Below are positions 1 through 64,000 of a DNA stretch of 64,000 bases, one piece after another. This DNA is from Sphingomonas sp. ATCC 31555 (GTDB lineage: Bacteria; Pseudomonadota; Alphaproteobacteria; Sphingomonadales; Sphingomonadaceae): the NCBI RefSeq assembly GCF_000282895.1, contig NZ_ALBQ01000011.1:343114-407113 (forward strand). The letters run 5' to 3'. Each line of letters begins with the position of its first letter. Positions within the stretch are counted from its first letter, which is position 1. The position numbers were made by a program, and so were the translations under genes. The notes under the pieces were generated by a model. That model had not been told where the DNA came from and made no database searches. It worked only from the letters and a program-made list of their open reading frames with translations.

Positions 1-2
1 TG

Positions 3-386
3 GAAGGACTGTTCGGCGACAACCACCGCGTGAAGATCGGCTGGATGGTCGAGGAACCCGTGATGGCGAAGCAGGCGATCAAGGTGCTGCTCAACCTGGC
101 ACTGATCGGTGGCGACGCTCTGATCCGCGGCGGCCAGCTGGATATCGGCGCCGAGACCCATGAGGGCATGATCGAAATCGTCATCCGTGCGGATGGCCCC
201 CGCATCGTGCTCGATCCGGAACTGCGTAGCGCGCTAGCCGGTGGCCGCGAGGAAATGGCGATCACCCCGCGCGCGGCGGCTGCCTATCTCGCGCACGAAT
301 TGGTGCTTCAGCATGGCGGCGAGCTGCAGGTGAGCCCGCCTGAATCCGACGTGCTGCTGTTCGGCGCTTCCTTCCCGATCGGCTGA
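3..386 (+). CDS. chpT: Histidine phosphotransferase ChpT, C-terminal part
   Basis: The reading frame is already open at the window edge, so only the last 127 residues are present. The visible part matches the degenerate, non-ATP-binding catalytic-like domain of ChpT, the phosphotransferase that passes phosphate from CckA to CtrA and CpdR in alphaproteobacteria. Recognisable stretches are 'AIKVLLNLALIGGDALIRGG' and the C-terminal 'VLLFGASFPIG'. The internal GTG at 30 is not the true start. It lies 87 bases upstream of cheA on the same strand, so CtrA-pathway and chemotaxis genes are neighbours. The assignment rests on family resemblance of this fragment only. Confidence 0.75.
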   Translation, partial: EGLFGDNHRVKIGWMVEEPVMAKQAIKVLLNLALIGGDALIRGGQLDIGAETHEGMIEIVIRADGPRIVLDPELRSALAGGREEMAITPRAAAAYLAHELVLQHGGELQVSPPESDVLLFGASFPIG

Positions 387-473
387 TCGGTGGTTCGCCG
401 CGGCCGCGCGGTTCTAACCGGGAATTAACCCACGCTCCCCCATGGTGCATCCGGAAATTTCCACCGGGGCCCC

Positions 474-2786
474 ATGGACGACCTGTTGCAGGACTTCATC
501 GCAGAGACGCGCGAGACGCTGGAAGCGCTCTCGGGTGAAATCGTCGCGTGGGAGGCCCATCCCGACGATCGCGCGCGCCTCGATGCGATTTTTCGCTTCG
601 TTCACACGGTGAAGGGAAGCTGCGGCTTTCTGGACTTGCCGCGGCTGGAGCGGCTGGCGCACGCGGCGGAAGACGCGCTGGCGCAGGTGCGCGACGGGAT
701 TCGTACGCCGGATCGTGCGCTGGTCAACGCGGTGCTCGCGGTGGTCGACAGGATCGGCGAAATCGTGGAGGCGATCGATGCCGGCCATGCGCTCGATCAT
801 GGGGGCGAGGATCTTCTGATCGCGGCGCTTGCTGAGGGATCGCAGCAGGTCGCCGCCGTTGCCACCATGGCCGGCCCGCGCGCGCCGTCTCGCAGCGTTC
901 GCCTCAATGTCGATCTGCTCGATCGCATGATGGGCGGCATGTCCGAAATGGTGCTGGCGCGCAACGAACTGGCGCGGCGGCTGCGGATGGCGCCGATCGA
1001 TCCTGCGGTGGAAGCGGCGCTGGAGCGGCTGTCGCTCACTGTAGGAGAGATGCGCGACACGGTGATGCGCACCCGCATGCAGAAGATCGATGCGCTGTTC
1101 TCGCCGCTGCCGCGCATGGTGCGCGACATCGCTGCGACGCTCGGCCGATCGGTGACGCTTCAGATCGAAGGATCGGACGTCGAACTCGACCGCGAGATGA
1201 TCGAGGTGCTGCGCGATCCTCTGGTGCACATCATCCGCAACGCGATCGATCACGGCATCGAGGCGCCGGGCGATCGGCGCGCTGCCGGCAAGCGGGAGGC
1301 GGGCCGACTGACCGTCGCTGCACGCCAGTCGGGCAACCAGATTATCGTCGAAATTGCCGATGACGGGCGCGGGGTGGATGTCGATCGGCTAATTGCCAAG
1401 CTGGCCGCGATCGGCGTCCGCCCCGAGCGCGAGCTGCGCGCCCTGCCGTTGCACGCGCAACTTGAACTGATGTTTCATCCGGGTCTGTCCAGCCGGGACA
1501 GCGTGTCCGAAGTGAGCGGTCGCGGTGTCGGGATGGATGTCGTCAAGTCCAGCGTCGACCAGATTGGCGGACGCATCGAACTGGACAATCGCCCCGGTCA
1601 GGGGCTGCGCATCGCCATCCGGGTGCCGCTGACGCTCTCGATCATGTCAGCGATTATCGTGGGGGTCGGGAATCAGCGGTTCGCCATCCCGCGCCAGTCG
1701 ATCGAGGAAATCGTCGCGGCACGCGGCCACGCGATCCGCATCGACGTGCTGGGCGACACGCCGATCGTCACGGTGCGCGAGCGTCGGATGCCGCTGCTCG
1801 ACCTGGCCGAACTGCTCGACCTGCCGCAGCGGGCGGCGTCCGATGCCGCGAAGATGCTGGTGATCGTCGCCGCCGGCGCGGGCAGCTACGCGCTCGTCGT
1901 CGATCATGTGATCGACAATGAGGAACTGGTGATCAAGCCAGCCTCGCCCGCGGTGATGGCGACGGGCATCTATGCCGGGCAGACTCTGCCGGATTCCGGG
2001 CTGCCGATGCTGCTGCTCGATAGTGGTGGCATGGCGCGGGTTGCGGGCCTGGATTTCACGCGCGATCTGGACGAGGCGTTCGGCGCGGAGCCGGCTGAGC
2101 CGGAGGCGCCCGGGCTGGCGGCCTTGCTCTTCCGCGATCTCGATGGCGCGCGCCGGGCGGTGCCGCTCTCCGCCGTCGACCGCGTGGAGCAGGTGGCGGC
2201 AAGCCAGGTGTGTCACGCTGCGGGCGCCTATCGGCTGACGGTGGACGACCGGATCCTGCCGTTGGCGATGCAGGGCTCGATCCAGGGTCGCGCGCATTTC
2301 GGCGTGCTGCGGTTGAAGGACGAGGACGTCGAAGTCACCTACGCCATCGACGAGGCGCTCGACATCATTACCGTGGCGGCCGATTTCGTGCCGGCGCGCG
2401 TGCCCGGGCGCGCGGCCGGGGTCGCGCTGGTTGACGGCGAACTTGTCGAAATTTTAGACGTCCTCTGGATATTCGACACCCACGCCGACCGGGTGGCGGC
2501 GAAGGACGCGCCTTTGTGCCTTATCGCCGGCGACAAGGATGGCTGGATGGCGACGTTCGTCCGGCCGTTGCTGGAAACCGCGGGATATCGAGTGGCCACC
2601 ACCCTCGAAGCGGACGACACGCCTGCAGTGATCCTGTCCGAAGATGCTGCCGATCTTCCGGCCGGCAGCGCGCCGGTCGTGCGGCTGCGGCGCAAGCGTC
2701 AGGCGGAAGCGGGGGACGAAAGCGTGTACCGCTATGATCGCGCCGGACTGCTGTTTGCGCTCGAAGCCCGCGTGGGAGCGCGATGA
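474..2786 (+). CDS. cheA: Chemotaxis histidine kinase CheA with extra C-terminal domains
   Basis: CheA is the cytoplasmic kinase that phosphorylates CheY and CheB under control of receptor-CheW arrays. The N-terminal Hpt domain carries the phosphoryl-accepting His44 in 'FVHTVKGS'. The P2 domain appears absent, because a dimerisation segment starts near residue 140. The ATPase domain shows the N box 'RNAIDHG' (about 253), 'DDGRGV' and 'GRGVGMDVV'. A CheW-like regulatory domain follows from about 385. Residues 540-665 look like a second CheW-like domain, and the last 90 residues resemble a receiver without its acidic pocket. At 770 residues it is longer than the roughly 650 usual for CheA. It overlaps cheW by four bases. 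Confidence 0.93.
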   Translation: MDDLLQDFIAETRETLEALSGEIVAWEAHPDDRARLDAIFRFVHTVKGSCGFLDLPRLERLAHAAEDALAQVRDGIRTPDRALVNAVLAVVDRIGEIVEAIDAGHALDHGGEDLLIAALAEGSQQVAAVATMAGPRAPSRSVRLNVDLLDRMMGGMSEMVLARNELARRLRMAPIDPAVEAALERLSLTVGEMRDTVMRTRMQKIDALFSPLPRMVRDIAATLGRSVTLQIEGSDVELDREMIEVLRDPLVHIIRNAIDHGIEAPGDRRAAGKREAGRLTVAARQSGNQIIVEIADDGRGVDVDRLIAKLAAIGVRPERELRALPLHAQLELMFHPGLSSRDSVSEVSGRGVGMDVVKSSVDQIGGRIELDNRPGQGLRIAIRVPLTLSIMSAIIVGVGNQRFAIPRQSIEEIVAARGHAIRIDVLGDTPIVTVRERRMPLLDLAELLDLPQRAASDAAKMLVIVAAGAGSYALVVDHVIDNEELVIKPASPAVMATGIYAGQTLPDSGLPMLLLDSGGMARVAGLDFTRDLDEAFGAEPAEPEAPGLAALLFRDLDGARRAVPLSAVDRVEQVAASQVCHAAGAYRLTVDDRILPLAMQGSIQGRAHFGVLRLKDEDVEVTYAIDEALDIITVAADFVPARVPGRAAGVALVDGELVEILDVLWIFDTHADRVAAKDAPLCLIAGDKDGWMATFVRPLLETAGYRVATTLEADDTPAVILSEDAADLPAGSAPVVRLRRKRQAEAGDESVYRYDRAGLLFALEARVGAR

Positions 2787-3220
2787 TGGAACGTCTGTTT
2801 CTACTCGCCGAACTCGCCGGTCGCACTGTCGCCATCGATTCCGACCAGGTCGAATCGGTGGTCGATATCGGCGAAGTAACTGCCGTTCCCCGCGCCGCCA
2901 AGTCGATCCGTGGGCTGGCCGCGCTGCGCAGTCGCGTCGTCACGGTGGTGGACACCGAAGCCGCGTTGGGGCTGAACGGCTGCAGCCTTGCCCGCCGAGC
3001 GGTGATCACACGGGTCGACGGGCATTTCTATGCAATGCTCGTCGACGTGCTAGAAGATGTCGCGCCGTTCGAACTGCGGCCACTTGCAAGTGGCGTCGTT
3101 TTGGAAGGGGCATGGCGAAACGCGGCGCGCGGCATGGTGGAGCGTGACGGAGAACCCGTGCTGGCGATCGACCTGAGCGTCCTGGTACCGAATACCGACC
3201 TGCTTGCCTGCCAAGATTAA
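2783..3220 (+). CDS. cheW: Chemotaxis coupling protein CheW
   Basis: This is a 145-residue single-domain CheW, the adaptor that links methyl-accepting receptors to CheA. The pattern of beta strands typical of the family is visible in 'LFLLAELAGRTVAIDSDQVE', 'VRGLAALRSRVVTVVDTEAALGL'-like spacing and a final hydrophobic stretch ending 'LAIDLSVLV'. The ATG at 2783 overlaps the cheA stop in an ATGA arrangement, which indicates translational coupling. The extreme C-terminus overlaps nothing real; cheY starts 68 bases after the stop. Confidence 0.85.
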   Translation: MMERLFLLAELAGRTVAIDSDQVESVVDIGEVTAVPRAAKSIRGLAALRSRVVTVVDTEAALGLNGCSLARRAVITRVDGHFYAMLVDVLEDVAPFELRPLASGVVLEGAWRNAARGMVERDGEPVLAIDLSVLVPNTDLLACQD

Positions 3221-3287
3221 CGATACCATTACACCTTGTCTGGCAAAAGTGAGGGCCAAAAACACCTGCCAGCGGGATCCGGGGAAG

Positions 3288-3653
3288 ATGAAAACGTGCC
3301 TCGTCGTGGACGATTCGAAGGTGATCCGAAAGGTCGCCCGGCACATTCTTGAGACGTTGGAGTTCGACGTCCGGGAAGCTGCCGATGGACGGGAGGCGCT
3401 CGATTCGTGCCTCGCCGACGTTCCAGACGTGATCCTGCTCGACTGGAACATGCCGGTAATGAGCGGCATGGATTTTCTTCGTGCATTGAAGGAAGCCGGG
3501 CTGCCGCAACGGCCCAAGGTGGTGTTCTGCACCACCGAGAACGGCATGGCGTATATCCGCGCCGCGATCGAAGCTGGCGCCGACGAATATGTAATGAAGC
3601 CGTTCGATCGCGAGACGCTGGAGAGCAAGCTGCAGATCGTCGGCGTCGCCTGA
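3288..3653 (+). CDS. cheY: Single-domain response regulator CheY
   Basis: This is a 121-residue stand-alone receiver. The acidic pair is Asp8-Asp9 ('VVDDSK'), the phosphoacceptor is Asp52 in 'LLDWNMP', the switch threonine lies in 'FCTTEN', and the conserved lysine is in 'YVMKPFD'. It should carry the signal from CheA to the flagellar motor or act as a phosphate sink. The frame is open from 3204, inside cheW, but homology begins only at the ATG at 3288, which has a GGGGAAG-type ribosome site just upstream. It lies between cheW and cheB in the same operon. Confidence 0.9.
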   Translation: MKTCLVVDDSKVIRKVARHILETLEFDVREAADGREALDSCLADVPDVILLDWNMPVMSGMDFLRALKEAGLPQRPKVVFCTTENGMAYIRAAIEAGADEYVMKPFDRETLESKLQIVGVA

Positions 3654-3671
3654 ACGGCAGCGGCAGACCGC

Positions 3672-4769
3672 ATGACCACCCCGCTAGCATCGCTTCCGCC
3701 GGAGCGGCCGACTGTGCCTTCTGGCCAAGGCCGTGTGCTGATCGTCGACGACTCGGTCGTCGCGCGATCGGTGCTGAGCCGCATGGTGGAAGGAACGCGC
3801 CGCTTCCATGTCGTCGCTGCGCTGAGCGAGGCGCGCAGTGCCCTGGAGTATCTGCGTACGCATCGAGTGGACATCATCCTGCTCGACATCGCGATGCCTG
3901 GTATCGACGGACTCACCGCCCTTCCGGATATCGTCATTGCTGGGCGGGGGGCGAAGGTGCTGATCGTCTCTTCCTCCGCCGATGAGGGCGCTGCGACAAC
4001 CCTGCAGGCGCTTGCTCTCGGCGCGGCGGACACGCTGGTAAAACCGGGCGTCGGCGCTTTTGGGGGGCGCTTTGCCGAGGTGCTGGAGGAGCGCCTCGCC
4101 AAATTGTTCGAATCCGCAGCCGAGGCGCCGCTTTTGCCGCAGAGCCAGGGCCGCCCGACCCTTCCAGGCGCTTCGGGAGCGAGCATCGCGCTCGATCCTT
4201 TTCAGATCGTCGCGATCGGCGCTTCCACGGGCGGCATTCACGCGCTTAGCCAATTGCTGCGAGAGATTCCGTCAAGCTTCCAACAGGCCATCCTGGTGAC
4301 GCAGCATCTGCCGCCCAGCTTCATGCAGTACTTCGCGACACAACTGGCGGTGCTGGGCGGGCGACCGTGCGAAGTCGCGACCGATCGTTTGCGCATTCGG
4401 CCGGGCCGGATCATCATTGCGCCCGGCGAGGCGCATCTCCGCGTCGTGCGCACCTCTGAAGGAGCAGCGATCCGGCTGAGCACCGACTGGGCGAAAAGCG
4501 GCTGCATGCCTTCAGTGGATCCGATGTTCGAGAGTGTGGCGGAAGTCTACGCTAGCCGCGCGGTGGGCGTGGTGCTGAGCGGTATGGGGCGGGACGGCTG
4601 CGAAGGTGCCGGGCGCCTGATCGATGTAGGCGCCACCGTCCTTGCCCAGGATCAGGCCACCTCCGTTGTCTGGGGAATGCCGGGAGCTGTGGCCAGCGCG
4701 GGACGGGCGACCGCCGTGCTGCCGCCCGATGAAATCGGCCGCCTTATTGTACGGGGGGCGGCCCGGTGA
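3672..4769 (+). CDS. cheB: Protein-glutamate methylesterase CheB
   Basis: CheB removes methyl groups from receptor glutamates, resetting sensitivity. The N-terminal receiver (about 20-140) has 'LIVDDS' and phosphoacceptor Asp72 in 'LLDIAMPG'. The C-terminal methylesterase (about 180-360) has the catalytic serine in 'IGASTGG', the histidine in 'TQHLPPSF' and the aspartate in 'LSGMGRDG'. The 365-residue length is normal. Its stop codon overlaps the GTG start of cheR (GTGA), so the antagonistic methylesterase and methyltransferase are translationally coupled. Confidence 0.93.
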   Translation: MTTPLASLPPERPTVPSGQGRVLIVDDSVVARSVLSRMVEGTRRFHVVAALSEARSALEYLRTHRVDIILLDIAMPGIDGLTALPDIVIAGRGAKVLIVSSSADEGAATTLQALALGAADTLVKPGVGAFGGRFAEVLEERLAKLFESAAEAPLLPQSQGRPTLPGASGASIALDPFQIVAIGASTGGIHALSQLLREIPSSFQQAILVTQHLPPSFMQYFATQLAVLGGRPCEVATDRLRIRPGRIIIAPGEAHLRVVRTSEGAAIRLSTDWAKSGCMPSVDPMFESVAEVYASRAVGVVLSGMGRDGCEGAGRLIDVGATVLAQDQATSVVWGMPGAVASAGRATAVLPPDEIGRLIVRGAAR

Positions 4770-5617
4770 TCGGCGGTGAAACTCCCTCGGCGGGCGCGAT
4801 GCAGTTGATAGGATCGCTGCTCGAACAGCGTACCGGCCAGCAGATCGCCGCCAATCGCGCATGGCGCATCGAAACCGCACTGAAGCCGCTGCTGCGCGAA
4901 CACGGACTGGCCACGGTGGACGCGCTGGTCGGCCGACTGATCGCCTCGCGCACCGGCGAATTAGCCGACAAGGTGGTTGATGTGTTGCTGAACCAAGAGA
5001 CCAGCTTTTTCCGCGACGGCGCGGTGCTGGAGCATCTTGTCGACGCAGCAGAGGCGATGCAGGCCGAATTGGCGGGGCGGCGTCTGCGAATATGGTCCGC
5101 CGGCTGCTCGACAGGGCAGGAGCCGCTATCGCTGGCGATACTGCTCGCCGAGCGGGCGGATACCTTTGCGACGCCGCCGGAAATCGTTGCCAGCGACGTG
5201 TCACCCGCCGCGATCGCGCGCGCGCGCGCCGGCCGCTACTCGCAGTTCGAAATTCAGCGCGGCCTTTCGATCCGCCGGATGGTGCGATGGTTCGACGCCA
5301 CCGGCGCGGGTGAATGGGTCGCAAATCCCGATCTGGTCCGCTGCATTCAGTTCCGGCGGCACAATCTAACGGCGGACGCGCCCCCGCCGGGCCGGTTCGA
5401 CATCATCCTGTGCAGGAACGTGATGCTCTATTTCTCGCCAACGCTGCGGCGCCTGGTGTTTGATCAGCTCGCCGGCGCCATTCGTCCCGGCGGCCTGCTG
5501 GTGCTGGGGGCGGGAGAGACGGTGATCGGCCTGACTGACCGCTTCACACCCAGCCAAGTATTCCGCGGTATGTACACTACCGTCGAAGCGCCGCCGCCGC
5601 TCGCCGCCATTGCCTGA
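4766..5617 (+). CDS. cheR: Chemotaxis protein methyltransferase CheR
   Basis: CheR uses S-adenosylmethionine to methylate glutamates on chemoreceptors. The helical N-terminal domain contains 'LLNQETSFFRD', a hallmark of the family. The SAM-binding motif is 'WSAGCSTGQEPLS', followed by 'ASDVSP', and 'DIILCRNVMLYF' marks the catalytic domain. The GTG start at 4766 overlaps the cheB stop. This is the last gene of the chemotaxis run. The next gene starts 25 bases later but has an unrelated cell-wall function. Confidence 0.93.
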   Translation: MIGGETPSAGAMQLIGSLLEQRTGQQIAANRAWRIETALKPLLREHGLATVDALVGRLIASRTGELADKVVDVLLNQETSFFRDGAVLEHLVDAAEAMQAELAGRRLRIWSAGCSTGQEPLSLAILLAERADTFATPPEIVASDVSPAAIARARAGRYSQFEIQRGLSIRRMVRWFDATGAGEWVANPDLVRCIQFRRHNLTADAPPPGRFDIILCRNVMLYFSPTLRRLVFDQLAGAIRPGGLLVLGAGETVIGLTDRFTPSQVFRGMYTTVEAPPPLAAIA

Positions 5618-5642
5618 AACCCGGACTGCAGTAGAAGAGCGC

Positions 5643-6344
5643 ATGATCGATGGGCTTGAGATACTGGACGCGCCTTCGCCAAACCATGGCGACCGCTTGC
5701 TGCCGATTTCGATGATCGTGCTCCATTACACCGGTATGGAGAGTGGGGAGGCGGCGCTGGCGCGACTGCGCGACCCGGGGGCGCAGGTCTCCGCTCATTA
5801 TTTGGTCGAAGAGGATGGCCGCGTCTTTCGGCTGGTGTCCGAGGATCGCCGCGCCTGGCACGCCGGGCGGGGGCAATGGCGCGGGATCACCGACGTTAAT
5901 TCTGCCTCAATCGGGATCGAGATGGTCAACCCCGGCCATGAACATGGCTATCGACCGTTCACACCCGAGCAGATGGGGGCGCTGATCCCGCTTGTCGCCG
6001 ATATCAAGGAGCGCCACGGCGTCACTCGCGGCAATGTGGTGGGTCATTCAGACGTCGCGCCGGCCCGCAAGCAGGATCCGGGCGAGTTGTTCAACTGGCA
6101 TGCACTGGCCCGACTGCGGCTGGCGCTGCCGCGGCCGACGCGAAATCTCGTCGATCCCGGCTGGCCGGATGGCGGCTTCATGCTGGCATTGGAACGGTTC
6201 GGCTATGATGTCACCGATCCGGTGGCGGCCGTGACCGCGTTCCAGCGCCGCTTTCGCCCGGAGATGATTGACGGCGAGATCGATATGGAATGCCGATGTA
6301 TCCTGCTGGCGCTGTTGCTGCCCAAGCCGCAGGGTGAAGATTGA
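5643..6344 (+). CDS. N-acetylmuramoyl-L-alanine amidase, AmpD/AmiD type
   Basis: The 233-residue protein belongs to the zinc amidase family (Amidase_2), which cleaves the bond between muramic acid and the stem peptide. Likely zinc ligands are the histidine in 'MIVLHYTGM' and the His and Asp of 'GHSDVAPARKQDPG'. The C-terminus, from 'ALERFGYDV' onward, resembles a small peptidoglycan-binding domain. No signal peptide is visible, so a role in cytoplasmic recycling (AmpD-like) is possible, although the added binding domain is more AmiD-like. I chose the ATG at 5643, which follows AAGAG, over a TTG at 5610 that overlaps cheR. Confidence 0.82.
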   Translation: MIDGLEILDAPSPNHGDRLLPISMIVLHYTGMESGEAALARLRDPGAQVSAHYLVEEDGRVFRLVSEDRRAWHAGRGQWRGITDVNSASIGIEMVNPGHEHGYRPFTPEQMGALIPLVADIKERHGVTRGNVVGHSDVAPARKQDPGELFNWHALARLRLALPRPTRNLVDPGWPDGGFMLALERFGYDVTDPVAAVTAFQRRFRPEMIDGEIDMECRCILLALLLPKPQGED

Positions 6345-6423
6345 GAAACTCGGGAGGATTAACTTCAAATCCTTACGAACTCGCAAGCGAAGTTTGCTGA
6401 ACTGTTGCTCGGAGGAACAGTCG

Positions 6424-6969
6424 GTGAGCTTTTCGATTCGCCCGCCTATGACGGCAATCGGCCCGATCCATGTGCGGATGACGGGAACGGTACGTGGGGA
6501 CGAGAAGGGGCCTGGCGTCGGGATCGTCAACGCCCCCACCGCAGCGGAGGCGACCGCCGAACTGCAACGCGTAGCGCGCGTTTCCGGTGCCGATAAGGTG
6601 GTGAGCGTGGCATCCGACTATCGCCGCGCTGCGCTTGCGGGCGGCACCACCAGCACTCAGTGGCGCATTGAAGTGCAGGCGTGGGGGACCGCCATGGCGC
6701 CCGCTAAGGTGGATCCTGCCGAAGCCGCAGAGCGCGAGAAGGCGGAAAAGGCGGGTCGGACCCGCGGAGATGCCGAGAAGACTGCGAAAGATGGAACGCC
6801 CCGGCCGACCGACTCGATCACGCCGGACAGAGCGATCGTCGACGACACCGCAAGGGAGACCCCTACCGTATCCGCGTCCGAACTGGCCGCCGCTCCGGTG
6901 GCTTCCGACACCAGTTCCGCGGCACCGGTCGACGATGCTGTTTCCACGCCGCCAATCCAGGACCTCTGA
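6424..6969 (+). CDS. Hypothetical protein with low-complexity tail
   Basis: A 181-residue protein of unknown function. The first 90 residues form a compact domain in which 'PTAAEATAELQRVARVSGADKVV' loosely recalls the YbjQ-type (heavy-metal-binding domain) fold, but this is weak. The rest is rich in Ala, Glu, Lys, Pro and Thr and is probably disordered. The frame is open from 6268, but the GTG at 6424 is preceded at ideal distance by GGAGGA, so that start is preferred. There is no signal peptide or membrane helix. It ends 41 bases before the RNase P RNA gene. Confidence 0.6.
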   Translation: MSFSIRPPMTAIGPIHVRMTGTVRGDEKGPGVGIVNAPTAAEATAELQRVARVSGADKVVSVASDYRRAALAGGTTSTQWRIEVQAWGTAMAPAKVDPAEAAEREKAEKAGRTRGDAEKTAKDGTPRPTDSITPDRAIVDDTARETPTVSASELAAAPVASDTSSAAPVDDAVSTPPIQDL

Positions 6970-7010
6970 ACAGCTTGCGCGCTGGCGCCGAACCGCTAGA
7001 GCGGAGACGT

Positions 7011-7387
7011 CAGAGGGTCGGGCGGCCGCCGCCTGCTTGCGAAAGCGGGGGGAGGAAAGTCCGGGCTCCACGGAACGACGGTGGCGGGTAATGCCCGCCG
7101 GGGGTGACCCCAGGGAAAGTGCCACAGAGAGCAGACCGCCCACTGTCCCGGTTCGCCGGGGTAAGGGCAAGGGTGAAAGGGTGCGGCAAGAGCGCACCGC
7201 GCGACCGGTAACGGAAGCGGCTTGGTAAACCCCACCGGGAGCAAGACCGAATAGGGACGGCACATGCGCCTCGTTTCGGCGCGTCGTCCGGGTTGGTTGC
7301 TGGAGCGGCGGAGCGATCCGTCGCCTAGAGGAATGGTCGCCTATCCTTCGCAAGAGGGTGGACAGAACCCGGCTTACAGACCCTCTG
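7011..7387 (+). ncRNA. rnpB: RNase P RNA, bacterial class A
   Basis: This is the catalytic RNA that matures tRNA 5' ends. The conserved 5' core 'GAGGAAAGTCCGGGCTCCAC' lies near 7053. Near 7139 comes the CCCACTGTCCCGG-type region, and the 3' core 'GACAGAACCCGGCTTAC' at about 7361. The ends were set by the P1 helix: CAGAGGGTC at 7011-7019 pairs perfectly with GACCCTCTG at 7379-7387. The 377-nt length is typical of alphaproteobacteria. Short ORFs drawn across it are artefacts. Confidence 0.96.
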
Positions 7388-7459
7388 GCATTTATCTGGA
7401 CGATGCTGCGGCGCGGCAAGGTCTGGCCTTTAGCCTGCCTCGCGCCTATCTGGACGGCT

Positions 7460-7996
7460 ATGGCGCGACACACGCGATCGATGGACTGGGGCTTTCCCCG
7501 CTGGCGCGAGTACGGTTCGGAGCGCGAGGCTGCGCGCGTGCGGCTGTGCGATCGCGACGGCTGCGACAAGCCCGGAGATCGGCCGGCGCCTAAGTCTCCG
7601 AATAACCCCGAGCGATGGTATTTCTGCGAGGAACATGCCGCGGAATACAACCGCAACTGGGACTATTTCGCGGGTTTGACTGCAGAAGAGGCGGCCCAAC
7701 GCGAGGCGAACGAGCGCCGTACGGCGAACGGCTATGCGCAATCGGCTACAAACAGCTGGGCAGGCCCGGGCGACGGCAGCCGCTCGCGCGACGAGATGAA
7801 GGCACTGGAAGTGCTGGAACTGGACGTCGATGCGACTTTCGAGGCCGTGCGTGGCGCCTGGCGGCGGCTCGCCAAGGAATTCCACCCCGATGTACGTCCG
7901 AACGATGCGGATGCCGCCAAGCGCTTCCAGGCGATCCAGGCGGCCTATGACGTGCTGAAAAGTGTTGAGGACCGGCGCCAATGGAAACCGCAGTGA
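7460..7996 (+). CDS. J-domain protein with Cys-rich N-terminal region
   Basis: A 178-residue protein whose last 65 residues form a J domain with the HPD tripeptide in 'LAKEFHPDV', the part that stimulates the ATPase of DnaK-type chaperones. The N-terminal half contains 'CDRDGCDKPG' and 'WYFCEEHAAEYN', giving a Cys-X4-Cys and Cys-X2-His pattern that could bind zinc. The frame runs back into rnpB, so the ATG at 7460, after the end of that RNA, is the plausible start. The last 16 bases overlap the next gene. Its specific client is not evident. Confidence 0.8.
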   Translation: MARHTRSMDWGFPRWREYGSEREAARVRLCDRDGCDKPGDRPAPKSPNNPERWYFCEEHAAEYNRNWDYFAGLTAEEAAQREANERRTANGYAQSATNSWAGPGDGSRSRDEMKALEVLELDVDATFEAVRGAWRRLAKEFHPDVRPNDADAAKRFQAIQAAYDVLKSVEDRRQWKPQ

Positions 7997-8292
7997 CACA
8001 GCTGGTCACGTCCAACTGGGGCAATGCCGTGCTGGTGTGCGGCAAGTGTTCAAAGAAGCTGGGCGGCGGGTTCGGGTTGAAGGGCAAGACTTCGCTCACC
8101 AAGGCGCTACGCAAGCAGTTTGGTTTGGGAAAGGGCCGCAAGGCGGAGGTCGGGGTCGTCGAGACCAAATGCCTAGGCCTGTGCCCGGGCGGCGCGGTGA
8201 CAGTGGTGAACGGCGCAAAGGCGCGCGAATGGCTGATCGTGAAGAAGGGCGCCGATCTGGAGGAAGTCGGGCGCGAATTGGGGCTTTCCTAA
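7981..8292 (+). CDS. Thioredoxin-fold [2Fe-2S] ferredoxin-like protein
   Basis: A 103-residue protein with four cysteines in the arrangement of thioredoxin-like [2Fe-2S] ferredoxins: 'VLVCGKCSKK' near the N-terminus and 'ETKCLGLCPGG' near residue 65. Its redox partner is unknown. The start overlaps the upstream J-domain gene by 16 bases, which suggests co-transcription. sufE, another iron-sulfur gene, lies just beyond a repeat on the opposite strand. Confidence 0.8.
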   Translation: METAVTQLVTSNWGNAVLVCGKCSKKLGGGFGLKGKTSLTKALRKQFGLGKGRKAEVGVVETKCLGLCPGGAVTVVNGAKAREWLIVKKGADLEEVGRELGLS

Positions 8293-8327
8293 GGTCGGAG
8301 CTACTGCGCTCGCCACATCCCACCACT

Positions 8328-8416
8328 ATTCCTGCAAAGGCGGGAGTCCATCCGCCTTTGCGTGGAGAAAAGAACCGTGCTTCAGCGCCAATGGATTCCC
8401 GCCTTCGCGGGGAGGA
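8328..8416. repeat. Intergenic inverted repeat, 'TTCCTGCAAAGGCGGGA' type
   Basis: Two arms of about 24 bases face each other. The left arm (8328-8351) reads ATTCCTGCAAAGGCGGGAGT and so on. The right arm (about 8390-8416) is its near-complement, AATGGATTCCCGCCTTCGCG. They could form a long imperfect hairpin between the convergent ferredoxin-like gene and sufE. The layout suits a dispersed palindromic element or a bidirectional terminator. No ORF fits here. Confidence 0.7.
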
Positions 8417-8461
8417 CGAGGTAATTCGCTGGCGTTGATGGCTTAGCTCACCCGAAAGCGG

Positions 8462-8866
8462 CTACGCGTACCGCGCCGCGGTTTCGCGAATTAGGGCGAT
8501 CATGTTGGGGATGCCCTGGGTTCGGTTTGAGCTCAGCTGATTTTTGAGGTCGAATGGAGCGAGCGCGGCTTCAATGTCGGTCGCCTGTATCTCGGCCGGG
8601 GTGTGGTCCTGCACCGTCAGCAGCACCAGCGCAATGATGCCCTTGGTGATCGCCGCGTTGGAGTCCGCCAGGAAGTGGAGCCGGCCATCCTCTAGCCGGG
8701 TGGGATAGACCCATACTGAGGCCGAACAGCCCCGCACCAGCGTCGCGTCGGTCTTAAGGGGTACGGGCATGTCCTCGAGCCCTTTGCCGAGCTCGATCAG
8801 CAAGCGATAGCGATCGTCGGCGTCTAAAAACCCGTATTCTTCTTGGAGATCGGCGAGGCTGGTCAT
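8462..8866 (-). CDS. sufE: Cysteine desulfuration protein SufE
   Basis: SufE accepts persulfide sulfur from a cysteine desulfurase and passes it to the SufBCD scaffold. The acceptor cysteine is visible in 'VRGCSASVWV', and the family pattern 'LLIELGKGLEDMP' lies before it. The protein has about 134 residues, as expected. I prefer the ATG at 8866 ('MTSLADLQ') over the GTG six bases earlier. It lies at the end of the psp run on the same strand, with a 45-base gap, so read-through transcription is possible. Confidence 0.9.
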   Translation of the reverse strand: MTSLADLQEEYGFLDADDRYRLLIELGKGLEDMPVPLKTDATLVRGCSASVWVYPTRLEDGRLHFLADSNAAITKGIIALVLLTVQDHTPAEIQATDIEAALAPFDLKNQLSSNRTQGIPNMIALIRETAARYA

Positions 8867-8911
8867 GGCCACTGCGCTAGCGGGCTCGCGCGGGATTCGC
8901 CAGCCTCGCCG

Positions 8912-9019
8912 CTATTTCGCGGGCGTCGCGCCGAAGCGCAGGCCGAGCCGGGGACGGGGCGTCCGCTCCGGGGTCGGAGTGGGGCGGGGCTCGGCCATCG
9001 GTTGGGTGGTAGCGCTCAC
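8912..9019 (-). CDS. Possible 35-residue Pro/Arg-rich protein
   Basis: A GTG at 9019 overlaps the stop of the preceding small psp-operon gene (GTGA), the usual sign of translational coupling. The peptide 'MSATTQPMAEPRPTPTPERT' and its Pro/Arg-rich continuation has no recognisable domain or membrane helix. Only the coupling and the compact operon layout support it. It could equally be a chance ORF in GC-rich DNA. Confidence 0.35.
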   Translation of the reverse strand: MSATTQPMAEPRPTPTPERTPRPRLGLRFGATPAK

Positions 9020-9264
9020 AGGTCCACCCCCGCGGCTATCGCTTCGAGCTTGCGGATGCGTTCCTTCAGATCCGCCAGTTCGATGCGCGAGGCGGCGTTG
9101 GGTATCGCCGTCGCCGCGACTTCCGGCCGGTGCAACTCGGCCAGTTCGCGATGCTTCAGCGCCAGCCAACTGCGCCAGCCCGACAGCGCCGCGCCGGTAA
9201 GCATCCCAAGGCCAGCCAGGCCGGACAAGGCGAGCGTGATATAGAGTTGAGGGTCGCTGGTCAT
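9016..9264 (-). CDS. Small membrane protein with PspB-like tail
   Basis: An 82-residue protein starting 'MTSDPQLYITLALSGLAGLG', one hydrophobic helix followed by a basic/acidic helix. The C-terminal 'LADLKERIRKLEAIAAGVDL' matches the heptad segment that ends PspB and neighbouring genes. It is the last clear member of the tandem set. The ATG at 9264 is preferred over an upstream one at 9285 because the hydrophobic helix begins right after it. The function is unknown; location implies envelope stress. Confidence 0.65.
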   Translation of the reverse strand: MTSDPQLYITLALSGLAGLGMLTGAALSGWRSWLALKHRELAELHRPEVAATAIPNAASRIELADLKERIRKLEAIAAGVDL

Positions 9265-9288
9265 GGTTCCTGCTCCCGAAAACATGGC

Positions 9289-9564
9289 TTAGATCCGGTT
9301 CTTGTCGCGCAGCTTCTCGATCTCGTGGTCGAGCCGCAGGCTGTTTTCATTGTCGGTGATGACGCGCTCGAGCACCTGGACGCGCTCCTTGAGGGCGCGG
9401 ATCTCGTCGCGTAGGCGGTCGGCCTCGAACTTCTCGGCCGGGTCTCGGCTCGCAAGCCCTTCAAGCCTGCCATCCCGGCCCTTGACCATGCCGTAGCGCG
9501 CCTGGAGAACCTTGCCGATCGTGATCACGACGATGATGGCCACGACCATTTCGAACGGGTTCAT
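9289..9564 (-). CDS. Small membrane protein with PspB/PspC-like tail
   Basis: A 91-residue protein with one N-terminal helix ('MVVAIIVVITIGKVLQ') and a charged, coiled-coil-forming C-terminal half. The tail 'LKERVQVLERVITD' then 'LDHEIEKLRDKN' is the clearest copy of the module shared by this operon. It probably sits in the inner membrane with the coil in the cytoplasm, as PspB does. No experimental function is known to me for this type. Confidence 0.75.
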   Translation of the reverse strand: MNPFEMVVAIIVVITIGKVLQARYGMVKGRDGRLEGLASRDPAEKFEADRLRDEIRALKERVQVLERVITDNENSLRLDHEIEKLRDKNRI

Positions 9565-9599
9565 TGCACCTTACTCCCCTAGTCGGCGCACGTGGCGCC

Positions 9600-9722
9600 T
9601 CAATTCCCTGCTTGCGATGCCTGGGCGGCGCGCAGGGCGCGGCGGCGGGGGCGATCGCGGCTTTCAGCGAGGGCAATAGCTCCCCCGCACAGTGCGGCAA
9701 GCACTGCGAGCATGACAATCAT
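9600..9722 (-). CDS. 40-residue single-helix membrane peptide
   Basis: The peptide 'MIVMLAVLAALCGGAIALAE' continues with a strongly basic tail and ends in 'AAQASQAGN'. It has one membrane helix and a positive-inside C-terminus. An AAGGAA ribosome site lies seven bases upstream of the ATG at 9722, and it sits neatly between two operon members. Unlike its neighbours it lacks the coiled-coil tail. A longer frame extends upstream but overlaps the next gene and has no homology. Confidence 0.6.
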   Translation of the reverse strand: MIVMLAVLAALCGGAIALAESRDRPRRRALRAAQASQAGN

Positions 9723-9760
9723 CGAAATTTCCTTGCTTAGAAGAAGGTGGGAACGTTTCT

Positions 9761-10027
9761 TCAGTTCAGCGGCGCGTCGCGCAGCTTCTCGATCTCTTCG
9801 GCGAGGCCCATGCCACGGTCGGTGAGGATCCGCTCGAGCACCTGGACCCGCTGTTCCAGCCGCGCCGTCTGGGCGGCGTATTGGGCAGCCTTTTCCGCGG
9901 TCATCTGGGCTTCGATTTCCATGCGGCGCTCCCACAGCTTGAACAGCGGGCGGAAGAAGACACCGCCGATGATCGCTACCAGGCCGCAGCTGATGCCGAG
10001 AATGGGGATCAGGATCGGGGAAAGCAT
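9761..10027 (-). CDS. Small membrane protein with PspB/PspC-like tail
   Basis: An 88-residue protein starting with a long hydrophobic helix ('ILIPILGISCGLVAIIGGVF'), then a helical 'RRMEIEAQMTAEKAAQYAAQ' segment. The tail 'LEQRVQVLERILTD' followed by 'LAEEIEKLRD' is almost the same as that of the 91-residue paralogue two genes downstream. It is the third PspB-like gene after pspC. Probable inner-membrane envelope-stress component; the specific role is unknown. Confidence 0.75.
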   Translation of the reverse strand: MLSPILIPILGISCGLVAIIGGVFFRPLFKLWERRMEIEAQMTAEKAAQYAAQTARLEQRVQVLERILTDRGMGLAEEIEKLRDAPLN

Positions 10028-10041
10028 GGTTTGCGTTCCTT

Positions 10042-10371
10042 TCAGTTCGAGCGGGTGCGGAGCGCTTCGATCTCGCGATCGAGCAGGTGCGCGCCGCCGG
10101 TCACGATGCGTTCGACATTGGCCAGCCGATCCTTGACCGAGCCGAGCTCGGCGCGCAGCTGGGCGTTTTCCTGGCTGAGCAGCTTGATCCGCTCGATCGC
10201 CTCGTCATCTCGCTTGGGATAGACGGCTTTGCCCCAGCTATTTTCCAGCGGGTAGCCGTTCTTGATCCGCAGCCAAGTGGTGAACAGCCAGCCTATCGTG
10301 CCCAGAAAACCCAGGCCAATTCCCGCCAGGATGATCCAAGGAAGGAAGGGGGCGAGTTGCAGTTCGATCAT
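10042..10371 (-). CDS. Small membrane protein with PspB/PspC-like tail
   Basis: A 109-residue protein with an N-terminal helix ('FLPWIILAGIGLGFLGTIGW') and a linker 'LRIKNGYPLENSWGKAVYPK'. The linker resembles that of the 97-residue gene upstream ('IRAKHGYSI'), so the two are probably duplicates. The coiled-coil C-terminus carries 'VKDRLANVERIVTG' and 'LDREIEALRTR'. It lies 17 bases after its upstream neighbour in the operon. Confidence 0.75.
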   Translation of the reverse strand: MIELQLAPFLPWIILAGIGLGFLGTIGWLFTTWLRIKNGYPLENSWGKAVYPKRDDEAIERIKLLSQENAQLRAELGSVKDRLANVERIVTGGAHLLDREIEALRTRSN

Positions 10372-10388
10372 GGTGTGTCTCCCTGAAC

Positions 10389-10682
10389 TCAGCGCAGCGC
10401 GTCGATAGCGCGGGCGGTGCGCTCGGCGGGTTCGGTGGCGATCCGCTCGAGCACGGCGATCCGGTCTTCCAGCCGGCTGATCTGGCCCGCGAGCCGTTCG
10501 TTCTCGGCTACCAGCAGGGCGATCTTGCGGGCGGCATCCGGATCGGCCTTGTCGATGTTCGCCCCGAAATCGTCGCTGATCGAATAGCCGTGCTTGGCAC
10601 GGATCCAGTTGTTCACGACCCAGCCAATGGTCGAGATCGCGACGATGGCGATCACGAAGCCGGGGCCACTCAACCAGTTCAT
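10389..10682 (-). CDS. Small membrane protein with PspB/PspC-like tail
   Basis: A 97-residue protein. The N-terminal helix 'FVIAIVAISTIGWVVNNWIR' is followed by 'AKHGYSISDDFG', an acidic stretch, and a heptad region 'VAENERLAGQISRLEDRIAV' that leads into 'LERIATEP' and 'ARAIDALR'. This is the first extra gene after pspC and shares its linker with the 109-residue gene. The sequence suggests one membrane helix and a cytoplasmic coil. Function is inferred only from context. Confidence 0.75.
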   Translation of the reverse strand: MNWLSGPGFVIAIVAISTIGWVVNNWIRAKHGYSISDDFGANIDKADPDAARKIALLVAENERLAGQISRLEDRIAVLERIATEPAERTARAIDALR

Positions 10683-10712
10683 TGTCTGCCTCCCAGTTGA
10701 CTGCCGGCGCGG

Positions 10713-11084
10713 TTAGCGCAGGCTGTCTATTTCGTCAGCGAGCCGGGTGTTGCGGCTCGTGTAGAACATCTCGATGTCAGCCAGCCGACGATCGATGTCG
10801 CGAAACTTCGAGCGGACCTCCGCAGTCGAGCGCTTCGGGCTCGACCGCACGCCCTGCCAGAAGCGTTCGTCTTCCGGCGTGTCGTAGAGGCCTACGGGCT
10901 TGGGGTTCGCGATCCAGGCGATCACGAAGTAGCCGAGGGCGACCCAGCCGGTGGCGATGGTGAGCAGCACGGTGGCCACCCGGATCCAGGTGACATCGAT
11001 CCCGGTATAATCGGCCAAGCCAGCGCAGACGCCCATGAACTTGCGGTTTTGTCTGTCGAGGTAGAATTTCGTACGAGCGGACAT
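10713..11084 (-). CDS. pspC: Phage shock protein C
   Basis: A 123-residue PspC. The core 'KFMGVCAGLADYTGIDVTWI' is the family signature, followed by a membrane helix 'VATVLLTIATGWVALGYFVI'. The C-terminus 'FRDIDRRLADIEMFYTSRNT' then 'RLADEIDSLR' corresponds to the end of enterobacterial PspC. PspC is an inner-membrane sensor that with PspB relieves PspA inhibition of PspF. The start lies one base after the pspB stop, and the C-terminal module recurs in the small genes downstream. Confidence 0.92.
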   Translation of the reverse strand: MSARTKFYLDRQNRKFMGVCAGLADYTGIDVTWIRVATVLLTIATGWVALGYFVIAWIANPKPVGLYDTPEDERFWQGVRSSPKRSTAEVRSKFRDIDRRLADIEMFYTSRNTRLADEIDSLR

Positions 11085-11085
11085 C

Positions 11086-11358
11086 TCAGTTCCTCCGTGA
11101 AGGATCGTAAGGAGCCTGTTCGGGGCGTTGCGCCGAGAGCGGGCGATAGTCGGGATTGTCGGCGGCGATGATCCGTTCGACCGTGTTTAGCCGGTCTTCC
11201 AGCATACGCGCCGTACGATACAGGTCATCGAGCAGGTTCTCATCTTCCCGGGTTATCGTCCCGGCCTGCTTCCACTTGGTGACATAGTGGAAGACCAGCC
11301 AGGGCAGTCCGATAAAGAGGATGGCGCAGACGAGGACCGGAATGAGAACCTCTTCCAC
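11086..11358 (-). CDS. pspB: Phage shock protein B
   Basis: A 90-residue PspB with an N-terminal membrane helix ('VLIPVLVCAILFIGLPWLVF') and a cytoplasmic helix containing 'LLDDLYRTARMLEDRLNTVE' and 'RIIAADNPDYRPL'. The last motif corresponds to the 'LESILDAEHPNWR' ending of enterobacterial PspB. It works with PspC at the inner membrane as a sensor of envelope damage. The gene begins three bases after the pspA stop. Confidence 0.9.
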   Translation of the reverse strand: MEEVLIPVLVCAILFIGLPWLVFHYVTKWKQAGTITREDENLLDDLYRTARMLEDRLNTVERIIAADNPDYRPLSAQRPEQAPYDPSRRN

Positions 11359-11361
11359 CGA

Positions 11362-12030
11362 TTATACTCCCTTACTCAGCCGCGCCTTGAGCGCTTCGAG
11401 TTCGGCGTCGACCTTCTCCGACGAACGGAGCTCGGCGATTTCCTCTTCAAGCGTCTTCGGGTTGCCGCCCAGACCCATCGCATCGGCACGACCTTCGGCC
11501 AGGTCGACGCGGCGTTCCAGGATGTCGAACCGCGAAAAGGCGTCCTGCATCTTCGCGCCGTTCGTCATTTCGCGCAACTTGGCGCGATTGTTGGCGCTTT
11601 CCAGTCGAGCGACGATCGAGTTCTGGCGCACCCGCGCCTCGCGTAGCTTGTTCTGCAGCTTGTTGATGTCCTCTTCCGAAGCGCGCAGCGCGTCGTCGAG
11701 CACAGCGATTTCCTGCTGCAGCTGGTCGCACATGTCAGCGGCCTTCTGTTTTTCAACCAGAGCGGCCTTGGCGAGATCCTCGCGATCTTTGGAAAGCGCC
11801 AGTTCGGCCTTTTCGGTCCAGCTTTCCTGAAGCTTTTCCAACTTGGCGATGTGGCGACGCATTTCCTTCTGGTCCGCAATGGTGCGGGCGGCACTGGCGC
11901 GAACCTCTACCAGCGTTTCTTCCATCTCGAGGATGATCATGCGGACCATCTTCGCCGGATCCTCGGCCTTGTCGAGCAGGTCGGTAACGTTGGCGGCGAT
12001 GATGTCGCGGGTTCGCGAAAAGATACCCAT
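11362..12030 (-). CDS. pspA: Phage shock protein A
   Basis: A 222-residue PspA/IM30 (ESCRT-III-like) protein. It begins with the amphipathic helix 'MGIFSRTRDIIAANVTDLLD', which binds stressed membranes, and continues as long coiled coils ('AEDPAKMVRMIILEMEETLV'). Free PspA inhibits the activator PspF, and assembled PspA stabilises damaged inner membrane. It is the first full-size gene of the operon, with its regulator divergent. Length and composition are normal. Confidence 0.95.
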   Translation of the reverse strand: MGIFSRTRDIIAANVTDLLDKAEDPAKMVRMIILEMEETLVEVRASAARTIADQKEMRRHIAKLEKLQESWTEKAELALSKDREDLAKAALVEKQKAADMCDQLQQEIAVLDDALRASEEDINKLQNKLREARVRQNSIVARLESANNRAKLREMTNGAKMQDAFSRFDILERRVDLAEGRADAMGLGGNPKTLEEEIAELRSSEKVDAELEALKARLSKGV

Positions 12031-12059
12031 GATGTGCGCTCCTTCGTGTTTTTGTGGGT

Positions 12060-12122
12060 GCCGCCGGAAGGGATGGGGGCCCTTCCGGCGGCCCCGGCAT
12101 CCCGAGGGATGGGATGCCGGGG
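12060..12122. repeat. GC-rich stem-loop between the leader ORF and pspA
   Basis: GCCGCCGGAAGG at 12060-12071 faces CCTTCCGGCGGC at 12082-12093, giving a perfect 12-base stem with a 10-base loop. A second stem, CCCCGGCATCCC against GGGATGCCGGGG, lies at 12093-12122. Both fall within the psp transcript upstream of pspA. They could attenuate or process the message between the leader peptide and pspA. No T-run follows on the minus strand, so a strong terminator is unlikely. Confidence 0.65.
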
Positions 12123-12139
12123 AGACCTCGTGTGCCGCC

Positions 12140-12247
12140 TCAGGCGATCGCCGGGGCCACCGCGCCTGCCATCAGAACGGCGCTGGCAAGGAAGGCGAGG
12201 GAAACCGCCAGGAAGGCGTTGCGGAGGGTGTTGATCTGGTTGGTCAT
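12140..12247 (-). CDS. 35-residue hydrophobic leader peptide of the psp operon
   Basis: The ORF 'MTNQINTLRNAFLAVSLAFL' continues 'ASAVLMAGAVAPAIA' and stops 109 bases before pspA. It could be one membrane helix or a cleavable signal-like peptide. The ATG at 12247 follows AGGAA at good spacing and lies about 54 bases downstream of the predicted sigma-54 transcription start, so it should be the first ORF on the transcript. It is too short to recognise by homology. A GC-rich palindrome follows it (12060-12120). Confidence 0.6.
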   Translation of the reverse strand: MTNQINTLRNAFLAVSLAFLASAVLMAGAVAPAIA

Positions 12248-12311
12248 GATCGGTGTTCCTGAACCTTGGTAGGTTGAAGTTGCTGCCCGTCATCGGGCTT
12301 GCTTCCATCAA

Positions 12312-12327
12312 TGCAGGAGGCGTGCCA
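12312..12327 (-). promoter_or_regulatory. Sigma-54 promoter of the psp operon
   Basis: On the minus strand the sequence is TGGCACG-N4-CTGCA, against the sigma-54 consensus TGGCACG-N4-TTGCA. Only one base differs, and the GG and GC dinucleotides have the exact required spacing. The predicted start is near 12301, leaving a leader of about 54 bases before the first ORF. It fits a psp operon beside a PspF-type activator. Confidence 0.85.
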
Positions 12328-12379
12328 ACTTCTGAAAAACGCGAAAATGCGCCATTTTCCTACCGATACAATATGCCGG

Positions 12380-12400
12380 TTGGCAAAAACCCCTTGCCAA
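12380..12400. promoter_or_regulatory. Inverted repeat TTGGCAA-N7-TTGCCAA, candidate PspF site
   Basis: Two perfect 7-base arms are separated by seven bases. The repeat lies at about -79 to -99 relative to the predicted psp start, the usual distance for an enhancer-binding protein, and 30 bases upstream of the pspF start codon. The same position could let PspF limit its own expression, as known in enterobacteria. A TACAAT at 12367-12372 could be the -10 element of pspF. Confidence 0.6.
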
Positions 12401-12429
12401 AAGTTGGGAAAATTCACCAATGATAGGGC

Positions 12430-13470
12430 ATGGACCGCACGACCCAAGTTATCGGAGAATCTTCCGCGTTTTTGGATGCGCTGGAACGCGCAAGCCGCGC
12501 GGCGCAGCTTGACCGCCCTGTGCTGGTGATCGGCGAGCGCGGGACCGGCAAGGAACTCGTCGCAGAACGTCTCCACCGCCTCAGCCCGCGCTGGGATCAG
12601 CCGCTAGTAACAATGAACTGCGCAGCGCTCCCCGAAACGCTGATCGAAGCCGAACTGTTCGGCCATGAGGCCGGTGCGTTCACCGGCGCTACGAAGGCAC
12701 GGACCGGGCGGTTCGAAGAAGCCGACGGCGGCACGCTGTTCCTCGACGAACTCGGCACTCTTTCCATGGGGGCGCAAGAGCGACTCCTGCGCGCAGTGGA
12801 ATATGGCGAGGTGACACGGATCGGATCCTCGCGCCCGATCCGCGTCGACGTGCGGATCGTTGGCGCTACCAATGAGAACCTGCCGCACCGGGTGGAAAAG
12901 GGGACTTTCCGCGCCGATCTTCTCGATCGCCTCAGTTTCGAGGTCGTCACTCTGCCGCCGCTGCGGCATCGTGGCGGCGATGTGGAGGTGCTCGCTGAAT
13001 TCTACGGGCGGCGCATGGCTTCCGAGCTGGGGTGGCAGGATTGGCCCGGATGGGGACCGAACGCGCTCGATGCGCTGCTTTCCTATGACTGGCCAGGCAA
13101 TGTCCGGGAACTGCGCAATGTCGTAGAGCGCGCAGTGTATCGCTGGGAGCAGGGTGGGCCGATCGATCGGATCGAAATCGACCCATTCGCCTCGCCCTAT
13201 CGGCCGCGGCCCATGGCGTCGTCGATGAGCCCGGTGGAAAAACCGGCCGAGGCGGCAGTGCCTGCCGCACCTGCACCGACAATGTCGGAGCCGGCGGAGT
13301 TGAGCGGCGATTTCAAGACGCGCGTGGCGCGGTTTGAGAAGCAGTTATTGTCCCAAGCGCTGGCCGAGCATCGCTTCAACCAGCGCGCGACAGCCGAGGC
13401 GCTGGGGCTTACCTATGATCAGCTGCGGCACGCACTGCGACGGCACGATTTGCTGGGCGCCGGAGGATAG
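12430..13470 (+). CDS. pspF: Sigma-54 activator PspF
   Basis: A 346-residue AAA+ activator without an N-terminal sensory domain, which is diagnostic of PspF, the regulator held off by PspA. Walker A is 'GERGTGKE' (35-42). The sigma-54 contact loop is 'GAFTGA' (82-87). Walker B lies in 'GGTLFLDELG'. A Pro/Ala-rich linker (about 250-290) leads to a Fis-type helix-turn-helix ('QALAEHRFNQRATAEALGLT'). It is divergent from the psp operon, with the promoter and inverted repeat between them. Confidence 0.93.
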   Translation: MDRTTQVIGESSAFLDALERASRAAQLDRPVLVIGERGTGKELVAERLHRLSPRWDQPLVTMNCAALPETLIEAELFGHEAGAFTGATKARTGRFEEADGGTLFLDELGTLSMGAQERLLRAVEYGEVTRIGSSRPIRVDVRIVGATNENLPHRVEKGTFRADLLDRLSFEVVTLPPLRHRGGDVEVLAEFYGRRMASELGWQDWPGWGPNALDALLSYDWPGNVRELRNVVERAVYRWEQGGPIDRIEIDPFASPYRPRPMASSMSPVEKPAEAAVPAAPAPTMSEPAELSGDFKTRVARFEKQLLSQALAEHRFNQRATAEALGLTYDQLRHALRRHDLLGAGG

Positions 13471-13473
13471 GTT

Positions 13474-13490
13474 TTGCGAAACGTTCGCAA
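13474..13490. promoter_or_regulatory. Palindrome TTGCGAA-ACG-TTCGCAA
   Basis: Perfect 7-base arms with a 3-base centre lie four bases after the pspF stop. No T-run follows, so an operator is as likely as a terminator. The rest of 13491-13677 holds a frame continuous with the next gene but without homology. Confidence 0.4.
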
Positions 13491-13677
13491 CTAGATGTGC
13501 GAATGCTTAGCAATAACCGTTGATCGCGGGCAGTACTCTATCTGGAGCGACGCCAGCATGCGCTCGTTCGTCTTTCGCTGGCGCAGCAAACCTGCTATGC
13601 TCTCATCTGGTCGCAAGGCCGTCCAGCACCCGTCCATAGAAGGCGCTTGGCGGATCGTCCCAATCCGGGGGGTGAAG

Positions 13678-14688
13678 ATGCGAGCCCTTTTTCTTTGTTT
13701 ACCAATGCTTGCGCTGCTCCGAGCGCCTGATGTCACCGCCCAGGAACTACCTACATTGGGTGCAGATCGGGCCAAGCTGTCCGTCTCCGGCCTGTCCTCG
13801 GGCGGCTTCATGGCGGTGCAATATGCTGTGGCCTTGTCGAGCGAAGTGATGGGCGTGGGCGTCGTCGCAGGCGGGCTATATAATTGCGGCGCCGCTTTTC
13901 CCATTTCGGTGATCTCTTCCTGCATGCAGCGCGCTTGGACCGCGCCCGCGAGCTGGTCCGCCGTAACCACTTTCTCCCGTGCCGGATCGATCGACCCGGC
14001 TGAGAATATAGCGCGCCAGCGCGTCTATTTGTTCAGCGGCAGCGAGGATGCCGTGGTGGCGCCGGCGGTGGTGCGAACGCTGCTCAATTTCTACGTCATG
14101 GCCGGCGTACCAGGCCAAGCGCTGCGCTATCGCGACGACGTGCCTGCCACTCACGCCTTCGTCTCTGCAAGTGTGGGCGGAAGGTGCGGAAAGACGAGTT
14201 CGAGCTATGTCGTTCGATGTTTCATCGCGGGGAAGCCCTACGACCAGCCGTATGAAATATTGAACCACATCTACGGACTAAAAGTGCGTGCCGCAGTAAG
14301 GCTGTCCGCCGCGCCGATGGCCTTTGACCAGCGGCCCTACGGCAGCGCGCAGGCGCTGATGGCGAATACCGGCTATGTCTTCATTCCCGCATCGTGCCGC
14401 AAGGCGGGAGCGGACTGCGCCGTGCACGTCGTGTTCCATGGCTGCATGCAGAGCGCCGACACGCTTGGCAGCGACATCATCTATCGCAGGCTGGGGTATA
14501 ACCGCTGGGCTGATCGCAATGGCATCATCCTGCTCTATCCCCAAGTGAACCGGACGCTGCCGTTGCCAAATCCCTATGGCTGCTGGGACTGGTGGGGCTA
14601 TAGCCAATGGTTCGGTTTCCAGCTGCGGCACGCGCCGCAGATCGACACGGTACGCCGGATGGTAACTCGGCTGCAGCAAGCATCCTGA
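13678..14688 (+). CDS. Secreted PHB-depolymerase-like esterase
   Basis: A 336-residue alpha/beta hydrolase with an N-terminal signal peptide ('MRALFLCLPMLALLRAPDVT', cleaved near 'TAQE'). The nucleophile elbow is 'SVSGLSSGGFMAVQ', as in extracellular short-chain polyhydroxybutyrate depolymerases. An acid residue is likely in 'FSGSEDAVVAP', and 'VVFHGCMQSAD' belongs to the same family. Several cysteines suggest periplasmic or extracellular disulfides. The frame opens at 13495, but the signal peptide begins at the ATG at 13678, preceded by GGGGGTGAAG. The natural substrate is uncertain. Confidence 0.78.
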   Translation: MRALFLCLPMLALLRAPDVTAQELPTLGADRAKLSVSGLSSGGFMAVQYAVALSSEVMGVGVVAGGLYNCGAAFPISVISSCMQRAWTAPASWSAVTTFSRAGSIDPAENIARQRVYLFSGSEDAVVAPAVVRTLLNFYVMAGVPGQALRYRDDVPATHAFVSASVGGRCGKTSSSYVVRCFIAGKPYDQPYEILNHIYGLKVRAAVRLSAAPMAFDQRPYGSAQALMANTGYVFIPASCRKAGADCAVHVVFHGCMQSADTLGSDIIYRRLGYNRWADRNGIILLYPQVNRTLPLPNPYGCWDWWGYSQWFGFQLRHAPQIDTVRRMVTRLQQAS

Positions 14689-14691
14689 CAG

Positions 14692-15114
14692 CTATGCGGG
14701 GCCGCTACGAGCGGCGTCGCTGTCCGCCCGCCGGTTGTCGAACGCAGCGCGCGCGGCGTCGATCCGCTCCAGGTTGGCCGCAGCCCAGATCCACACGCCG
14801 CAAAATGCTTCCGCCAGCGTCCCGCCCAGATCGGTGAGCTTGTAATCGACCCGCGGCGGGATAATGGCATGGATGGTGCGGATCACCAGCCCGTCGCGCT
14901 CCATCTGGCGCAGCGTCTGGGTGAGCATCTTCTGGCTGATGCCCGGCACCGCCTTGCCGATCTGGGTGAAGCGCAACTCGCCCTGCTCGATCAGCGTTTC
15001 GAGGATCAGCATCGTCCATTTGTCGGCGACGCGGCCGATCACCTCGGTAACCAGCGCTTCCACGCGCGGGTCCATCTCCGGATAGTTGGCATGGGTGGTT
15101 GCGGCAGCGGGCAT
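14692..15114 (-). CDS. HxlR-family transcriptional regulator
   Basis: A 140-residue winged-helix regulator. 'VADKWTMLILETLIEQGELR' followed by 'FTQIGKAVPGISQKMLTQTL' and 'LRQMERDGLV' is the HxlR core. There is no extra ligand domain. It is divergent from an SDR oxidoreductase 100 bases away, so it most likely controls that gene. The frame extends to 15198, but homology starts near the ATG at 15114. Confidence 0.87.
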   Translation of the reverse strand: MPAAATTHANYPEMDPRVEALVTEVIGRVADKWTMLILETLIEQGELRFTQIGKAVPGISQKMLTQTLRQMERDGLVIRTIHAIIPPRVDYKLTDLGGTLAEAFCGVWIWAAANLERIDAARAAFDNRRADSDAARSGPA

Positions 15115-15213
15115 CGGGTCACTCTCTTTTGGGTGCGTATAAATCTTTCGGGTGCCTTCTTTCGTCGGGAGCCTAGCGGCGTACATCGCCGCCAGCAATC
15201 AGCACTGGAGGCG

Positions 15214-15978
15214 ATGATGAAGACCCAAGGCAACACCATCCTGATCACCGGCGGCGGCTCGGGCATCGGCGCGGCGCTCGCGCACCGGTTCCATGATGCG
15301 GGGAATACCGTGATCGTCGCCGGGCGGCGGCGCGAGGCGCTGGAGGCGGCGTGCGAGGGGCGGGCGAACATGCACGCGCTGACGCTCGACGTGGAAACCG
15401 CCGCAGGCGTGGCGGATTTCGCCGAGCGGCTGCTGGCGGCGCATCCCGCCGTGAACGTCCTGATCAACAATGCCGGGATCATGCGGTTCGAGGCGCTCGA
15501 CGCGAAGCGGGATCTCGCCGATGCCGAGGCGACCATCGCGACCAACCTGCTCGGGCCCATCCGGTTGATCGACGCGCTGGTCGAGCATCTCGCGACGAGG
15601 CCCGACGCGGCGATCGTCAACGTCACCTCGGGGCTGGCCTTCGTGCCGCTCGTGACGACGCCGACCTACAACGCCACCAAGGCGGCGATGCACAGCTACA
15701 CCGTGTCGCTGCGCGCGGTGCTGGACGGGCGGGTGGAAGTGATCGAACTGGCGCCGCCGGCAGTGCAGACCGAACTCACCCCGGGGCAGAGCCAGCGGCC
15801 GGGCTACCAGCCGCTCGACGACTTCGCCGATGAGGTGATGGCGCTGTTCGGGCAGGTGCCGACGCCGACGGAAATCCTGGTCGAGCGGGTGCGGCCGCTG
15901 CGTTTCGCAGAGCGCGAGGGGCAGTTCGATGCGGTGCTGGCCCACCTGACCGCGATAGCGACGGCCCACTCGGGGTGA
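15214..15978 (+). CDS. Short-chain dehydrogenase/reductase, DltE-like
   Basis: A 254-residue classical SDR. The Rossmann motif 'ITGGGSGIGAA', the 'NNAG' motif, the catalytic serine in 'NVTSGLAFVP' and the Tyr-X3-Lys in 'YNATKAAM' are all present. The shape resembles DltE-type oxidoreductases; the substrate is unknown. The ATG at 15214 follows GGAGGCG. It is divergent from the HxlR regulator and ends in a pair of strong hairpins. Confidence 0.87.
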   Translation: MMKTQGNTILITGGGSGIGAALAHRFHDAGNTVIVAGRRREALEAACEGRANMHALTLDVETAAGVADFAERLLAAHPAVNVLINNAGIMRFEALDAKRDLADAEATIATNLLGPIRLIDALVEHLATRPDAAIVNVTSGLAFVPLVTTPTYNATKAAMHSYTVSLRAVLDGRVEVIELAPPAVQTELTPGQSQRPGYQPLDDFADEVMALFGQVPTPTEILVERVRPLRFAEREGQFDAVLAHLTAIATAHSG

Positions 15979-15986
15979 GTCCCCTT

Positions 15987-16011
15987 GATCCTCCCCGTGC
16001 CGGGGAGGATC
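15987..16011. repeat. Hairpin GATCCTCCCC...GGGGAGGATC
   Basis: A perfect 11-base stem with a 3-base loop just after the SDR stop codon. No T-run follows directly. It probably protects the transcript end or acts with the terminator that follows. Confidence 0.65.
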
Positions 16012-16019
16012 TGACAGCA

Positions 16020-16056
16020 AAACGGCCGGGGATCGCTCCCCGGCCGTTTCGTTTTT
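16020..16056 (+). terminator. Rho-independent terminator, possibly bidirectional
   Basis: A 13-base perfect stem (AAACGGCCGGGGA / TCCCCGGCCGTTT) is followed by CGTTTTT on the plus strand. It ends the SDR gene. The opposite strand has a shorter T-run (TTTT), so it may also stop the deoxyhypusine-synthase-like gene that converges on it. Confidence 0.88.
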
Positions 16057-16100
16057 CCGGATGGGCCGTCTCAGGGCGAGCGGGGCTCGCTCCGTGCGGC

Positions 16101-17180
16101 TCAGGCGAACAGCTTCGCCCAGCCGCGCTTGGCGCGGTCCTTCCAGTGGCCGCGGTGATAGGCGTCGGACGCCAGCAGCGGCATCACCGAACCGGCTTCC
16201 GCGAACACCATCTGCTCGATGCCGGTGTTCACCTTGCCCCAGCTGGCGGCTTCCTGCAGCGTCGAGGACGAGCAGGCGCCGTCGCGCACGTCGGCGACGG
16301 TGATCTGCACCGCGTACTTGTGCACTTCCACATCCTCATGGCCGAGGATTTCGGCGCAGACGACGGTGTCCTGGATGAAGTTCTTCGGCACGCCGCCGCC
16401 GATCATCAGCAGGCCGGTGGTGCCCGCCTGGATCTTGATCTCGGTCAGCTCGCGGAAGTCCGCGACCGCGTCGATCATCAGGTACGGCTTGCCCGCCTTC
16501 ATCTGGTCGACCTGGTGCTTGACGAGGCCGAAGCCCGCCGAGCTGTCGACGAATGCTGGGCAGAAGATCGGCACGTCATGCTCATAGGCGAGCTTGACCA
16601 GGCTGTTTTCCTTCTTGCCGTGCTCCGAGAGGTACTTGCCCATCTCGCGAATGAAGGCGCGGCTCGAATAGGCGCGCGGCTCCAGCTCGTTCGCGATCTT
16701 GTTGATCGTGAAGTCGCAGTCCTGGAGCTGCTCCTCGTCGATGTACGTGTCGTAGATGCGGTCGATATAGAGCGAGCGCAGCGTGTCGTCGTCGGGGATT
16801 TCGAGCGCCTGATAGTGCTTGTGGCCCAGGCCCTCGAAGAAATCCATGTCGACGATGGTCGCGCCGGTGGCGACGATCACGTCGACCATGTTGTTGCGCA
16901 CCAGCTCGGCATAAAGGTCCATGCAGCCGCCCGCCGAGGTCGAGCCCGCGATCACGAGGCAGACCGTGCAGTCCTTGTCGGCCAGCATGTCGTTGTAGAT
17001 CTTGGTCGCGCGGCCGAGGTCGCGGCTGGTGAAGCTCATGTCGCTCATCGCATCGACGATCGGACGCGCGTCGAAGCTCTTGATGTCGATGTGCTTGACC
17101 TGCTTCGAAAGCAGTTCGGACTTGCGGGTATCGTTGATCGGGGCGTTGGCCGCCGCGGTCTTGGTGAGGCTGTCGGTCAT
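16101..17180 (-). CDS. Deoxyhypusine-synthase-like enzyme, probable homospermidine synthase
   Basis: A 359-residue member of the deoxyhypusine synthase family, NAD-dependent enzymes that transfer an aminobutyl group. The catalytic lysine region is conserved: 'LQEAASWGKVNTG' matches the 'SWGK' of eukaryotic deoxyhypusine synthase. NAD-binding features such as 'GSTSAGGCMD' and 'IGGGVPKNFI' are seen. The 'KHH' of the eukaryotic enzyme is 'KNF' here. Bacteria lack eIF5A, so polyamine synthesis is more likely than hypusination. The ornithine-decarboxylase-like gene upstream supports this. The ATG at 17180 follows GGGAG. Confidence 0.8.
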   Translation of the reverse strand: MTDSLTKTAAANAPINDTRKSELLSKQVKHIDIKSFDARPIVDAMSDMSFTSRDLGRATKIYNDMLADKDCTVCLVIAGSTSAGGCMDLYAELVRNNMVDVIVATGATIVDMDFFEGLGHKHYQALEIPDDDTLRSLYIDRIYDTYIDEEQLQDCDFTINKIANELEPRAYSSRAFIREMGKYLSEHGKKENSLVKLAYEHDVPIFCPAFVDSSAGFGLVKHQVDQMKAGKPYLMIDAVADFRELTEIKIQAGTTGLLMIGGGVPKNFIQDTVVCAEILGHEDVEVHKYAVQITVADVRDGACSSSTLQEAASWGKVNTGIEQMVFAEAGSVMPLLASDAYHRGHWKDRAKRGWAKLFA

Positions 17181-17238
17181 GGGAACTCCCATTTTCACAT
17201 GGCCGCCGTCATTCAAAGGGGACGCGGAAACCCATCTC

Positions 17239-17356
17239 TGCTCCCCCTCCCACGTGCGGGAGGGGGCCGGGGGGTGGGAGCCCGCTCGCCACCGGCGATC
17301 CGGTGCGAGAATGTCGGGGGCCCACCCCCAGCCCCTCCCGCAAGCGGGAGGGGAGC
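17239..17356. repeat. Palindromic GC-rich repeat between two polyamine genes
   Basis: Two inner palindromes, CCCCCTCCCACGTGCGGGAG(G) at about 17242-17266 and CCCCTCCCGCAAGCGGGAGG at 17332-17353, flank a spacer and also pair with each other through GGGGGGTGGG and CCCACCCCC. The same architecture occurs at 59056, 62588 and 63910. It fits a REP/BIME-like intergenic family. It separates the deoxyhypusine-synthase-like gene from its upstream partner. Confidence 0.8.
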
Positions 17357-17381
17357 ATCTTCGTTCGCTACGAGTGCAGCG

Positions 17382-18608
17382 TTACAGCTTGACGACGTTC
17401 GAGGAAACCTCGACCGCTTCGTCTTCGCCGGTGTAGAGCGAAACCATCGGCTCGTCGTCGACGATCACCGTGTCGCCGGCGGGGAAGCCGTTGAAGCCGG
17501 TGCGCATCGCGGCACCATAGGCGCCGAGCATGCCGATCTCGATATAGTCGCCCGCCTGGATGTCGGCCGGCAGCTCGAACGGGCCCGCCATGCGATCCAT
17601 GTCGTCGCAGGTGGGGCCGTAGAAGCTGAAGCCCATGTCCTTGGCGTTCGAATCCGGCTCGCGGAGGAGACGGACCGGGAAGCGCCAGCCGATATGCGCC
17701 GCATCGAACAGCGCGCCATAGGCACCGTCGTTGATGTACAGCTCGTCGCCGCGACGACGCTCGACGCGCACGATCAGCGAGCTGTACTCGGCGCACAGCG
17801 CACGGCCCGGCTCGGCCCACAGCTCTGCCGAATAGGAAATCGGCAGGCTTTCGAAGGCGCGGTGGATCGTCGCGAAATAACGCTCGAGCGGCGGCGGCTC
17901 CATGCCGGGATAGCTGGACGGGAACCCGCCGCCGACATCGACGACATCGACCGTGACGCCCGCCTCGACGATGGCGGCGCGGGCGCGCTCCATCGCATTG
18001 GCATAGGCTTCCGGCGACATCGCCTGGCTGCCGACATGGAAGCAGATGCCCAGGGCATCCGCGACCTGGCGAACCGCGATCAGCAGGTCCTTGCTCTCGC
18101 CCGGGCCGACGCCGAACTTCGACGCGAGGCTCAGCTTCGAGTGATCCGACGAGACGCGGAGGCGTACGCACAGCGTGAGATCGGTGGCGCCCTTGGTGGC
18201 GCGGACGATCTTGTCCAGCTCTTCCATGCTGTCCAGGCTGAATACGCGAACGCCGTGCTCGAAATACGCCTCGGCGATGGCTTCCTCGGCTTTTACCGGG
18301 TGCATGAAGCAAAGCGTGGCTTCGGGCGCGACACCGGCGACGAGGCGAACCTCGGCGATCGATGCGACGTCGAAATGCGTGATTCCGCTCTCCCACAGGA
18401 TCCGGATCAGATCCGGCGAGGGATTGGCCTTCACGGCATACATCGAACGACCCGGGAACTTCTCTGCGAAGAACCGGGCCGCACGCGATGCTGCGTGCGG
18501 GCGGACGAGCGTTACCGGCTGGACCGGACGAAGCTTAGCGATATCGGCCACGCGGGTGGTGCCGACGAGGGTGGTCGCTAACCCCAGCGCGCGATGATGC
18601 TTGTGCAA
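17382..18608 (-). CDS. Ornithine-decarboxylase-like PLP enzyme (fold type III)
   Basis: A 408-residue alanine-racemase-fold decarboxylase. The PLP lysine is in 'MYAVKANPSP'. The glycine-rich phosphate loop is 'VVDVGGGFPSSY', 'WAEPGRALC' is the family PLP motif, and the catalytic cysteine of the partner subunit is in 'YGPTCDDMDR'. Ornithine or a related diamino acid is the probable substrate, giving putrescine. No ATG fits the N-terminus. A TTG at 18608 preceded by GGAGG is the likely start. It lies upstream of the deoxyhypusine-synthase-like gene on the same strand. Confidence 0.85.
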   Translation of the reverse strand: MHKHHRALGLATTLVGTTRVADIAKLRPVQPVTLVRPHAASRAARFFAEKFPGRSMYAVKANPSPDLIRILWESGITHFDVASIAEVRLVAGVAPEATLCFMHPVKAEEAIAEAYFEHGVRVFSLDSMEELDKIVRATKGATDLTLCVRLRVSSDHSKLSLASKFGVGPGESKDLLIAVRQVADALGICFHVGSQAMSPEAYANAMERARAAIVEAGVTVDVVDVGGGFPSSYPGMEPPPLERYFATIHRAFESLPISYSAELWAEPGRALCAEYSSLIVRVERRRGDELYINDGAYGALFDAAHIGWRFPVRLLREPDSNAKDMGFSFYGPTCDDMDRMAGPFELPADIQAGDYIEIGMLGAYGAAMRTGFNGFPAGDTVIVDDEPMVSLYTGEDEAVEVSSNVVKL

Positions 18609-18762
18609 CTCAAGGGACCTCCAAATGCCGTGAGGCAAACATTGACGAAAAGCTGCCTTGCGGTTGGAAGTCCCATGGGGCAGCGGAGGAGCGCACATAT
18701 GCGCGTCGGTCCCCCGTGTAAAGTGATTCTGGGGTCCGTTTTTCTACGGCGAGGGATGCCCT

Positions 18763-19731
18763 GTGACGATTCTGCGACAGCCCACCCGCGCCGGGGTCCG
18801 CGACGCCGCCGCGAAGATGGCAGCGATCCTCCCGCCAACGCCTTTGCTGGTGCACGACGTGCGCGGCGTGCCCGTCGCGTTCAAGGCGGAAAGCCTGCAG
18901 CCGATCGGCGCCTTCAAGATCCGCGGTGCGTGGCACCGGCTGACCGCGCTGGACGAGCGGGTGCGCGACAAGGGGGTTGTCGCCTTCTCCTCAGGCAACC
19001 ATGCGCAGGGCGTCGCCTGGGCGGCGAAGCGGCTGGGCATCCCCGCAGTGATCGTAATGCCGGCGGATGCGCCCCGCGTGAAGCTGGAGGCGACACTGGC
19101 GCTGGGCGCGGAAGTGGTGCGCTACGACCGCTCAACGGAGAGCCGCGAGAAGATCGCCGAGCAACTCGCTCATGCCCGGGGCGCGACGCTGGTTCCCAGC
19201 TTCGACGACCCCTGGATCATTGAGGGCCAGGGCAGTGCCGGAATCGAGGCCGCCCGGCAGATGGCCGACGCAGGACTAGAAGCTCCCGCCAGGGTGCTGG
19301 TGCCTTGCGGCGGCGGCGGGTTGTCAGCCGGCATTTCGCTTGCGCTGCCCGAGGCGGAGATAGTGCCGGTTGAGCCGGAAGGTTGGGACGACATGCGCCG
19401 AAGCCTGGAAGCGGGCTGGATCGAACCGGTGGCCGACAATCCGCCGGCAACGGCATGCGATTCCTTGCAGACGCAGCGAGTTTCTTCGCTTACATTCGAC
19501 GTGCTCTCGCGGCGTGGGGCGATCGGCGTCGCGGTGAGCGAGGCCGATATTCGCGCGGCGCAACGCTGGGCTGCGGCCAAGCTGCGGCTGGTCGTCGAGC
19601 CTGGTGGCGCGGCGGGGTTGGCGGCGCTACTGCGCGGCAAGGTACAAATTGAACCCGGCCTGCTGGTGATCGTTTCCGGCGGCAATGTCGACAGGGAGGA
19701 TTATGCGCGAACGCTCGCGGAAACGGAATGA
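18763..19731 (+). CDS. Threonine/serine dehydratase-like PLP enzyme
   Basis: A 322-residue fold-type II PLP enzyme. Lys52 in 'GAFKIRGA' should bind PLP, 'SSGNHAQG' binds substrate and 'VPCGGGGLSAG' holds the PLP phosphate. It lacks the ACT regulatory domain of biosynthetic IlvA, so it resembles catabolic threonine dehydratase or serine racemase. The start is a GTG at 18763. It is divergent from the decarboxylase and overlaps the next small gene by 29 bases. Confidence 0.87.
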   Translation: MTILRQPTRAGVRDAAAKMAAILPPTPLLVHDVRGVPVAFKAESLQPIGAFKIRGAWHRLTALDERVRDKGVVAFSSGNHAQGVAWAAKRLGIPAVIVMPADAPRVKLEATLALGAEVVRYDRSTESREKIAEQLAHARGATLVPSFDDPWIIEGQGSAGIEAARQMADAGLEAPARVLVPCGGGGLSAGISLALPEAEIVPVEPEGWDDMRRSLEAGWIEPVADNPPATACDSLQTQRVSSLTFDVLSRRGAIGVAVSEADIRAAQRWAAAKLRLVVEPGGAAGLAALLRGKVQIEPGLLVIVSGGNVDREDYARTLAETE

Positions 19732-19909
19732 TGAGGGCAATGTTATCGGCGGAGCGATCGCACAGGCCGCCAGCGTCGGTACGCTCGCGCTTGGCCATTT
19801 CCTGTGGTTTGCGCTGCGCCTCGCATATCGCGGCGAACCGCGCCTGGCAGCGGCCGCCGCCTTTGTCTGTGTGGCGACGGGGGTAACGCTGTGGGCGGTG
19901 GTGACCTGA
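19703..19909 (+). CDS. Small membrane protein, unknown
   Basis: A 68-residue protein starting 'MRERSRKRNDEGNVIGGAIA', a basic N-terminus, then two predicted membrane helices ('SVGTLALGHFLWFALRLA' and 'AAAAAFVCVATGVTLWAVV'). The start has a good AGGGAGGA site and lies inside the end of the dehydratase gene. The next small membrane ORF overlaps its end, so the two may form a pair. No family recognised. Confidence 0.55.
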   Translation: MRERSRKRNDEGNVIGGAIAQAASVGTLALGHFLWFALRLAYRGEPRLAAAAAFVCVATGVTLWAVVT

Positions 19910-20079
19910 ACAGCCTCTCCGCACTCTACCCGCTGATGATGAGCATCGCGGTGCTAGGTGTGCTGGCGCTCGCCTGGGGTGGCATGACAGTGCTGCGGCG
20001 CGGCGACCGAAGACGCGGTGTGCTGATGCTGATCTGCGCCGCGGTGATCCTAGGGAATGCGTTGATCTGGACGGTATAG
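19891..20079 (+). CDS. Small membrane protein, unknown
   Basis: A 62-residue protein from a GTG at 19891 that overlaps the previous gene by 19 bases. It has two membrane helices ('LMMSIAVLGVLALAWGGMTV' and 'GVLMLICAAVILGNALIW') joined by a basic 'RRGDRRRG' loop. No homology recognised. Coupled overlap and membrane character support it as real. Confidence 0.5.
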   Translation: MGGGDLNSLSALYPLMMSIAVLGVLALAWGGMTVLRRGDRRRGVLMLICAAVILGNALIWTV

Positions 20080-20161
20080 CGGATACAATTTGTTACCGTT
20101 TCGGCTTCGACTTGAATCGACATACTCGGTTAGGTTCGCCCCGAGTTGATGGGGTTATGCG

Positions 20162-21022
20162 ATGCGCATTCTTCTCGCGATATTGGTGTGCGTTCTGTTT
20201 GCGGCCAGGCCGGCACCAGCACAACAAGGCGCGGTTCCATCCGAGCACGCCTATGGCGCAGCGCCGGCACAGAAGCTGGACTTCTATCCGCCCAGTCGTC
20301 TGGGAGCGGCAGCGCCGCCGCTGGTAATATTCGTGCACGGCGGCGGCTGGCGGCGCGGCAGCAAGCAGAATGCCACTGGCGCGTCGAAGATCGTCCATCT
20401 GCGCGACGCCGGCTACGCCTTCGCAACAATCGACTATCGTCTGATCCCGCAGGCGTTGATAGAGCAGCAGGCCGAAGACGTGGCGGCTGCGATCGATTGG
20501 CTCATCGACCATGCGGGAGATCTCGGCTTCGATCCGACCCGCGTGATCCTGATGGGGCACAGCGCGGGCGCGCACCTTTCCGCGCTGGTCGGCACCGATC
20601 CGCAGTATCTGCAGAAGGTGGGCTTTGCGCCCGATCGGTTGCGCGGCATCATCCTGCTCGATGGCGCCAGCTACGACGTGCCAGCGCAGTTGGCAGGGGC
20701 GGGGCGAGTCATGCGGCCGATTTACGTCCAAGCGTTCGGCAGCGATCCGGCGCGGCAACGGGCGCTCTCCCCGATCGCACATGTGGCTGCGCCCAATGCA
20801 CCTTCCTTCCTGATCCTGCACGTCGATCGGGACGAAGGACAACGCCAGTCGGCGGCGCTGGCGAGCGCGCTGAAAGCCTCGGGCGTCAAAGTCACGTTGC
20901 AGGCGTTCGAAGGCCGCGGCTTGCGCGGCCATGTCGCGATAAACCGCCGGTTGGGCGAGGCGGACTATCCGGCCACCGTGGTGGTGGACCGCTGGCTCAG
21001 CGCGACGCTCGCGTCACGCTGA
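20162..21022 (+). CDS. Secreted alpha/beta hydrolase (carboxylesterase type)
   Basis: A 286-residue hydrolase with a signal peptide ('MRILLAILVCVLFAARPAPA', cleaved before 'QQG'). The oxyanion motif 'HGGGW' is typical of the HSL/kynurenine-formamidase group. The nucleophile is in 'LMGHSAGAH'. The acid residue is probably in 'LILHVDRDEGQ' and the histidine in 'LRGHVAI'. Substrate unknown. It faces a second hydrolase gene, converging with a 12-base gap. Confidence 0.82.
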   Translation: MRILLAILVCVLFAARPAPAQQGAVPSEHAYGAAPAQKLDFYPPSRLGAAAPPLVIFVHGGGWRRGSKQNATGASKIVHLRDAGYAFATIDYRLIPQALIEQQAEDVAAAIDWLIDHAGDLGFDPTRVILMGHSAGAHLSALVGTDPQYLQKVGFAPDRLRGIILLDGASYDVPAQLAGAGRVMRPIYVQAFGSDPARQRALSPIAHVAAPNAPSFLILHVDRDEGQRQSAALASALKASGVKVTLQAFEGRGLRGHVAINRRLGEADYPATVVVDRWLSATLASR

Positions 21023-21034
21023 GCCCACGGATCC

Positions 21035-21691
21035 TCAGCGGATCGGGCAGTTCGGATCGAGCCGCATATCGAGATATCGATCGACCGATCCCATGAGCTG
21101 ATCCATCTCATGTTCGAAGAAATGGTTCGCGCCCGGGATGGTATCGTGGTGGATGGTGATGTGCTTCTGGGTGCGAAGCTTGTCGACCAGCTTTTGTACG
21201 GCACCCGGGGTCACCACTTCGTCCTGCTCACCCTGTACAATGATGCCCGAGCTGGGGCAGGGGGCGAGGAAGGTGAAGTCGAACATGTTGGCCGGCGGAG
21301 CGATTGAAATGAAGCCGCGAATTTCCGGGCGGCGCATCAGCAGCTGCATGCCGATCCAAGCGCCGAAGCCGAAGCCGGCAACCCAGGTGGTCGATGCTTC
21401 CGGGTGGAAGCTCTGCACCCAATCGAGCGCGCTGGCCGCATCGGAAAGCTCGCCTATGCCGTTGTCGAAAGTGCCTTGGCTCTTGCCGACGCCGCGGAAG
21501 TTGAAGCGCAGCGTAGCGAAACCGCGGCGCTGGAAGGTCTTGTAGAGATCCTGGACGATGCGATTGTTCATCGTGCCGCCCGCATTCGGGTGCGGGTGGA
21601 GGATCATGGCGACCGGGGCGCGGGGGCGCGGCGCGGGGGCGAACCGCCCTTCAAGGCGGCCTTCGGGTCCGGGAAAGATGACTTCGGGCAA
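21035..21691 (-). CDS. Alpha/beta hydrolase lacking the usual nucleophile serine
   Basis: A 218-residue cytoplasmic alpha/beta-hydrolase-fold protein. The N-terminal 'LHPHPNAGGTMNNRIVQ' and 'LRFNFRGVGKSQG' place it in the YqiA/dienelactone-hydrolase-like group. The elbow expected to read G-X-S-X-G is 'VAGFGFGAWIG', with Gly in place of Ser (codon GGC). The C-terminal 'GANHFFEHEMDQL' keeps the histidine. It is divergent from the first cysteine desulfurase gene. Confidence 0.8.
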   Translation of the reverse strand: MPEVIFPGPEGRLEGRFAPAPRPRAPVAMILHPHPNAGGTMNNRIVQDLYKTFQRRGFATLRFNFRGVGKSQGTFDNGIGELSDAASALDWVQSFHPEASTTWVAGFGFGAWIGMQLLMRRPEIRGFISIAPPANMFDFTFLAPCPSSGIIVQGEQDEVVTPGAVQKLVDKLRTQKHITIHHDTIPGANHFFEHEMDQLMGSVDRYLDMRLDPNCPIR

Positions 21692-21761
21692 GGCAGTTCC
21701 TGTCGAAAGGGAATAGCGCTGTGGAGCGCTCGAACGTCGTCGCTATATAAGCAGGCCTGCA

Positions 21762-22859
21762 ATGGACGCAATTGGAACGGAATTGGCAACGCGTATCTAT
21801 CTGGATCATGCGGCGACCACGCCGATCCTGCCCGTCGCGATCGCTGCGGCGGCGGAGGGGATGGCGCGCTGGGCGAATCCATCCTCGCCGCACGGCGATG
21901 GGCGCGCAGCCAAGGCGGCGCTGGAGGATGCGCGCCGCCGCATCGCCGCAGCCTATGGCTGGGCGCACGAGTGTGTGCTGACCAGCGGGGCAAGCGAATC
22001 GCTGGGCATCGCGCTCGGGCGCAGCGTTGCCGCCAGGCGGATCGTCACCGCAGTGGAGCATGACGCTGTGCTACGCCTTTCCGAAGGTGCCACGGTGCTG
22101 CCGGTCAACGCGAACGGCCACGTGGAGATGGACGCGCTAGCGCGCGCGCTGGACGGCGCAGGGCGTGCGCTGGTCTGCGTGCAATGGGCAAACAGTGAAA
22201 CGGGCATCCGCCAGTCGATCGCGGCGATCGCAGGCGCGGTGCACGACGCGGGCGGGATCCTTCTCGTCGATGCGGCGCAGATGCCGGCGCATGCCGATGC
22301 CGAGGTGCTGCGCCACGCCGATCTGGTCGCAGTCTCTGCCCACAAGCGAGGCGGGCCGCCGGGGATCGGCGCGCTGCTGGTCCGCGATTTTGGCGTGCTG
22401 CTTCCGACGGGCGGCCAGGAGAAGGGGTACCGGGCAGGCACGGAGAATCTGCCCGGCGCGCTCGGCTTTGCCGCGGCTGTGGAGGTGCCGGAGGATCTCG
22501 CACACATGGCGGCGCTGCGCGCACGGCTCGAGGCGGCAATCCTCGGCGAGGGCGGCGAAGTGGTGGGCGCCGCGAGCCCGCGTAGTCCGCTGATCGGTGC
22601 CTATCGCATGCCGGGGGTCTCTTCAGCCGCGCAGCTTATCCGCTTCGACCTGGCCGGCGTGGCGGTCTCGGCGGGGAGCGCCTGTTCCTCCGGCAGCATG
22701 CGGCCTAGCCATGTGCTGACGGCTATGGGATGGAGCGAGCCTGCGCTGCGCGAAGTCGTCCGCGTCAGCTTCGGCCGCGGCACGACCGAAGACGATGTAG
22801 ATCGTTTCGCCGCGCTGTGGCGGCAGACCGCAGCAGACGCACGGACTCGCGCGGCATGA
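21762..22859 (+). CDS. Cysteine desulfurase, NifS/IscS-like (first copy)
   Basis: A 365-residue PLP enzyme that would take sulfur from cysteine for iron-sulfur clusters or thiolation. 'IYLDHAATTP' is the family N-terminus, the PLP lysine is in 'VSAHKRGGPPG', and the persulfide cysteine is in 'SAGSACSSGSMRPSH'. It overlaps the second desulfurase gene by four bases (ATGA). The persulfide loop is a full NifS-type one, so both copies look catalytically competent. Confidence 0.88.
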   Translation: MDAIGTELATRIYLDHAATTPILPVAIAAAAEGMARWANPSSPHGDGRAAKAALEDARRRIAAAYGWAHECVLTSGASESLGIALGRSVAARRIVTAVEHDAVLRLSEGATVLPVNANGHVEMDALARALDGAGRALVCVQWANSETGIRQSIAAIAGAVHDAGGILLVDAAQMPAHADAEVLRHADLVAVSAHKRGGPPGIGALLVRDFGVLLPTGGQEKGYRAGTENLPGALGFAAAVEVPEDLAHMAALRARLEAAILGEGGEVVGAASPRSPLIGAYRMPGVSSAAQLIRFDLAGVAVSAGSACSSGSMRPSHVLTAMGWSEPALREVVRVSFGRGTTEDDVDRFAALWRQTAADARTRAA

Positions 22860-23950
22860 TCTACCTCGATTATCAGGCGACGACACCCCTCGCGCCCGAG
22901 GCGCTGGCAGCGATGTTACCCTGGCTGGAGCATCAGCACGCCAATCCGCATTCCCCCCACGCCCCCGGTCGCGCAGCCAAGGCAGCAGTGGATGTGGCGC
23001 GCGCGCGCATAGCGGCGCTGCTGCCGAAGCATGGGGTGACGGCGTTCACCAGCGGCGCGACCGAGGCGCTGAACTGGGCGATTCAGGGCACGAAGGGCGG
23101 CATTGTGACGCTGGCGACCGAACATGCCGCGGTGCTGGACACGGCTGCGGCCGAAGCGGCGTCGGGCCGGCCGGTAACGGTGTTGCCAGTCGGTGGCGAC
23201 GGGCTGGTCGATCTGGAGGTCGCACGCCAAGCGATTGCGCCTGGCACGGGGCTGGTTGCCGCGATGCTGGTTAACAACGAAATCGGTGTGATTCAGCCGA
23301 TTGCGGCGCTGGCGGAGATCGCCCATGCCGCCGGCGCGCTGTTCCTTTGCGATGCGGTGCAGGGCTTTGGCCGCGTGCCGATCCCCAATACATGTGACCT
23401 GATCGCCATCTCCGCCCATAAGATACACGGTCCCAAGGGGATCGGCGCGTTGTGGTTGCGCGACGGCGTGGCGCTAGCGCCGCTGCTGCACGGCGGGGGG
23501 CAGGAGGTGCCCGGCCGATCGGGCACGCTCTCCCCTGCACTCTGCGCCGGCTTCGGGGCGGCGGCTAAGTTGGCGGTAACGCGGGAACAGGCCGATGTCG
23601 CACATGTCGACCGGCTATTCGCGCTGGCACGCGCCGCATTTGCCGGCGCTGGCTGGCAACTTAACGGGTGCGAGCGACAGCGCTATCGCGGCAATATAAA
23701 CGTTCGGCGCGAGGGCCTGGACGTTGCCCGCCTGATGGCCGATCTACGCGGCATCGCCTTTTCTGCAGGCTCGGCCTGTGCCAGCGGATCGGGACGCTCC
23801 AGCCATGTCTTGCGAGGCATTGGGCTTTCCGATGCCGCCGCGCGTTCCAGTATCCGCATCGGCTTCGGCCGCATGACCAGCGAGGGGGAATTAATGACCG
23901 CGCTCGACCGACTGTTGGCCGCAGCCGATGCACAGCGGGTGCCGCTATGA
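22856..23950 (+). CDS. Cysteine desulfurase, NifS/IscS-like (second copy)
   Basis: A 364-residue paralogue of the preceding gene. It begins 'MIYLDYQATTP', has the PLP lysine in 'ISAHKIHGPKG', and keeps the active cysteine in 'SAGSACASGSGRSSH'. The sequence between motifs differs widely from its neighbour, so this is an old duplication and not a recent one. The ATG at 22856 overlaps the upstream stop. It is followed, with another 4-base overlap, by a ferredoxin gene. Confidence 0.9.
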   Translation: MIYLDYQATTPLAPEALAAMLPWLEHQHANPHSPHAPGRAAKAAVDVARARIAALLPKHGVTAFTSGATEALNWAIQGTKGGIVTLATEHAAVLDTAAAEAASGRPVTVLPVGGDGLVDLEVARQAIAPGTGLVAAMLVNNEIGVIQPIAALAEIAHAAGALFLCDAVQGFGRVPIPNTCDLIAISAHKIHGPKGIGALWLRDGVALAPLLHGGGQEVPGRSGTLSPALCAGFGAAAKLAVTREQADVAHVDRLFALARAAFAGAGWQLNGCERQRYRGNINVRREGLDVARLMADLRGIAFSAGSACASGSGRSSHVLRGIGLSDAAARSSIRIGFGRMTSEGELMTALDRLLAAADAQRVPL

Positions 23951-24279
23951 TCCGCGTTCGCTTCGAAGGGCCCGGCGGCCAAGTGCAGGATGTGGAGGCC
24001 CCCCCCGGTGCGCGGCTGCTGGAAGTGGCGCAGAATGCCGGTCAGCCGCTAGAAGGTACGTGCGAGGGGCAGATGGCCTGTTCGACCTGCCATGTTATCC
24101 TGCCCGCCGTCGATTTCAGCCGGCTTCCCGAAGCGAGCGAGGAGGAAGAAGATATGCTGGACCTCGCAATTGGGGCGGTGCGCACCAGCCGCCTCGCCTG
24201 CCAGATCGTACTGAACGACACGCTCGACGGGCTTACCGTACAAATTCCCTCCGCGCACCGCGACATGCAAGGTCGCTGA
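23947..24279 (+). CDS. [2Fe-2S] ferredoxin, ISC/adrenodoxin type
   Basis: A 110-residue ferredoxin. The cysteines fall in 'LEGTCEGQMACSTCHVIL' and 'SRLACQI', the C-X5-C-X2-C...C pattern of ISC-type ferredoxins, which supply electrons for cluster assembly or to P450s. The four-base overlap with the desulfurase gene argues for the assembly role. An acidic stretch 'EASEEEEDMLD' matches the partner-binding region of the family. Confidence 0.9.
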   Translation: MIRVRFEGPGGQVQDVEAPPGARLLEVAQNAGQPLEGTCEGQMACSTCHVILPAVDFSRLPEASEEEEDMLDLAIGAVRTSRLACQIVLNDTLDGLTVQIPSAHRDMQGR

Positions 24280-24298
24280 GGCGAGTCCGCCTCGATGA

Positions 24299-24448
24299 TC
24301 AGCCCTTGCGTGGTTCGCCCTCGCTGAGCTTGGCGAGCAGTGTCGCCATTTCCGTGGGCAGGCTGGTATCGTCGATATAGGCGTTGCGAAGCGCGGCAGC
24401 GACGCCGTCGCACGGGCGCGGCGCCTTCACGCGTTGAAGTGTTGCCAC
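24299..24448 (-). CDS. 49-residue NepR-like small protein
   Basis: From a GTG at 24448, preceded by GAGAGG, the ORF reads 'VATLQRVKAPRPCDGVAAAL' followed by 'RNAYIDDTSLP' and 'LLAKLSEGEP'. The pattern G-X3-LR-X2-Y ... P ... LL-X-KL recalls the short anti-sigma factor NepR, which holds the general-stress sigma factor EcfG. No PhyR or EcfG gene is present nearby. The longer frame upstream (to 24646) runs into glnE antisense and is not supported. The resemblance is by eye only. Confidence 0.45.
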   Translation of the reverse strand: MATLQRVKAPRPCDGVAAALRNAYIDDTSLPTEMATLLAKLSEGEPRKG

Positions 24449-24576
24449 GTTTGCCTCTCGGGCGTTCGAGGATGCCGTCTGTACCACGCGCTCAAAACGA
24501 CTATGCAACGCATTCGTTGCTTTGCATTTCTGCGGTTTATCGCAGTTGTGCGGTTTCTGGACGATAGGCGGACGGC

Positions 24577-27252
24577 GTGACGGACTTTTCCCTTTCCGAG
24601 ACACTCGATCGCATTCGTGCCCACTCCCCATTCCTGAACCAGGCACTCAACCGAGAAAAGGACCTTGCGGAAGACCCCGCCGCAGCCCTCGACGATCCAC
24701 TGGCTGCAGCGCGCGCGTCGGCGAGCGACCAGCCGATCGCCCGGCAGTTGCGCATCGAACGCCGCCGGCTTGCGCTGATCGCTGCGATCGGTGATCTTTC
24801 CGGTGCCTATGATTTCGACCGGGTGTCGCGGCTACTGAGCGACTTTGCCGACTTGGCGTTGGATCGCGCGATCGTAGCGGCAATCCGCGAACGCACGCCG
24901 GATGCGCCGGTGCGAGGCTTTGCGGCGCTCGCGCTGGGCAAGCAGGGCAGCCGCGAACTCAATTATTCGTCCGACATCGACCCGATCCTGATCTTTGACC
25001 CCGAAACGCTGCCGTGCCGCCCGCGCGAAGCGCCCGAGGAAGCTGCCGTCCGAATCGCCCGGCGCGTGCTGGAACTGCTCCAGTCCCGCGATGGCGACGG
25101 CTATGTGCTGCGAGTGGACCTGCGGCTGCGGCCCTCGCCCGAAGTAACGCCGATCGCGCTGCCGGTAGACGCGGCGATCAGCTATTATGAGAGCCAGGCG
25201 CTACCCTGGGAACGGGCCGCCTTTATCCGCGCCCGCGCGGCGGCCGGGGATCTGGCGCTGGGGCAGCATTTCCTCGACGCGATCCGCCCGTTCGTGTGGC
25301 GGCGCGCGCTGGATTACGGCACGATCCGCGAGATCCAGGAAATCTCCCGCCGCATTCGCGATCATTACCAGCAAGGGCAACGCTTCGGCCCCGGCTATGA
25401 TCTCAAGCGCGGGCGCGGCGGCATTCGCGAAGTGGAATTCTTCGCGCAGATCCACCAGCTGATCCATGGTGGTCGCGATCCTGCGCTGCGCGCACCAGCG
25501 ACGCGCGATGCGCTCGCCGCGCTCGCGGGAGCCGGCCGGATCGACCCCGACGAGACTGCCGCGCTCGACGCGGCCTATGTGCTGCTCCGCACGATCGAGC
25601 ATCGGCTGCAGATGATCGACGACCGCCAGACTCACACGCTACCGAGCGATCCGGCCGCGCTGGATCACGTCGCGCGGCTGCACGGCGTAGCCGATGGCGC
25701 CGCGCTGATTGCGCTGCTCCAGCCGCAGGTGGAGCGGGTGGGGCGCATCTATGATGCGCTCGCGGAGGCGGGCGGCGGCGGCGTTTCGAGCGATCCGGAT
25801 CTGCTCGGCGAACGGCTGGCGAAGGCGGGGTTCGCCGATGCCGAAACGCCTCGCCGCATCATTGATGGGTGGCGGGGGGCGACCTATCCGGCGCTGCGCA
25901 GCCCGGCGTCGCAAGGGGCGCTGGAAGCGGTGCTGCCCGTGCTGATCGACGCGTTCGGCACGGCGCCGGATCCGCAACATGCAATCACCCGCTTCGACGC
26001 GATGCTGAAGCGGCTGCCCAGCGCAATCAACATCTTCCGCCTGCTGGAGGCGCAGCCGGCACTCACCCGACTGCTCAGCACGATCCTCAGCCATGCGCCG
26101 ACGCTGGCCGAGCAGCTCGGCCGCAGAGCCGAACTGCTCGACGGGCTGATCGATGCGAGCGCATTTGCGCCGATGGAGGACGGCGCCGCACTGGCCAAGG
26201 CGATGACAGCAGCGGAGCGGGGCGCAGATTATCAGTGGCAGCTCGAACATGTCCGGCGCCTCGTCAACGAGAAGCGCTTCGCCCTCGGTGCGCAGATCGT
26301 CGCAGGCACTAGCGACCCGCTCGACGTCTCCGCTGGCTATGCGCGGGTGGCAGAGGCGGCAATCCAGGTGCTCGCCGCGGCTACGGTCGAGGAATTCGCC
26401 GGCCAGCACGGGCGCGTGGCGGACAGCGAACTGGTAATCCTTGCGCTCGGACGCATGGGGGGCGCGGCCCTGACCCACGCTTCGGATCTCGACCTCATTT
26501 ATTTGTTCACCGGCGACTATGCGGCAGAATCCGATGGCCGACGCCCGCTGGGCGCGGTTACCTATTACAACCGGCTGGCCCAGCGCGTGACGGCGGCGCT
26601 GTCAGTGCCGACGGCGGCGGGGCCGCTCTATGAAGTGGACACGAGGCTGCGGCCTTCGGGCACGCAAGGGCCGCTTTCGGTGTCGCTCGAAGGCTTCGCG
26701 GCCTATCAGGAAAAGGATGCCTGGACCTGGGAACATATGGCGCTGACGAGGGCGCGGCCCGTGTACGGTTCCGAAGCGGCGCGTGCGCAGGTGGAGGCGA
26801 TTATCGCCCGCGTTTTGCACGGCGCGCGACCCGAGCGGGACATTCTTGCCGACGCGCGTAAGATGCGGGCGGATATGGCGGCGCACAAGCCGCCGATCGG
26901 TCCGCTGGATGCCAAGCTGCTGGATGGCGGACTGGTAGATCTGGAGTTCGCCGTGCACGTACAGCAGCTATGTCACCGCACCGGCTTCAATCCGCGGCTG
27001 GAGCAGGCGATCGATGCACTGGTCGGGCAGGGTTTGATGCCGGCTTCGGCCCGGACTGCGCATGATTTCCTTACACGGTTGCTGGTGACCCTGCGGCTCG
27101 TTGCGCCCGATGCGCAGCCGCCGGGCGAGAACACCCGGGCGCTGATCGCCCGCGCGCTCGGCCTGCCCGATTGGGAAGCAGTGGTTGCGGCGCTCTACGC
27201 GACACGGCAGGAGGTGCGCGACTGCTGGGCCGCGATCCAGGCAGGCAACTGA
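24577..27252 (+). CDS. glnE: Bifunctional glutamine synthetase adenylyltransferase GlnE
   Basis: An 891-residue enzyme that adds and removes AMP on glutamine synthetase according to nitrogen status. Two nucleotidyltransferase domains are visible. The N-terminal de-adenylylase half has 'GKQGSRELNYSSDIDPILIF', and the C-terminal adenylylase half has 'GRMGGAALTHASDLDLIYLF'. 'RGRGGIREVEFFAQ' and 'KLLDGGLVDLEFAV' are the following family motifs. The start is a GTG at 24577. The 128 bases between it and the divergent NepR-like ORF hold no obvious PII-linked site. Confidence 0.93.
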   Translation: MTDFSLSETLDRIRAHSPFLNQALNREKDLAEDPAAALDDPLAAARASASDQPIARQLRIERRRLALIAAIGDLSGAYDFDRVSRLLSDFADLALDRAIVAAIRERTPDAPVRGFAALALGKQGSRELNYSSDIDPILIFDPETLPCRPREAPEEAAVRIARRVLELLQSRDGDGYVLRVDLRLRPSPEVTPIALPVDAAISYYESQALPWERAAFIRARAAAGDLALGQHFLDAIRPFVWRRALDYGTIREIQEISRRIRDHYQQGQRFGPGYDLKRGRGGIREVEFFAQIHQLIHGGRDPALRAPATRDALAALAGAGRIDPDETAALDAAYVLLRTIEHRLQMIDDRQTHTLPSDPAALDHVARLHGVADGAALIALLQPQVERVGRIYDALAEAGGGGVSSDPDLLGERLAKAGFADAETPRRIIDGWRGATYPALRSPASQGALEAVLPVLIDAFGTAPDPQHAITRFDAMLKRLPSAINIFRLLEAQPALTRLLSTILSHAPTLAEQLGRRAELLDGLIDASAFAPMEDGAALAKAMTAAERGADYQWQLEHVRRLVNEKRFALGAQIVAGTSDPLDVSAGYARVAEAAIQVLAAATVEEFAGQHGRVADSELVILALGRMGGAALTHASDLDLIYLFTGDYAAESDGRRPLGAVTYYNRLAQRVTAALSVPTAAGPLYEVDTRLRPSGTQGPLSVSLEGFAAYQEKDAWTWEHMALTRARPVYGSEAARAQVEAIIARVLHGARPERDILADARKMRADMAAHKPPIGPLDAKLLDGGLVDLEFAVHVQQLCHRTGFNPRLEQAIDALVGQGLMPASARTAHDFLTRLLVTLRLVAPDAQPPGENTRALIARALGLPDWEAVVAALYATRQEVRDCWAAIQAGN

Positions 27253-27262
27253 CGGAGACCAT

Positions 27263-27736
27263 ATGATGAGCATCGAGCAGGGCGACGCGCTCCCCAAGAA
27301 CGCGCTGGCAGCGGCGGACGGCAGCGCGCTGGCGCTTCCGGACTGGGGCGCAGGCGCGCCGCTCGTTCTCTATTTCTACCCAAAGGACGATACCTCGGGC
27401 TGCACCCGCGAGGCGCAAGATTTCACCGCGCTGATGCCCGAGTTCACCGAGCTCGGCGTGAAGCTGCTCGGCATCTCGAAGGATTCGCCCGCCAAGCATC
27501 AGAAATTCACCGCCAAGTACGACCTCACCGTGCCGCTCGCCACCGACGAGGACGGCACGCTGATGGAGGCGCTGGGCGTGTGGGTCGAGAAATCGATGTA
27601 CGGGAAGAAGTACATGGGCATCGAGCGCTCGACCTTCCTGTTCGACGCTGCGGGCATGCTGGTGCGCGCCTGGCGCAAGGTGAAGGTGCCTGGTCATGCC
27701 GCCGAGGTGCTGGAAGCCGCAAAGGCGCTCGGGTGA
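27263..27736 (+). CDS. bcp: Thioredoxin-dependent peroxiredoxin, BCP/PrxQ type
   Basis: A 157-residue peroxiredoxin that reduces hydrogen and organic peroxides. The peroxidatic cysteine is in 'YPKDDTSGCTREAQDF'. The second cysteine five residues on, present in E. coli BCP, is absent. 'GIERSTFLFD' is the family C-terminal motif. Two in-frame ATGs at 27263 and 27266 follow GGAG; either could serve. It overlaps the next gene by four bases. Confidence 0.88.
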   Translation: MMSIEQGDALPKNALAAADGSALALPDWGAGAPLVLYFYPKDDTSGCTREAQDFTALMPEFTELGVKLLGISKDSPAKHQKFTAKYDLTVPLATDEDGTLMEALGVWVEKSMYGKKYMGIERSTFLFDAAGMLVRAWRKVKVPGHAAEVLEAAKALG

Positions 27737-28536
27737 CCGAAAAGCAAAGCGTGGGCGAGGCGGTGCGGGCGGTGCTCGACGCCGCCGACCCGACCGACAA
27801 GGTGATGCGGGCCCGCGCCGCCGCGCGCGACTGGCGGCTGGGCCGTCTCGACTTCCGCTTCGAGGTCGCCATGCCCGATCGCCCGGCGCGCCCCGCCGCG
27901 CCTGAATTGCTGCCGCCCAACCGCATGCCCAAGCGCGGCCGCGGCGGCTCCGAACGCGGCCGGATCGCGCTGATTCATGCACTGGCGCATATCGAATTCG
28001 TCGCGATCGATCTGGCGTTCGACCTGGTCGGCCGCTTCGGCGCGCAGTTCCCGACCGGCTTTATCGACGACTGGATGCGCGTCGGCGCCGACGAGGCGAT
28101 GCACTTCGCGCTGCTCGACCGCCGGCTGCGCAGCCTGGGCAGCTGCTATGGCGCGCTGCCGGCGCATGACGGGCTGTGGGATGCCGCGACCGAAACCGCC
28201 CATGATGCCAAGGCGCGGCTGGCGATCGTGCCGATGGTGCTGGAAGCCCGTGGCCTGGATGTCACGCCCGCGACGATCGAGCGGTTCGAATCCGCCGGAG
28301 ACCGGGTAACGGCGAGGATCCTGACCCGTATCGTTACTGACGAAATCCGCCATGTAAGGGCTGGTACGGAGTGGTTCGAGTCGGCCTGCAAGGCCGCTCG
28401 TTGCGTGCCGGAAACGACGTGGCAGGCATTGGTTCGTACCCACTTCCGAGGTGCGGTTAAGCCGCCGTTCAACGACTCGGCGCGCGACTCAGCCGGTCTG
28501 ACGCGCGATTACTACCAAGCGCTTGTCGACGGCTGA
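27733..28536 (+). CDS. DUF455 ferritin-like protein
   Basis: A 267-residue protein of the ferritin-like DUF455 family. Candidate metal ligands lie in 'ALAHIEFVAIDLAFD', 'VGADEAMHFALL' and 'IVTDEIRHVRAG', the Glu-X2-His pattern of di-iron helical bundles. The GTG start overlaps the peroxiredoxin stop (GTGA), so an oxidative-stress link is suggested. Enzymatic activity for the family is not firmly known to me. Confidence 0.82.
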   Translation: MTEKQSVGEAVRAVLDAADPTDKVMRARAAARDWRLGRLDFRFEVAMPDRPARPAAPELLPPNRMPKRGRGGSERGRIALIHALAHIEFVAIDLAFDLVGRFGAQFPTGFIDDWMRVGADEAMHFALLDRRLRSLGSCYGALPAHDGLWDAATETAHDAKARLAIVPMVLEARGLDVTPATIERFESAGDRVTARILTRIVTDEIRHVRAGTEWFESACKAARCVPETTWQALVRTHFRGAVKPPFNDSARDSAGLTRDYYQALVDG

Positions 28537-28658
28537 TTATCCTCCAAAAGAGTCCTTAAGCGGGACGGAGAGGACAGGGGCTGCCCAATCCGTTCGCACC
28601 ATCCTGAAGCGATGCGCCGGGTCGCACGGTGTGGGCTTCCATGATTTGCCGGGGACTC

Positions 28659-29834
28659 ATGGCTTCACCGTCCGAACGCAAGAACGACGATTTCGCACGC
28701 AAGTTCCGGGATTTGTTCACCACACGCGATGTCATCCTGCATGATGGCCGGGGCCTGCGCCGGTTCAGCATCTGCGGCCGCTCGCAGGCGCTGTTCGCTA
28801 GTGCCGCCGCGCTGACCGTGCTGTTCTCGGGCTATGGGGTGTCGCAGGCGATGGCCGGCGCGATCACCTTCACCGGCGCCGCCGCCAATCCAGGCTCGCC
28901 CGAGGCACAGGTGGCGGCGATGCGCGCCGAAGTCGCCCGGATGCGCGCCGAGGTCGCCGCTGCCAAGCAAGAAGCGCGACTGCATGCCGAGAAGATCGAA
29001 CAGCGGCAGGCGATGCTGAACGCCGTCGTTTCCGGCAAGGCCGACCGCACGGTGCTGGCGCAGGAGCTTCCCGCGGTGCCGCAGAAGACTAGCGCGCTCG
29101 CCCGAGAGATCACCGCACCGCTGCGCCGGCTGGAGGCGCGTCAGGTGGCGCTGGCCGTCAAGGCGCAGCAGGTCGGCAAGGCCCGCGTACGCGAAGCGAC
29201 CGCCCGGATCCGCAAGCTGGGCCTTTCGCCCAGCCGCTTCGTCAAGGCCGAGGTGGCGATGGGCGGGCCCTATGAACCCGTCAGCGATGAGGAAGCCGCA
29301 ACCGCCAGCATGGCCGATGCGGATGCGCAGTTCCGCTCGCTGTTCCTCACCTGGAAGAAGCTGGATTCGATCGAATCGACGTCGATCTCCATTCCGTCGA
29401 TGCAGCCGGTGCAGCATGTGAGCTTTACCTCGCACTTCGGGGTGCGCTCCGATCCGTTCCGCGGCACCGCGGCGATGCATGCCGGTGTCGACATTCCGGG
29501 CCAGACCGGCACGCCGATCTATGCGACCGCCGACGGCATCGTCTCGCATGCCGGTCGCCAGGGCGGCTATGGCAATCTGGTGCAGGTCAATCACGGCCAC
29601 GGCATCGAGACGCGCTATGGCCATCTCTCCAAGATCCTGGTGGCGGACAACACCCGAGTGCGCCGCGGCCAGATTATCGGGCTGATGGGCTCGACCGGCC
29701 GTTCGACCGGCACGCACCTCCATTACGAGGTCCGTCTCGACGGGCGCGCGATCAATCCGATCCCCTTCATCCAGTCGGGCGAGTATATCGCCCAGGCGCC
29801 GGTGAGCGGTGGCGCGGTGGGTGGTCCGCGCTGA
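28659..29834 (+). CDS. Membrane-anchored M23 metallopeptidase
   Basis: A 391-residue cell-wall peptidase. A basic N-terminus is followed by one membrane helix ('LFASAAALTVLFSGYG'), a coiled coil ('VAAMRAEVARMRAEVAAAKQ') and a C-terminal LytM/M23 domain. Zinc ligands fall in 'HAGVDIPG' (His and Asp) and 'GTHLHYEVR' (His), so the active site is complete, unlike EnvC/NlpD. The ATG at 28659 was chosen over two upstream ATGs. Confidence 0.88.
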   Translation: MASPSERKNDDFARKFRDLFTTRDVILHDGRGLRRFSICGRSQALFASAAALTVLFSGYGVSQAMAGAITFTGAAANPGSPEAQVAAMRAEVARMRAEVAAAKQEARLHAEKIEQRQAMLNAVVSGKADRTVLAQELPAVPQKTSALAREITAPLRRLEARQVALAVKAQQVGKARVREATARIRKLGLSPSRFVKAEVAMGGPYEPVSDEEAATASMADADAQFRSLFLTWKKLDSIESTSISIPSMQPVQHVSFTSHFGVRSDPFRGTAAMHAGVDIPGQTGTPIYATADGIVSHAGRQGGYGNLVQVNHGHGIETRYGHLSKILVADNTRVRRGQIIGLMGSTGRSTGTHLHYEVRLDGRAINPIPFIQSGEYIAQAPVSGGAVGGPR

Positions 29835-29882
29835 GCCGTTGAGCGCATTGCCGGACGGGGACCGACACATTATCTCGTCCGC

Positions 29883-30227
29883 ATGACGACCATGCTCGAA
29901 CAGCCCGACATCGCGTTGACCCCCGCTGCCGCGGCGCGGGTCGCCGCGATCGCCACGAAGCAGGCCAAGCCGGCGATCCTGCGGCTTTCGGTAGAAGGCG
30001 GCGGCTGTTCCGGCTTCCAATATCGCTTCGGCTTGGCCGAATCGGCCGAGGCCGACGATAGCGTGGTGGAAGTCGATGGTGTGCGACTGGTGGTGGATCC
30101 GATCAGTCTCGATCTGGTGCGCGGAGCGCAGGTCGACTTTATCGACAATCTGGGAGGCGCGCATTTCGCGGTGACCAATCCCAACGCGGCATCCGGTTGC
30201 GGGTGCGGCACCAGCTTCTCGATCTGA
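29883..30227 (+). CDS. erpA: A-type iron-sulfur carrier ErpA/IscA
   Basis: A 114-residue HesB/IscA protein that hands iron-sulfur clusters to target enzymes. The three ligand cysteines are Cys42 ('GGGCSGF'), Cys106 and Cys108 ('ASGCGCG'). It lies close to xth, as often seen in alphaproteobacteria. The family cannot be split reliably into ErpA, IscA and SufA by eye, so the symbol is the most common choice. Confidence 0.85.
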   Translation: MTTMLEQPDIALTPAAAARVAAIATKQAKPAILRLSVEGGGCSGFQYRFGLAESAEADDSVVEVDGVRLVVDPISLDLVRGAQVDFIDNLGGAHFAVTNPNAASGCGCGTSFSI

Positions 30228-30237
30228 GCGCGCCCCG

Positions 30238-31008
30238 TTGAAAATCGTCAGCTACAATGTGAACGGCATCAAGGCGCGCCTGGATCGCCTGATCGAGTAT
30301 CTCACCGAGCAGCAGCCCGACATCGTCTGCCTGCAGGAATTGAAGAGTTCGGACGAAACGCTGCCCGTCCCCGCAATCGAAGCGGCCGGCTATGGCGCGG
30401 TGTGGCACGGGCAAAAAGGCTTCAACGGCGTTGCCATCCTGGCGCGCGGCCAACAGCCGGTCGAGCGCCAGCGTGGGCTGGCGGGCGATCCCGAGGATGC
30501 GCACAGCCGCTATATCGAAGCCGAGGTCGGCGATCTGATCATCGGCGGCTTGTATCTGCCCAACGGCAATCCGCAGCCGGGACCGAAGTTCGACTATAAG
30601 CTGCGCTGGATGGAGCGGCTGAACGCACGCGCAGCCGAGTTGCTGGCCGAGGAGCGGCCGGCGATCCTGGCGGGGGACTTCAACGTCATCCCCAACGACG
30701 ACGACAGCTTTTCGGTGCGGGCGATGGCCGAGGACGCGCTGATGCAGCCCGAAAGCCGCGAGCGCTATCGTATGTTGCTGGCGCAGGGCTGGACGGATGC
30801 GCTGCGCACCCGCTTTCCCAAGGGCGGCGTGTGGACCTTCTGGGACTATCAGGCCGGTGCTTGGCAACGCGATGCGGGTTTCCGCATCGACCACTTGCTG
30901 CTCAGCCCCCAGGCGGCCGATCGTTTCACCGGTGCGGGTGTCGACAAGGAATATCGCGGCCGCGAGAAGGCGAGCGACCATGCGCCGACCTGGGTGACGC
31001 TACGGTAA
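30238..31008 (+). CDS. xth: Exodeoxyribonuclease III
   Basis: A 256-residue AP endonuclease/3'-exonuclease of the ExoIII family, used in base-excision repair. 'SYNVNGIKAR' and Glu34 in 'CLQELKSSDE' bind metal; 'LAGDFNVIPNDDD' and 'ASDHAPTW' supply the other catalytic residues. The only plausible start is a TTG at 30238, directly at the conserved 'MKIVSYNV'. It lies 10 bases after erpA. Confidence 0.92.
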   Translation: MKIVSYNVNGIKARLDRLIEYLTEQQPDIVCLQELKSSDETLPVPAIEAAGYGAVWHGQKGFNGVAILARGQQPVERQRGLAGDPEDAHSRYIEAEVGDLIIGGLYLPNGNPQPGPKFDYKLRWMERLNARAAELLAEERPAILAGDFNVIPNDDDSFSVRAMAEDALMQPESRERYRMLLAQGWTDALRTRFPKGGVWTFWDYQAGAWQRDAGFRIDHLLLSPQAADRFTGAGVDKEYRGREKASDHAPTWVTLR

Positions 31009-31080
31009 CGCGGCCGCGCGGTGATCCGCGTGAAGTTTTATAGAAGGAAACAAATCTGATGGCGTGCTTGTTAGCGCGCT

Positions 31081-31117
31081 TTGCCACGTTTCGGCGGATT
31101 GCACCGCCTTATGGCAA
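31081..31117. promoter_or_regulatory. TTGCCA...TGGCAA half-sites, candidate activator site
   Basis: TTGCCA at 31081-31086 and TGGCAA at 31112-31117 form an inverted pair. Relative to the predicted sigma-54 start they lie at about -117 and -83. The same half-sites, more closely spaced, precede the psp promoter at the same distance. The rest of 31009-31252 is an AT-richer leader with no ORF. Confidence 0.4.
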
Positions 31118-31171
31118 TAAGACAGTTCTGTTAAATTTCGTAAGCTATTGAAAAGAGGCGATAAGGAAAAC

Positions 31172-31187
31172 TGGCACGGCACCTGCA
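31172..31187 (+). promoter_or_regulatory. Sigma-54 promoter of the 95-residue secreted protein
   Basis: TGGCACG-N4-CTGCA has the same 12 fixed bases as the psp promoter and one mismatch to consensus. The -24/-12 spacing is exact. The predicted start near 31198 leaves a 55-base leader, again like psp. An activator is needed for any sigma-54 promoter; PspF is the only one encoded in the window. Confidence 0.78.
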
Positions 31188-31252
31188 GAGTATGAGGTAC
31201 CGACGAGCACAACGCCAAGTCGGACCAAACGCTAGTCAAACAGGAGCCCAAC

Positions 31253-31540
31253 ATGAACCCCGCCCGTCTTTCGATGTTCGTTCGTGGCGTCGCACTGGTG
31301 GGAGCTGCCGCCGGCACGCTCGCCCTGGTTTCGCCCGCCGCTGCCTCCGACCGCGACCTGCCGCGCGCCGTCGCCGCCAAGAAAGTTTCCAAGCCGCTGA
31401 CGATGGCCGAAGCCGCCGCTGATCCTTCGGTGCTCTATTGCGTGAAGGGCCCGGTTACCGGCTCGCACATCACGCGGAAGACCTGCCGGACTCGCCAAGA
31501 GTGGATCGATCGCACGGGTATCGACCCGACCAAAGAATAA
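31253..31540 (+). CDS. Small secreted protein under sigma-54 control
   Basis: A 95-residue protein with a clear signal peptide ('GVALVGAAAGTLALVSPAAA', cleaved near 'ASDRD'). The mature part of about 64 residues has two cysteines ('VLYCVKG' and 'RKTCRTR') that could form a disulfide, and ends in 'EWIDRTGIDP'. No family recognised. The ATG follows AGGAG. The sigma-54 promoter upstream suggests it is made on demand, perhaps in envelope stress. Confidence 0.75.
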   Translation: MNPARLSMFVRGVALVGAAAGTLALVSPAAASDRDLPRAVAAKKVSKPLTMAEAAADPSVLYCVKGPVTGSHITRKTCRTRQEWIDRTGIDPTKE

Positions 31541-31558
31541 TTCATTTGCTCGCCGCAT

Positions 31559-31587
31559 GCGGGATGGCAGAGGCCTCCCATCCCGCA
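31559..31587. terminator. Hairpin TGCGGGATGG...CCATCCCGCA
   Basis: A perfect 10-base stem with a 9-base loop lies between two convergent genes. There is no T-run on either side, so it is a weak or Rho-assisted end at most. Confidence 0.5.
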
Positions 31588-31606
31588 GCCGGCCGCCTCC
31601 GCCGCT

Positions 31607-32764
31607 TCAGATCGCCTTCTGGTAGATCAGATACTCGCGGTTGATCCTGCTTTCGATCGCATCGGCGATCGCCACCATCCCCTGATTGTCCTCCAGAATC
31701 CAGCCGATCTCGCCGCGGCTCCCGCCATAACGGGTCACCGCCGCGCGACGGATATATTCGATCATCATGAAGGCCAGCTGGCTCGCCATGCGCGAGCTTT
31801 GCAGCCGCTTCACCACGCCCATCAGCGGCACGCGCATCGTCCGCGCCTTGGGGCGACGCAGCCACAGCAGCAGCTTCGCCCAGCCGAACGGCAACAGCGA
31901 GCCCTTCAGCGGCTTCAGCGGTTCGTTCAAATCGGGCAGGGTGACCATGAATGCCACCGGCTCGCCATCATATTCGGCGATGCGGATCAGATCGTTGAAC
32001 ACCAGCGGCTTCAGCTTCTTGCCGACATCATCCACTTCGGGCTGAGTGAGCGGCACGAACCCCCAATTATCCGACCAAGCATCGTTGAGGATGGCGAGGA
32101 TGATCGCCGCTTCCTCGGCGAACTTGCTCTTGTCCACCTCGCGGATGCGGATGCGCGGGTTCTTCTCGCCGGCGGCGACGATGCGCTGCACGATGGGCGG
32201 GAACTCGCCGCTAATATCCACTTCATAGGTGACCAGCTTTTTGGCCGGGCCATAACCCAGCGCCTCAATCCAGCCCTGATAGTGCGCCGGATGGTGGCCC
32301 ATCAGCACCGTTGGCGAGTGATCGTGGCCCTTCACCAGCAGGCCGGGTTCTTCCCAGATCGACAGGCTGACCGGGCCGAGCGCCTTGGTCATGCCCTTGG
32401 CGCGCAGCCAGCTTTCGGCTTGGGCGATCAGCGCCGCGGCGACCGCCTGGTCCTCCGCCTCGAACAGCCCCCAGAAGCCGGTGCCGGGGCCGAAGCCCTG
32501 CTCGGCCGGCATCTGCAAGGCCAGTGCATCGATGTGTGCGGAGATGCGGCCGACCACCTTGCCCGCGCGCTCCGCCAGGAACAGCTGCGCTTCGGCATGA
32601 CTGAACCAGCCGTTCTTCTTCGGGCTGATCGTCGCCGCCACTTCCTCGCGCAAGGGGGCCACCCAATGCGGATCGTCGCCGTTCAGGCGATAGGCCAGTT
32701 CGATGAACGCCTTGGTATCAGCCTTGCCCGAAACGGGCCGGACCTGAAGATCGGCACTAGCCAA
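31607..32764 (-). CDS. GNAT-like protein, candidate bacterial ceramide synthase
   Basis: A protein of about 385 residues in a family often labelled dATP pyrophosphohydrolase or N-acetyltransferase. It has a GNAT-type segment ('AQLFLAERAGKVVGRISAHI') and a second half with 'GEPVAFMVTLPDLNEPLKPL'. There is no signal peptide. The bacterial ceramide synthase described in Caulobacter belongs to this kind of GNAT-fold protein, and serine palmitoyltransferase is encoded 11 kb away. That role is inference. The start is unclear; a TTG at 32764 after GGGGA precedes the first conserved residues ('ASADLQVRPV'). Confidence 0.65.
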   Translation of the reverse strand: MASADLQVRPVSGKADTKAFIELAYRLNGDDPHWVAPLREEVAATISPKKNGWFSHAEAQLFLAERAGKVVGRISAHIDALALQMPAEQGFGPGTGFWGLFEAEDQAVAAALIAQAESWLRAKGMTKALGPVSLSIWEEPGLLVKGHDHSPTVLMGHHPAHYQGWIEALGYGPAKKLVTYEVDISGEFPPIVQRIVAAGEKNPRIRIREVDKSKFAEEAAIILAILNDAWSDNWGFVPLTQPEVDDVGKKLKPLVFNDLIRIAEYDGEPVAFMVTLPDLNEPLKPLKGSLLPFGWAKLLLWLRRPKARTMRVPLMGVVKRLQSSRMASQLAFMMIEYIRRAAVTRYGGSRGEIGWILEDNQGMVAIADAIESRINREYLIYQKAI

Positions 32765-32904
32765 GTGAGTGTTCCCCAGAAATTCTTGATGCGGCGCAAT
32801 GCAGTCTTGCGTCCGAAGGCGCCTGTCAAGCTCCAGGCGCGCAGCGCGGCAACCTGCCCTTAGGGTGCCCTGTACTGCCACCATATAGCCACTATCTAAG
32901 GCCA

Positions 32905-34014
32905 ATGGCATCTCCTATGACCCAATCGCTTGCCTTCGATCTTCCGGACGCCGAAGTCTCGGCGACGATCGCGCGCATCCGGCTTTCGGGCGTTCCGGAC
33001 GATCGCGCAATGTTGCGCGCCGCCGCGGAGCTGACCCGCGATCTCCACACGCCCAAGCAGTGGCTGTATTGGACCGACTGCCTGCTTTCCGCAGCGATCG
33101 GATATGCCGGCATGGCGACGGCGATGTTTGCGGCTTCGCCGCTGGTCGCGGTGATCGGCGGGGTGATTGCGGTGCTGGCGCTTTACCGTGCCGAGCTGTT
33201 CATCCACGAGATCACGCACCTGAAGCATTCGCTGCTGCCCGGCTTCCGGCTGGGATGGAACCTGATCGTCGGGATTCCGCTGCTGCTGCCGTCGTTCATG
33301 TATGAAGGCATTCACAGCCTGCACCACGCGCGGACTCGCTATGGCACCGATCAGGATCCCGAGTATCTGCCGCTCGCGCGGATGAAGCCGTGGACGCTGC
33401 CGCTGTTCCTGCTCGTCTCGGTGCTGATGCCGATCGGGCTGCTGATCCGCTTTGCCGTGCTGGGGCCGCTCTCGCTGCTGTTTCCCAGGCTGCGCCGCCT
33501 GGTTGTCGCGCGCTATTCGGGGCTGCAGATCAACCCGGCCTTCGAGCGCCGCGCGCCGGAAGGCGAGTTCCGCCGCCAGTGGTTCTGGCAGGAGCTTGGC
33601 GCGAGCCTGTTCGCGATGGTGCTGATCGGGATCACCGTGGCGGGCATCCTGCCGCTGCGCGCGTTCCTTGCCTATATCGTGATCGTCGCCGCTTCGGCCG
33701 TGCTCAACCAGGTTCGCACGCTGGTCGCGCATCTGTGGGAGAATGAAGGCGAACCGCTGACGGTGACGGCCCAGTATCTCGATAGTGTCAACGTGCCGGA
33801 GCCGGGCTTGCTGCCCTATCTGTGGGCGCCGGTGGGCCTGCGCTACCACGCGTTGCACCATCTGCTGCCGGCAGTGCCGTATCATTCGCTGGGCGAGGCG
33901 CATCGCCGGCTGGTTGCCGCGCTAGATCCGAATTCTGCGTATCACAAGGCCAATTATCCGACCCTGTCGGGCCTGGTCGTCAAACTGGCGCAGGGCACGA
34001 TGCGGCAGCGCTGA
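32905..34014 (+). CDS. Membrane fatty acid desaturase/hydroxylase
   Basis: A 369-residue integral membrane di-iron enzyme. The three histidine boxes are 'LFIHEITHLKH', 'EGIHSLHHAR' and 'RYHALHHLLP', with at least four hydrophobic helices between them. It would insert a double bond or hydroxyl into an acyl chain; the exact substrate cannot be told. It is divergent from the GNAT-like gene (140-base gap) and ends in a terminator. Confidence 0.85.
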   Translation: MASPMTQSLAFDLPDAEVSATIARIRLSGVPDDRAMLRAAAELTRDLHTPKQWLYWTDCLLSAAIGYAGMATAMFAASPLVAVIGGVIAVLALYRAELFIHEITHLKHSLLPGFRLGWNLIVGIPLLLPSFMYEGIHSLHHARTRYGTDQDPEYLPLARMKPWTLPLFLLVSVLMPIGLLIRFAVLGPLSLLFPRLRRLVVARYSGLQINPAFERRAPEGEFRRQWFWQELGASLFAMVLIGITVAGILPLRAFLAYIVIVAASAVLNQVRTLVAHLWENEGEPLTVTAQYLDSVNVPEPGLLPYLWAPVGLRYHALHHLLPAVPYHSLGEAHRRLVAALDPNSAYHKANYPTLSGLVVKLAQGTMRQR

Positions 34015-34036
34015 ACGCCGACCGTCGGGGGGATCG

Positions 34037-34071
34037 GGGCCGGGCACCAGGGTGCACCGGCCCTTTCTTTT
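34037..34071 (+). terminator. Rho-independent terminator after the desaturase gene
   Basis: GGGCCGGGCAC pairs with GTGCACCGGCCC with one bulged base, followed by TTTCTTTT. It lies 23 bases after the stop codon. Confidence 0.78.
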
Positions 34072-34133
34072 GCCGCGGCCTTGCGCGCGGCACGGTGCCG
34101 GCTAGCATCGCCCGATCGATGCAGGAGAGGGGC

Positions 34134-34928
34134 ATGGGCGTGAGACTCGCACTGGCAATTGGCGGACTGATCCTGGCGGCATTGCCGGCAAGCGCACAGA
34201 CGCGCTGGCCGAACGGCGCAAAGGCGGCGGTGGTGCTCACCTATGACGACGCGCTCGAATCGCACCTTGCCAATGCCATCCCTGCGCTGGACGCCGCGGG
34301 GCTGAAGGGCACCTTCTTCCTCGCCAATGTAAAGGAGGCCGATGTCGATCGCTGGCGCCGCGCCGCGATGTCAGGCCACGAGCTGGCCAACCACACCATG
34401 TTCCATCCGTGCACGCACGATGTGTACCCGGCGGATCCGCGCTATGTGAGCGAAGCCTATACGCCGGCGAGTATGCTCCGCGAGATCGCGCAGATGAACG
34501 TGCTTCTGCACGCGCTGGACGGCAAGGACCGCCACGGCATGGCAACACCTTGCGGGCAGAGCCTGGCGGGTGGCGTCGATTATCTGGAAGAGCTTCGCAA
34601 GGCGGGCACCGTCACCTATGTCCGCGGCGTGGCGGACGCGCCCTCCAGCGCGCGCGCGGACGTTTCGAAGACGGATCCCATGCGCGTGCCCTCACGCCCG
34701 TTCGACGTGGGCGCCACGGCGGAAAAGATGATCGCCTATGTTCGCGAGGCCGAACAGGGTGGTGGCTGGGCGGTGTTCCTGTTCCACGGCGTCGGCGGCG
34801 ACTATACGGTGCTGTCGGACGGCGAGCATCGCAAGTTCGTCGCATGGCTGGCGCAGCATCGCGGCGAGGTGTGGGTGACGACGCTGCAGGAGGCGCTCGA
34901 CTGGGCGAAGGCGCATCCTGGCAAGTAG
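34134..34928 (+). CDS. Secreted polysaccharide deacetylase
   Basis: A 264-residue NodB-domain protein with a signal peptide ('LALAIGGLILAALPASA', cleaved before 'QTR'). The metal and catalytic residues are in 'VLTYDDALES' and 'ELANHTMFHPC' (His-X3-His). 'AVFLFHGVGGDY' is the C-terminal histidine motif. It removes acetyl groups from an envelope or extracellular polysaccharide. The ATG at 34134 follows AGGAGAGG. Confidence 0.86.
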   Translation: MGVRLALAIGGLILAALPASAQTRWPNGAKAAVVLTYDDALESHLANAIPALDAAGLKGTFFLANVKEADVDRWRRAAMSGHELANHTMFHPCTHDVYPADPRYVSEAYTPASMLREIAQMNVLLHALDGKDRHGMATPCGQSLAGGVDYLEELRKAGTVTYVRGVADAPSSARADVSKTDPMRVPSRPFDVGATAEKMIAYVREAEQGGGWAVFLFHGVGGDYTVLSDGEHRKFVAWLAQHRGEVWVTTLQEALDWAKAHPGK

Positions 34929-34964
34929 ACTGCGTCGATTTCCTACCCTCTTCAGGCGCGAAGA

Positions 34965-35543
34965 TCAGGCGGGGGCAAGCGCCGGCCGAGCACGGCGGAT
35001 CGCGACGCCGACGACGCCAATCCCTGCCAACAGCAGCATCCAGGTGCCGGGTTCAGGAACGGGTGCCGACGCGGTCGTCTCGCGCACGACAGCACCGGCT
35101 GAGAGGAAGGCGCCGGTCTGCGACGCCGTGACGAAGGACACCGAACCGCTGCCGATAGTGTCGACGTCGAACACGATGTAGAAGTCGTCCGTCCCCGGCA
35201 GCGACACGTTCCCGCCGTTGATCGCGCCACCGACACCGATGCGACCGGTTCTTACGAAATCGTTTGGCCCGAAATAGCCGGCGATCGGGGCCGTCGAGAA
35301 GGGTGCCGCGTTGACTTGCCCATCGGTGATGACGCGGAAGTAATCCGGTGCGCCGAAAAAGCCGTTCTTGGTATTGTCGCATGTAACCGTGATATCGGCG
35401 CTGAACGTCTGGAAGGGGGCTGGCTGGCCCGCGAAATTCATGAACTGATTGGCAGTGACATTGAAGCTGCGCGTGAGGAGCGCCGCCTCCGCGGATCCCG
35501 TTGCCGATACCGCGAGCACCGCGGCGTAGATCAAGCCCTTCAT
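34965..35543 (-). CDS. PEP-CTERM exported protein
   Basis: A 192-residue exported protein with an N-terminal signal peptide ('MKGLIYAAVLAVSATGSAEA'). The C-terminus is a PEP-CTERM tail: 'VPEPGTWMLLLAGIGVVGVA' followed by 'IRRARP'. Such proteins are processed by an exosortase and are linked to exopolysaccharide production. The body, rich in Gly, Ser, Thr and Val, has no recognised domain. No exosortase gene is in the window. Confidence 0.82.
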   Translation of the reverse strand: MKGLIYAAVLAVSATGSAEAALLTRSFNVTANQFMNFAGQPAPFQTFSADITVTCDNTKNGFFGAPDYFRVITDGQVNAAPFSTAPIAGYFGPNDFVRTGRIGVGGAINGGNVSLPGTDDFYIVFDVDTIGSGSVSFVTASQTGAFLSAGAVVRETTASAPVPEPGTWMLLLAGIGVVGVAIRRARPALAPA

Positions 35544-35654
35544 ATCTTTGCCCTTTTAGAGGTTTCAGGGATACGCTCCGCGGGCGACGATAGCAACATC
35601 CGCGCGCTGCACTTTACCCAGGTGCACGACAGCGTTGCGCGAGGTGCGGCCCCG

Positions 35655-36752
35655 CTACTCCTCGGTCCGCAGCAGCACCGCCTCGCCGATCATCAGGAAC
35701 AGCAGGAAGGGCGCCCAGGCCGCGAGGAAGGGCGGGTAGGCGCCGAGATTGCCCATCGCCAGCGCGAAATTATCCGCGACGAAATAGAGGAAGCCCAGCG
35801 CCATCCCGATCACCACGCGCACGAACAGCTTGCCCGAACGCGCCAGGCCGAAGGCGGAGACGCCGCCCAGCAGCGGCATCAGTAGCGCCGACAGTGGGCC
35901 GGAGAGCTTGTGCCACAGCGATCCCTCCAGCGCCTTGGTCGGGCGGCCGGCCTGGCGCAATTCGCCGATTGCGCTGCGCAGTTCACTGAACGAATGCGAA
36001 TCGGGATCAACATGGGCCAGGGTGAACTGATCCGGGCGCACGCCCTGTGCGATGACGGTGGTGCCGATCGTCGTCAGCGTACCGCTCGCGACATCGAAAC
36101 GCTGGGCGCCGTCCACGCGCCAGCCATTGCCGGCAAGGACGCCGTGCTTCGCCGTCAGGATCGAGGTAAGCGAGCCGTTCTCCCGCTCATAGACCTTGAT
36201 GTCGTACAGCTGGGCGGCCGTGCCCTTGCCCTTGATCTGGTTCACCTGGATCAGGTTGCCGGCCGACTGCACCCACACATTGGCGCGATCGCCGCGATCG
36301 ACGGGAAGGGGGGCATAATCAACCTTCTTCCACTGTTCGAGCGTGGACGTGGCGCGGCTGACGATACGGTCGTTGAACGCGAACGAAAGCCCTGCGACAA
36401 CAAGCCCGGAAAGCATCAGTGGCGCCAGCACCTGGTGCGCCGAAAGCCCGCCCGACTTGAGCGAGATGACTTCGCTGTTCTGGTTGAGCTGCGCGAGCGT
36501 GAAGATCGCCCCGCCCAGTACCGAATAGGGCAGGAAGGTCGCGACGATCTGCGGCACGCGTAGCGTCACGTAGCGCAGGATCTCCGCATTGCCGTTACCG
36601 GGATAGGCAAGGATTCCCGCCGATTCCGTCAGCAGATCGAGCGACGTCAGCACCAGGACGAGCGCGCCGAGCAGCGCGAAAGTCCGCACAACGAAAAGCC
36701 GCGCCATGTAAAGCGAGACGATTTGGGATGGGAACAGCGCGCGCAGGCTCAT
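35655..36752 (-). CDS. lptG: Lipopolysaccharide export permease LptG
   Basis: A 365-residue inner-membrane permease of the LptB2FG transporter. Six helices are arranged as three plus three around a periplasmic beta-jellyroll domain ('ILTAKHGVLAGNGWRVDGAQ' belongs to it). The start 'MSLRALFPSQIVSLYMARLF' at 36752 overlaps the end of the upstream gene by four bases. Sphingomonads replace LPS by glycosphingolipids, so the substrate of this exporter is an open point. Confidence 0.82.
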   Translation of the reverse strand: MSLRALFPSQIVSLYMARLFVVRTFALLGALVLVLTSLDLLTESAGILAYPGNGNAEILRYVTLRVPQIVATFLPYSVLGGAIFTLAQLNQNSEVISLKSGGLSAHQVLAPLMLSGLVVAGLSFAFNDRIVSRATSTLEQWKKVDYAPLPVDRGDRANVWVQSAGNLIQVNQIKGKGTAAQLYDIKVYERENGSLTSILTAKHGVLAGNGWRVDGAQRFDVASGTLTTIGTTVIAQGVRPDQFTLAHVDPDSHSFSELRSAIGELRQAGRPTKALEGSLWHKLSGPLSALLMPLLGGVSAFGLARSGKLFVRVVIGMALGFLYFVADNFALAMGNLGAYPPFLAAWAPFLLFLMIGEAVLLRTEE

Positions 36753-37960
36753 TTCGCGGCCTCCGCCAGACGGCGGCGACGGCGGCCGCCCGGCAGGAAG
36801 CGGCCGATCAGCTTGCCCGTCTTGGCGAACACGCGCTCCAGCGCGCCGATCGGCTGCCCACCGGGTACATAGGCCACGGTGTAGTACATCCAGATCGTCA
36901 GCCCCGCGAAGATGGCGAACGGCACCCATAGCGCGATCAGCGGATCGATCAGGCCCAGGCTGCCCACGCCCTGCGCATATTCATTCACCTTGTGATAGGT
37001 GACGATCATCAGGATCGACAGGAACACGCCGAGCATCGACGTGGAGCGCTTCGGCGGAATGCCCAGCGCTACCGCCAGCATGGGCAGCAGGAACATCGTC
37101 GTCACTTCGGCCATGCGATAGTGGAACGCCGAACGGCTCGTCTCGCGCTCCACCTGATCGGCGGTGCGGTTGCGCCCGATCACCGCCAGTTCGGGTAGCG
37201 TGCGTTCCAGATTGCTGTCGCCGCGCTTGCGAAACTGCTCATATTTGGGGAGCGGGATCGGCAGATTATGGGTGCTGAAGGTGAGCACGCGCGGCACCGG
37301 CGAGCTCTTGTCCTGATGGACCAGGCGACCGTTGGTGAGGCGGAAGATGATCGTGTCCGGATCGTCCGAGCGCAGAAACTGGCCGGTCTGCGCGGTCACC
37401 GCCAGCGGCGTGCCGTCGTTGGTCGTCATCTGCACGAAGATGCCGCGCAGGTCGCGCCCTTCATTCTGGCTCGATTCGATCCGCAGCGTCATCTTCGAAC
37501 CGAAATTGGTAAACTCGCCCACCTTGATCGATGCACCCAGCGCGCCGGAGCGCAGCTCAAAGCGAAGCTGCTCATAATTGTAGCGCGAGGTGGGCTGAAC
37601 GAAGCCGACGATCGCGAAGTTTACCGCCGCCAGCACGATCGCATACATGTAGGGCACGCGCAGCAGCCGGGTGTAGCTGACGCCCACGGCGCGCAGCACG
37701 TCTAGCTCCGAGCTGGTCGCCAATCGGCGGAAGGCGAGCAGCACGCCCAGCAGCAACCCGATCGGGATGCCGAGGCCCAGATATTCCGGCAGCAGATTGG
37801 CGAGCATCCGCCATACCACGCTCACCGGCCCTCCTTCGGTCGCGACGAATTCGAAAAGCCGCAGCATCCGATCCAGCACGAGCAGCATGGCGGAGATGAT
37901 CAGGGTGGAGATCAGCGGCACCGCGATCAGCCGCGCCATGTAGCGATCGATCGAATTCAT
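36749..37960 (-). CDS. lptF: Lipopolysaccharide export permease LptF
   Basis: A 403-residue partner of the preceding gene, with the same 3+3 helix layout. The N-terminus 'MNSIDRYMARLIAVPLISTL' and the periplasmic segment 'FGSKMTLRIESSQNEGRDLR' are typical of LptF/YjgP. The frame extends upstream to 38170, but homology begins at the ATG at 37960. It is divergent from obgE. Confidence 0.84.
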   Translation of the reverse strand: MNSIDRYMARLIAVPLISTLIISAMLLVLDRMLRLFEFVATEGGPVSVVWRMLANLLPEYLGLGIPIGLLLGVLLAFRRLATSSELDVLRAVGVSYTRLLRVPYMYAIVLAAVNFAIVGFVQPTSRYNYEQLRFELRSGALGASIKVGEFTNFGSKMTLRIESSQNEGRDLRGIFVQMTTNDGTPLAVTAQTGQFLRSDDPDTIIFRLTNGRLVHQDKSSPVPRVLTFSTHNLPIPLPKYEQFRKRGDSNLERTLPELAVIGRNRTADQVERETSRSAFHYRMAEVTTMFLLPMLAVALGIPPKRSTSMLGVFLSILMIVTYHKVNEYAQGVGSLGLIDPLIALWVPFAIFAGLTIWMYYTVAYVPGGQPIGALERVFAKTGKLIGRFLPGGRRRRRLAEAAK

Positions 37961-38148
37961 GCGGGTGGCTGAACGTCCTTCGAGCTTGATCCTTGCGCCC
38001 ACGAAACGGCGTATGAGCGGAAATGATCCGCTCGCGTATAGCCGTGCTGAACGCCGATGCCACCCGGAAAGTGTCGTTTGTGCGACGTGCGCGGCGCGCC
38101 GACGCTGCCGGGGGTGACGGAATCGCGCCGAACGTCTATGGGCTTGCG

Positions 38149-39204
38149 ATGCATTTCCTCGATCAAGCAAAGATTTTCGTCCGCTCCGGTACGGGCGGTC
38201 CCGGTGCCGTGAGCTTCCGGCGCGAAAAGTTCATCGAATATGGCGGCCCGGATGGCGGCAACGGCGGCAAGGGCGGCGACATCATTTTCGAAGCCGTCGC
38301 GGGCCTCAATACGCTCATCGATTTCCGCTACACCCAGCATTTCCGGGCGCCGCGCGGCTCCGGCGGATCGGGATCGAACCGCACCGGCGGGGGCGGTGAC
38401 GATCTAGTGATCAAGGTGCCGATCGGCACGCAGGTGCTGGCGGACGACGACGAACGTACGCTGCTGCTCGACCTGACCAAGGAAGGCGAGCGCGTCGTGT
38501 TCCTGCGCGGCGGCGATGGCGGTCGCGGCAACGCGAGCTACAAGACGTCGACCAACCGGGCCCCGCGCCAGCACGGCACCGGCTGGCCGGGCGACGAGGC
38601 CTGGGTCTGGCTGCGCCTGAAGCTGCTCGCCGATGCCGGGCTGGTCGGTCTGCCGAACGCCGGCAAGTCCACCTTCATCAACGCGGTGACCAACGCGCAG
38701 GCGAAGGTGGGCGAATATGCCTTCACCACCACTCGGCCGCAGTTGGGCGTGGTGCGCCACAAGGGGCAGGAGTTCGTGATCGCGGACATCCCCGGCCTGA
38801 TCGAAGGCGCGGCGGAAGGCGCGGGCATTGGCGATCGCTTCCTGGGCCATATCGAACGCTGTCAGGTGCTGCTGCACCTGATCGACGCGAATGACGAGGA
38901 TGTCGCCACCAGCTACCGCATCGTACGCGACGAGCTGGAAGCCTATGGCGCGGGCCTTATCGACAAGCCGGTGGTGGTCGCGCTCAACAAGATCGATACG
39001 CTGGACGACGAACTGATCGCCGCGCTGTCGGCCGAGCTTGAAGAGGCGAGCGGTGCGCAGGTGATTCCGATCTCCGGCGCGGCCGGTACCGGCGTGGACT
39101 GGGTGCTCGATCAGCTGCTGGAAGCGATCGGGCCGGGCCCCGGCATCGCGCGCGACATCGCCGCGGATGACGACGAGGAACCCGTCGAATGGTCGCCGGT
39201 CTGA
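38149..39204 (+). CDS. obgE: GTPase ObgE/CgtA
   Basis: A 351-residue essential ribosome-associated GTPase. The glycine-rich Obg fold (1-160) includes '[14 protein letters not shown]'. The G domain has 'GLPNAGKST' (G1), 'TTTRPQLG' (switch), '[10 protein letters not shown]' (G3) and 'ALNKID' (G4). Homology starts at '[11 protein letters not shown]', so the ATG at 38149 was chosen. It is followed by proB after one gene, a common association. Confidence 0.94.
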
Positions 39205-39254
39205 CGCATTTCTAGGGCATTGCCAGCCCCCTGACTCGTTTGGGGAGGGTGCTG

Positions 39255-39989
39255 ATGGGTGCTTTGGGCTGGCTGCGTGGGCTGTTTCGCGCGCGGCCGC
39301 AGGCGAAGACGGCCCATGCCGCACCCGCCAGCCTCGCCGATCGTTCGGCAGCGGCGCGGGCGCGGTTCTGGGAAGCACTCGGGCCCACCAGCGATCGAAT
39401 CCTGTCCAGCGCGCCGGCAGGATCGCGCTGGCCGGGCGGGCACGAGGCCTATCGGCTGATCCATCGCGGCAGTGCGATCCTGCTCGCCACCGATGGGCTT
39501 TCCGATCCACTGGACGACGCAAGCGCCACCAACGGATTTGAGGTCGAGCTGTTCATCGAAGGCGCGGGCGAAGGCGCCGCGTCCCAGGTGGCGGGCGATG
39601 GCTGGATGCTCGAAGTCCTGCGGCGGGTGGCGGCGATCGTGGCCGAGGAGCGGGGCATTCTGGCGCCGCTGGAACGCCACGGCCCAATCCCGCTGGAATT
39701 GACCAATGTCTCCGCCTCCGCTGCGATCGCCGCGCGGATGCCGTCGTATTTCCTGACGGCGGACGATGTGCTGGGCGTGCTGATCGGCGGTCCGGAGCCC
39801 GATTTCGCCACGTGGATTGAAGATATGCCGCTGTCGACCGTGCGCGTGGTGCCGGTGGTGCTGCTGACCGCAGCCGAGCTGGGCGAGATCCGCGCCGGCG
39901 ACAGCGAGACGCGCGACGCGGTGACGGCGGCGCTGGCGGCGGCGGGAAGCGGCCATTGCTGCGACCTGCAGCGCGAATCGATCGTTTGA
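39255..39989 (+). CDS. Suppressor-of-fused (SUFU) domain-like protein
   Basis: A 244-residue protein without signal peptide. 'NGFEVELFIEG' in the middle and a C-terminal 'LLTAAELGEIRAG' followed by 'GHCCDLQRESIV' resemble the bacterial SUFU-like domain found in some toxin-immunity and polymorphic-toxin settings. The N-terminus is basic and Ala-rich. The resemblance is moderate. The ATG at 39255 follows GGGGAGG. It lies between obgE and proB. Confidence 0.5.
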   Translation: MGALGWLRGLFRARPQAKTAHAAPASLADRSAAARARFWEALGPTSDRILSSAPAGSRWPGGHEAYRLIHRGSAILLATDGLSDPLDDASATNGFEVELFIEGAGEGAASQVAGDGWMLEVLRRVAAIVAEERGILAPLERHGPIPLELTNVSASAAIAARMPSYFLTADDVLGVLIGGPEPDFATWIEDMPLSTVRVVPVVLLTAAELGEIRAGDSETRDAVTAALAAAGSGHCCDLQRESIV

Positions 39990-40031
39990 TCGGCTTGGCA
40001 GATGGCGAGCGGCACCGCTAAGAGCCCCGCA

Positions 40032-41177
40032 ATGTCCGCGCCCGCTGCCTCCGCCGATGCGATCGGCTTCACGCCCTCCACTTGTGGCCGGCTGGTCGTG
40101 AAGGTGGGTTCGTCGCTGCTGGTGGATGCCGAAGGGCAGGTACGCCGCGATTGGCTGGCCGGCTTGGTCGCCGATCTGGGTGCGCGGGCGCGGCTGGGGC
40201 AGCAGCTGGTGGTGGTTTCCTCCGGCGCGATCGCGCTGGGCGCGCGGCGGCTGAAGCTGCCCAAGGGCGGTCGCGCCAGCTTGGAAGACGCGCAGGCGGC
40301 GGCCGCAACCGGGCAGATCGCCCTGTCGAGCATCTGGGCAGAATTGCTGCACGATCAGGGGCTTACCGCCGCGCAGATGCTCGTTACGCTCGACGACCTC
40401 GAGGATCGCCGGCGCTATCTCAACGTCTCCGCGACGCTGGATCGGCTGCTGCGGCTCGGCGTGGTGCCGGTCATCAACGAGAATGATTCGGTGGCGACCG
40501 AGGAGATCCGCTTCGGCGACAATGACCGCCTGGCCGCACGGGTCGCCAGCGCCGCCAATGCGGACGGCGTGGTGCTGCTTTCCGATGTCGACGGTCTCTA
40601 CACCGCCAATCCCAACACCAACCCCGATGCGACGCTGATCCCGGTGGTGACGGTGATCGACGAGCGGATCGAATCGATGGCGGATCGCGGCTCGGCCTCG
40701 GGCATGGGTTCGGGCGGGATGGTGTCGAAGATCGAGGCGGCGCGGATCGCCACCAGCGCCGGCGCCCATCTCGCGATCACCGACGGGCGCGTGGCGCACC
40801 CGTTGGCGCGGCTGGCGGAAGAGGGCAGGGGCACGCTGTTCCTCGCGCAGAAGGGCGCGGCCGCACGCAAGGCGTGGCTGCGCGGCGGCCTGACGGCGAA
40901 GGGCGCGATCCATATCGACGCCGGCGCCGCGCAGGCGCTGCGCGACGGGCGCAGCCTGCTTTCGGCCGGGGCGACGCGCGTCGAAGGGCGGTTCGCGCGC
41001 GGCGACCTGATCGTGGTGGTGGGCCCAGACGGCAAGCATCTCGCCCGCGGGCTCGCCGAATATGGCCATGTCGATGCTTCCCGCATCGTGGGGCGGCGCA
41101 GCGAGGAAGTCGGCGCGATCTTGGGCTATGCCCCGCGCAGCGCGCTCGTCCATCGCAGCCATATGGCGCTGCTGTGA
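40032..41177 (+). CDS. proB: Glutamate 5-kinase
   Basis: A 381-residue enzyme that phosphorylates glutamate in the first step of proline synthesis. 'LVVKVGSSLLVD' is the kinase N-terminus, 'VINENDSVATEEIRFGDND' and 'SGMGSGGMVSKIEAA' are catalytic-loop motifs, and the C-terminal 90 residues form a PUA domain. A second ATG at 40002 is possible. It overlaps the next gene by four bases. Confidence 0.93.
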   Translation: MSAPAASADAIGFTPSTCGRLVVKVGSSLLVDAEGQVRRDWLAGLVADLGARARLGQQLVVVSSGAIALGARRLKLPKGGRASLEDAQAAAATGQIALSSIWAELLHDQGLTAAQMLVTLDDLEDRRRYLNVSATLDRLLRLGVVPVINENDSVATEEIRFGDNDRLAARVASAANADGVVLLSDVDGLYTANPNTNPDATLIPVVTVIDERIESMADRGSASGMGSGGMVSKIEAARIATSAGAHLAITDGRVAHPLARLAEEGRGTLFLAQKGAAARKAWLRGGLTAKGAIHIDAGAAQALRDGRSLLSAGATRVEGRFARGDLIVVVGPDGKHLARGLAEYGHVDASRIVGRRSEEVGAILGYAPRSALVHRSHMALL

Positions 41178-42079
41178 GCGTCCTTGCCATCACCGGCGGC
41201 ACCGGCTTTGTCGGTTCGCGGCTGATCGCGCTGGCGCTGGCTGCGGGGCACGAGGTGCGGGCGCTCACGCGCCGCGAACAGCCCGCGCAAGCAGGCCTGA
41301 CCTGGATCCGCGGCGATCTCGACGCGCTCGAGGCGCTGGCGCAGCTTTGCCAGGGTGCCGACGCGGTGATCCATGTCGCGGGCGTGGTGAATGCACCCGA
41401 TCAGGACGGCTTCGCGCGCGGCAACATCACCGGCACTGCGAACATGCTTGCCGCGGCGACCAGCGCTGGCGTGCGGCGCTTCGTCCATGTCTCCTCGCTC
41501 GCCAGCCGCGAGCCGCAGCTGTCGGCCTATGGCTGGTCGAAGGGCGAAGCGGACAGGCTGGTGCGCGCTTCCGGGCTCGACTGGACGATCGTGCGACCAC
41601 CGGCGATCTATGGCCCCGGCGATCTCGAAATGCTGGAGCTGTTCCGCGTTGCCCGCTTCGGGCTTGCGCTGCTGCCGCCGGGCGGACGCATCTCGGTGAT
41701 CGAGGTGAGCGACCTGGGCCGGCTGCTGCTCGCGCTCGCCGCGACGGAGCGCTTTCCCGGAGAGATCGATCCCGATGACGGGCGGGAAGGAGGCTGGAGT
41801 CATCCCGCCTTCGCCCACGCGATCGGCGCGGCGGTGGGCCGGCGCGTGCTCGCCCTGTCGCTCCCCAAAGCCGTGCTGATGGCCGGCGCGCGCGTCGATC
41901 GGCTGGTGCGCGGCAGGCGGGCGAAGCTGACGCCGGATCGCGTCTCCTATTTCTGCCATCCCGATTGGGTGGCCGATCCCGCGCACCGAGCGCCGGCCAA
42001 TCTGTGGACGCCGCAGGTGCCAACCGAATCGGGCTTGGCGGAGACGGCGCGCTGGTATCGCGACAAGGGGCTGTTGTGA
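41174..42079 (+). CDS. NAD(P)-binding epimerase/reductase, candidate ceramide reductase
   Basis: A 301-residue extended-SDR protein. 'VLAITGGTGFVGSRLIALAL' binds the cofactor, and the catalytic pair is in 'LSAYGWSKGEA' (Tyr-X3-Lys). It lies two genes upstream of acp-spt. In Caulobacter a protein annotated as NAD-dependent epimerase (CerR) in the spt locus reduces 3-ketoceramide, so this gene is a candidate for that step. The fold is certain, the role is inference. The GTG start overlaps the proB stop. Confidence 0.78.
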   Translation: MSVLAITGGTGFVGSRLIALALAAGHEVRALTRREQPAQAGLTWIRGDLDALEALAQLCQGADAVIHVAGVVNAPDQDGFARGNITGTANMLAAATSAGVRRFVHVSSLASREPQLSAYGWSKGEADRLVRASGLDWTIVRPPAIYGPGDLEMLELFRVARFGLALLPPGGRISVIEVSDLGRLLLALAATERFPGEIDPDDGREGGWSHPAFAHAIGAAVGRRVLALSLPKAVLMAGARVDRLVRGRRAKLTPDRVSYFCHPDWVADPAHRAPANLWTPQVPTESGLAETARWYRDKGLL

Positions 42080-42117
42080 GCCCGATTCGCCCTTAACCAA
42101 CCTATAATGGGCAGGTG

Positions 42118-43665
42118 ATGTGGACTGCCCCGATCAAGCTGATCCTCTGGGATCTCGACGACACGCTGTGGCGGGGCACCCTCGCCGAGGGCGATGCGGT
42201 AACGCTGTTCGAGCGCCGGGCGGACCTGATCCGGGCGTTCAACGCGCGCGGCGTGGTGTCCTCGATCTGCTCGAAGAATGATGAGGCGGCGGGGCGGGCG
42301 CAACTGGAGGCGTTCGGCCTGTGGGACGAATTCGTTTTCCCGCATATCGCCTTCACGCCCAAGCCGGAGGCGATCCGCGGGATCATCGCCGACATGCAGC
42401 TGCGCCCCGCCAACGTGCTGTTCATCGACGACAATCCCCATAATCTGGGCGAGGTGCGCCACGCGCTGCCGGACATCCAGACGCTCGACCCCACCGCGCC
42501 CGATGCCGACGACCAACTCACCGGGCTGCTCGCGATGCAGACCGGGAAGCGCAGTCGCGTGCAAGACTATCGGCTGCTCGAAGCGAAGAAGCGCGATCGC
42601 GCCGTGGTGCCCGGCCAGTCGAACGACGATTTCCTGCGCGCGTCCGGCCTGTGCGCCTGCGCGCCCTTCCTCATGGACAATCTGGAGTTCGTGCCGCGTA
42701 TCGCCGAGCTGATCAACCGCGCCAACCAGCTCAACTATACCCAGTCGCGCGTCGACCCCGCCGCACTCGAACGCGATATCATCAACGTCACCCGAAACCA
42801 CAGCTGGTCGATCTTTGCCTGGGACAAATATGGTCGCTACGGCTTGGTCGGCTTCGTGATGTACGACCATGTCGATCAGCGGCTGGTGCACTTCACCTTC
42901 TCGTGCCGCGCGATGCATATGGGGTTGGAGGAATTTGCGCTGGGCAAGATCCGGGTGAACTGGCCGGATGCGGATTTCAGCGCGCTGGACGGTCGGTTCA
43001 GCCGGGTGCGGCCCGACTGGATCCAGGACCATGGCTTCGACGAACCCGAGGTCCGCGCCGCCATCCGCGCCGAATTGCGCGCCGAACCGGCTATCGAGCC
43101 GGCGATCCGCATTATGTTCGATTGCCAGTCCGGCGGCATCGCGCATTATAGTCGCTTCCGCGCCGCGGTCGAATTCGACAACAATCCGCGGCTGTTCGCG
43201 CTCCGGATGATGGACGATGGCAGCTACAAGGAACAGGCGTTCCCGCCCTTCCTCGTCTATGGGGCGACCGTCGACTATCTCGACAATCGTTGGCCGAAGA
43301 AATGGCATCTGCTGGAAATTGGCCTGTACGAGAAATGCGTGCTGCGCCTGTGCATCCACCTGATCGAGAACGGCCTGCGGATGCTGGTGGTGCTGCCGCC
43401 CGAAGACGCACCGATCGAGAAGTATCGCCTCGGCCTCAACCACTCGCCGGAACGCTGCCGGATTTTCAACGCGGTGTGGCGCCGGATGGCGCGGGAGAAT
43501 CCGGAGCATCTGTTCCTCCTGGAAGTCGCGCACGTGATCGATAGCCCGGACGAGATGGCGGACGTGACGCATTATCATCCAGCGCTGCTGCAGAAGATCG
43601 GCGGACAGATGGACCTGTGGGTCCATCAGCTGCTCGCCGCCGGTGCCGAGCAAGCCGCGGCCTGA
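42118..43665 (+). CDS. HAD-IIIC phosphatase, FkbH-like
   Basis: A 515-residue protein. The N-terminal HAD domain has 'LILWDLDDTLWRGTLAEG' and 'VLFIDDNPHNLGEV'. The family includes FkbH, which dephosphorylates bisphosphoglycerate and loads a three-carbon unit onto an acyl carrier protein. The C-terminal 300 residues include a segment rich in aromatic residues ('HSWSIFAWDKYGRYGLVGFV') like the FkbH C-terminal half. An ACP gene follows. Its job in a sphingolipid setting is not known to me. A GTG at 42115 is an alternative start. Confidence 0.78.
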   Translation: MWTAPIKLILWDLDDTLWRGTLAEGDAVTLFERRADLIRAFNARGVVSSICSKNDEAAGRAQLEAFGLWDEFVFPHIAFTPKPEAIRGIIADMQLRPANVLFIDDNPHNLGEVRHALPDIQTLDPTAPDADDQLTGLLAMQTGKRSRVQDYRLLEAKKRDRAVVPGQSNDDFLRASGLCACAPFLMDNLEFVPRIAELINRANQLNYTQSRVDPAALERDIINVTRNHSWSIFAWDKYGRYGLVGFVMYDHVDQRLVHFTFSCRAMHMGLEEFALGKIRVNWPDADFSALDGRFSRVRPDWIQDHGFDEPEVRAAIRAELRAEPAIEPAIRIMFDCQSGGIAHYSRFRAAVEFDNNPRLFALRMMDDGSYKEQAFPPFLVYGATVDYLDNRWPKKWHLLEIGLYEKCVLRLCIHLIENGLRMLVVLPPEDAPIEKYRLGLNHSPERCRIFNAVWRRMARENPEHLFLLEVAHVIDSPDEMADVTHYHPALLQKIGGQMDLWVHQLLAAGAEQAAA

Positions 43666-43748
43666 CCTTTGGGGCACTGCCCCGCCACGGGCCCGCTTTC
43701 GCCGCATTCGCTTGGCACCTGCAGCCGATACCACTAAGGACCGGCCGC

Positions 43749-43991
43749 ATGACTGACCGTGCAGAAATCTTCGACATCGTCGCCGCGCAGATCGAACCCT
43801 TCAACAAGAAGGGCGTCGCGCTCACCGAAACCACCACCTTCGCCGGCGATCTCGAATGGGACAGCCTGACGGTGATGGATTTCGTCGCCGCGATCGAGGA
43901 CGAGTTCGACATCGTCATCACCATGAACATGCAGGCCGAGATCGAGAATGTCGGCCAGCTGGTCGACGCTGTGCAGAAGCTCAAGGGCTGA
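43749..43991 (+). CDS. Acyl carrier protein of the sphingolipid cluster
   Basis: An 80-residue carrier protein. Ser39 in 'LEWDSLTVMD' should receive phosphopantetheine, and the preceding helix is typical. It is not the fatty-acid-synthesis AcpP type ('ADSLD' replaced by 'WDSLT'). It starts six bases before the serine palmitoyltransferase, suggesting it supplies acyl-ACP to that enzyme, as proposed for Caulobacter. Confidence 0.9.
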   Translation: MTDRAEIFDIVAAQIEPFNKKGVALTETTTFAGDLEWDSLTVMDFVAAIEDEFDIVITMNMQAEIENVGQLVDAVQKLKG

Positions 43992-43996
43992 ACCGC

Positions 43997-45199
43997 ATGA
44001 CCGACCTGATGAGCAAGTTCGACGGCCTGATCGCCGAGCGCCAGAAGCTGCTCGACAGCGGCGTGATCGATCCGTTCGCGATCGTGATGGAGCAGGTCAA
44101 GTCGCCGACCGAGGCGGTGATCAAGGGCAAGGACACGATCCTGCTCGGCACCTACAACTATATGGGCATGACGTTCGATCCGGACGTGATCCGGGCCGGC
44201 AAGGACGCGCTCGACCAGTTCGGTTCGGGCACCAACGGCAGCCGCATGCTCAACGGCACCTTCCGCGATCACATGGAAGTCGAGCAGGCGCTGCGCGACT
44301 TCTACGGCGTGTCGGGCGCGATCGTCTTCTCCACCGGCTACATGGCCAATCTGGGCATGATCTCGACGCTGGCGGGCAAGGGTGAGTACATCATCCTCGA
44401 CGCCGACAGCCACGCCTCGATCTATGATGGCTGCAAGCAGGGCAATGCCGAGATCGTCCGCTTCCGCCACAACGACGTGACGGACCTGGACAAGCGCCTC
44501 GGCCGCCTGCCCGCCGAAGCCGGCAAGCTGGTGGTGCTGGAAGGCGTCTATTCGATGCTCGGCGACATCGCGCCGCTCAAGGAAATGGTCGCCGTCGCCA
44601 AGAAGCACGGCGCGATGGTGCTGGTCGACGAGGCGCATTCGATGGGCTTTTTCGGCCCCAACGGCCGCGGCGTGTACGAGGACCAGGGGCTGGAAGCGGA
44701 CGTCGACTTCGTCGTCGGCACCTTCTCCAAGTCGGTCGGGACCGTCGGCGGCTTCTGCATCTCGAACCATCCCAAGTTCGAGGCAATCCGGCTGGCCTGC
44801 CGCCCGTACATCTTCACCGCCTCGCTGCCGCCGAGCGTGGTGGCGACCGCCGCGACCTCGATCCGCAAGCTGATGACCGCGCACGAGAAGCGCGCGCGGC
44901 TGTGGGAGAATGCCCGCGCGCTGCACGGCGGCCTCACCGAAATGGGCTTCAAGCTCGGCACGGCGAAGCCCGAGAGCGCGATCGTCGCGGTGATCCTGGA
45001 GGACCAGGAACAGGCGGTGGTGATGTGGCAGGCGCTGCTGGAGAACGGCCTGTACGTCAACATGGCGCGCCCGCCGGCGACTCCGGCCGGCACCTTCCTG
45101 CTGCGCTGTTCGCTGTGCGCCGAGCATCGGCCCGACCAGATCGAGCGCGTGCTCGGCATGTTCCGCGCGGCGGGCCAAGCTGTCGGGGTAATCGGCTAA
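43997..45199 (+). CDS. spt: Serine palmitoyltransferase
   Basis: A 400-residue PLP enzyme that condenses serine with a long acyl thioester, the first step of sphingolipid synthesis. The sequence follows the soluble Sphingomonas paucimobilis enzyme closely with a 20-residue shift. His139, Asp211, His214 and the PLP lysine Lys245 ('GTFSKSVGT') correspond to H159, D231, H234 and K265. 'NGSRMLNGTFRDHMEVE' and 'ARPPATPAGTFLLRCS' are further signatures. It is the key marker that the organism makes sphingolipids. Confidence 0.96.
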   Translation: MTDLMSKFDGLIAERQKLLDSGVIDPFAIVMEQVKSPTEAVIKGKDTILLGTYNYMGMTFDPDVIRAGKDALDQFGSGTNGSRMLNGTFRDHMEVEQALRDFYGVSGAIVFSTGYMANLGMISTLAGKGEYIILDADSHASIYDGCKQGNAEIVRFRHNDVTDLDKRLGRLPAEAGKLVVLEGVYSMLGDIAPLKEMVAVAKKHGAMVLVDEAHSMGFFGPNGRGVYEDQGLEADVDFVVGTFSKSVGTVGGFCISNHPKFEAIRLACRPYIFTASLPPSVVATAATSIRKLMTAHEKRARLWENARALHGGLTEMGFKLGTAKPESAIVAVILEDQEQAVVMWQALLENGLYVNMARPPATPAGTFLLRCSLCAEHRPDQIERVLGMFRAAGQAVGVIG

Positions 45200-45242
45200 A
45201 CCCGCTTTTCACGCCCGCCGGGAGCGCCTAGACACAGGCGGA

Positions 45243-47207
45243 ATGAGCGACGCACTTCCGTCCCTGGAGCGTTCGGTTCGCGCAAAGAACTGGCGCTTGC
45301 TTCTGCTCGGCGCATTGGCGATCCTGGGCGTTGTCGTTCTGGGTGCGCTGATCCTGATTCAGCAGCGCACCGATGCGGAGCGCGATCGCGCCATCGCGCT
45401 CCAGCAGCACAGCTTCGAAGTGATCCTTCGCGCCAACCAGCTCTCCGGCGCGATTTCCGCCGCAGAGGCGGCGCTCGGGCGCTATGTGGTCAGCGCCGAT
45501 CGCAATCTGGGGCAGCAATATACCGATCAATGGAGCAAAGCGGGGGAGCAGCTCCAGCGGCTGCGTCAGCTGACCGGCGACAACCGGGCGCAGCAGCGGG
45601 AAATTGCACAGCTCCAGCGTGTGTTCACCGAGCGCGGCGAAGAGCTGAACGCCACCGCGCTTTATTCCACCTACAAGCGCCATCGCGACGCCTGGGGATC
45701 CTATTATCAGGTGCGGGAAAGTCCGGCGCGCAAGCAGCTGGAAGTCATGCTCGACCAGATCGTTGCGCACGAGCGCGGCGTGCTGCGCGATCGCACGCTG
45801 GCAGCGGACCAGCAGATCGAGAAATCCAGCTATGCCTCGCGCGTATTGACCGGGTTCGGGATGCTGATTGCATTGGGCGCGGTCGTGCTCGGCTGGCTGG
45901 CGGTCGAAGCGACGGGCGATCGGGCGCTGGCGGACGCCGATGCGGCCTGGGAGCGCGAGCGTACCGGGCAGCTGCGGGAGGCAGTGGCCGCCGCTACCGC
46001 GCAGCTGCGCGCCGAAGCGCGCGAGCGCGAACAAGCCGAAGCCAAGCTGCGCCAGGCGCAGAAGATGGACGCGGTGGGCCAGCTGACCGGCGGCATCGCG
46101 CACGACTTCAACAACATGCTGGCGGTGGTGCTGGGTGGAGTGGAGCTGGCGCGTCGGCAGATCGAAAGCGATCCGCGCGAAGCGTCGCGCCATCTCGACA
46201 ATGCGATGGAAGGCGCGCACCGCGCCGCCGCACTTACGCGTCAGCTGCTCGCCTTTTCCCGATCCGAATCGCTGGCTCCGGAGGCCGTGGATGCGGGCAT
46301 GCTGATCCGCGGGATGCGCGATCTGCTCGATCGGACGCTGGGCGATACCATCCAGGTCAAGGCCCGCAACCAGGGCACCGGCTGGCGCATTTGGGTGGAT
46401 CGGCACCAGTTGGAAAACGCCGTGCTCAACCTCGCGGTCAACGCGCGCGACGCGATGAACGGGCGCGGCACGCTGGTGATCACCACCGGCGAATCGCGGC
46501 TGGCGGTCAATGAAGTCGGGCACTGCGCGGCCGGCGATTATGTGTCCGTCGCCGTCCAGGACGATGGCTGCGGAATGACGCCAGACGTGCTCGAACGGGT
46601 GTTTGAGCCCTTCTTCACAACCAAGCCGGTGGGCAAGGGCACGGGCCTTGGCCTCAGCCAGATCTTCGGTTTCGTCCGGCAGTCGGGGGGCGGCATCGCG
46701 ATCGAAACTCGGCCGGGCGAGGGCACGACCGTCACGCTGTACCTGCCGCGTCACAAGGGCGCCGACCTGGGAGCGGCGCGGGCGCCCGTGCGAGCGGAGC
46801 CGACGGAGGACAGTGCAGGGCCCGCCTACGATATTCTCGTGGTCGAAGACGATCCCCGCGTCCTTGCCGCGACGCTGGCAGCGCTGCGCGAGCTGGGCCA
46901 TCGCGCCGTCGGCTGCGCCGATCCGCTGCGTGCTGCCGCGGCGATCGAACGCATGCCGGTGCTGGATCTGGTGATGACCGACGTGCTGATGCCCGGCCAG
47001 ACCGGGCCGGAAATGGTGTCGAGCCTAGAGGGGAGGCTGCGGGGGGCGGCGGTGCTGTTCGTCACCGGCTTCACCGGCGAGGCAAGCGCCGAACAGCTCC
47101 GCGACCGACCGGTGCTGCGCAAGCCGTTCACCGTCGCCGCGCTGTCCCGCGCCGTGCGCGAAGCGGTGGCGGGCGAAGCGCAGCGTGTGTCCGCCGCGGC
47201 GGAGTAG
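45243..47207 (+). CDS. Hybrid sensor histidine kinase/response regulator
   Basis: A 654-residue membrane kinase. Two helices (about 18-39 and 203-222) flank a periplasmic CHASE3-like helical domain. A coiled coil leads to the dimerisation domain with His287 in 'GGIAHDFNNML', then an ATPase with 'DNAVLNLAVNARDAM'-type N box and 'GKGTGLGLSQ'. A C-terminal receiver has 'VVEDDPRV' and 'LVMTDVLMPG'. The input signal is unknown. No partner regulator is adjacent. It starts 43 bases after spt. Confidence 0.87.
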   Translation: MSDALPSLERSVRAKNWRLLLLGALAILGVVVLGALILIQQRTDAERDRAIALQQHSFEVILRANQLSGAISAAEAALGRYVVSADRNLGQQYTDQWSKAGEQLQRLRQLTGDNRAQQREIAQLQRVFTERGEELNATALYSTYKRHRDAWGSYYQVRESPARKQLEVMLDQIVAHERGVLRDRTLAADQQIEKSSYASRVLTGFGMLIALGAVVLGWLAVEATGDRALADADAAWERERTGQLREAVAAATAQLRAEAREREQAEAKLRQAQKMDAVGQLTGGIAHDFNNMLAVVLGGVELARRQIESDPREASRHLDNAMEGAHRAAALTRQLLAFSRSESLAPEAVDAGMLIRGMRDLLDRTLGDTIQVKARNQGTGWRIWVDRHQLENAVLNLAVNARDAMNGRGTLVITTGESRLAVNEVGHCAAGDYVSVAVQDDGCGMTPDVLERVFEPFFTTKPVGKGTGLGLSQIFGFVRQSGGGIAIETRPGEGTTVTLYLPRHKGADLGAARAPVRAEPTEDSAGPAYDILVVEDDPRVLAATLAALRELGHRAVGCADPLRAAAAIERMPVLDLVMTDVLMPGQTGPEMVSSLEGRLRGAAVLFVTGFTGEASAEQLRDRPVLRKPFTVAALSRAVREAVAGEAQRVSAAAE

Positions 47208-47247
47208 CGCGTCGCGAGCGGACGTCTGCGTTGCGGCGCCGCGCAGG

Positions 47248-47835
47248 CTAGTCGGTGATTTCGATCCGCTCGCGAAGCATCAACGCCGCCAGATCGCGCG
47301 CCTTGTCCCGCGGCAGCCCGAGCGCACGCGCCATCGGGGCGCCGAGCAGCGCGTCCCCCAGTGCCATCAGCGTCAATTGCAGCGTTTCCTCGCGTAGGGG
47401 CGCACGCGCATCCTCGCCTTCGCTGATCCGATCGACCAGCCGGTGAATCGCCTCCAGAATCGGATCGAGCGCGTCTTCGTTGCCGGTGAGGATCATCCAG
47501 CTCGCCAGCGCGCCTGCACCGCCGCGATCGAAGGCGTCGAACGCCATGTCGACGACTTCGCGCAAATTTTGGTCGCCGCTTCGCGCGCGGAGCACTGCCT
47601 CGCCGATCTGGGCCGTCACCGTATCGGCCATGCTCGCCGCAAGCGCCTTTTGCAGCCCTGCCGCCGAGCCGAAATGGTGCAGCAGATTGGCGTGCGTGCG
47701 CCCGATGCGCGCGGCCACCGCCTTCAGCGTCACCGCTTGCGGGCCGTCTTCGATCAACAGCGCGCGCGCCGCCTCCAGCGCAGCATCGCGGGATTCTTCG
47801 GGAGAGAGGCGCCGGCGCGCCGCCATCGTCGTCAA
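47248..47835 (-). CDS. TetR-family transcriptional regulator
   Basis: A 195-residue regulator. The N-terminal helix-turn-helix is in 'VTLKAVAARIGRTHANLLHH' and is followed by the helical ligand domain. The neighbouring GNAT gene lies upstream on the same strand. The target gene cannot be deduced; the nearby hybrid kinase converges on it. Confidence 0.86.
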   Translation of the reverse strand: MTTMAARRRLSPEESRDAALEAARALLIEDGPQAVTLKAVAARIGRTHANLLHHFGSAAGLQKALAASMADTVTAQIGEAVLRARSGDQNLREVVDMAFDAFDRGGAGALASWMILTGNEDALDPILEAIHRLVDRISEGEDARAPLREETLQLTLMALGDALLGAPMARALGLPRDKARDLAALMLRERIEITD

Positions 47836-47949
47836 TGGGTCAACCTTCCTGTTTCCCCACCGGCTTAGGCGAGCTTCGGCGCGGGGGGAAGCAGGAGGGA
47901 TGGCGTAGGAGAGGGGCCGGTCCGCGGCGAGGATCTGCGAGAGACGAAG

Positions 47950-48501
47950 TCACGCCGCAAGGCGCGACTCCGGCTGGGGTCGCGGCGAACACGCGTCCGA
48001 ATCGAGCGTCCGCTCGAATCGGGCGCACGCGACTTCGCAGCCGCGTCCCTTTGACCAGACAGGGTCTATCCGGCCGGTGGGACGGAATCCCAGCTTGTGC
48101 AGCACGCGGCCGGACGCCGGGTTGTCGACAAAGTGACCGGAGGTAACGCGGCGGACACCGGCGGCGCGAGCGGCCGCGAGCACGCCGCGAGCTGCTTCGG
48201 TGGCATAGCCCTTGCCCCAGGCAGAGGGCGTGAACCAATAGCCCAACTCCTGCGCCTCGCTGCCCACTGCATCGATCCCGACGCAGCCGACCAGCGACAC
48301 GGCGCCCGCCTGATGTTCGAACACCAGGAAGCGCGTCTCGGTCCAATGCGCGAGAAATGTTTCAGCCGCTTCGATCCCATAGGGCCAGGGCACGCGCGAC
48401 AGGTTGCGCACGACGGCTTCATGGTCGATCGCCCGGGCCAGGGCGGGAGCATCCTCGGGCCAGCCGGGACGTAACGTCAATCTTTGGGTCCGCACGAACA
48501 T
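47950..48501 (-). CDS. GNAT acetyltransferase, RimJ/RimL type
   Basis: A 183-residue N-acetyltransferase. The acetyl-CoA loop is in 'PSAWGKGYATEAARGVLAAA' (Gln/Arg-X2-Gly-X-Gly/Ala pattern), and 'LGFRPTGR' is the typical end of the fold. Substrate is not known. I chose the ATG at 48501, eight bases after GAGGAG, over two slightly longer starts. Confidence 0.83.
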   Translation of the reverse strand: MFVRTQRLTLRPGWPEDAPALARAIDHEAVVRNLSRVPWPYGIEAAETFLAHWTETRFLVFEHQAGAVSLVGCVGIDAVGSEAQELGYWFTPSAWGKGYATEAARGVLAAARAAGVRRVTSGHFVDNPASGRVLHKLGFRPTGRIDPVWSKGRGCEVACARFERTLDSDACSPRPQPESRLAA

Positions 48502-48581
48502 GACCATCACTCCTCGGTCCTGCTGCACCCCACATCATGTCTGTACGACATGGGTGTTGCGCCGCGATTGCAGGGAGCATG

Positions 48582-48616
48582 AAAAAAGGGAGACCGGGGC
48601 GACCCGTCTCCCTTTT
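48582..48616 (-). terminator. Rho-independent terminator of the rplU-rpmA operon
   Basis: Read on the minus strand, AAAAGGGAGAC pairs with GTCTCCCTTTT, followed by a run of T. It lies 58 bases after rpmA. The upstream A-run makes it work mainly in this direction. Confidence 0.85.
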
Positions 48617-48674
48617 CGCGTTGGTTCGTCGAACCCGGGTCGCCCTGGTGGGCAACCCGTGCGGTCGCCCGATG

Positions 48675-48944
48675 TTATTCGGCCGCCTCGGCAATCATGT
48701 CTACGGAGCAGAACTTGCGACCAAGCTTGCCTTCCTTGAACGACACGCGGCCGTCGGTGAGCGCGAAGAGGGTATGGTCCTTGCCCATGCCCACGTTCAC
48801 GCCCGGGTAAAATTTGGTGCCGCGCTGACGCACGAGGATGTTGCCGGCGATGACGGCTTCACCACCGAACTTCTTCACGCCAAGACGACGGCCAGCAGAG
48901 TCGCGACCGTTGCGGGACGAGCCGCCTGCCTTCTTATGTGCCAT
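48675..48944 (-). CDS. rpmA: Large ribosomal subunit protein bL27
   Basis: An 89-residue protein with the conserved basic start '[20 protein letters not shown]'. It reaches the peptidyl-transferase centre of the ribosome. It is in the usual operon after rplU with a 28-base gap. Confidence 0.96.
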
Positions 48945-48972
48945 TGTCTATACTCCTCGAGTCTCGTGTCGC

Positions 48973-49278
48973 TTACTTGGCCGCGCCGATCGCAGTGATC
49001 TTCAGGATCGTGTGCTGCTGGCGGTGGCCGTTCTTGCGGCGATAATTGTGGCGACGGCGCTTCTTGAAGACGATGACCTTCTCGCCCTTCGCCTGCGCGA
49101 TGATTTCGGCAGAGACGGTCAGGCCGTCGGTCGCCTTCAGCTCGCCGCCTTCGCCGGCCAGCAGGACGTCGCCCAGCGTCACCGACGAACCGGCTTCGCC
49201 GTCGAGCTTCTCGACGACGATCTTGTCTCCTGCGGCAACGCGATACTGCTTGCCGCCCGTGCGCACGATAGCGAACAT
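48973..49278 (-). CDS. rplU: Large ribosomal subunit protein bL21
   Basis: A 101-residue protein starting '[20 protein letters not shown]'. The C-terminus '[20 protein letters not shown]' binds 23S rRNA. The ATG at 49278 is correct; the longer frame (to 49305) adds nine residues without homology. The 135-base leader before it includes a GC-rich hairpin (GGGGTGTACCCC) that could be a regulatory leader. Confidence 0.95.
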
Positions 49279-49413
49279 CGGTCTCTTCTCTGCTTCAAAA
49301 TGCATGTGCCCGCCAGGGGTGTACCCCGGCAGGAGGAAGGGCGCAGCTATGCGATGGAGGTGCCGATGTCAACCGTTTCGCGGCGCCGCCGGGTGATTTT
49401 CGTGCCGTGCGCC

Positions 49414-49794
49414 TTAGTGGCGGTGGTGGGGCCGCAGGCGGTAGCGCCCAGCGGCATAGCCTTCGAACAGGCCGCTGATGCCGGGATGGTCGATCGGCTC
49501 GTCGCTGTCGTCGGCGACCAGGTTCTGCTGGCTGACATAGGCGATATAGCTCGATTCGGCATTCTCGGCGAGCAGATGGTAGAAGGGCTGGTCCTTGCGC
49601 GGGCGCGCTGCCTCCGGAATCGAATCATACCATTCGTCGGTATTGGCGAAGACGGGATCGACGTCGAAGATCACGCCGCGGAAATCGAGGAGCCGATGGC
49701 GCACGACATCGCCAATGGCGAAGCGGGCGACGGCAACGGCAGGCATGGGGGTGCCGGATTCGAGGCGAGCCGGCGTCGTTGCGGGTTGAGACAT
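49414..49794 (-). CDS. hspQ: Heat shock protein HspQ
   Basis: A 126-residue HspQ-family protein, a small hemimethylated-DNA-binding-like protein that helps Lon-type proteolysis. '[20 protein letters not shown]' and '[20 protein letters not shown]' are the family core. It could also start at the internal ATG at 49746, which would remove a non-conserved 16-residue extension. Confidence 0.87.
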
Positions 49795-49857
49795 GGGGTT
49801 AACGTAGTGCGTGTAATTTCTTGCACAAGCACTGCTTGCACCGGTCGAAAGGTTGCG

Positions 49858-50682
<825 letters not shown>

Positions 50683-50708
50683 CCTCTCCTGTATCTGCTT
50701 ATTGGCCT

Positions 50709-50729
50709 TACCACTCTCACCTTGTGGTA
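50709..50729. promoter_or_regulatory. Inverted repeat TACCAC-N9-GTGGTA
   Basis: It lies 27 bases upstream of the truncated receptor and could be an operator, for example of a GntR/LacI type. The rest of 50730-50915 is AT-richer than the surrounding DNA and holds only a 67-codon frame without homology. Confidence 0.35.
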
Positions 50730-50915
50730 TGACTGACTACTGCAAACAGATTGATGCACTTCCATAAACACGGTTTATGTAGTTGCGAGAGGTGCAGTAC
50801 TGAACGGTATGTAGATGAAGGCGCGGCAGGTGCGAAGCGCCGCTTGAAACGCGGACAGAAACGTCACCTTTTGTCGCGTCGCAAAGGTAGCGGAGTCGGC
50901 GATCAGAACCCGGCC

Positions 50916-51890
50916 TTACGGAGAGTTTGGGGGGGCACCGTCTGGCCGCGTTGAGGCAGGGCCTGCCGGCTGATCGCGCCAGATCCAGCGCAATACCTCC
51001 GGCAGGATCGCGCCGCCTTCGGCATCGGAGTGGCCTCCGCCCGTCCAGGCATAGCGCACATCGTAGCGCGGGCCTGGCCTCTTTTCGGCGTCGGCATGGG
51101 CGTTGGCCCATTGCAGGCTTTTCAGCATCTGCTGGTTCGCCAGGAACCAGTTGCCATGTTCATTGTCCAGATCTTCGCGCCCGTCCTGGAGGAAGACGCG
51201 CAGCGGCCGGATGGCGCTCTTTCGGATCAGGCCGGGATAGATGTCGCCGCCATAGGTCAGCGGGCTGCCATCGGGCGCGAAGTTCAGGCCAATCGACGTG
51301 TAGCTGCCGATGAAGCTGATGACGTTGCCAAAGGCTTCCGGATGCCGCCACGCCATCGTCCACGACGCGATGGCCCCGCTGGACGTGCCGCCGACGGCTC
51401 GGCGCGACGGCTCCGCGGCGACAGGCCAGCGCCGCGCCACGGCCGGCAGCAACTCTTCGAGCGTCATTCGGGAATAGGCGTCCGACAAAGCATCATATTC
51501 TTCCGCCCGATGATCCGGGTTCTGCATTCCCAGCGAATCCGGGTAGCGCGCCGCACGGTGGCCGGGGGTCACGAAGACGCCGAGCGTCGGCGGTATTGCG
51601 CCCTGCGCGATCAGCGTGTCGAGGACGTGCGGCACATGGAGCGGCCCGGCGGGGTTGATCGCCCGCTGGCCGTCCTGGAAGAGAAGGAGGTTGGGCGGCC
51701 GCCCCGGATTGTAGCCGCCCGGAACATAGACCCAATAGCGTCGGACCGTGCCGGGGTAGATGCGGGAATGTAGCTCGAATGGCCCCTGCAACTGCCCGTG
51801 GAGTGGCTGTACCGCCATCTGCGGCGGCCGCGCCGTCGACGTCGCAGTCAGTGCCGTCAGTAGCACGCCAGCCAGAATGAATCTGCGCAC
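50916..51890 (-). CDS. Secreted esterase (esterase-D/Fes-like)
   Basis: A 324-residue alpha/beta hydrolase with a signal peptide ('RRFILAGVLLTALTATSTAR'). 'RRYWVYVPGGYNPGRPPNLL' opens the fold, and the nucleophile is in 'VGGTSSGAIASWTMAW'. The C-terminal 'AWTGGGHSDAEGG' provides the histidine. It belongs to the group that includes enterochelin esterase-like and feruloyl-esterase-like enzymes. A GTG at 51890 after GGAGAG is the start. With the truncated receptor it could be part of a former uptake unit. Confidence 0.78.
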   Translation of the reverse strand: MRRFILAGVLLTALTATSTARPPQMAVQPLHGQLQGPFELHSRIYPGTVRRYWVYVPGGYNPGRPPNLLLFQDGQRAINPAGPLHVPHVLDTLIAQGAIPPTLGVFVTPGHRAARYPDSLGMQNPDHRAEEYDALSDAYSRMTLEELLPAVARRWPVAAEPSRRAVGGTSSGAIASWTMAWRHPEAFGNVISFIGSYTSIGLNFAPDGSPLTYGGDIYPGLIRKSAIRPLRVFLQDGREDLDNEHGNWFLANQQMLKSLQWANAHADAEKRPGPRYDVRYAWTGGGHSDAEGGAILPEVLRWIWRDQPAGPASTRPDGAPPNSP

Positions 51891-52050
51891 GTCCTCTCCT
51901 TCGTCCCCGTCACAGCCGCCTTCAGCCGATCTCGACTTCGCGGAGCAGGACCAGATAGCTTGGGCGGAGGGATATTGTCGAACGATCAAGCCAATCGCAT
52001 TGGAAGCGGTGCCTGTTCGCCGACCGGCGTAGCTGGATTTTCAGGGGAAG

Positions 52051-52126
<76 letters not shown>

Positions 52127-52229
52127 ATTCCGGCTTCTTCAGTGGCCCGTTGGTTCGGGGCCGCCGCATCGGAGGCGCGCCTTTAGCGTCGCCTTTCGCG
52201 TCTTGTAAAGCCCAAAAATCAAAAAAACA

Positions 52230-53348
52230 TCACCAGCGCGTTTTCGTGCGGGCGTCACGATCGATCGAGAGCAGCAGGCCCAGGCAGAGCATGAACGTCA
52301 TCACGGCCGTGCCGCCGAAACTGATCAGCGGCAGCGGCACGCCCACCACTGGCGCCAAGCCGATGACCATCGCCATGTTGATCGAGCAGTAGAGGAACAT
52401 CGTGCCGGCCAGCCCTGCCGCGGTCAGCCGGCCGAATCGCGTCTTGGCGCGCATGCCCACGCCGATTCCCCAGGCGATCAGCATCCCGAAGGCAATGATC
52501 AGGAACACCCCCCCGGCCAGCCCCCATTCCTCCATCATCGTCGCCAACGCAAAATCGGTTTGGCCTTCGGGGAGGTAATCGAGATGGCTCTGCGTGCCCT
52601 GCAGGAAACCCTTGCCGAAAATCCCGCCCGATCCGATCGCGATCTTGGATTGGGTGATGTGATAGCCGGTGCCGAGTGGATCGCGCTCGGGATCAAGGAA
52701 GATCAGCACGCGGTTGCGCTGATAGTCGTGCAGCAAAAAATTGAAGGCGAGCGGCGCGGCCACCGCCACCGATAGCGCGCCGGCAATGAACAGCCGCAGC
52801 GGCACGCCCGCCAGGAACATCACCATCACGCCGCATCCGGTGATCATCAGCCCCGTGCCGAGATCCGGCTGCGCGATCACCAGCAGCGCTGGCACGCCGA
52901 TCAGCACGCAGGCGGGCCAGATCGCCACGAACTTGCGCGTCTCGCTGGCCGGCAGCATCTCATAAAAGCGGGCGAGCGCCAGCACGATCATGGGTTTCAT
53001 CAGTTCGGAGGGCTGGAACTGGAACCCGCCCAGGCTGATCCAGCGCTGGCTGCCCCCGGCCACCTTGCCGAGCAGTTCGACGCCGAGCAGCGCGACGACG
53101 AGCAGGCCGTAGACCGGCAACGCCCCCTGCGACCAGATTCGCACCGGCACGCGCGACATCCCCATCGCCACCGCGAAGAACAACAGGAAACGGGTGCCCT
53201 GATTGATCGCCCAGGGGCGGACACTGCCGCCCGCCGCCGAATAGAGCACGACCAGCCCGAATCCGCCGATCGCCAGCACCAGGAACAGCACCCGCCAGGG
53301 AAGCTGGGCGACCTGGGTGGGAACGATGCCGTCGCCGGGGCGCGCCAT
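52230..53348 (-). CDS. rodA: Rod-shape protein RodA (peptidoglycan glycosyltransferase)
   Basis: A 372-residue SEDS-family protein with about ten membrane helices. It polymerises lipid II in the elongasome together with PBP2. 'FQPSELMKPMIVLALARFY' and 'AQPDLGTGLMITGCG' are SEDS signatures, and the C-terminal 'PLISFGGTAVMTFML' completes them. The start codon overlaps the last base of mrdA. It is the distal gene of the mreBCD-mrdA-rodA operon. Confidence 0.93.
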   Translation of the reverse strand: MARPGDGIVPTQVAQLPWRVLFLVLAIGGFGLVVLYSAAGGSVRPWAINQGTRFLLFFAVAMGMSRVPVRIWSQGALPVYGLLVVALLGVELLGKVAGGSQRWISLGGFQFQPSELMKPMIVLALARFYEMLPASETRKFVAIWPACVLIGVPALLVIAQPDLGTGLMITGCGVMVMFLAGVPLRLFIAGALSVAVAAPLAFNFLLHDYQRNRVLIFLDPERDPLGTGYHITQSKIAIGSGGIFGKGFLQGTQSHLDYLPEGQTDFALATMMEEWGLAGGVFLIIAFGMLIAWGIGVGMRAKTRFGRLTAAGLAGTMFLYCSINMAMVIGLAPVVGVPLPLISFGGTAVMTFMLCLGLLLSIDRDARTKTRW

Positions 53349-55375
53349 CAGTCGCGGTCCGCGCTGCCGGTGGGCGCCACGTTGGAAGTCGTGGTGTTGA
53401 CGGTTGCATTCGCGGCGTCGGAAGCGACGACGCTCGCCGCCTCTGCCGCGTCCTCGGGCGCAGGCGGCGGCGGCGCGTTCTGCGCCTGGCGAAAGGCATC
53501 GGCCTGGGCGGCCATGCGTGTCGTATAGTCGCCGCCCCAGGTCGGCTCCACTTCGGCCAGCGTCTTCATCGCCTGGTCGCGATCGAACAGATAGGTCATG
53601 ATGTCCCGGCCGATCAGCGGCGTATCGAGGTTGCGAACGGTGTGGCCGTTATGCTCCAGCACGATGCCGGCGGCGTATTTCGGGTTGTCCGCCGGCGCGA
53701 AGCACACGAACAGCGCGTGGTCCCGCATCTTGAAGGGCAGAGCAGCGTTCTTCAGCACGCCGGTCCGGCGCTCCGCCATGGTGATGCGCCGCACCTGTGC
53801 GGTGCCGGTCTTGGCCGCGATGCTCACGCCCGGTACGTACATGCGCGCGGCTCCACCGGTGCCGCCGCCATTGACCACGCCGTACATTGCCTCGCGCACG
53901 ATCGCGAGATGCTCTTCGCTGACGGGCAGCGGCGATGCGCCCGAAGGGCCCCTGGCCAGCAACCGCGGAACCAGAATCTTGCCCGAGGCCAGTCGGCTGG
54001 CCATCACCGCAAGCTGCAGCGGGTTAGCGAGCACATAGCCCTGACCGATTGATGCGTTGAGCGAATCCGCCACCGTCCAGGGGCGATGATACTTTTTCAG
54101 CTTCCAGGCGCTGTCGGGAACCGTGCCATAGCGCTGGGTGGTGAAGGGCATGTCGAACTTCTGCCCCAGGCCCAGCATCCGCGCCATGGGCGCGATCGCA
54201 TCGTACCCGACGCGGCGAATCATCTCGTAGAAATAGATGTCGCAGCTCTGCATGATCGCGTTCTTCAGGTCGATCGGGCCGTGCCCGCCGCGCTTGTGGC
54301 AGTGGAACACGCCGCTGCCCACGCGCATTGCCCCGGAACAGAATACGCGCTCGCTGGGGCTCACCCCCGCCGCCATCAGCGCCAGGCCGTTCATCGGCTT
54401 GACGGTGGAGCCCGGCGGATAGAGACCCTGCAGAACCTTGTTCATCAACGGCACGTGATCGTCTTCGGACAGCATCTTCCATTCGGTCTGGCTGATGCCG
54501 TCGGAAAAACTGTTCGGATCGTAAGAGGGCATCGATGCCATGGCGAGGATGTCGCCGCTCGCCACGTCGATCACGATCGCCGAGCCCGAATTGGTGCCCA
54601 GCCGTCGCGCGACATATTCCTGCAGGCCGGCATCGATGGTCAGCTTGATGCTTTCGCCCGGGTGGTCAGCGCGGGTTTCCAACTCGCGCACCGGGCGGCC
54701 ATGCGCGGTCACCTCGACGCGCTTGGCGCCGGGCTTGCCCCGCAGCCGCTTGTCGAGCGTTTTCTCCAGCCCGTCCTTACCGAGCTTGAAGCCAGGGGTA
54801 ACGAGCAGCGGATCCTTGTCCTGCTTATATTGCTCGGCAGACGCCGTGCCGACATAGCCGACCAGATGGCCGACACCGGCGCCCAGCGGATAATGTCGGG
54901 CATAGCCGCGGGTGGGGGCCACCCCCGGAAGTTCGGGCTGACGGACCAGGATGGCGGCGAACCGGTCCCAGTCCAGATTTTCCGCCACCTGCACGGGACG
55001 AAAGCCGCCGGCGCGCTTCAGATCCGTCTCGATGCGGGCAAGGTCCTCAGGCGCCAGCTTCAGCAACTGGGTCAGTTCGGCCAGCAGCTTGTCCTTGTCG
55101 ACGATGCGATCGGGTATCAGATCGACGCGGAAATCGGTGCGGTTGCTGGCCAGCGGCTTGCCGCTGCGATCGAGCAGCCAGCCGCGCCGCGGCGGAATCA
55201 GCGTCATGTTGACGCGGTTGCTCTCCGCCAGAAGCTGATAGCGTTCGTTCTCGAACACCGACAGCCACGCCATGCGCCCGGCCAGCACCATGCCCACCGC
55301 GCCCTGCGCCGCGCCCAGCACCACCGCCCGGCGGGAGAAGCTGTAGGTCTGGGTGGCTTCGGTGATCCGCACCAT
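53348..55375 (-). CDS. mrdA: Penicillin-binding protein 2 (elongation transpeptidase)
   Basis: A 675-residue class B PBP that cross-links peptidoglycan during elongation. One N-terminal membrane helix precedes a non-penicillin-binding domain. The transpeptidase has the Ser-X2-Lys in 'YPPGSTVKPMNG', the Ser-X-Asn in 'DSLNASIGQG' and the Lys-Thr-Gly in 'AAKTGTAQV'. The last 45 residues are Ala/Thr/Asn-rich and probably disordered. Confidence 0.94.
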   Translation of the reverse strand: MVRITEATQTYSFSRRAVVLGAAQGAVGMVLAGRMAWLSVFENERYQLLAESNRVNMTLIPPRRGWLLDRSGKPLASNRTDFRVDLIPDRIVDKDKLLAELTQLLKLAPEDLARIETDLKRAGGFRPVQVAENLDWDRFAAILVRQPELPGVAPTRGYARHYPLGAGVGHLVGYVGTASAEQYKQDKDPLLVTPGFKLGKDGLEKTLDKRLRGKPGAKRVEVTAHGRPVRELETRADHPGESIKLTIDAGLQEYVARRLGTNSGSAIVIDVASGDILAMASMPSYDPNSFSDGISQTEWKMLSEDDHVPLMNKVLQGLYPPGSTVKPMNGLALMAAGVSPSERVFCSGAMRVGSGVFHCHKRGGHGPIDLKNAIMQSCDIYFYEMIRRVGYDAIAPMARMLGLGQKFDMPFTTQRYGTVPDSAWKLKKYHRPWTVADSLNASIGQGYVLANPLQLAVMASRLASGKILVPRLLARGPSGASPLPVSEEHLAIVREAMYGVVNGGGTGGAARMYVPGVSIAAKTGTAQVRRITMAERRTGVLKNAALPFKMRDHALFVCFAPADNPKYAAGIVLEHNGHTVRNLDTPLIGRDIMTYLFDRDQAMKTLAEVEPTWGGDYTTRMAAQADAFRQAQNAPPPPAPEDAAEAASVVASDAANATVNTTTSNVAPTGSADRD

Positions 55376-55378
55376 CGC

Positions 55379-55891
55379 TCAGGCTTTCTGCACATCGCGA
55401 TCAAGCCAGGCGCAGAGGCGCGACACCAGCGGGAACAGCATAGTCGATGCGCCCGCCTGCAGCAGCAGCGCCGCGTCGACCTTGGCGGAAATCGGCGCGG
55501 CGATGAAGCGGCCGGCAATCAGGACAAAGCCGGTCGCACCCGCGGCAATGAGCCAATCCTGCCAGAAATTCCGCCACACGATGCGCGTCTCTAGCACGTC
55601 GATCATCAACATGCATGCGATCCACAGGAACATCGCCGATCCGAACGGCTGGCCGCTCACCAGATCGTCGAACAATCCCAGCGGCGCCGCCATCCAGACG
55701 CGGAGCGCATCGGCGCGGGTCAGCCGCCAGCCGAGCAGCACCAGCAGGCCGAAGGGCGGCAGAAACGGCACCGTTGCGACCACGGGCAGCAGCGTGAGCA
55801 GCGAAGCGAGGACGATCGACAAGGGCGCCAGCCAGCGCGCGCGCGGGCGCGGCGGCGGCACACCCAACGGCGTCAGGTCGAGCGCCATCAC
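55379..55891 (-). CDS. mreD: Rod-shape protein MreD
   Basis: A 170-residue membrane protein with about five helices. It links MreC with RodA/PBP2. 'PPFGLLVLLGWRLTRADALR' and 'APLGLFDDLVSGQPFGSAMF' are typical of MreD. Its ATG overlaps the mreC stop. Sequence conservation of the family is low, so context matters for the call. Confidence 0.88.
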   Translation of the reverse strand: MMALDLTPLGVPPPRPRARWLAPLSIVLASLLTLLPVVATVPFLPPFGLLVLLGWRLTRADALRVWMAAPLGLFDDLVSGQPFGSAMFLWIACMLMIDVLETRIVWRNFWQDWLIAAGATGFVLIAGRFIAAPISAKVDAALLLQAGASTMLFPLVSRLCAWLDRDVQKA

Positions 55892-56781
55892 TGGCCTTTG
55901 GGCTTGGGGGCCGGGAAGGCCTGGGGCGGTGGCGCGGGTTCGGGCAGGAACACGCGCAGCACCATCACATGGTCCGCCATGTCGGGGTTGCTGGCGGGCG
56001 CCGCCGTCGCATTGTCGCGCCCGGTCTGCGTGATGCGGCCGATCGGAATGTTCGGCGGGAAGACGCCGCCGGTGCCGGAGGTGATCAGCAGGTCGCCGGG
56101 TCGGAACGGATTGGCAGCAGCGTTGGCGGCGCGTACGTCGAGCGTGCCGTCGCCGCGGCCGGTGACGATCGCGGGAAGGCCGTCGCCGGCACGGCGCACC
56201 GGAATGGTACTGTCCGGATCCGTGACGAGCAGCACACGCGACGCGTTCGGTCCGGCTTCGACGACCTGGCCGATCAGGCCGTTGCCGTCGCGAACCGGCT
56301 GGCCTTGGGCCACGCGCTGCCAGCTGCCGGCGTTGAGCGTGGCGTAGCGACGCGTGCTGGTGGCAGAGGAATTGACGAGCCGGGCCACGACGATCGTCTC
56401 CGGCGTGGCATCGCGTACCTTGAGCAGTGCGCGCAATCGTTGATTTTCTCGCTCCAGCCCCAGCGCGCGTTGCAGCGCGGCGTGCTCGGCGGCGATCTGG
56501 CGCTTCAGCCGCACGTTTTCGCCATGCACGCCGAAATAGCTGCCGATCGCTTCGGGCACCGCGCCGATGCTGCGCCGGATCCAGTCCAGCCCGGTCGATA
56601 CGGGCGTGGTCACTTCGGCGATGGCGCTGCGGGCGGGCGCGAACAACTGCGGGTTATAGCGGGATACCAGCACGAGCCCGCCGCCGATCAGCAAAAGGCC
56701 GATCGCCGCCACATAGCTGAAGAACAGCCCATATTGCGCCCGTCGCGAGAAACCCGGGCGCCGATTCCGTGGCGGCGCCAT
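55888..56781 (-). CDS. mreC: Rod-shape protein MreC
   Basis: A 297-residue bitopic protein. One membrane helix ('YGLFFSYVAAIGLLLIGGGL') precedes a coiled coil ('ALGLERENQRLRALLKVR') and two periplasmic beta domains. 'LLVTDPDSTIPVRRAGDG' is a family motif. It couples MreB to the wall enzymes. The C-terminal 20 residues are Pro-rich. Confidence 0.92.
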   Translation of the reverse strand: MAPPRNRRPGFSRRAQYGLFFSYVAAIGLLLIGGGLVLVSRYNPQLFAPARSAIAEVTTPVSTGLDWIRRSIGAVPEAIGSYFGVHGENVRLKRQIAAEHAALQRALGLERENQRLRALLKVRDATPETIVVARLVNSSATSTRRYATLNAGSWQRVAQGQPVRDGNGLIGQVVEAGPNASRVLLVTDPDSTIPVRRAGDGLPAIVTGRGDGTLDVRAANAAANPFRPGDLLITSGTGGVFPPNIPIGRITQTGRDNATAAPASNPDMADHVMVLRVFLPEPAPPPQAFPAPKPKGQ

Positions 56782-56797
56782 CGCCGATGGCCTTTCG

Positions 56798-59828
<3,031 letters not shown>

Positions 59829-59836
59829 CGCCGTGA

Positions 59837-60487
59837 TCAGGGCTGCGGTGCGGGCACCAAAATCCGCACCGGGCTGCCGTCGATCGTCGCGCTCATCTCG
59901 ACGACGCAGATATGCTGCAGTGTTGTGTGCGGCGCACAGCCGACCCCGGCGAAGCGAAAGGCGGCGGCGAAAAGCAGGACGCGATGGCCGCGACCGGGCA
60001 CGCCATCGTCCACCACCATCTCGCGCAGCAGGGCTTCTGCATCGGGCTCGCCGTATGCGATGCCTTCGCCGACATAGATGTTGCCGCCCAGCCGCCGCAC
60101 CCGCTCCCCCGGGGTGGAGCCATCCTGGCCGACATGGCCGCGCCCGCCGATCGCACCCTGCGCTTGCGCGAAGGCGATCGCCGCCTGCTCGAGCAGCGGC
60201 GCCCGTTCCAGCGGCGGTAGCGGTGCCTGCCGCTCGAGAAAGGCGATCGCCTCATCCACAGCAGCCGTACCTTCGCGAGTCAGGATGGGTACCGGATCGC
60301 CCGGCATGGTCAGCAGCGCACCCTTGAAGTAGCCGCGGTACAAGCGCAGCCGCTCGGCATAGCCGCGTGGATCCTGGCGAACCGCATTGATGCCCAAGAT
60401 CAGCTGATCTTCCAAGCGCTGCGCGCGTGCCGGCACCGCGCAGAGCAGAAGCGCCAAAGCGACAACCTCGCACAGCCGGACGCGCAT
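59837..60487 (-). CDS. Secreted CAP-domain protein
   Basis: A 216-residue CAP/SCP-like protein with a signal peptide ('VALALLLCAVPARAQ'). 'ILGINAVRQDPRGYAERLRL' begins the domain. 'NIYVGEGIAYGEPDAEALLR' and 'VPGRGHRVLLF' correspond to the conserved CAP strands with a candidate metal-binding histidine. Function of bacterial members is mostly unknown. It converges on mutL with an 8-base gap. Confidence 0.83.
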   Translation of the reverse strand: MRVRLCEVVALALLLCAVPARAQRLEDQLILGINAVRQDPRGYAERLRLYRGYFKGALLTMPGDPVPILTREGTAAVDEAIAFLERQAPLPPLERAPLLEQAAIAFAQAQGAIGGRGHVGQDGSTPGERVRRLGGNIYVGEGIAYGEPDAEALLREMVVDDGVPGRGHRVLLFAAAFRFAGVGCAPHTTLQHICVVEMSATIDGSPVRILVPAPQP

Positions 60488-60567
60488 GAACCTCCACCCC
60501 TCGGGCGGATCGTTACTCTAGCGGAATATGTCGCTTCAAGCGGAATGGAGGGGGCGGGGTCCACGCA

Positions 60568-61446
60568 TCATGCTCGGTTGCGGATCAGGCCCTCCTGCGC
60601 GACGCTGGCGACCAGCCGGCCGTCGCGGCTGTAGATGCTGCCGCGGTTGAAGCCACGGCTATGCCCCGCCCACGGGCTGTCGGTGGCGTAGAGCAGCCAT
60701 TCATCGAAGCGGAACGACTCGTGCAGCCATAGCGCGTGATCGAGGCTGGCGGTCTGCACCTGGCCGCTCATCCAGCTCACGCCGTGGGGAAGCATGCAGG
60801 TGCCGAGCAGCGTCATGTCACTGGCATAGGCGAGCATCGCGCGGTGGAGGGCTGGATCGTCGGGCAGGGGGGCGACGACGCGGAACCAGCTATATTGCCG
60901 CGGTTCGCGGGGGTCCGGCTGGAACCAGTTGCGCGGATTGACGGGCCGGATCTCGACCGGGCGGGCACGCAGGAAGAAGCGTTTGAACTTCTCGGGGATC
61001 TGATCGCGCATCTGCTCGCGCATCTCGGCCTCGGAGCGCAGGTCCTCTGGAGGGGGTACATCGGGAATTGCATCCTGATGGTGGAGCCCGTCCTCGGCCA
61101 GATGGAAGGACGCCGCCATGTTGAGGATCGGCTTGCCTTTCTGCATCGCGATCACGCGGCGATTGGCGAAGCTGCGCCCCTCGAAGTCGCGCACCACGCG
61201 GTAGAGGATCGGATAATCCTCGTCGCCCGGCCGCATGAAATAGGCGTGGAGCGAATGCGCGACCTTGCCATCGTCGATCGAGCGCTGCGCCGCCTGCAGC
61301 GCCTGGGCGATCACTTGGCCGCCGAATACCCGGCCGACGCCGCCGGGCTGGCGGGCGCCGCGATAGAGATCGGTATCGAGCGTCTCGACGTCGAGCAGCG
61401 CGGTGAGGCCGGCGACCAGTTCCTCCGGGGACTTGTGTTCAGCCAT
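60568..61446 (-). CDS. tesB: Acyl-CoA thioesterase II (TesB)
   Basis: A 292-residue double hot-dog thioesterase that hydrolyses medium- and long-chain acyl-CoA. 'RVFGGQVIAQALQAA' and 'HSLHAYFMRPGD' are the N-terminal family motifs, and the C-terminal repeat has 'ASLDHALWLHESFRFDEWLL'. Its start codon overlaps the stop of the acyl-CoA dehydrogenase upstream, so it belongs to that fatty-acid operon. Confidence 0.92.
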   Translation of the reverse strand: MAEHKSPEELVAGLTALLDVETLDTDLYRGARQPGGVGRVFGGQVIAQALQAAQRSIDDGKVAHSLHAYFMRPGDEDYPILYRVVRDFEGRSFANRRVIAMQKGKPILNMAASFHLAEDGLHHQDAIPDVPPPEDLRSEAEMREQMRDQIPEKFKRFFLRARPVEIRPVNPRNWFQPDPREPRQYSWFRVVAPLPDDPALHRAMLAYASDMTLLGTCMLPHGVSWMSGQVQTASLDHALWLHESFRFDEWLLYATDSPWAGHSRGFNRGSIYSRDGRLVASVAQEGLIRNRA

Positions 61447-62570
61447 CAGTAGCCGGCCGCCTCCGCCAGCGCATTGGCGTGATAGTTGGAATCGCCGAAC
61501 ATCTCGGCCAGCACGCGGGCGCGCTTCATGTAGAAGCCGATGTCATATTCGTCGGTCATGCCGATGCCGCCGTGCATCTGGATACCCTCCTGCACGGCGA
61601 GCGTGGTGGCAAGCCCGGTCATCGCCTTGGCGATGGCGACCGCCTCGTCGGCGGGCTCGCCGGCATCGAGCAGCTGCTGCGCCTTGAGCGTAGCGGCGCG
61701 GGCGACCTCCATCTCGCTGTAGAGATGCGCGGCGCGATGCTGGAGCGCCTGGAAGCTGCCGATCAACGTGCCGAACTGCTTGCGCTCCTTCAGGTAGCCG
61801 AGCGTCATGTCGGTGGCGCCCGCACCGACGCCTAGCAGTTCGGCCGAGGCACCCGCCCCGGCGGCCCGCAGCAGCCGGCCGAGCGGGTCGGCACCGCCAT
61901 CGATCTCGTCGACCACCGCATCAGCGGTGACTTCGACGCCGTCGAAGCTGGCGTGGGCGGCGAGGCTAGAATCGGCGAGGCGCTCGGGGCGGAGGTCGAG
62001 GCCCGCTGCCTTGGGGTCGATCGCGAACAAGGTGATGCCTGCCGCATCGGTATCGCTGCCTGCGGTGCGGGCGGTGACGAGGATCAGGTCGGCGGCATGG
62101 GCGTGGTGGGCGAAGCGCTTGGTGCCGGTCAGGCGGAAGCCGTTGCCGGCGCGCTCGGCCTTCAGGCCAACGGCGCGGCCGAACTTGGGCTTTTCGTCAT
62201 GGGCGATGGCGATCACCGCCTCGCCGGCGACGATGCCGGGGAACCAGCGATCGGCGTGCGCCGTGCCCTTGAGCGCCTCGACCGCCGCGACGGCAGTGGA
62301 GAGGAAGGGGGAGGGGGTGAGGTTGCGGCCGATCTCTTCCAGCACGACGCCCGCCTCAACATGGCCAAGGCCCAGGCCGCCCGAGGTCTCAGGGATCAGG
62401 ATGCCGGTGAGGCCCATCTCGGCGAACTGCTTCCACAGGTCTCGGCTGAAGCCGGTGGGGTCCTTGGCGTCGCGGAGGGCGCGGAGGTGGCGGACGGGGG
62501 CGTGTTCGGCGACGAACGCGCGGGCGGTGTCGCGGAGCATCGTCTGTTCGTCGTTGAGATAGAGCGGCAT
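61446..62570 (-). CDS. Acyl-CoA dehydrogenase family protein (first)
   Basis: A 374-residue flavoprotein. 'MPLYLNDEQTMLRDTARAFV' starts the helical N-terminal domain, 'IAHDEKPKFGRAVGL' lies in the middle beta domain, and 'QMHGGIGMTDEYDIGFYMKR' is the C-terminal FAD-contact motif. The start is the ATG at 62570; the frame further upstream reads into a palindromic repeat. With the second dehydrogenase it may form a mixed alpha/beta complex, as in steroid or branched-acid degradation. Confidence 0.88.
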   Translation of the reverse strand: MPLYLNDEQTMLRDTARAFVAEHAPVRHLRALRDAKDPTGFSRDLWKQFAEMGLTGILIPETSGGLGLGHVEAGVVLEEIGRNLTPSPFLSTAVAAVEALKGTAHADRWFPGIVAGEAVIAIAHDEKPKFGRAVGLKAERAGNGFRLTGTKRFAHHAHAADLILVTARTAGSDTDAAGITLFAIDPKAAGLDLRPERLADSSLAAHASFDGVEVTADAVVDEIDGGADPLGRLLRAAGAGASAELLGVGAGATDMTLGYLKERKQFGTLIGSFQALQHRAAHLYSEMEVARAATLKAQQLLDAGEPADEAVAIAKAMTGLATTLAVQEGIQMHGGIGMTDEYDIGFYMKRARVLAEMFGDSNYHANALAEAAGY

Positions 62571-62587
62571 GGCTTGTCCCTTCAAAG

Positions 62588-62704
62588 CTCCCGCTCCCTT
62601 TGGGAGAGGGTTGGGGTGAGGGTGGCTGGGGGAGGGGATGTCGATCACCCTCACCCTTCCGCCGCCTGCGGCGGCTCCCTCCCTCTCCCGAGGGGAGAGG
62701 GAGT
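62588..62704. repeat. Palindromic GC-rich repeat between two acyl-CoA dehydrogenase genes
   Basis: Two short palindromes, CTCCCTTTGGGAG near 62591 and CCCTCTCCCGAGGGGAGAGG near 62683, flank a spacer in which GGGTGAGGGTG pairs with CACCCTCACCC. The copy has the same design as that at 17239. No ORF is expected across it. Confidence 0.78.
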
Positions 62705-62711
62705 TTTGGGT

Positions 62712-63896
62712 TCAGCCCGGCAGTTCGAGGATGCGCTTGGCGACGATGTTGAGCTGGATCTCGCTCGTCCCGCCCTCGATCGAATTGGCCTTGGTGCGCA
62801 GCCAGGCGCGGGGCCTGGCGCCTTTCGCCGAGGCCTCGCTTTCCCACTCCAGCGCGTCCGATCCGCCCGCTGCCATGATCAGCTCGTGGCGCTGCTTGTT
62901 CAGCTCGGTGCCGACATATTTCATCATGCTCGGCTGGGCGGGGTGCGCGCGGCCGGCCTTGAGCTCGTCGAGGAAGCGCTCGGACATCGCCGAGAAGGCG
63001 CGCATCCGCACCTCGAACAGCGCGATCTGCGCGCGCAGGATCGGATCGGCGAGCCGGCCCTGGTCATCCAGCCCGATCGTCGCGATCGCGCCCTCGATCA
63101 GCGGGTTTCCGCCCGCCCGGTCCAGCCCCATGCCCGAGATCATCTCGCGCTCATGGCCGAGCAGGTACTTGGCGACGTCCCAGCCCTTGTTCTCTTCGTG
63201 CACGCGCTGGGACTTGGGCACCTTCACATTGTCGAAGAATGTTTCGCAGAAAGGGGAGTAGCCGGAGATTAGCAGGATCGGCTTGGTTGAGACGCCGGGC
63301 GAGGCCATGTCGAACAGCACGAAGCTGATGCCGCCCTGCTTGGTCTCCTTGGAGGTGCGGACCAGGCAGAAGATCCAGTCGGCCTTGTCGGCATAGCTGG
63401 TCCACACCTTCTGGCCGTTGACGACATAATGGTCGCCGGCATCCTCGGCCCAGGTCTGGAGACCTGCGAGGTCCGAGCCCGCATTGGGTTCGGAATAGCC
63501 CTGGCACCAGCGGATCTCGCCGCGCGCGATCTTGGGGAGGTGTTCGAGCTTCTGCTCCTCGGTGCCGTACTTCAGCAGCGCCGGCCCGAGCATCGAGATG
63601 CCGAAGCTGTTGAGCGGGGTGCGCGCACCCATCCGCTTCATTTCCTCGCGCAGGATCTTGGTCTCGGCCGGCGAGAGCCCGCCGCCGCCATATTCCGTCG
63701 GCCAGTCGGGCACCGTCCAGCCGCGCTCCGCCATGCGGTCCATCCACAGCTTCTGGTCAGGATGCGCCCAGTCGGGATTGCGCCCGCCCCAGACGATGTC
63801 CTTCTCGGACCGGATCGGCGCGCGCATCGCGGGCGGGCAGTTCGCCTCCAGCCAGGCGCGGGTATCCGTACGGAACTGCTCAAGCTGCTCGGTCAT
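62712..63896 (-). CDS. Acyl-CoA dehydrogenase family protein (second)
   Basis: A 394-residue flavoprotein. 'WCQGYSEPNAGSDLAGLQTW' is the substrate/FAD signature, followed by 'YVVNGQKVWTSYADKADWIF'. The C-terminus 'GGTSEIQLNIVAKRILELPG' closes the fold. It is better conserved than its partner. Two adjacent ATGs (63899 and 63896) follow GGGAGAGG. It is the first gene of the three-gene fatty-acid operon. Confidence 0.92.
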   Translation of the reverse strand: MTEQLEQFRTDTRAWLEANCPPAMRAPIRSEKDIVWGGRNPDWAHPDQKLWMDRMAERGWTVPDWPTEYGGGGLSPAETKILREEMKRMGARTPLNSFGISMLGPALLKYGTEEQKLEHLPKIARGEIRWCQGYSEPNAGSDLAGLQTWAEDAGDHYVVNGQKVWTSYADKADWIFCLVRTSKETKQGGISFVLFDMASPGVSTKPILLISGYSPFCETFFDNVKVPKSQRVHEENKGWDVAKYLLGHEREMISGMGLDRAGGNPLIEGAIATIGLDDQGRLADPILRAQIALFEVRMRAFSAMSERFLDELKAGRAHPAQPSMMKYVGTELNKQRHELIMAAGGSDALEWESEASAKGARPRAWLRTKANSIEGGTSEIQLNIVAKRILELPG

Positions 63897-63909
63897 CATC
63901 CTCTCCCAA

Positions 63910-63985
63910 ATTCCCCCCCCCGGGACGGGGAGGGGGACCGCCGCCGGAGGCGGTGGTGGAGGGGCCGCCGTCACAGACGGCGGAC
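63910..63985. repeat. Palindromic GC-rich repeat at the window end
   Basis: TCCCCCCCCCGGGACGGGGA and CCGCCGCCGGAGGCGGTGG are short palindromes like those of the other intergenic repeats. Another GCCGCCGTCACAGACGGCGG hairpin follows to 63980. The element may continue beyond the window. No gene is visible from 63900 to 64000. Confidence 0.6.
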
Positions 63986-64000
63986 TGCGTCCGCCGCCCC

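Follow-up and report, generated by a model that had tools for sequence, protein, structure and literature searches.

Within the window, by which we mean the whole analysed stretch of 64,000 nucleotides, the minus strand carries pspA, pspB and pspC in this order, followed by five closely packed small genes (X1 to X5) together with the gene of a 40-residue membrane peptide (p40). All of these genes, which had been named in the initial annotation, have been confirmed on that strand. The divergent pspF, the sigma54-like site and the order pspA-pspB-pspC characterize the locus as a Psp operon, with the following features:

12430..13470, plus strand: pspF, divergent sigma54 activator (Pfam Sigma54_activat E 1.8e-62, HTH_8)
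12312..12327, minus strand: sigma54 promoter-like site TGGCACGCCTCCTGCA, 297 nt before the pspA ATG, 10/11 consensus letters
12140..12247, minus strand: 35-aa hydrophobic mini-ORF, first ORF of the operon, listed on its conservation count
11362..12030, minus strand: pspA, 222 aa (TIGR02977 E 1.3e-83, above cut-off)
11086..11358, minus strand: pspB, 90 aa, GTG start (PF06667 E 2.9e-25, TIGR02976 E 4.6e-21, both above cut-off)
10713..11084, minus strand: pspC, 123 aa (TIGR02978 E 3.8e-33, above cut-off)
10716-10790, minus strand: PspC tail common to X1-X4 (residues 99-123), from the tail profile tests
10389..10682, minus strand: X1, 97 aa, one predicted membrane helix, KHGYS linker, PspC-type tail
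10042..10371, minus strand: X2, 109 aa, one predicted membrane helix, KNGYPLENSWG linker, PspC-type tail
9761..10027, minus strand: X3, 88 aa, one predicted membrane helix, PspC-type tail
9600..9722, minus strand: p40, 40-aa predicted membrane peptide without the tail (ORF and tblastn homologues)
9289..9564, minus strand: X4, 91 aa, MNPFEMVV anchor, PspC-type tail
9016..9285, minus strand: X5, last gene of the array, one predicted membrane helix, ends ADLKERIRKLEAIAAGVDL

The start of X5 has two candidates, the first ATG at 9285 (89 aa) and the ATG at 9264 (82 aa), of which the latter has the better ribosome site as judged by eye. The intergenic gaps from pspA through X5 measure 1-38 nt, and the six terminator-like sites in 8400-12700 all lie on the plus strand, with none found on the minus strand of that interval; as read from the DNA, this spacing and this absence fit one transcript carrying X1-X5 with pspA. 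Of 402 neighbouring gene pairs (counted for gaps of -60 to 400 nt), 338 are at most 40 nt apart or overlapping, and a sigma54 site with a score of at least 9 has been found within 400 nt before pspA in 51/87 loci vs 1/87 shuffles. An ORF of the mini-ORF type occurs in 56/98 loci, compared with 4/98 on the reverse strand and 0.2% of shuffles. ZMO1062, which precedes pspA in Zymomonas, is called pspD there and is co-induced, has been considered as its counterpart, and the link has been dropped because a locus guessed to be Zymomonas-like (L092) has a 170-aa exported-type protein at that place. Homologues of p40 have been obtained from four loci (L156, L157, L158 and L148; tblastn E 2e-12 to 3e-4), with none in 80 survey loci (phmmer, E 1e-5). 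The 35-aa ORF at 8912-9019 is probably not a gene, as among 78 loci with a recognisable X5 end it has been seen only in the window and, doubtfully, in L073.

Each of X1-X5 has one N-terminal hydrophobic helix, and the remainder is predicted to be cytoplasmic; in 294 of the 296 helix-bearing proteins, lysine and arginine are more frequent on the C-terminal side of the helix than on its N-terminal side. The predicted structure of X2 is a helix-loop-helix with helices 2-37 and 56-108 (mean pLDDT 80, pTM 0.33). The initial annotation had described five small proteins with such a helix and a common motif tail, and its proposal of one tail family on differing membrane anchors has been borne out; the helix holds for all five, and the motif fails in X5, which has LEAI instead of LERI and no second tail half. 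The motif shared by the PspC and X1-X4 tails reads R-x4-E-x3-T and L-x2-EI-x2-LR, with some departures: X1 has TARAIDALR in place of the LxxEIxxLR of X2-X4, V rather than L opens the motif in X2, and PspC has IEMFY where the initial annotation had placed ER-[IV].

On profile evidence, the C-terminal tail of X1-X4 is homologous to the PspC C-terminus. The link anticipated from profile comparison has been found by hhalign, in which PspC tails match X1-X4 with a probability of 82-96% (E 5e-9 to 1e-5), compared with at most 42% for 13 PspA segments used as a control. An HMM built from the X1-X4 tails only and run against 3,789 targets recovers, at E<1, 78/80 PspC (median E 0.027), 76/79 PspB and 70/71 X5, with 3/80 among the PspA controls. 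Searching the whole 4.05-Mb genome with the X1-X4 tail profile places X1-X4 in the top ranks (E 7e-20 to 7e-17) and PspC 5th (E 0.002), followed by a 940-aa frame elsewhere (0.0067), PspB 7th (0.13), another frame (0.14) and X5 9th (E 0.23). Individual links are weak, with the median E of PspC given above and, in the reverse direction, a best match of a PspC model to X1-X5 at E 0.0098; the PspC domain PF04024 gives no match in X1-X5 at E up to 1. The likeness could in principle have arisen by convergence, with generic leucine zippers appearing on small membrane proteins whose genes happen to follow pspC, as the first tail half resembles a zipper and weakly matches designed and natural coiled coils (best E 0.0049), and solved structures compared with the tail return generic coiled coils (none matches PspC at E 0.1). 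For these tests the tail has been split, and the zipper-free second half as query still picks out PspC in 78/80 cases at E<1, with 0/79 for PspB, 0/72 for X5 and 1/80 for PspA. This search and the much lower hhalign scores of the PspA segments lead us to reject a generic coiled coil, and the recurrence of the psp linkage in other lineages also argues against convergence, which appears extremely improbable.

The same second half separates X1-X4 from PspB. X1-X5 resemble PspB (TIGR02976, PF06667) as small proteins of the same operon with one N-terminal helix and a zipper-like segment, weak in X5; PspB, unlike X1-X4, is without the second tail half. The tail had been assigned to PspB and PspC alike, which stands for PspC, while PspB has the zipper-like first half only, and even between PspB and PspC the profiles are weakly linked (hhalign probability 8-55%). 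That the X genes are simply PspB duplicates would follow a one-line mention of such duplicates in psp operons (Ravi et al., 2024; PMC11237479), and it would suit both the label 'Phage shock protein B' given to X4 in some UniRef entries and the PspB model match of X3. X3 matches the PspB and PspC models below cut-off, and against the PspB models X1-X5 score below the cut-offs or not at all, the best being X3 with 16.5 vs 25.6 bits and 16.3 vs 51.7 bits. These scores, together with a second half that matches PspC and no PspB, lead us to reject an identity of the X proteins with PspB and render simple duplication of pspB improbable.

The small genes had been expected to be present and ordered in close relatives, and indeed they are conserved there, neither absent nor scrambled. 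At least one extra tail gene has been found in 86/87 family loci (median 4, maximum 8), an X1-X4 gene is missing in 3/87, and the second pspA-pspC copies in L088 and L089 are without X1-X4 genes. X5, which is related mainly to X4 and has no PspC-type tail, lies at the array end in 70/70 loci with X5 and another X gene, and 67/80 arrays end in X4-X5. The shared linker of the 97- and 109-residue genes had been taken for a sign of recent duplication, which does not hold, since across the sampled genera the X1 proteins group apart from the X2 proteins. In the tree rows, which comprise linker-bearing proteins only, 81/81 proteins have their best match inside their own group (support 65 for the X1 group and 94 for the X2 group); by these sequence data, X1 and X2 are old duplicates.

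Related genes are found beyond the family as well, either singly or within psp operons of other alpha- and gammaproteobacteria; examples are the gammaproteobacterial order pspA-X-pspB-pspC in L150 and L151, and a Hyphomonas MAG in which three pspB are accompanied by pspC and six tail genes. In a phylum sample of 299 genomes, PspA is present in 27/27 tail-bearing genomes and in 95/299 overall; outside the family, in 14/14 tail-bearing genomes from five families vs 82/286 overall (hypergeometric 1e-8, kinship uncorrected). Loci with an X4-type pattern have pspA in the same stretch in 12/19 cases, and in 7/13 of those not titled sphingomonads. The order sample contains two genomes with PspA and PspC and without a tail gene, and two of six matches in the class sample have been dropped, one (L085) being PspC's own tail and the other (L086) lying within a 441-aa protein. 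Many relatives have a lone tail gene away from psp. A sigma54 site before these genes has been rejected, as a strict site within 350 nt upstream is absent in 35/36 loci and present in 1/36; lone tail genes are therefore not obviously PspF-controlled.

In Yersinia, the cytoplasmic C-terminus of PspC binds PspA (PMC5596341), and for this reason X1-X4, predicted single-pass inner-membrane proteins with a PspC-type tail and without the PspC domain, are most likely to serve as extra PspA-docking sites, a reading to which we assign a probability of roughly 0.55. The binding has been described for Yersinia and E. coli in the 'on' state and leads to the release of PspF (PMC5596341; PMC3068692). The reading is supported by the tail homology, the predicted topology, the close gene spacing, the linkage to pspA and the co-occurrence with PspA. 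Against it stand the weak individual links, the lone tail genes away from psp, the psp loci and genomes devoid of such genes, and the observation that in E. coli a soluble tail fragment of PspC acted when PspB was co-expressed (PMC3068692). The X proteins would probably be co-produced with PspA upon induction of the phage-shock response, and each, following the logic of the PspC tail, would hold PspA at the membrane via a differing anchor, so that the response may be kept on or PspA spread over different membrane sites or stresses. X5 might bind other tails via its half-tail rather than PspA, which is the least supported step.

Less probably, the binding partners of the tails would be one another together with PspB/PspC, and not PspA. 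X1-X5 would then belong as subunits to an enlarged PspBC sensor complex and, like PspB, would tune or silence PspC. The zipper-like first half, present also in PspB and more weakly in X5, would agree with this, as would the interaction of the PspB and PspC cytoplasmic domains that silences the response according to the title of Flores-Kim and Darwin (2016); X1-X4 have the PspC-specific second half that PspB lacks, and tail genes also occur far from pspBC. A co-variation of X and PspC tails, as judged by eye, looks good in L150 and not in L104, and for this reason no co-variation is claimed. More tentatively, one may postulate that the PspC tail serves PspA, the bacterial ESCRT-III protein, as a portable docking tag. 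A proteobacterial family of small anchors would carry this tag, and sphingomonads would have amplified it into an operon-borne set by which PspA is directed to several membrane sites or stresses.

PspD and PspG of enterobacteria are small accessory proteins of the Psp regulon, for which we know of no such tail. PspC (TIGR02978, PF04024) resembles X1-X4 in its tail, its membrane location and its operon, and differs from them by the PspC domain, which they lack, and by their one predicted membrane helix. The prior art we are aware of is the line on 'PspB duplicates', whose extra PspB-like operon genes (example AOL22920.1) are akin to the X genes and which, as a single line, mentions no tail family, count or PspC link (PMC11237479). 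As PspC combines stress sensing, PspB contact and PspA binding in one molecule, its switch is hard to dissect. In the X genes the tail recurs many times detached from the PspC domain; if the docking reading is true, these genes would be short natural constructs with which the role of the tail by itself could be probed, and they would also name a family whose members, among the best 120 homologues of each, are mostly called hypothetical proteins. On plasmids, one match has been found, in a Sphingomonas record with 42% identity.

Downstream of pspA, pspB and pspC, the minus strand carries five further small genes for predicted membrane proteins (X1 to X5) and one for a 40-residue peptide (p40), all of them present as the initial annotation had described. 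The layout of the region, in the order of transcription of the operon, is:

pspF, divergent from the psp operon, upstream of the sigma54-like site
12327-12312, minus strand: sigma54-like site, between pspF and the mini-ORF
12140-12247, minus strand: mini-ORF of 35 aa, hydrophobic and signal-peptide-like, first ORF of the operon, in the interval from the sigma54-like site to pspA
next, minus strand: pspA, pspB, pspC, X1, X2, X3
9600-9722, minus strand: p40, a 40-aa membrane peptide
next, minus strand: X4, X5
8462-8872, minus strand: sufE, adjoining the psp operon

The intergenic gaps from pspA to X5 measure 1-38 nt, and no terminator-like site has been found on the minus strand between 8400 and 12700. 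Judged by protein matches, the genome resembles Sphingomonas; they include S. trueperi for X4 (96%) and S. pokkalii for X2 (93%). In a distant locus (L092), an ORF that is sufE-like by eye (3248-3685) likewise follows the psp operon.

Against Pfam and NCBIfam models, X1-X5 have passed no cut-off; the tails of X2-X4 have given weak PspC and PspB matches, among other sub-threshold coiled-coil matches, the X1 tail a weak PspB match, and X5 a match to neither model. Therefore, a set of 80 pspA loci has been fetched from the Sphingomonadaceae, hand-picked at about one per genus (one genome gave two) from the 138 of 149 family genomes with a PspA match, and the downstream small genes have been sorted by iterative HMMs into pspB, pspC and X1-X5, with X3 as a catch-all group and start codons picked mechanically. 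Judged by sequence comparison, X1-X4 bear the tail of PspC, a C-terminal segment with a zipper-like first and a zipper-free second half, and the first half is common to PspB. A tail HMM built from X1-X4 alone has matched, at E<1 among 3,789 proteins and ORFs, PspC in 78/80, PspB in 76/79, X5 in 70/71 and PspA in 3/80 cases. Each match taken by itself is weak, the median E being 0.027 with PspC and 0.034 with PspB. Thirteen other survey ORFs fell within this limit, twelve being X, X5 or pspC frames missed or set aside in the assignment and one unrelated (E 0.22). Seven ORFs of the window lie within it too, each of them a psp operon gene. Searched on its own, the second half of the tail has recovered, at E<1, PspC in 78/80 (64 below 0.01), PspB in 0/79, X5 in 0/72 and PspA in 1/80, and seven of 2,127 other ORFs, six of which are X or pspC frames. 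Profile-profile comparison has linked PspC to X1-X4 at 82-96%, and PspB to X1 and X2 at 73-90%, to X3 and X4 at 34-75% and to PspC at just 8-55%; X5 has reached 91-92% with X4 and no more than 51% with the others, and PspA segments have not exceeded 42%. In the whole-genome ranking by the tail profile, PspC is the first match after X1-X4 (E 0.002). The profile link to PspC proposed at the outset is thus found, while the idea of one tail ending the X genes, PspC and PspB alike holds for PspB in the first half alone.

A single strong hydrophobic segment has been observed in 296 of 308 X1-X5 proteins, and in 294 of these 296 K/R is richer after than before it; therefore, the tail is predicted to be cytoplasmic. 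Residues 69-119 of E. coli PspC, which include the zipper motif, are reported in PMC3068692 to interact with PspA and to induce psp under co-expression of PspB. On grounds of homology, X1-X4 may be read as tail-only relatives of PspC, which would dock PspA to other membrane anchors. Zymomonas is itself a sphingomonad. Its pspA, pspB and pspC are up under ethanol stress (PMC3495753) and on xylose (PMC8645129), and the passages on these responses make no mention of X genes. The usual proteobacterial PspA companions in a 2022 census are PspB, PspC and PspD (PMC9239133). The literature on sphingomonad psp, Psp paralogs and the tail, in a scope of partial texts with most subscription papers and all preprints outside it, has brought up no array of this kind. 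Within that scope, neither the array nor the family of PspC-type tails is described beyond one line on 'PspB duplicates' in psp operons (Ravi et al., 2024, PMC11237479).

Copy number and order among sphingomonads have borne out the array. In 87 loci (the 80 surveyed, six more of the family and the window), extra tail genes number at least one in 86 and at least two in 81, with a median of four and a maximum of eight (L056); left out are four second pspA copies, two with pspA and pspC only (L088, L089) and two with pspA, pspC and X5 (L095, L096). Of the 80 loci, the iterative-HMM assignment gives 35 with X1, 57 with X2, 56 with X3, 74 with X4 and 72 with X5; X4-X5 stand at the array end in 67/80, and X5 is the last gene in 70/70 loci that have it together with another X gene. 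The suggestion of a recent X1/X2 duplication has not survived: X1 and X2 each form one tree group spanning the family (few columns; support 65 and 94), which argues that the duplication is old.

Comparable mini-ORFs upstream of pspA have been found in 56/98 loci, vs 4/98 on the reverse strand and 0.2% of shuffles. By eye they fall into two sequence types, many with LA at the end, and in L092 a 170-aa exported-type protein (994-1506, plus strand) sits in this place before pspA. Homologues of p40 occur in four loci (L156, L157, L158, L148) and have the motif E-x2-DRP-x-RR in common.

Outside the family, a tail match has been obtained in 30 of 46 genomes of the order sample (25 of the 30 with one) and, in the phylum sample, in 27/299 genomes, 14 of them outside the family; the class sample gave six matches, two of which were dropped, leaving true X genes in 4/240, three of them from the family itself. 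The fetched outside loci contain lone tail genes of 70-90 aa with varied neighbours; in L104, L107 and L113, the tail gene lies downstream of pspA-pspB-pspC and a short second pspC. This second pspC (78-84 aa, without tail) stands between pspC and the tail gene. Among eight hand-picked outside tail proteins, one of them (L113) from a psp operon, a PspC model has been matched by 8/8 with E no higher than 0.0075 and a PspB model by 7/8 with E no higher than 0.0092; none of these matches reached its cut-off. Among the matches listed, some of the names carried by the Thalassotalea-type protein and related proteins are hypothetical protein as well as phage shock protein B or C. In 36 genomes checked, all 32 with a tail gene have both PspA and PspC. 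Four genomes lack a tail gene: two of these carry both proteins, the other two neither. Loci drawn by an X4-type pattern have pspA alongside in 12/19, and in 7/13 of those not labelled sphingomonad, including the gammaproteobacterium Salinibius halmophilus; at the Iodidimonas muriae locus, no pspA lies within the fetched stretch. A Hyphomonas MAG, by its label outside the sphingomonads (L146), combines three pspB, pspC and six tail genes in a single psp operon; one of its six tail proteins shows no obvious membrane helix by eye. Away from psp, a 129-aa protein of genome G079 (L136, 4228-4617, plus strand) opens with Cys pairs that resemble a Zn ribbon on visual inspection, and it carries an X-type tail.
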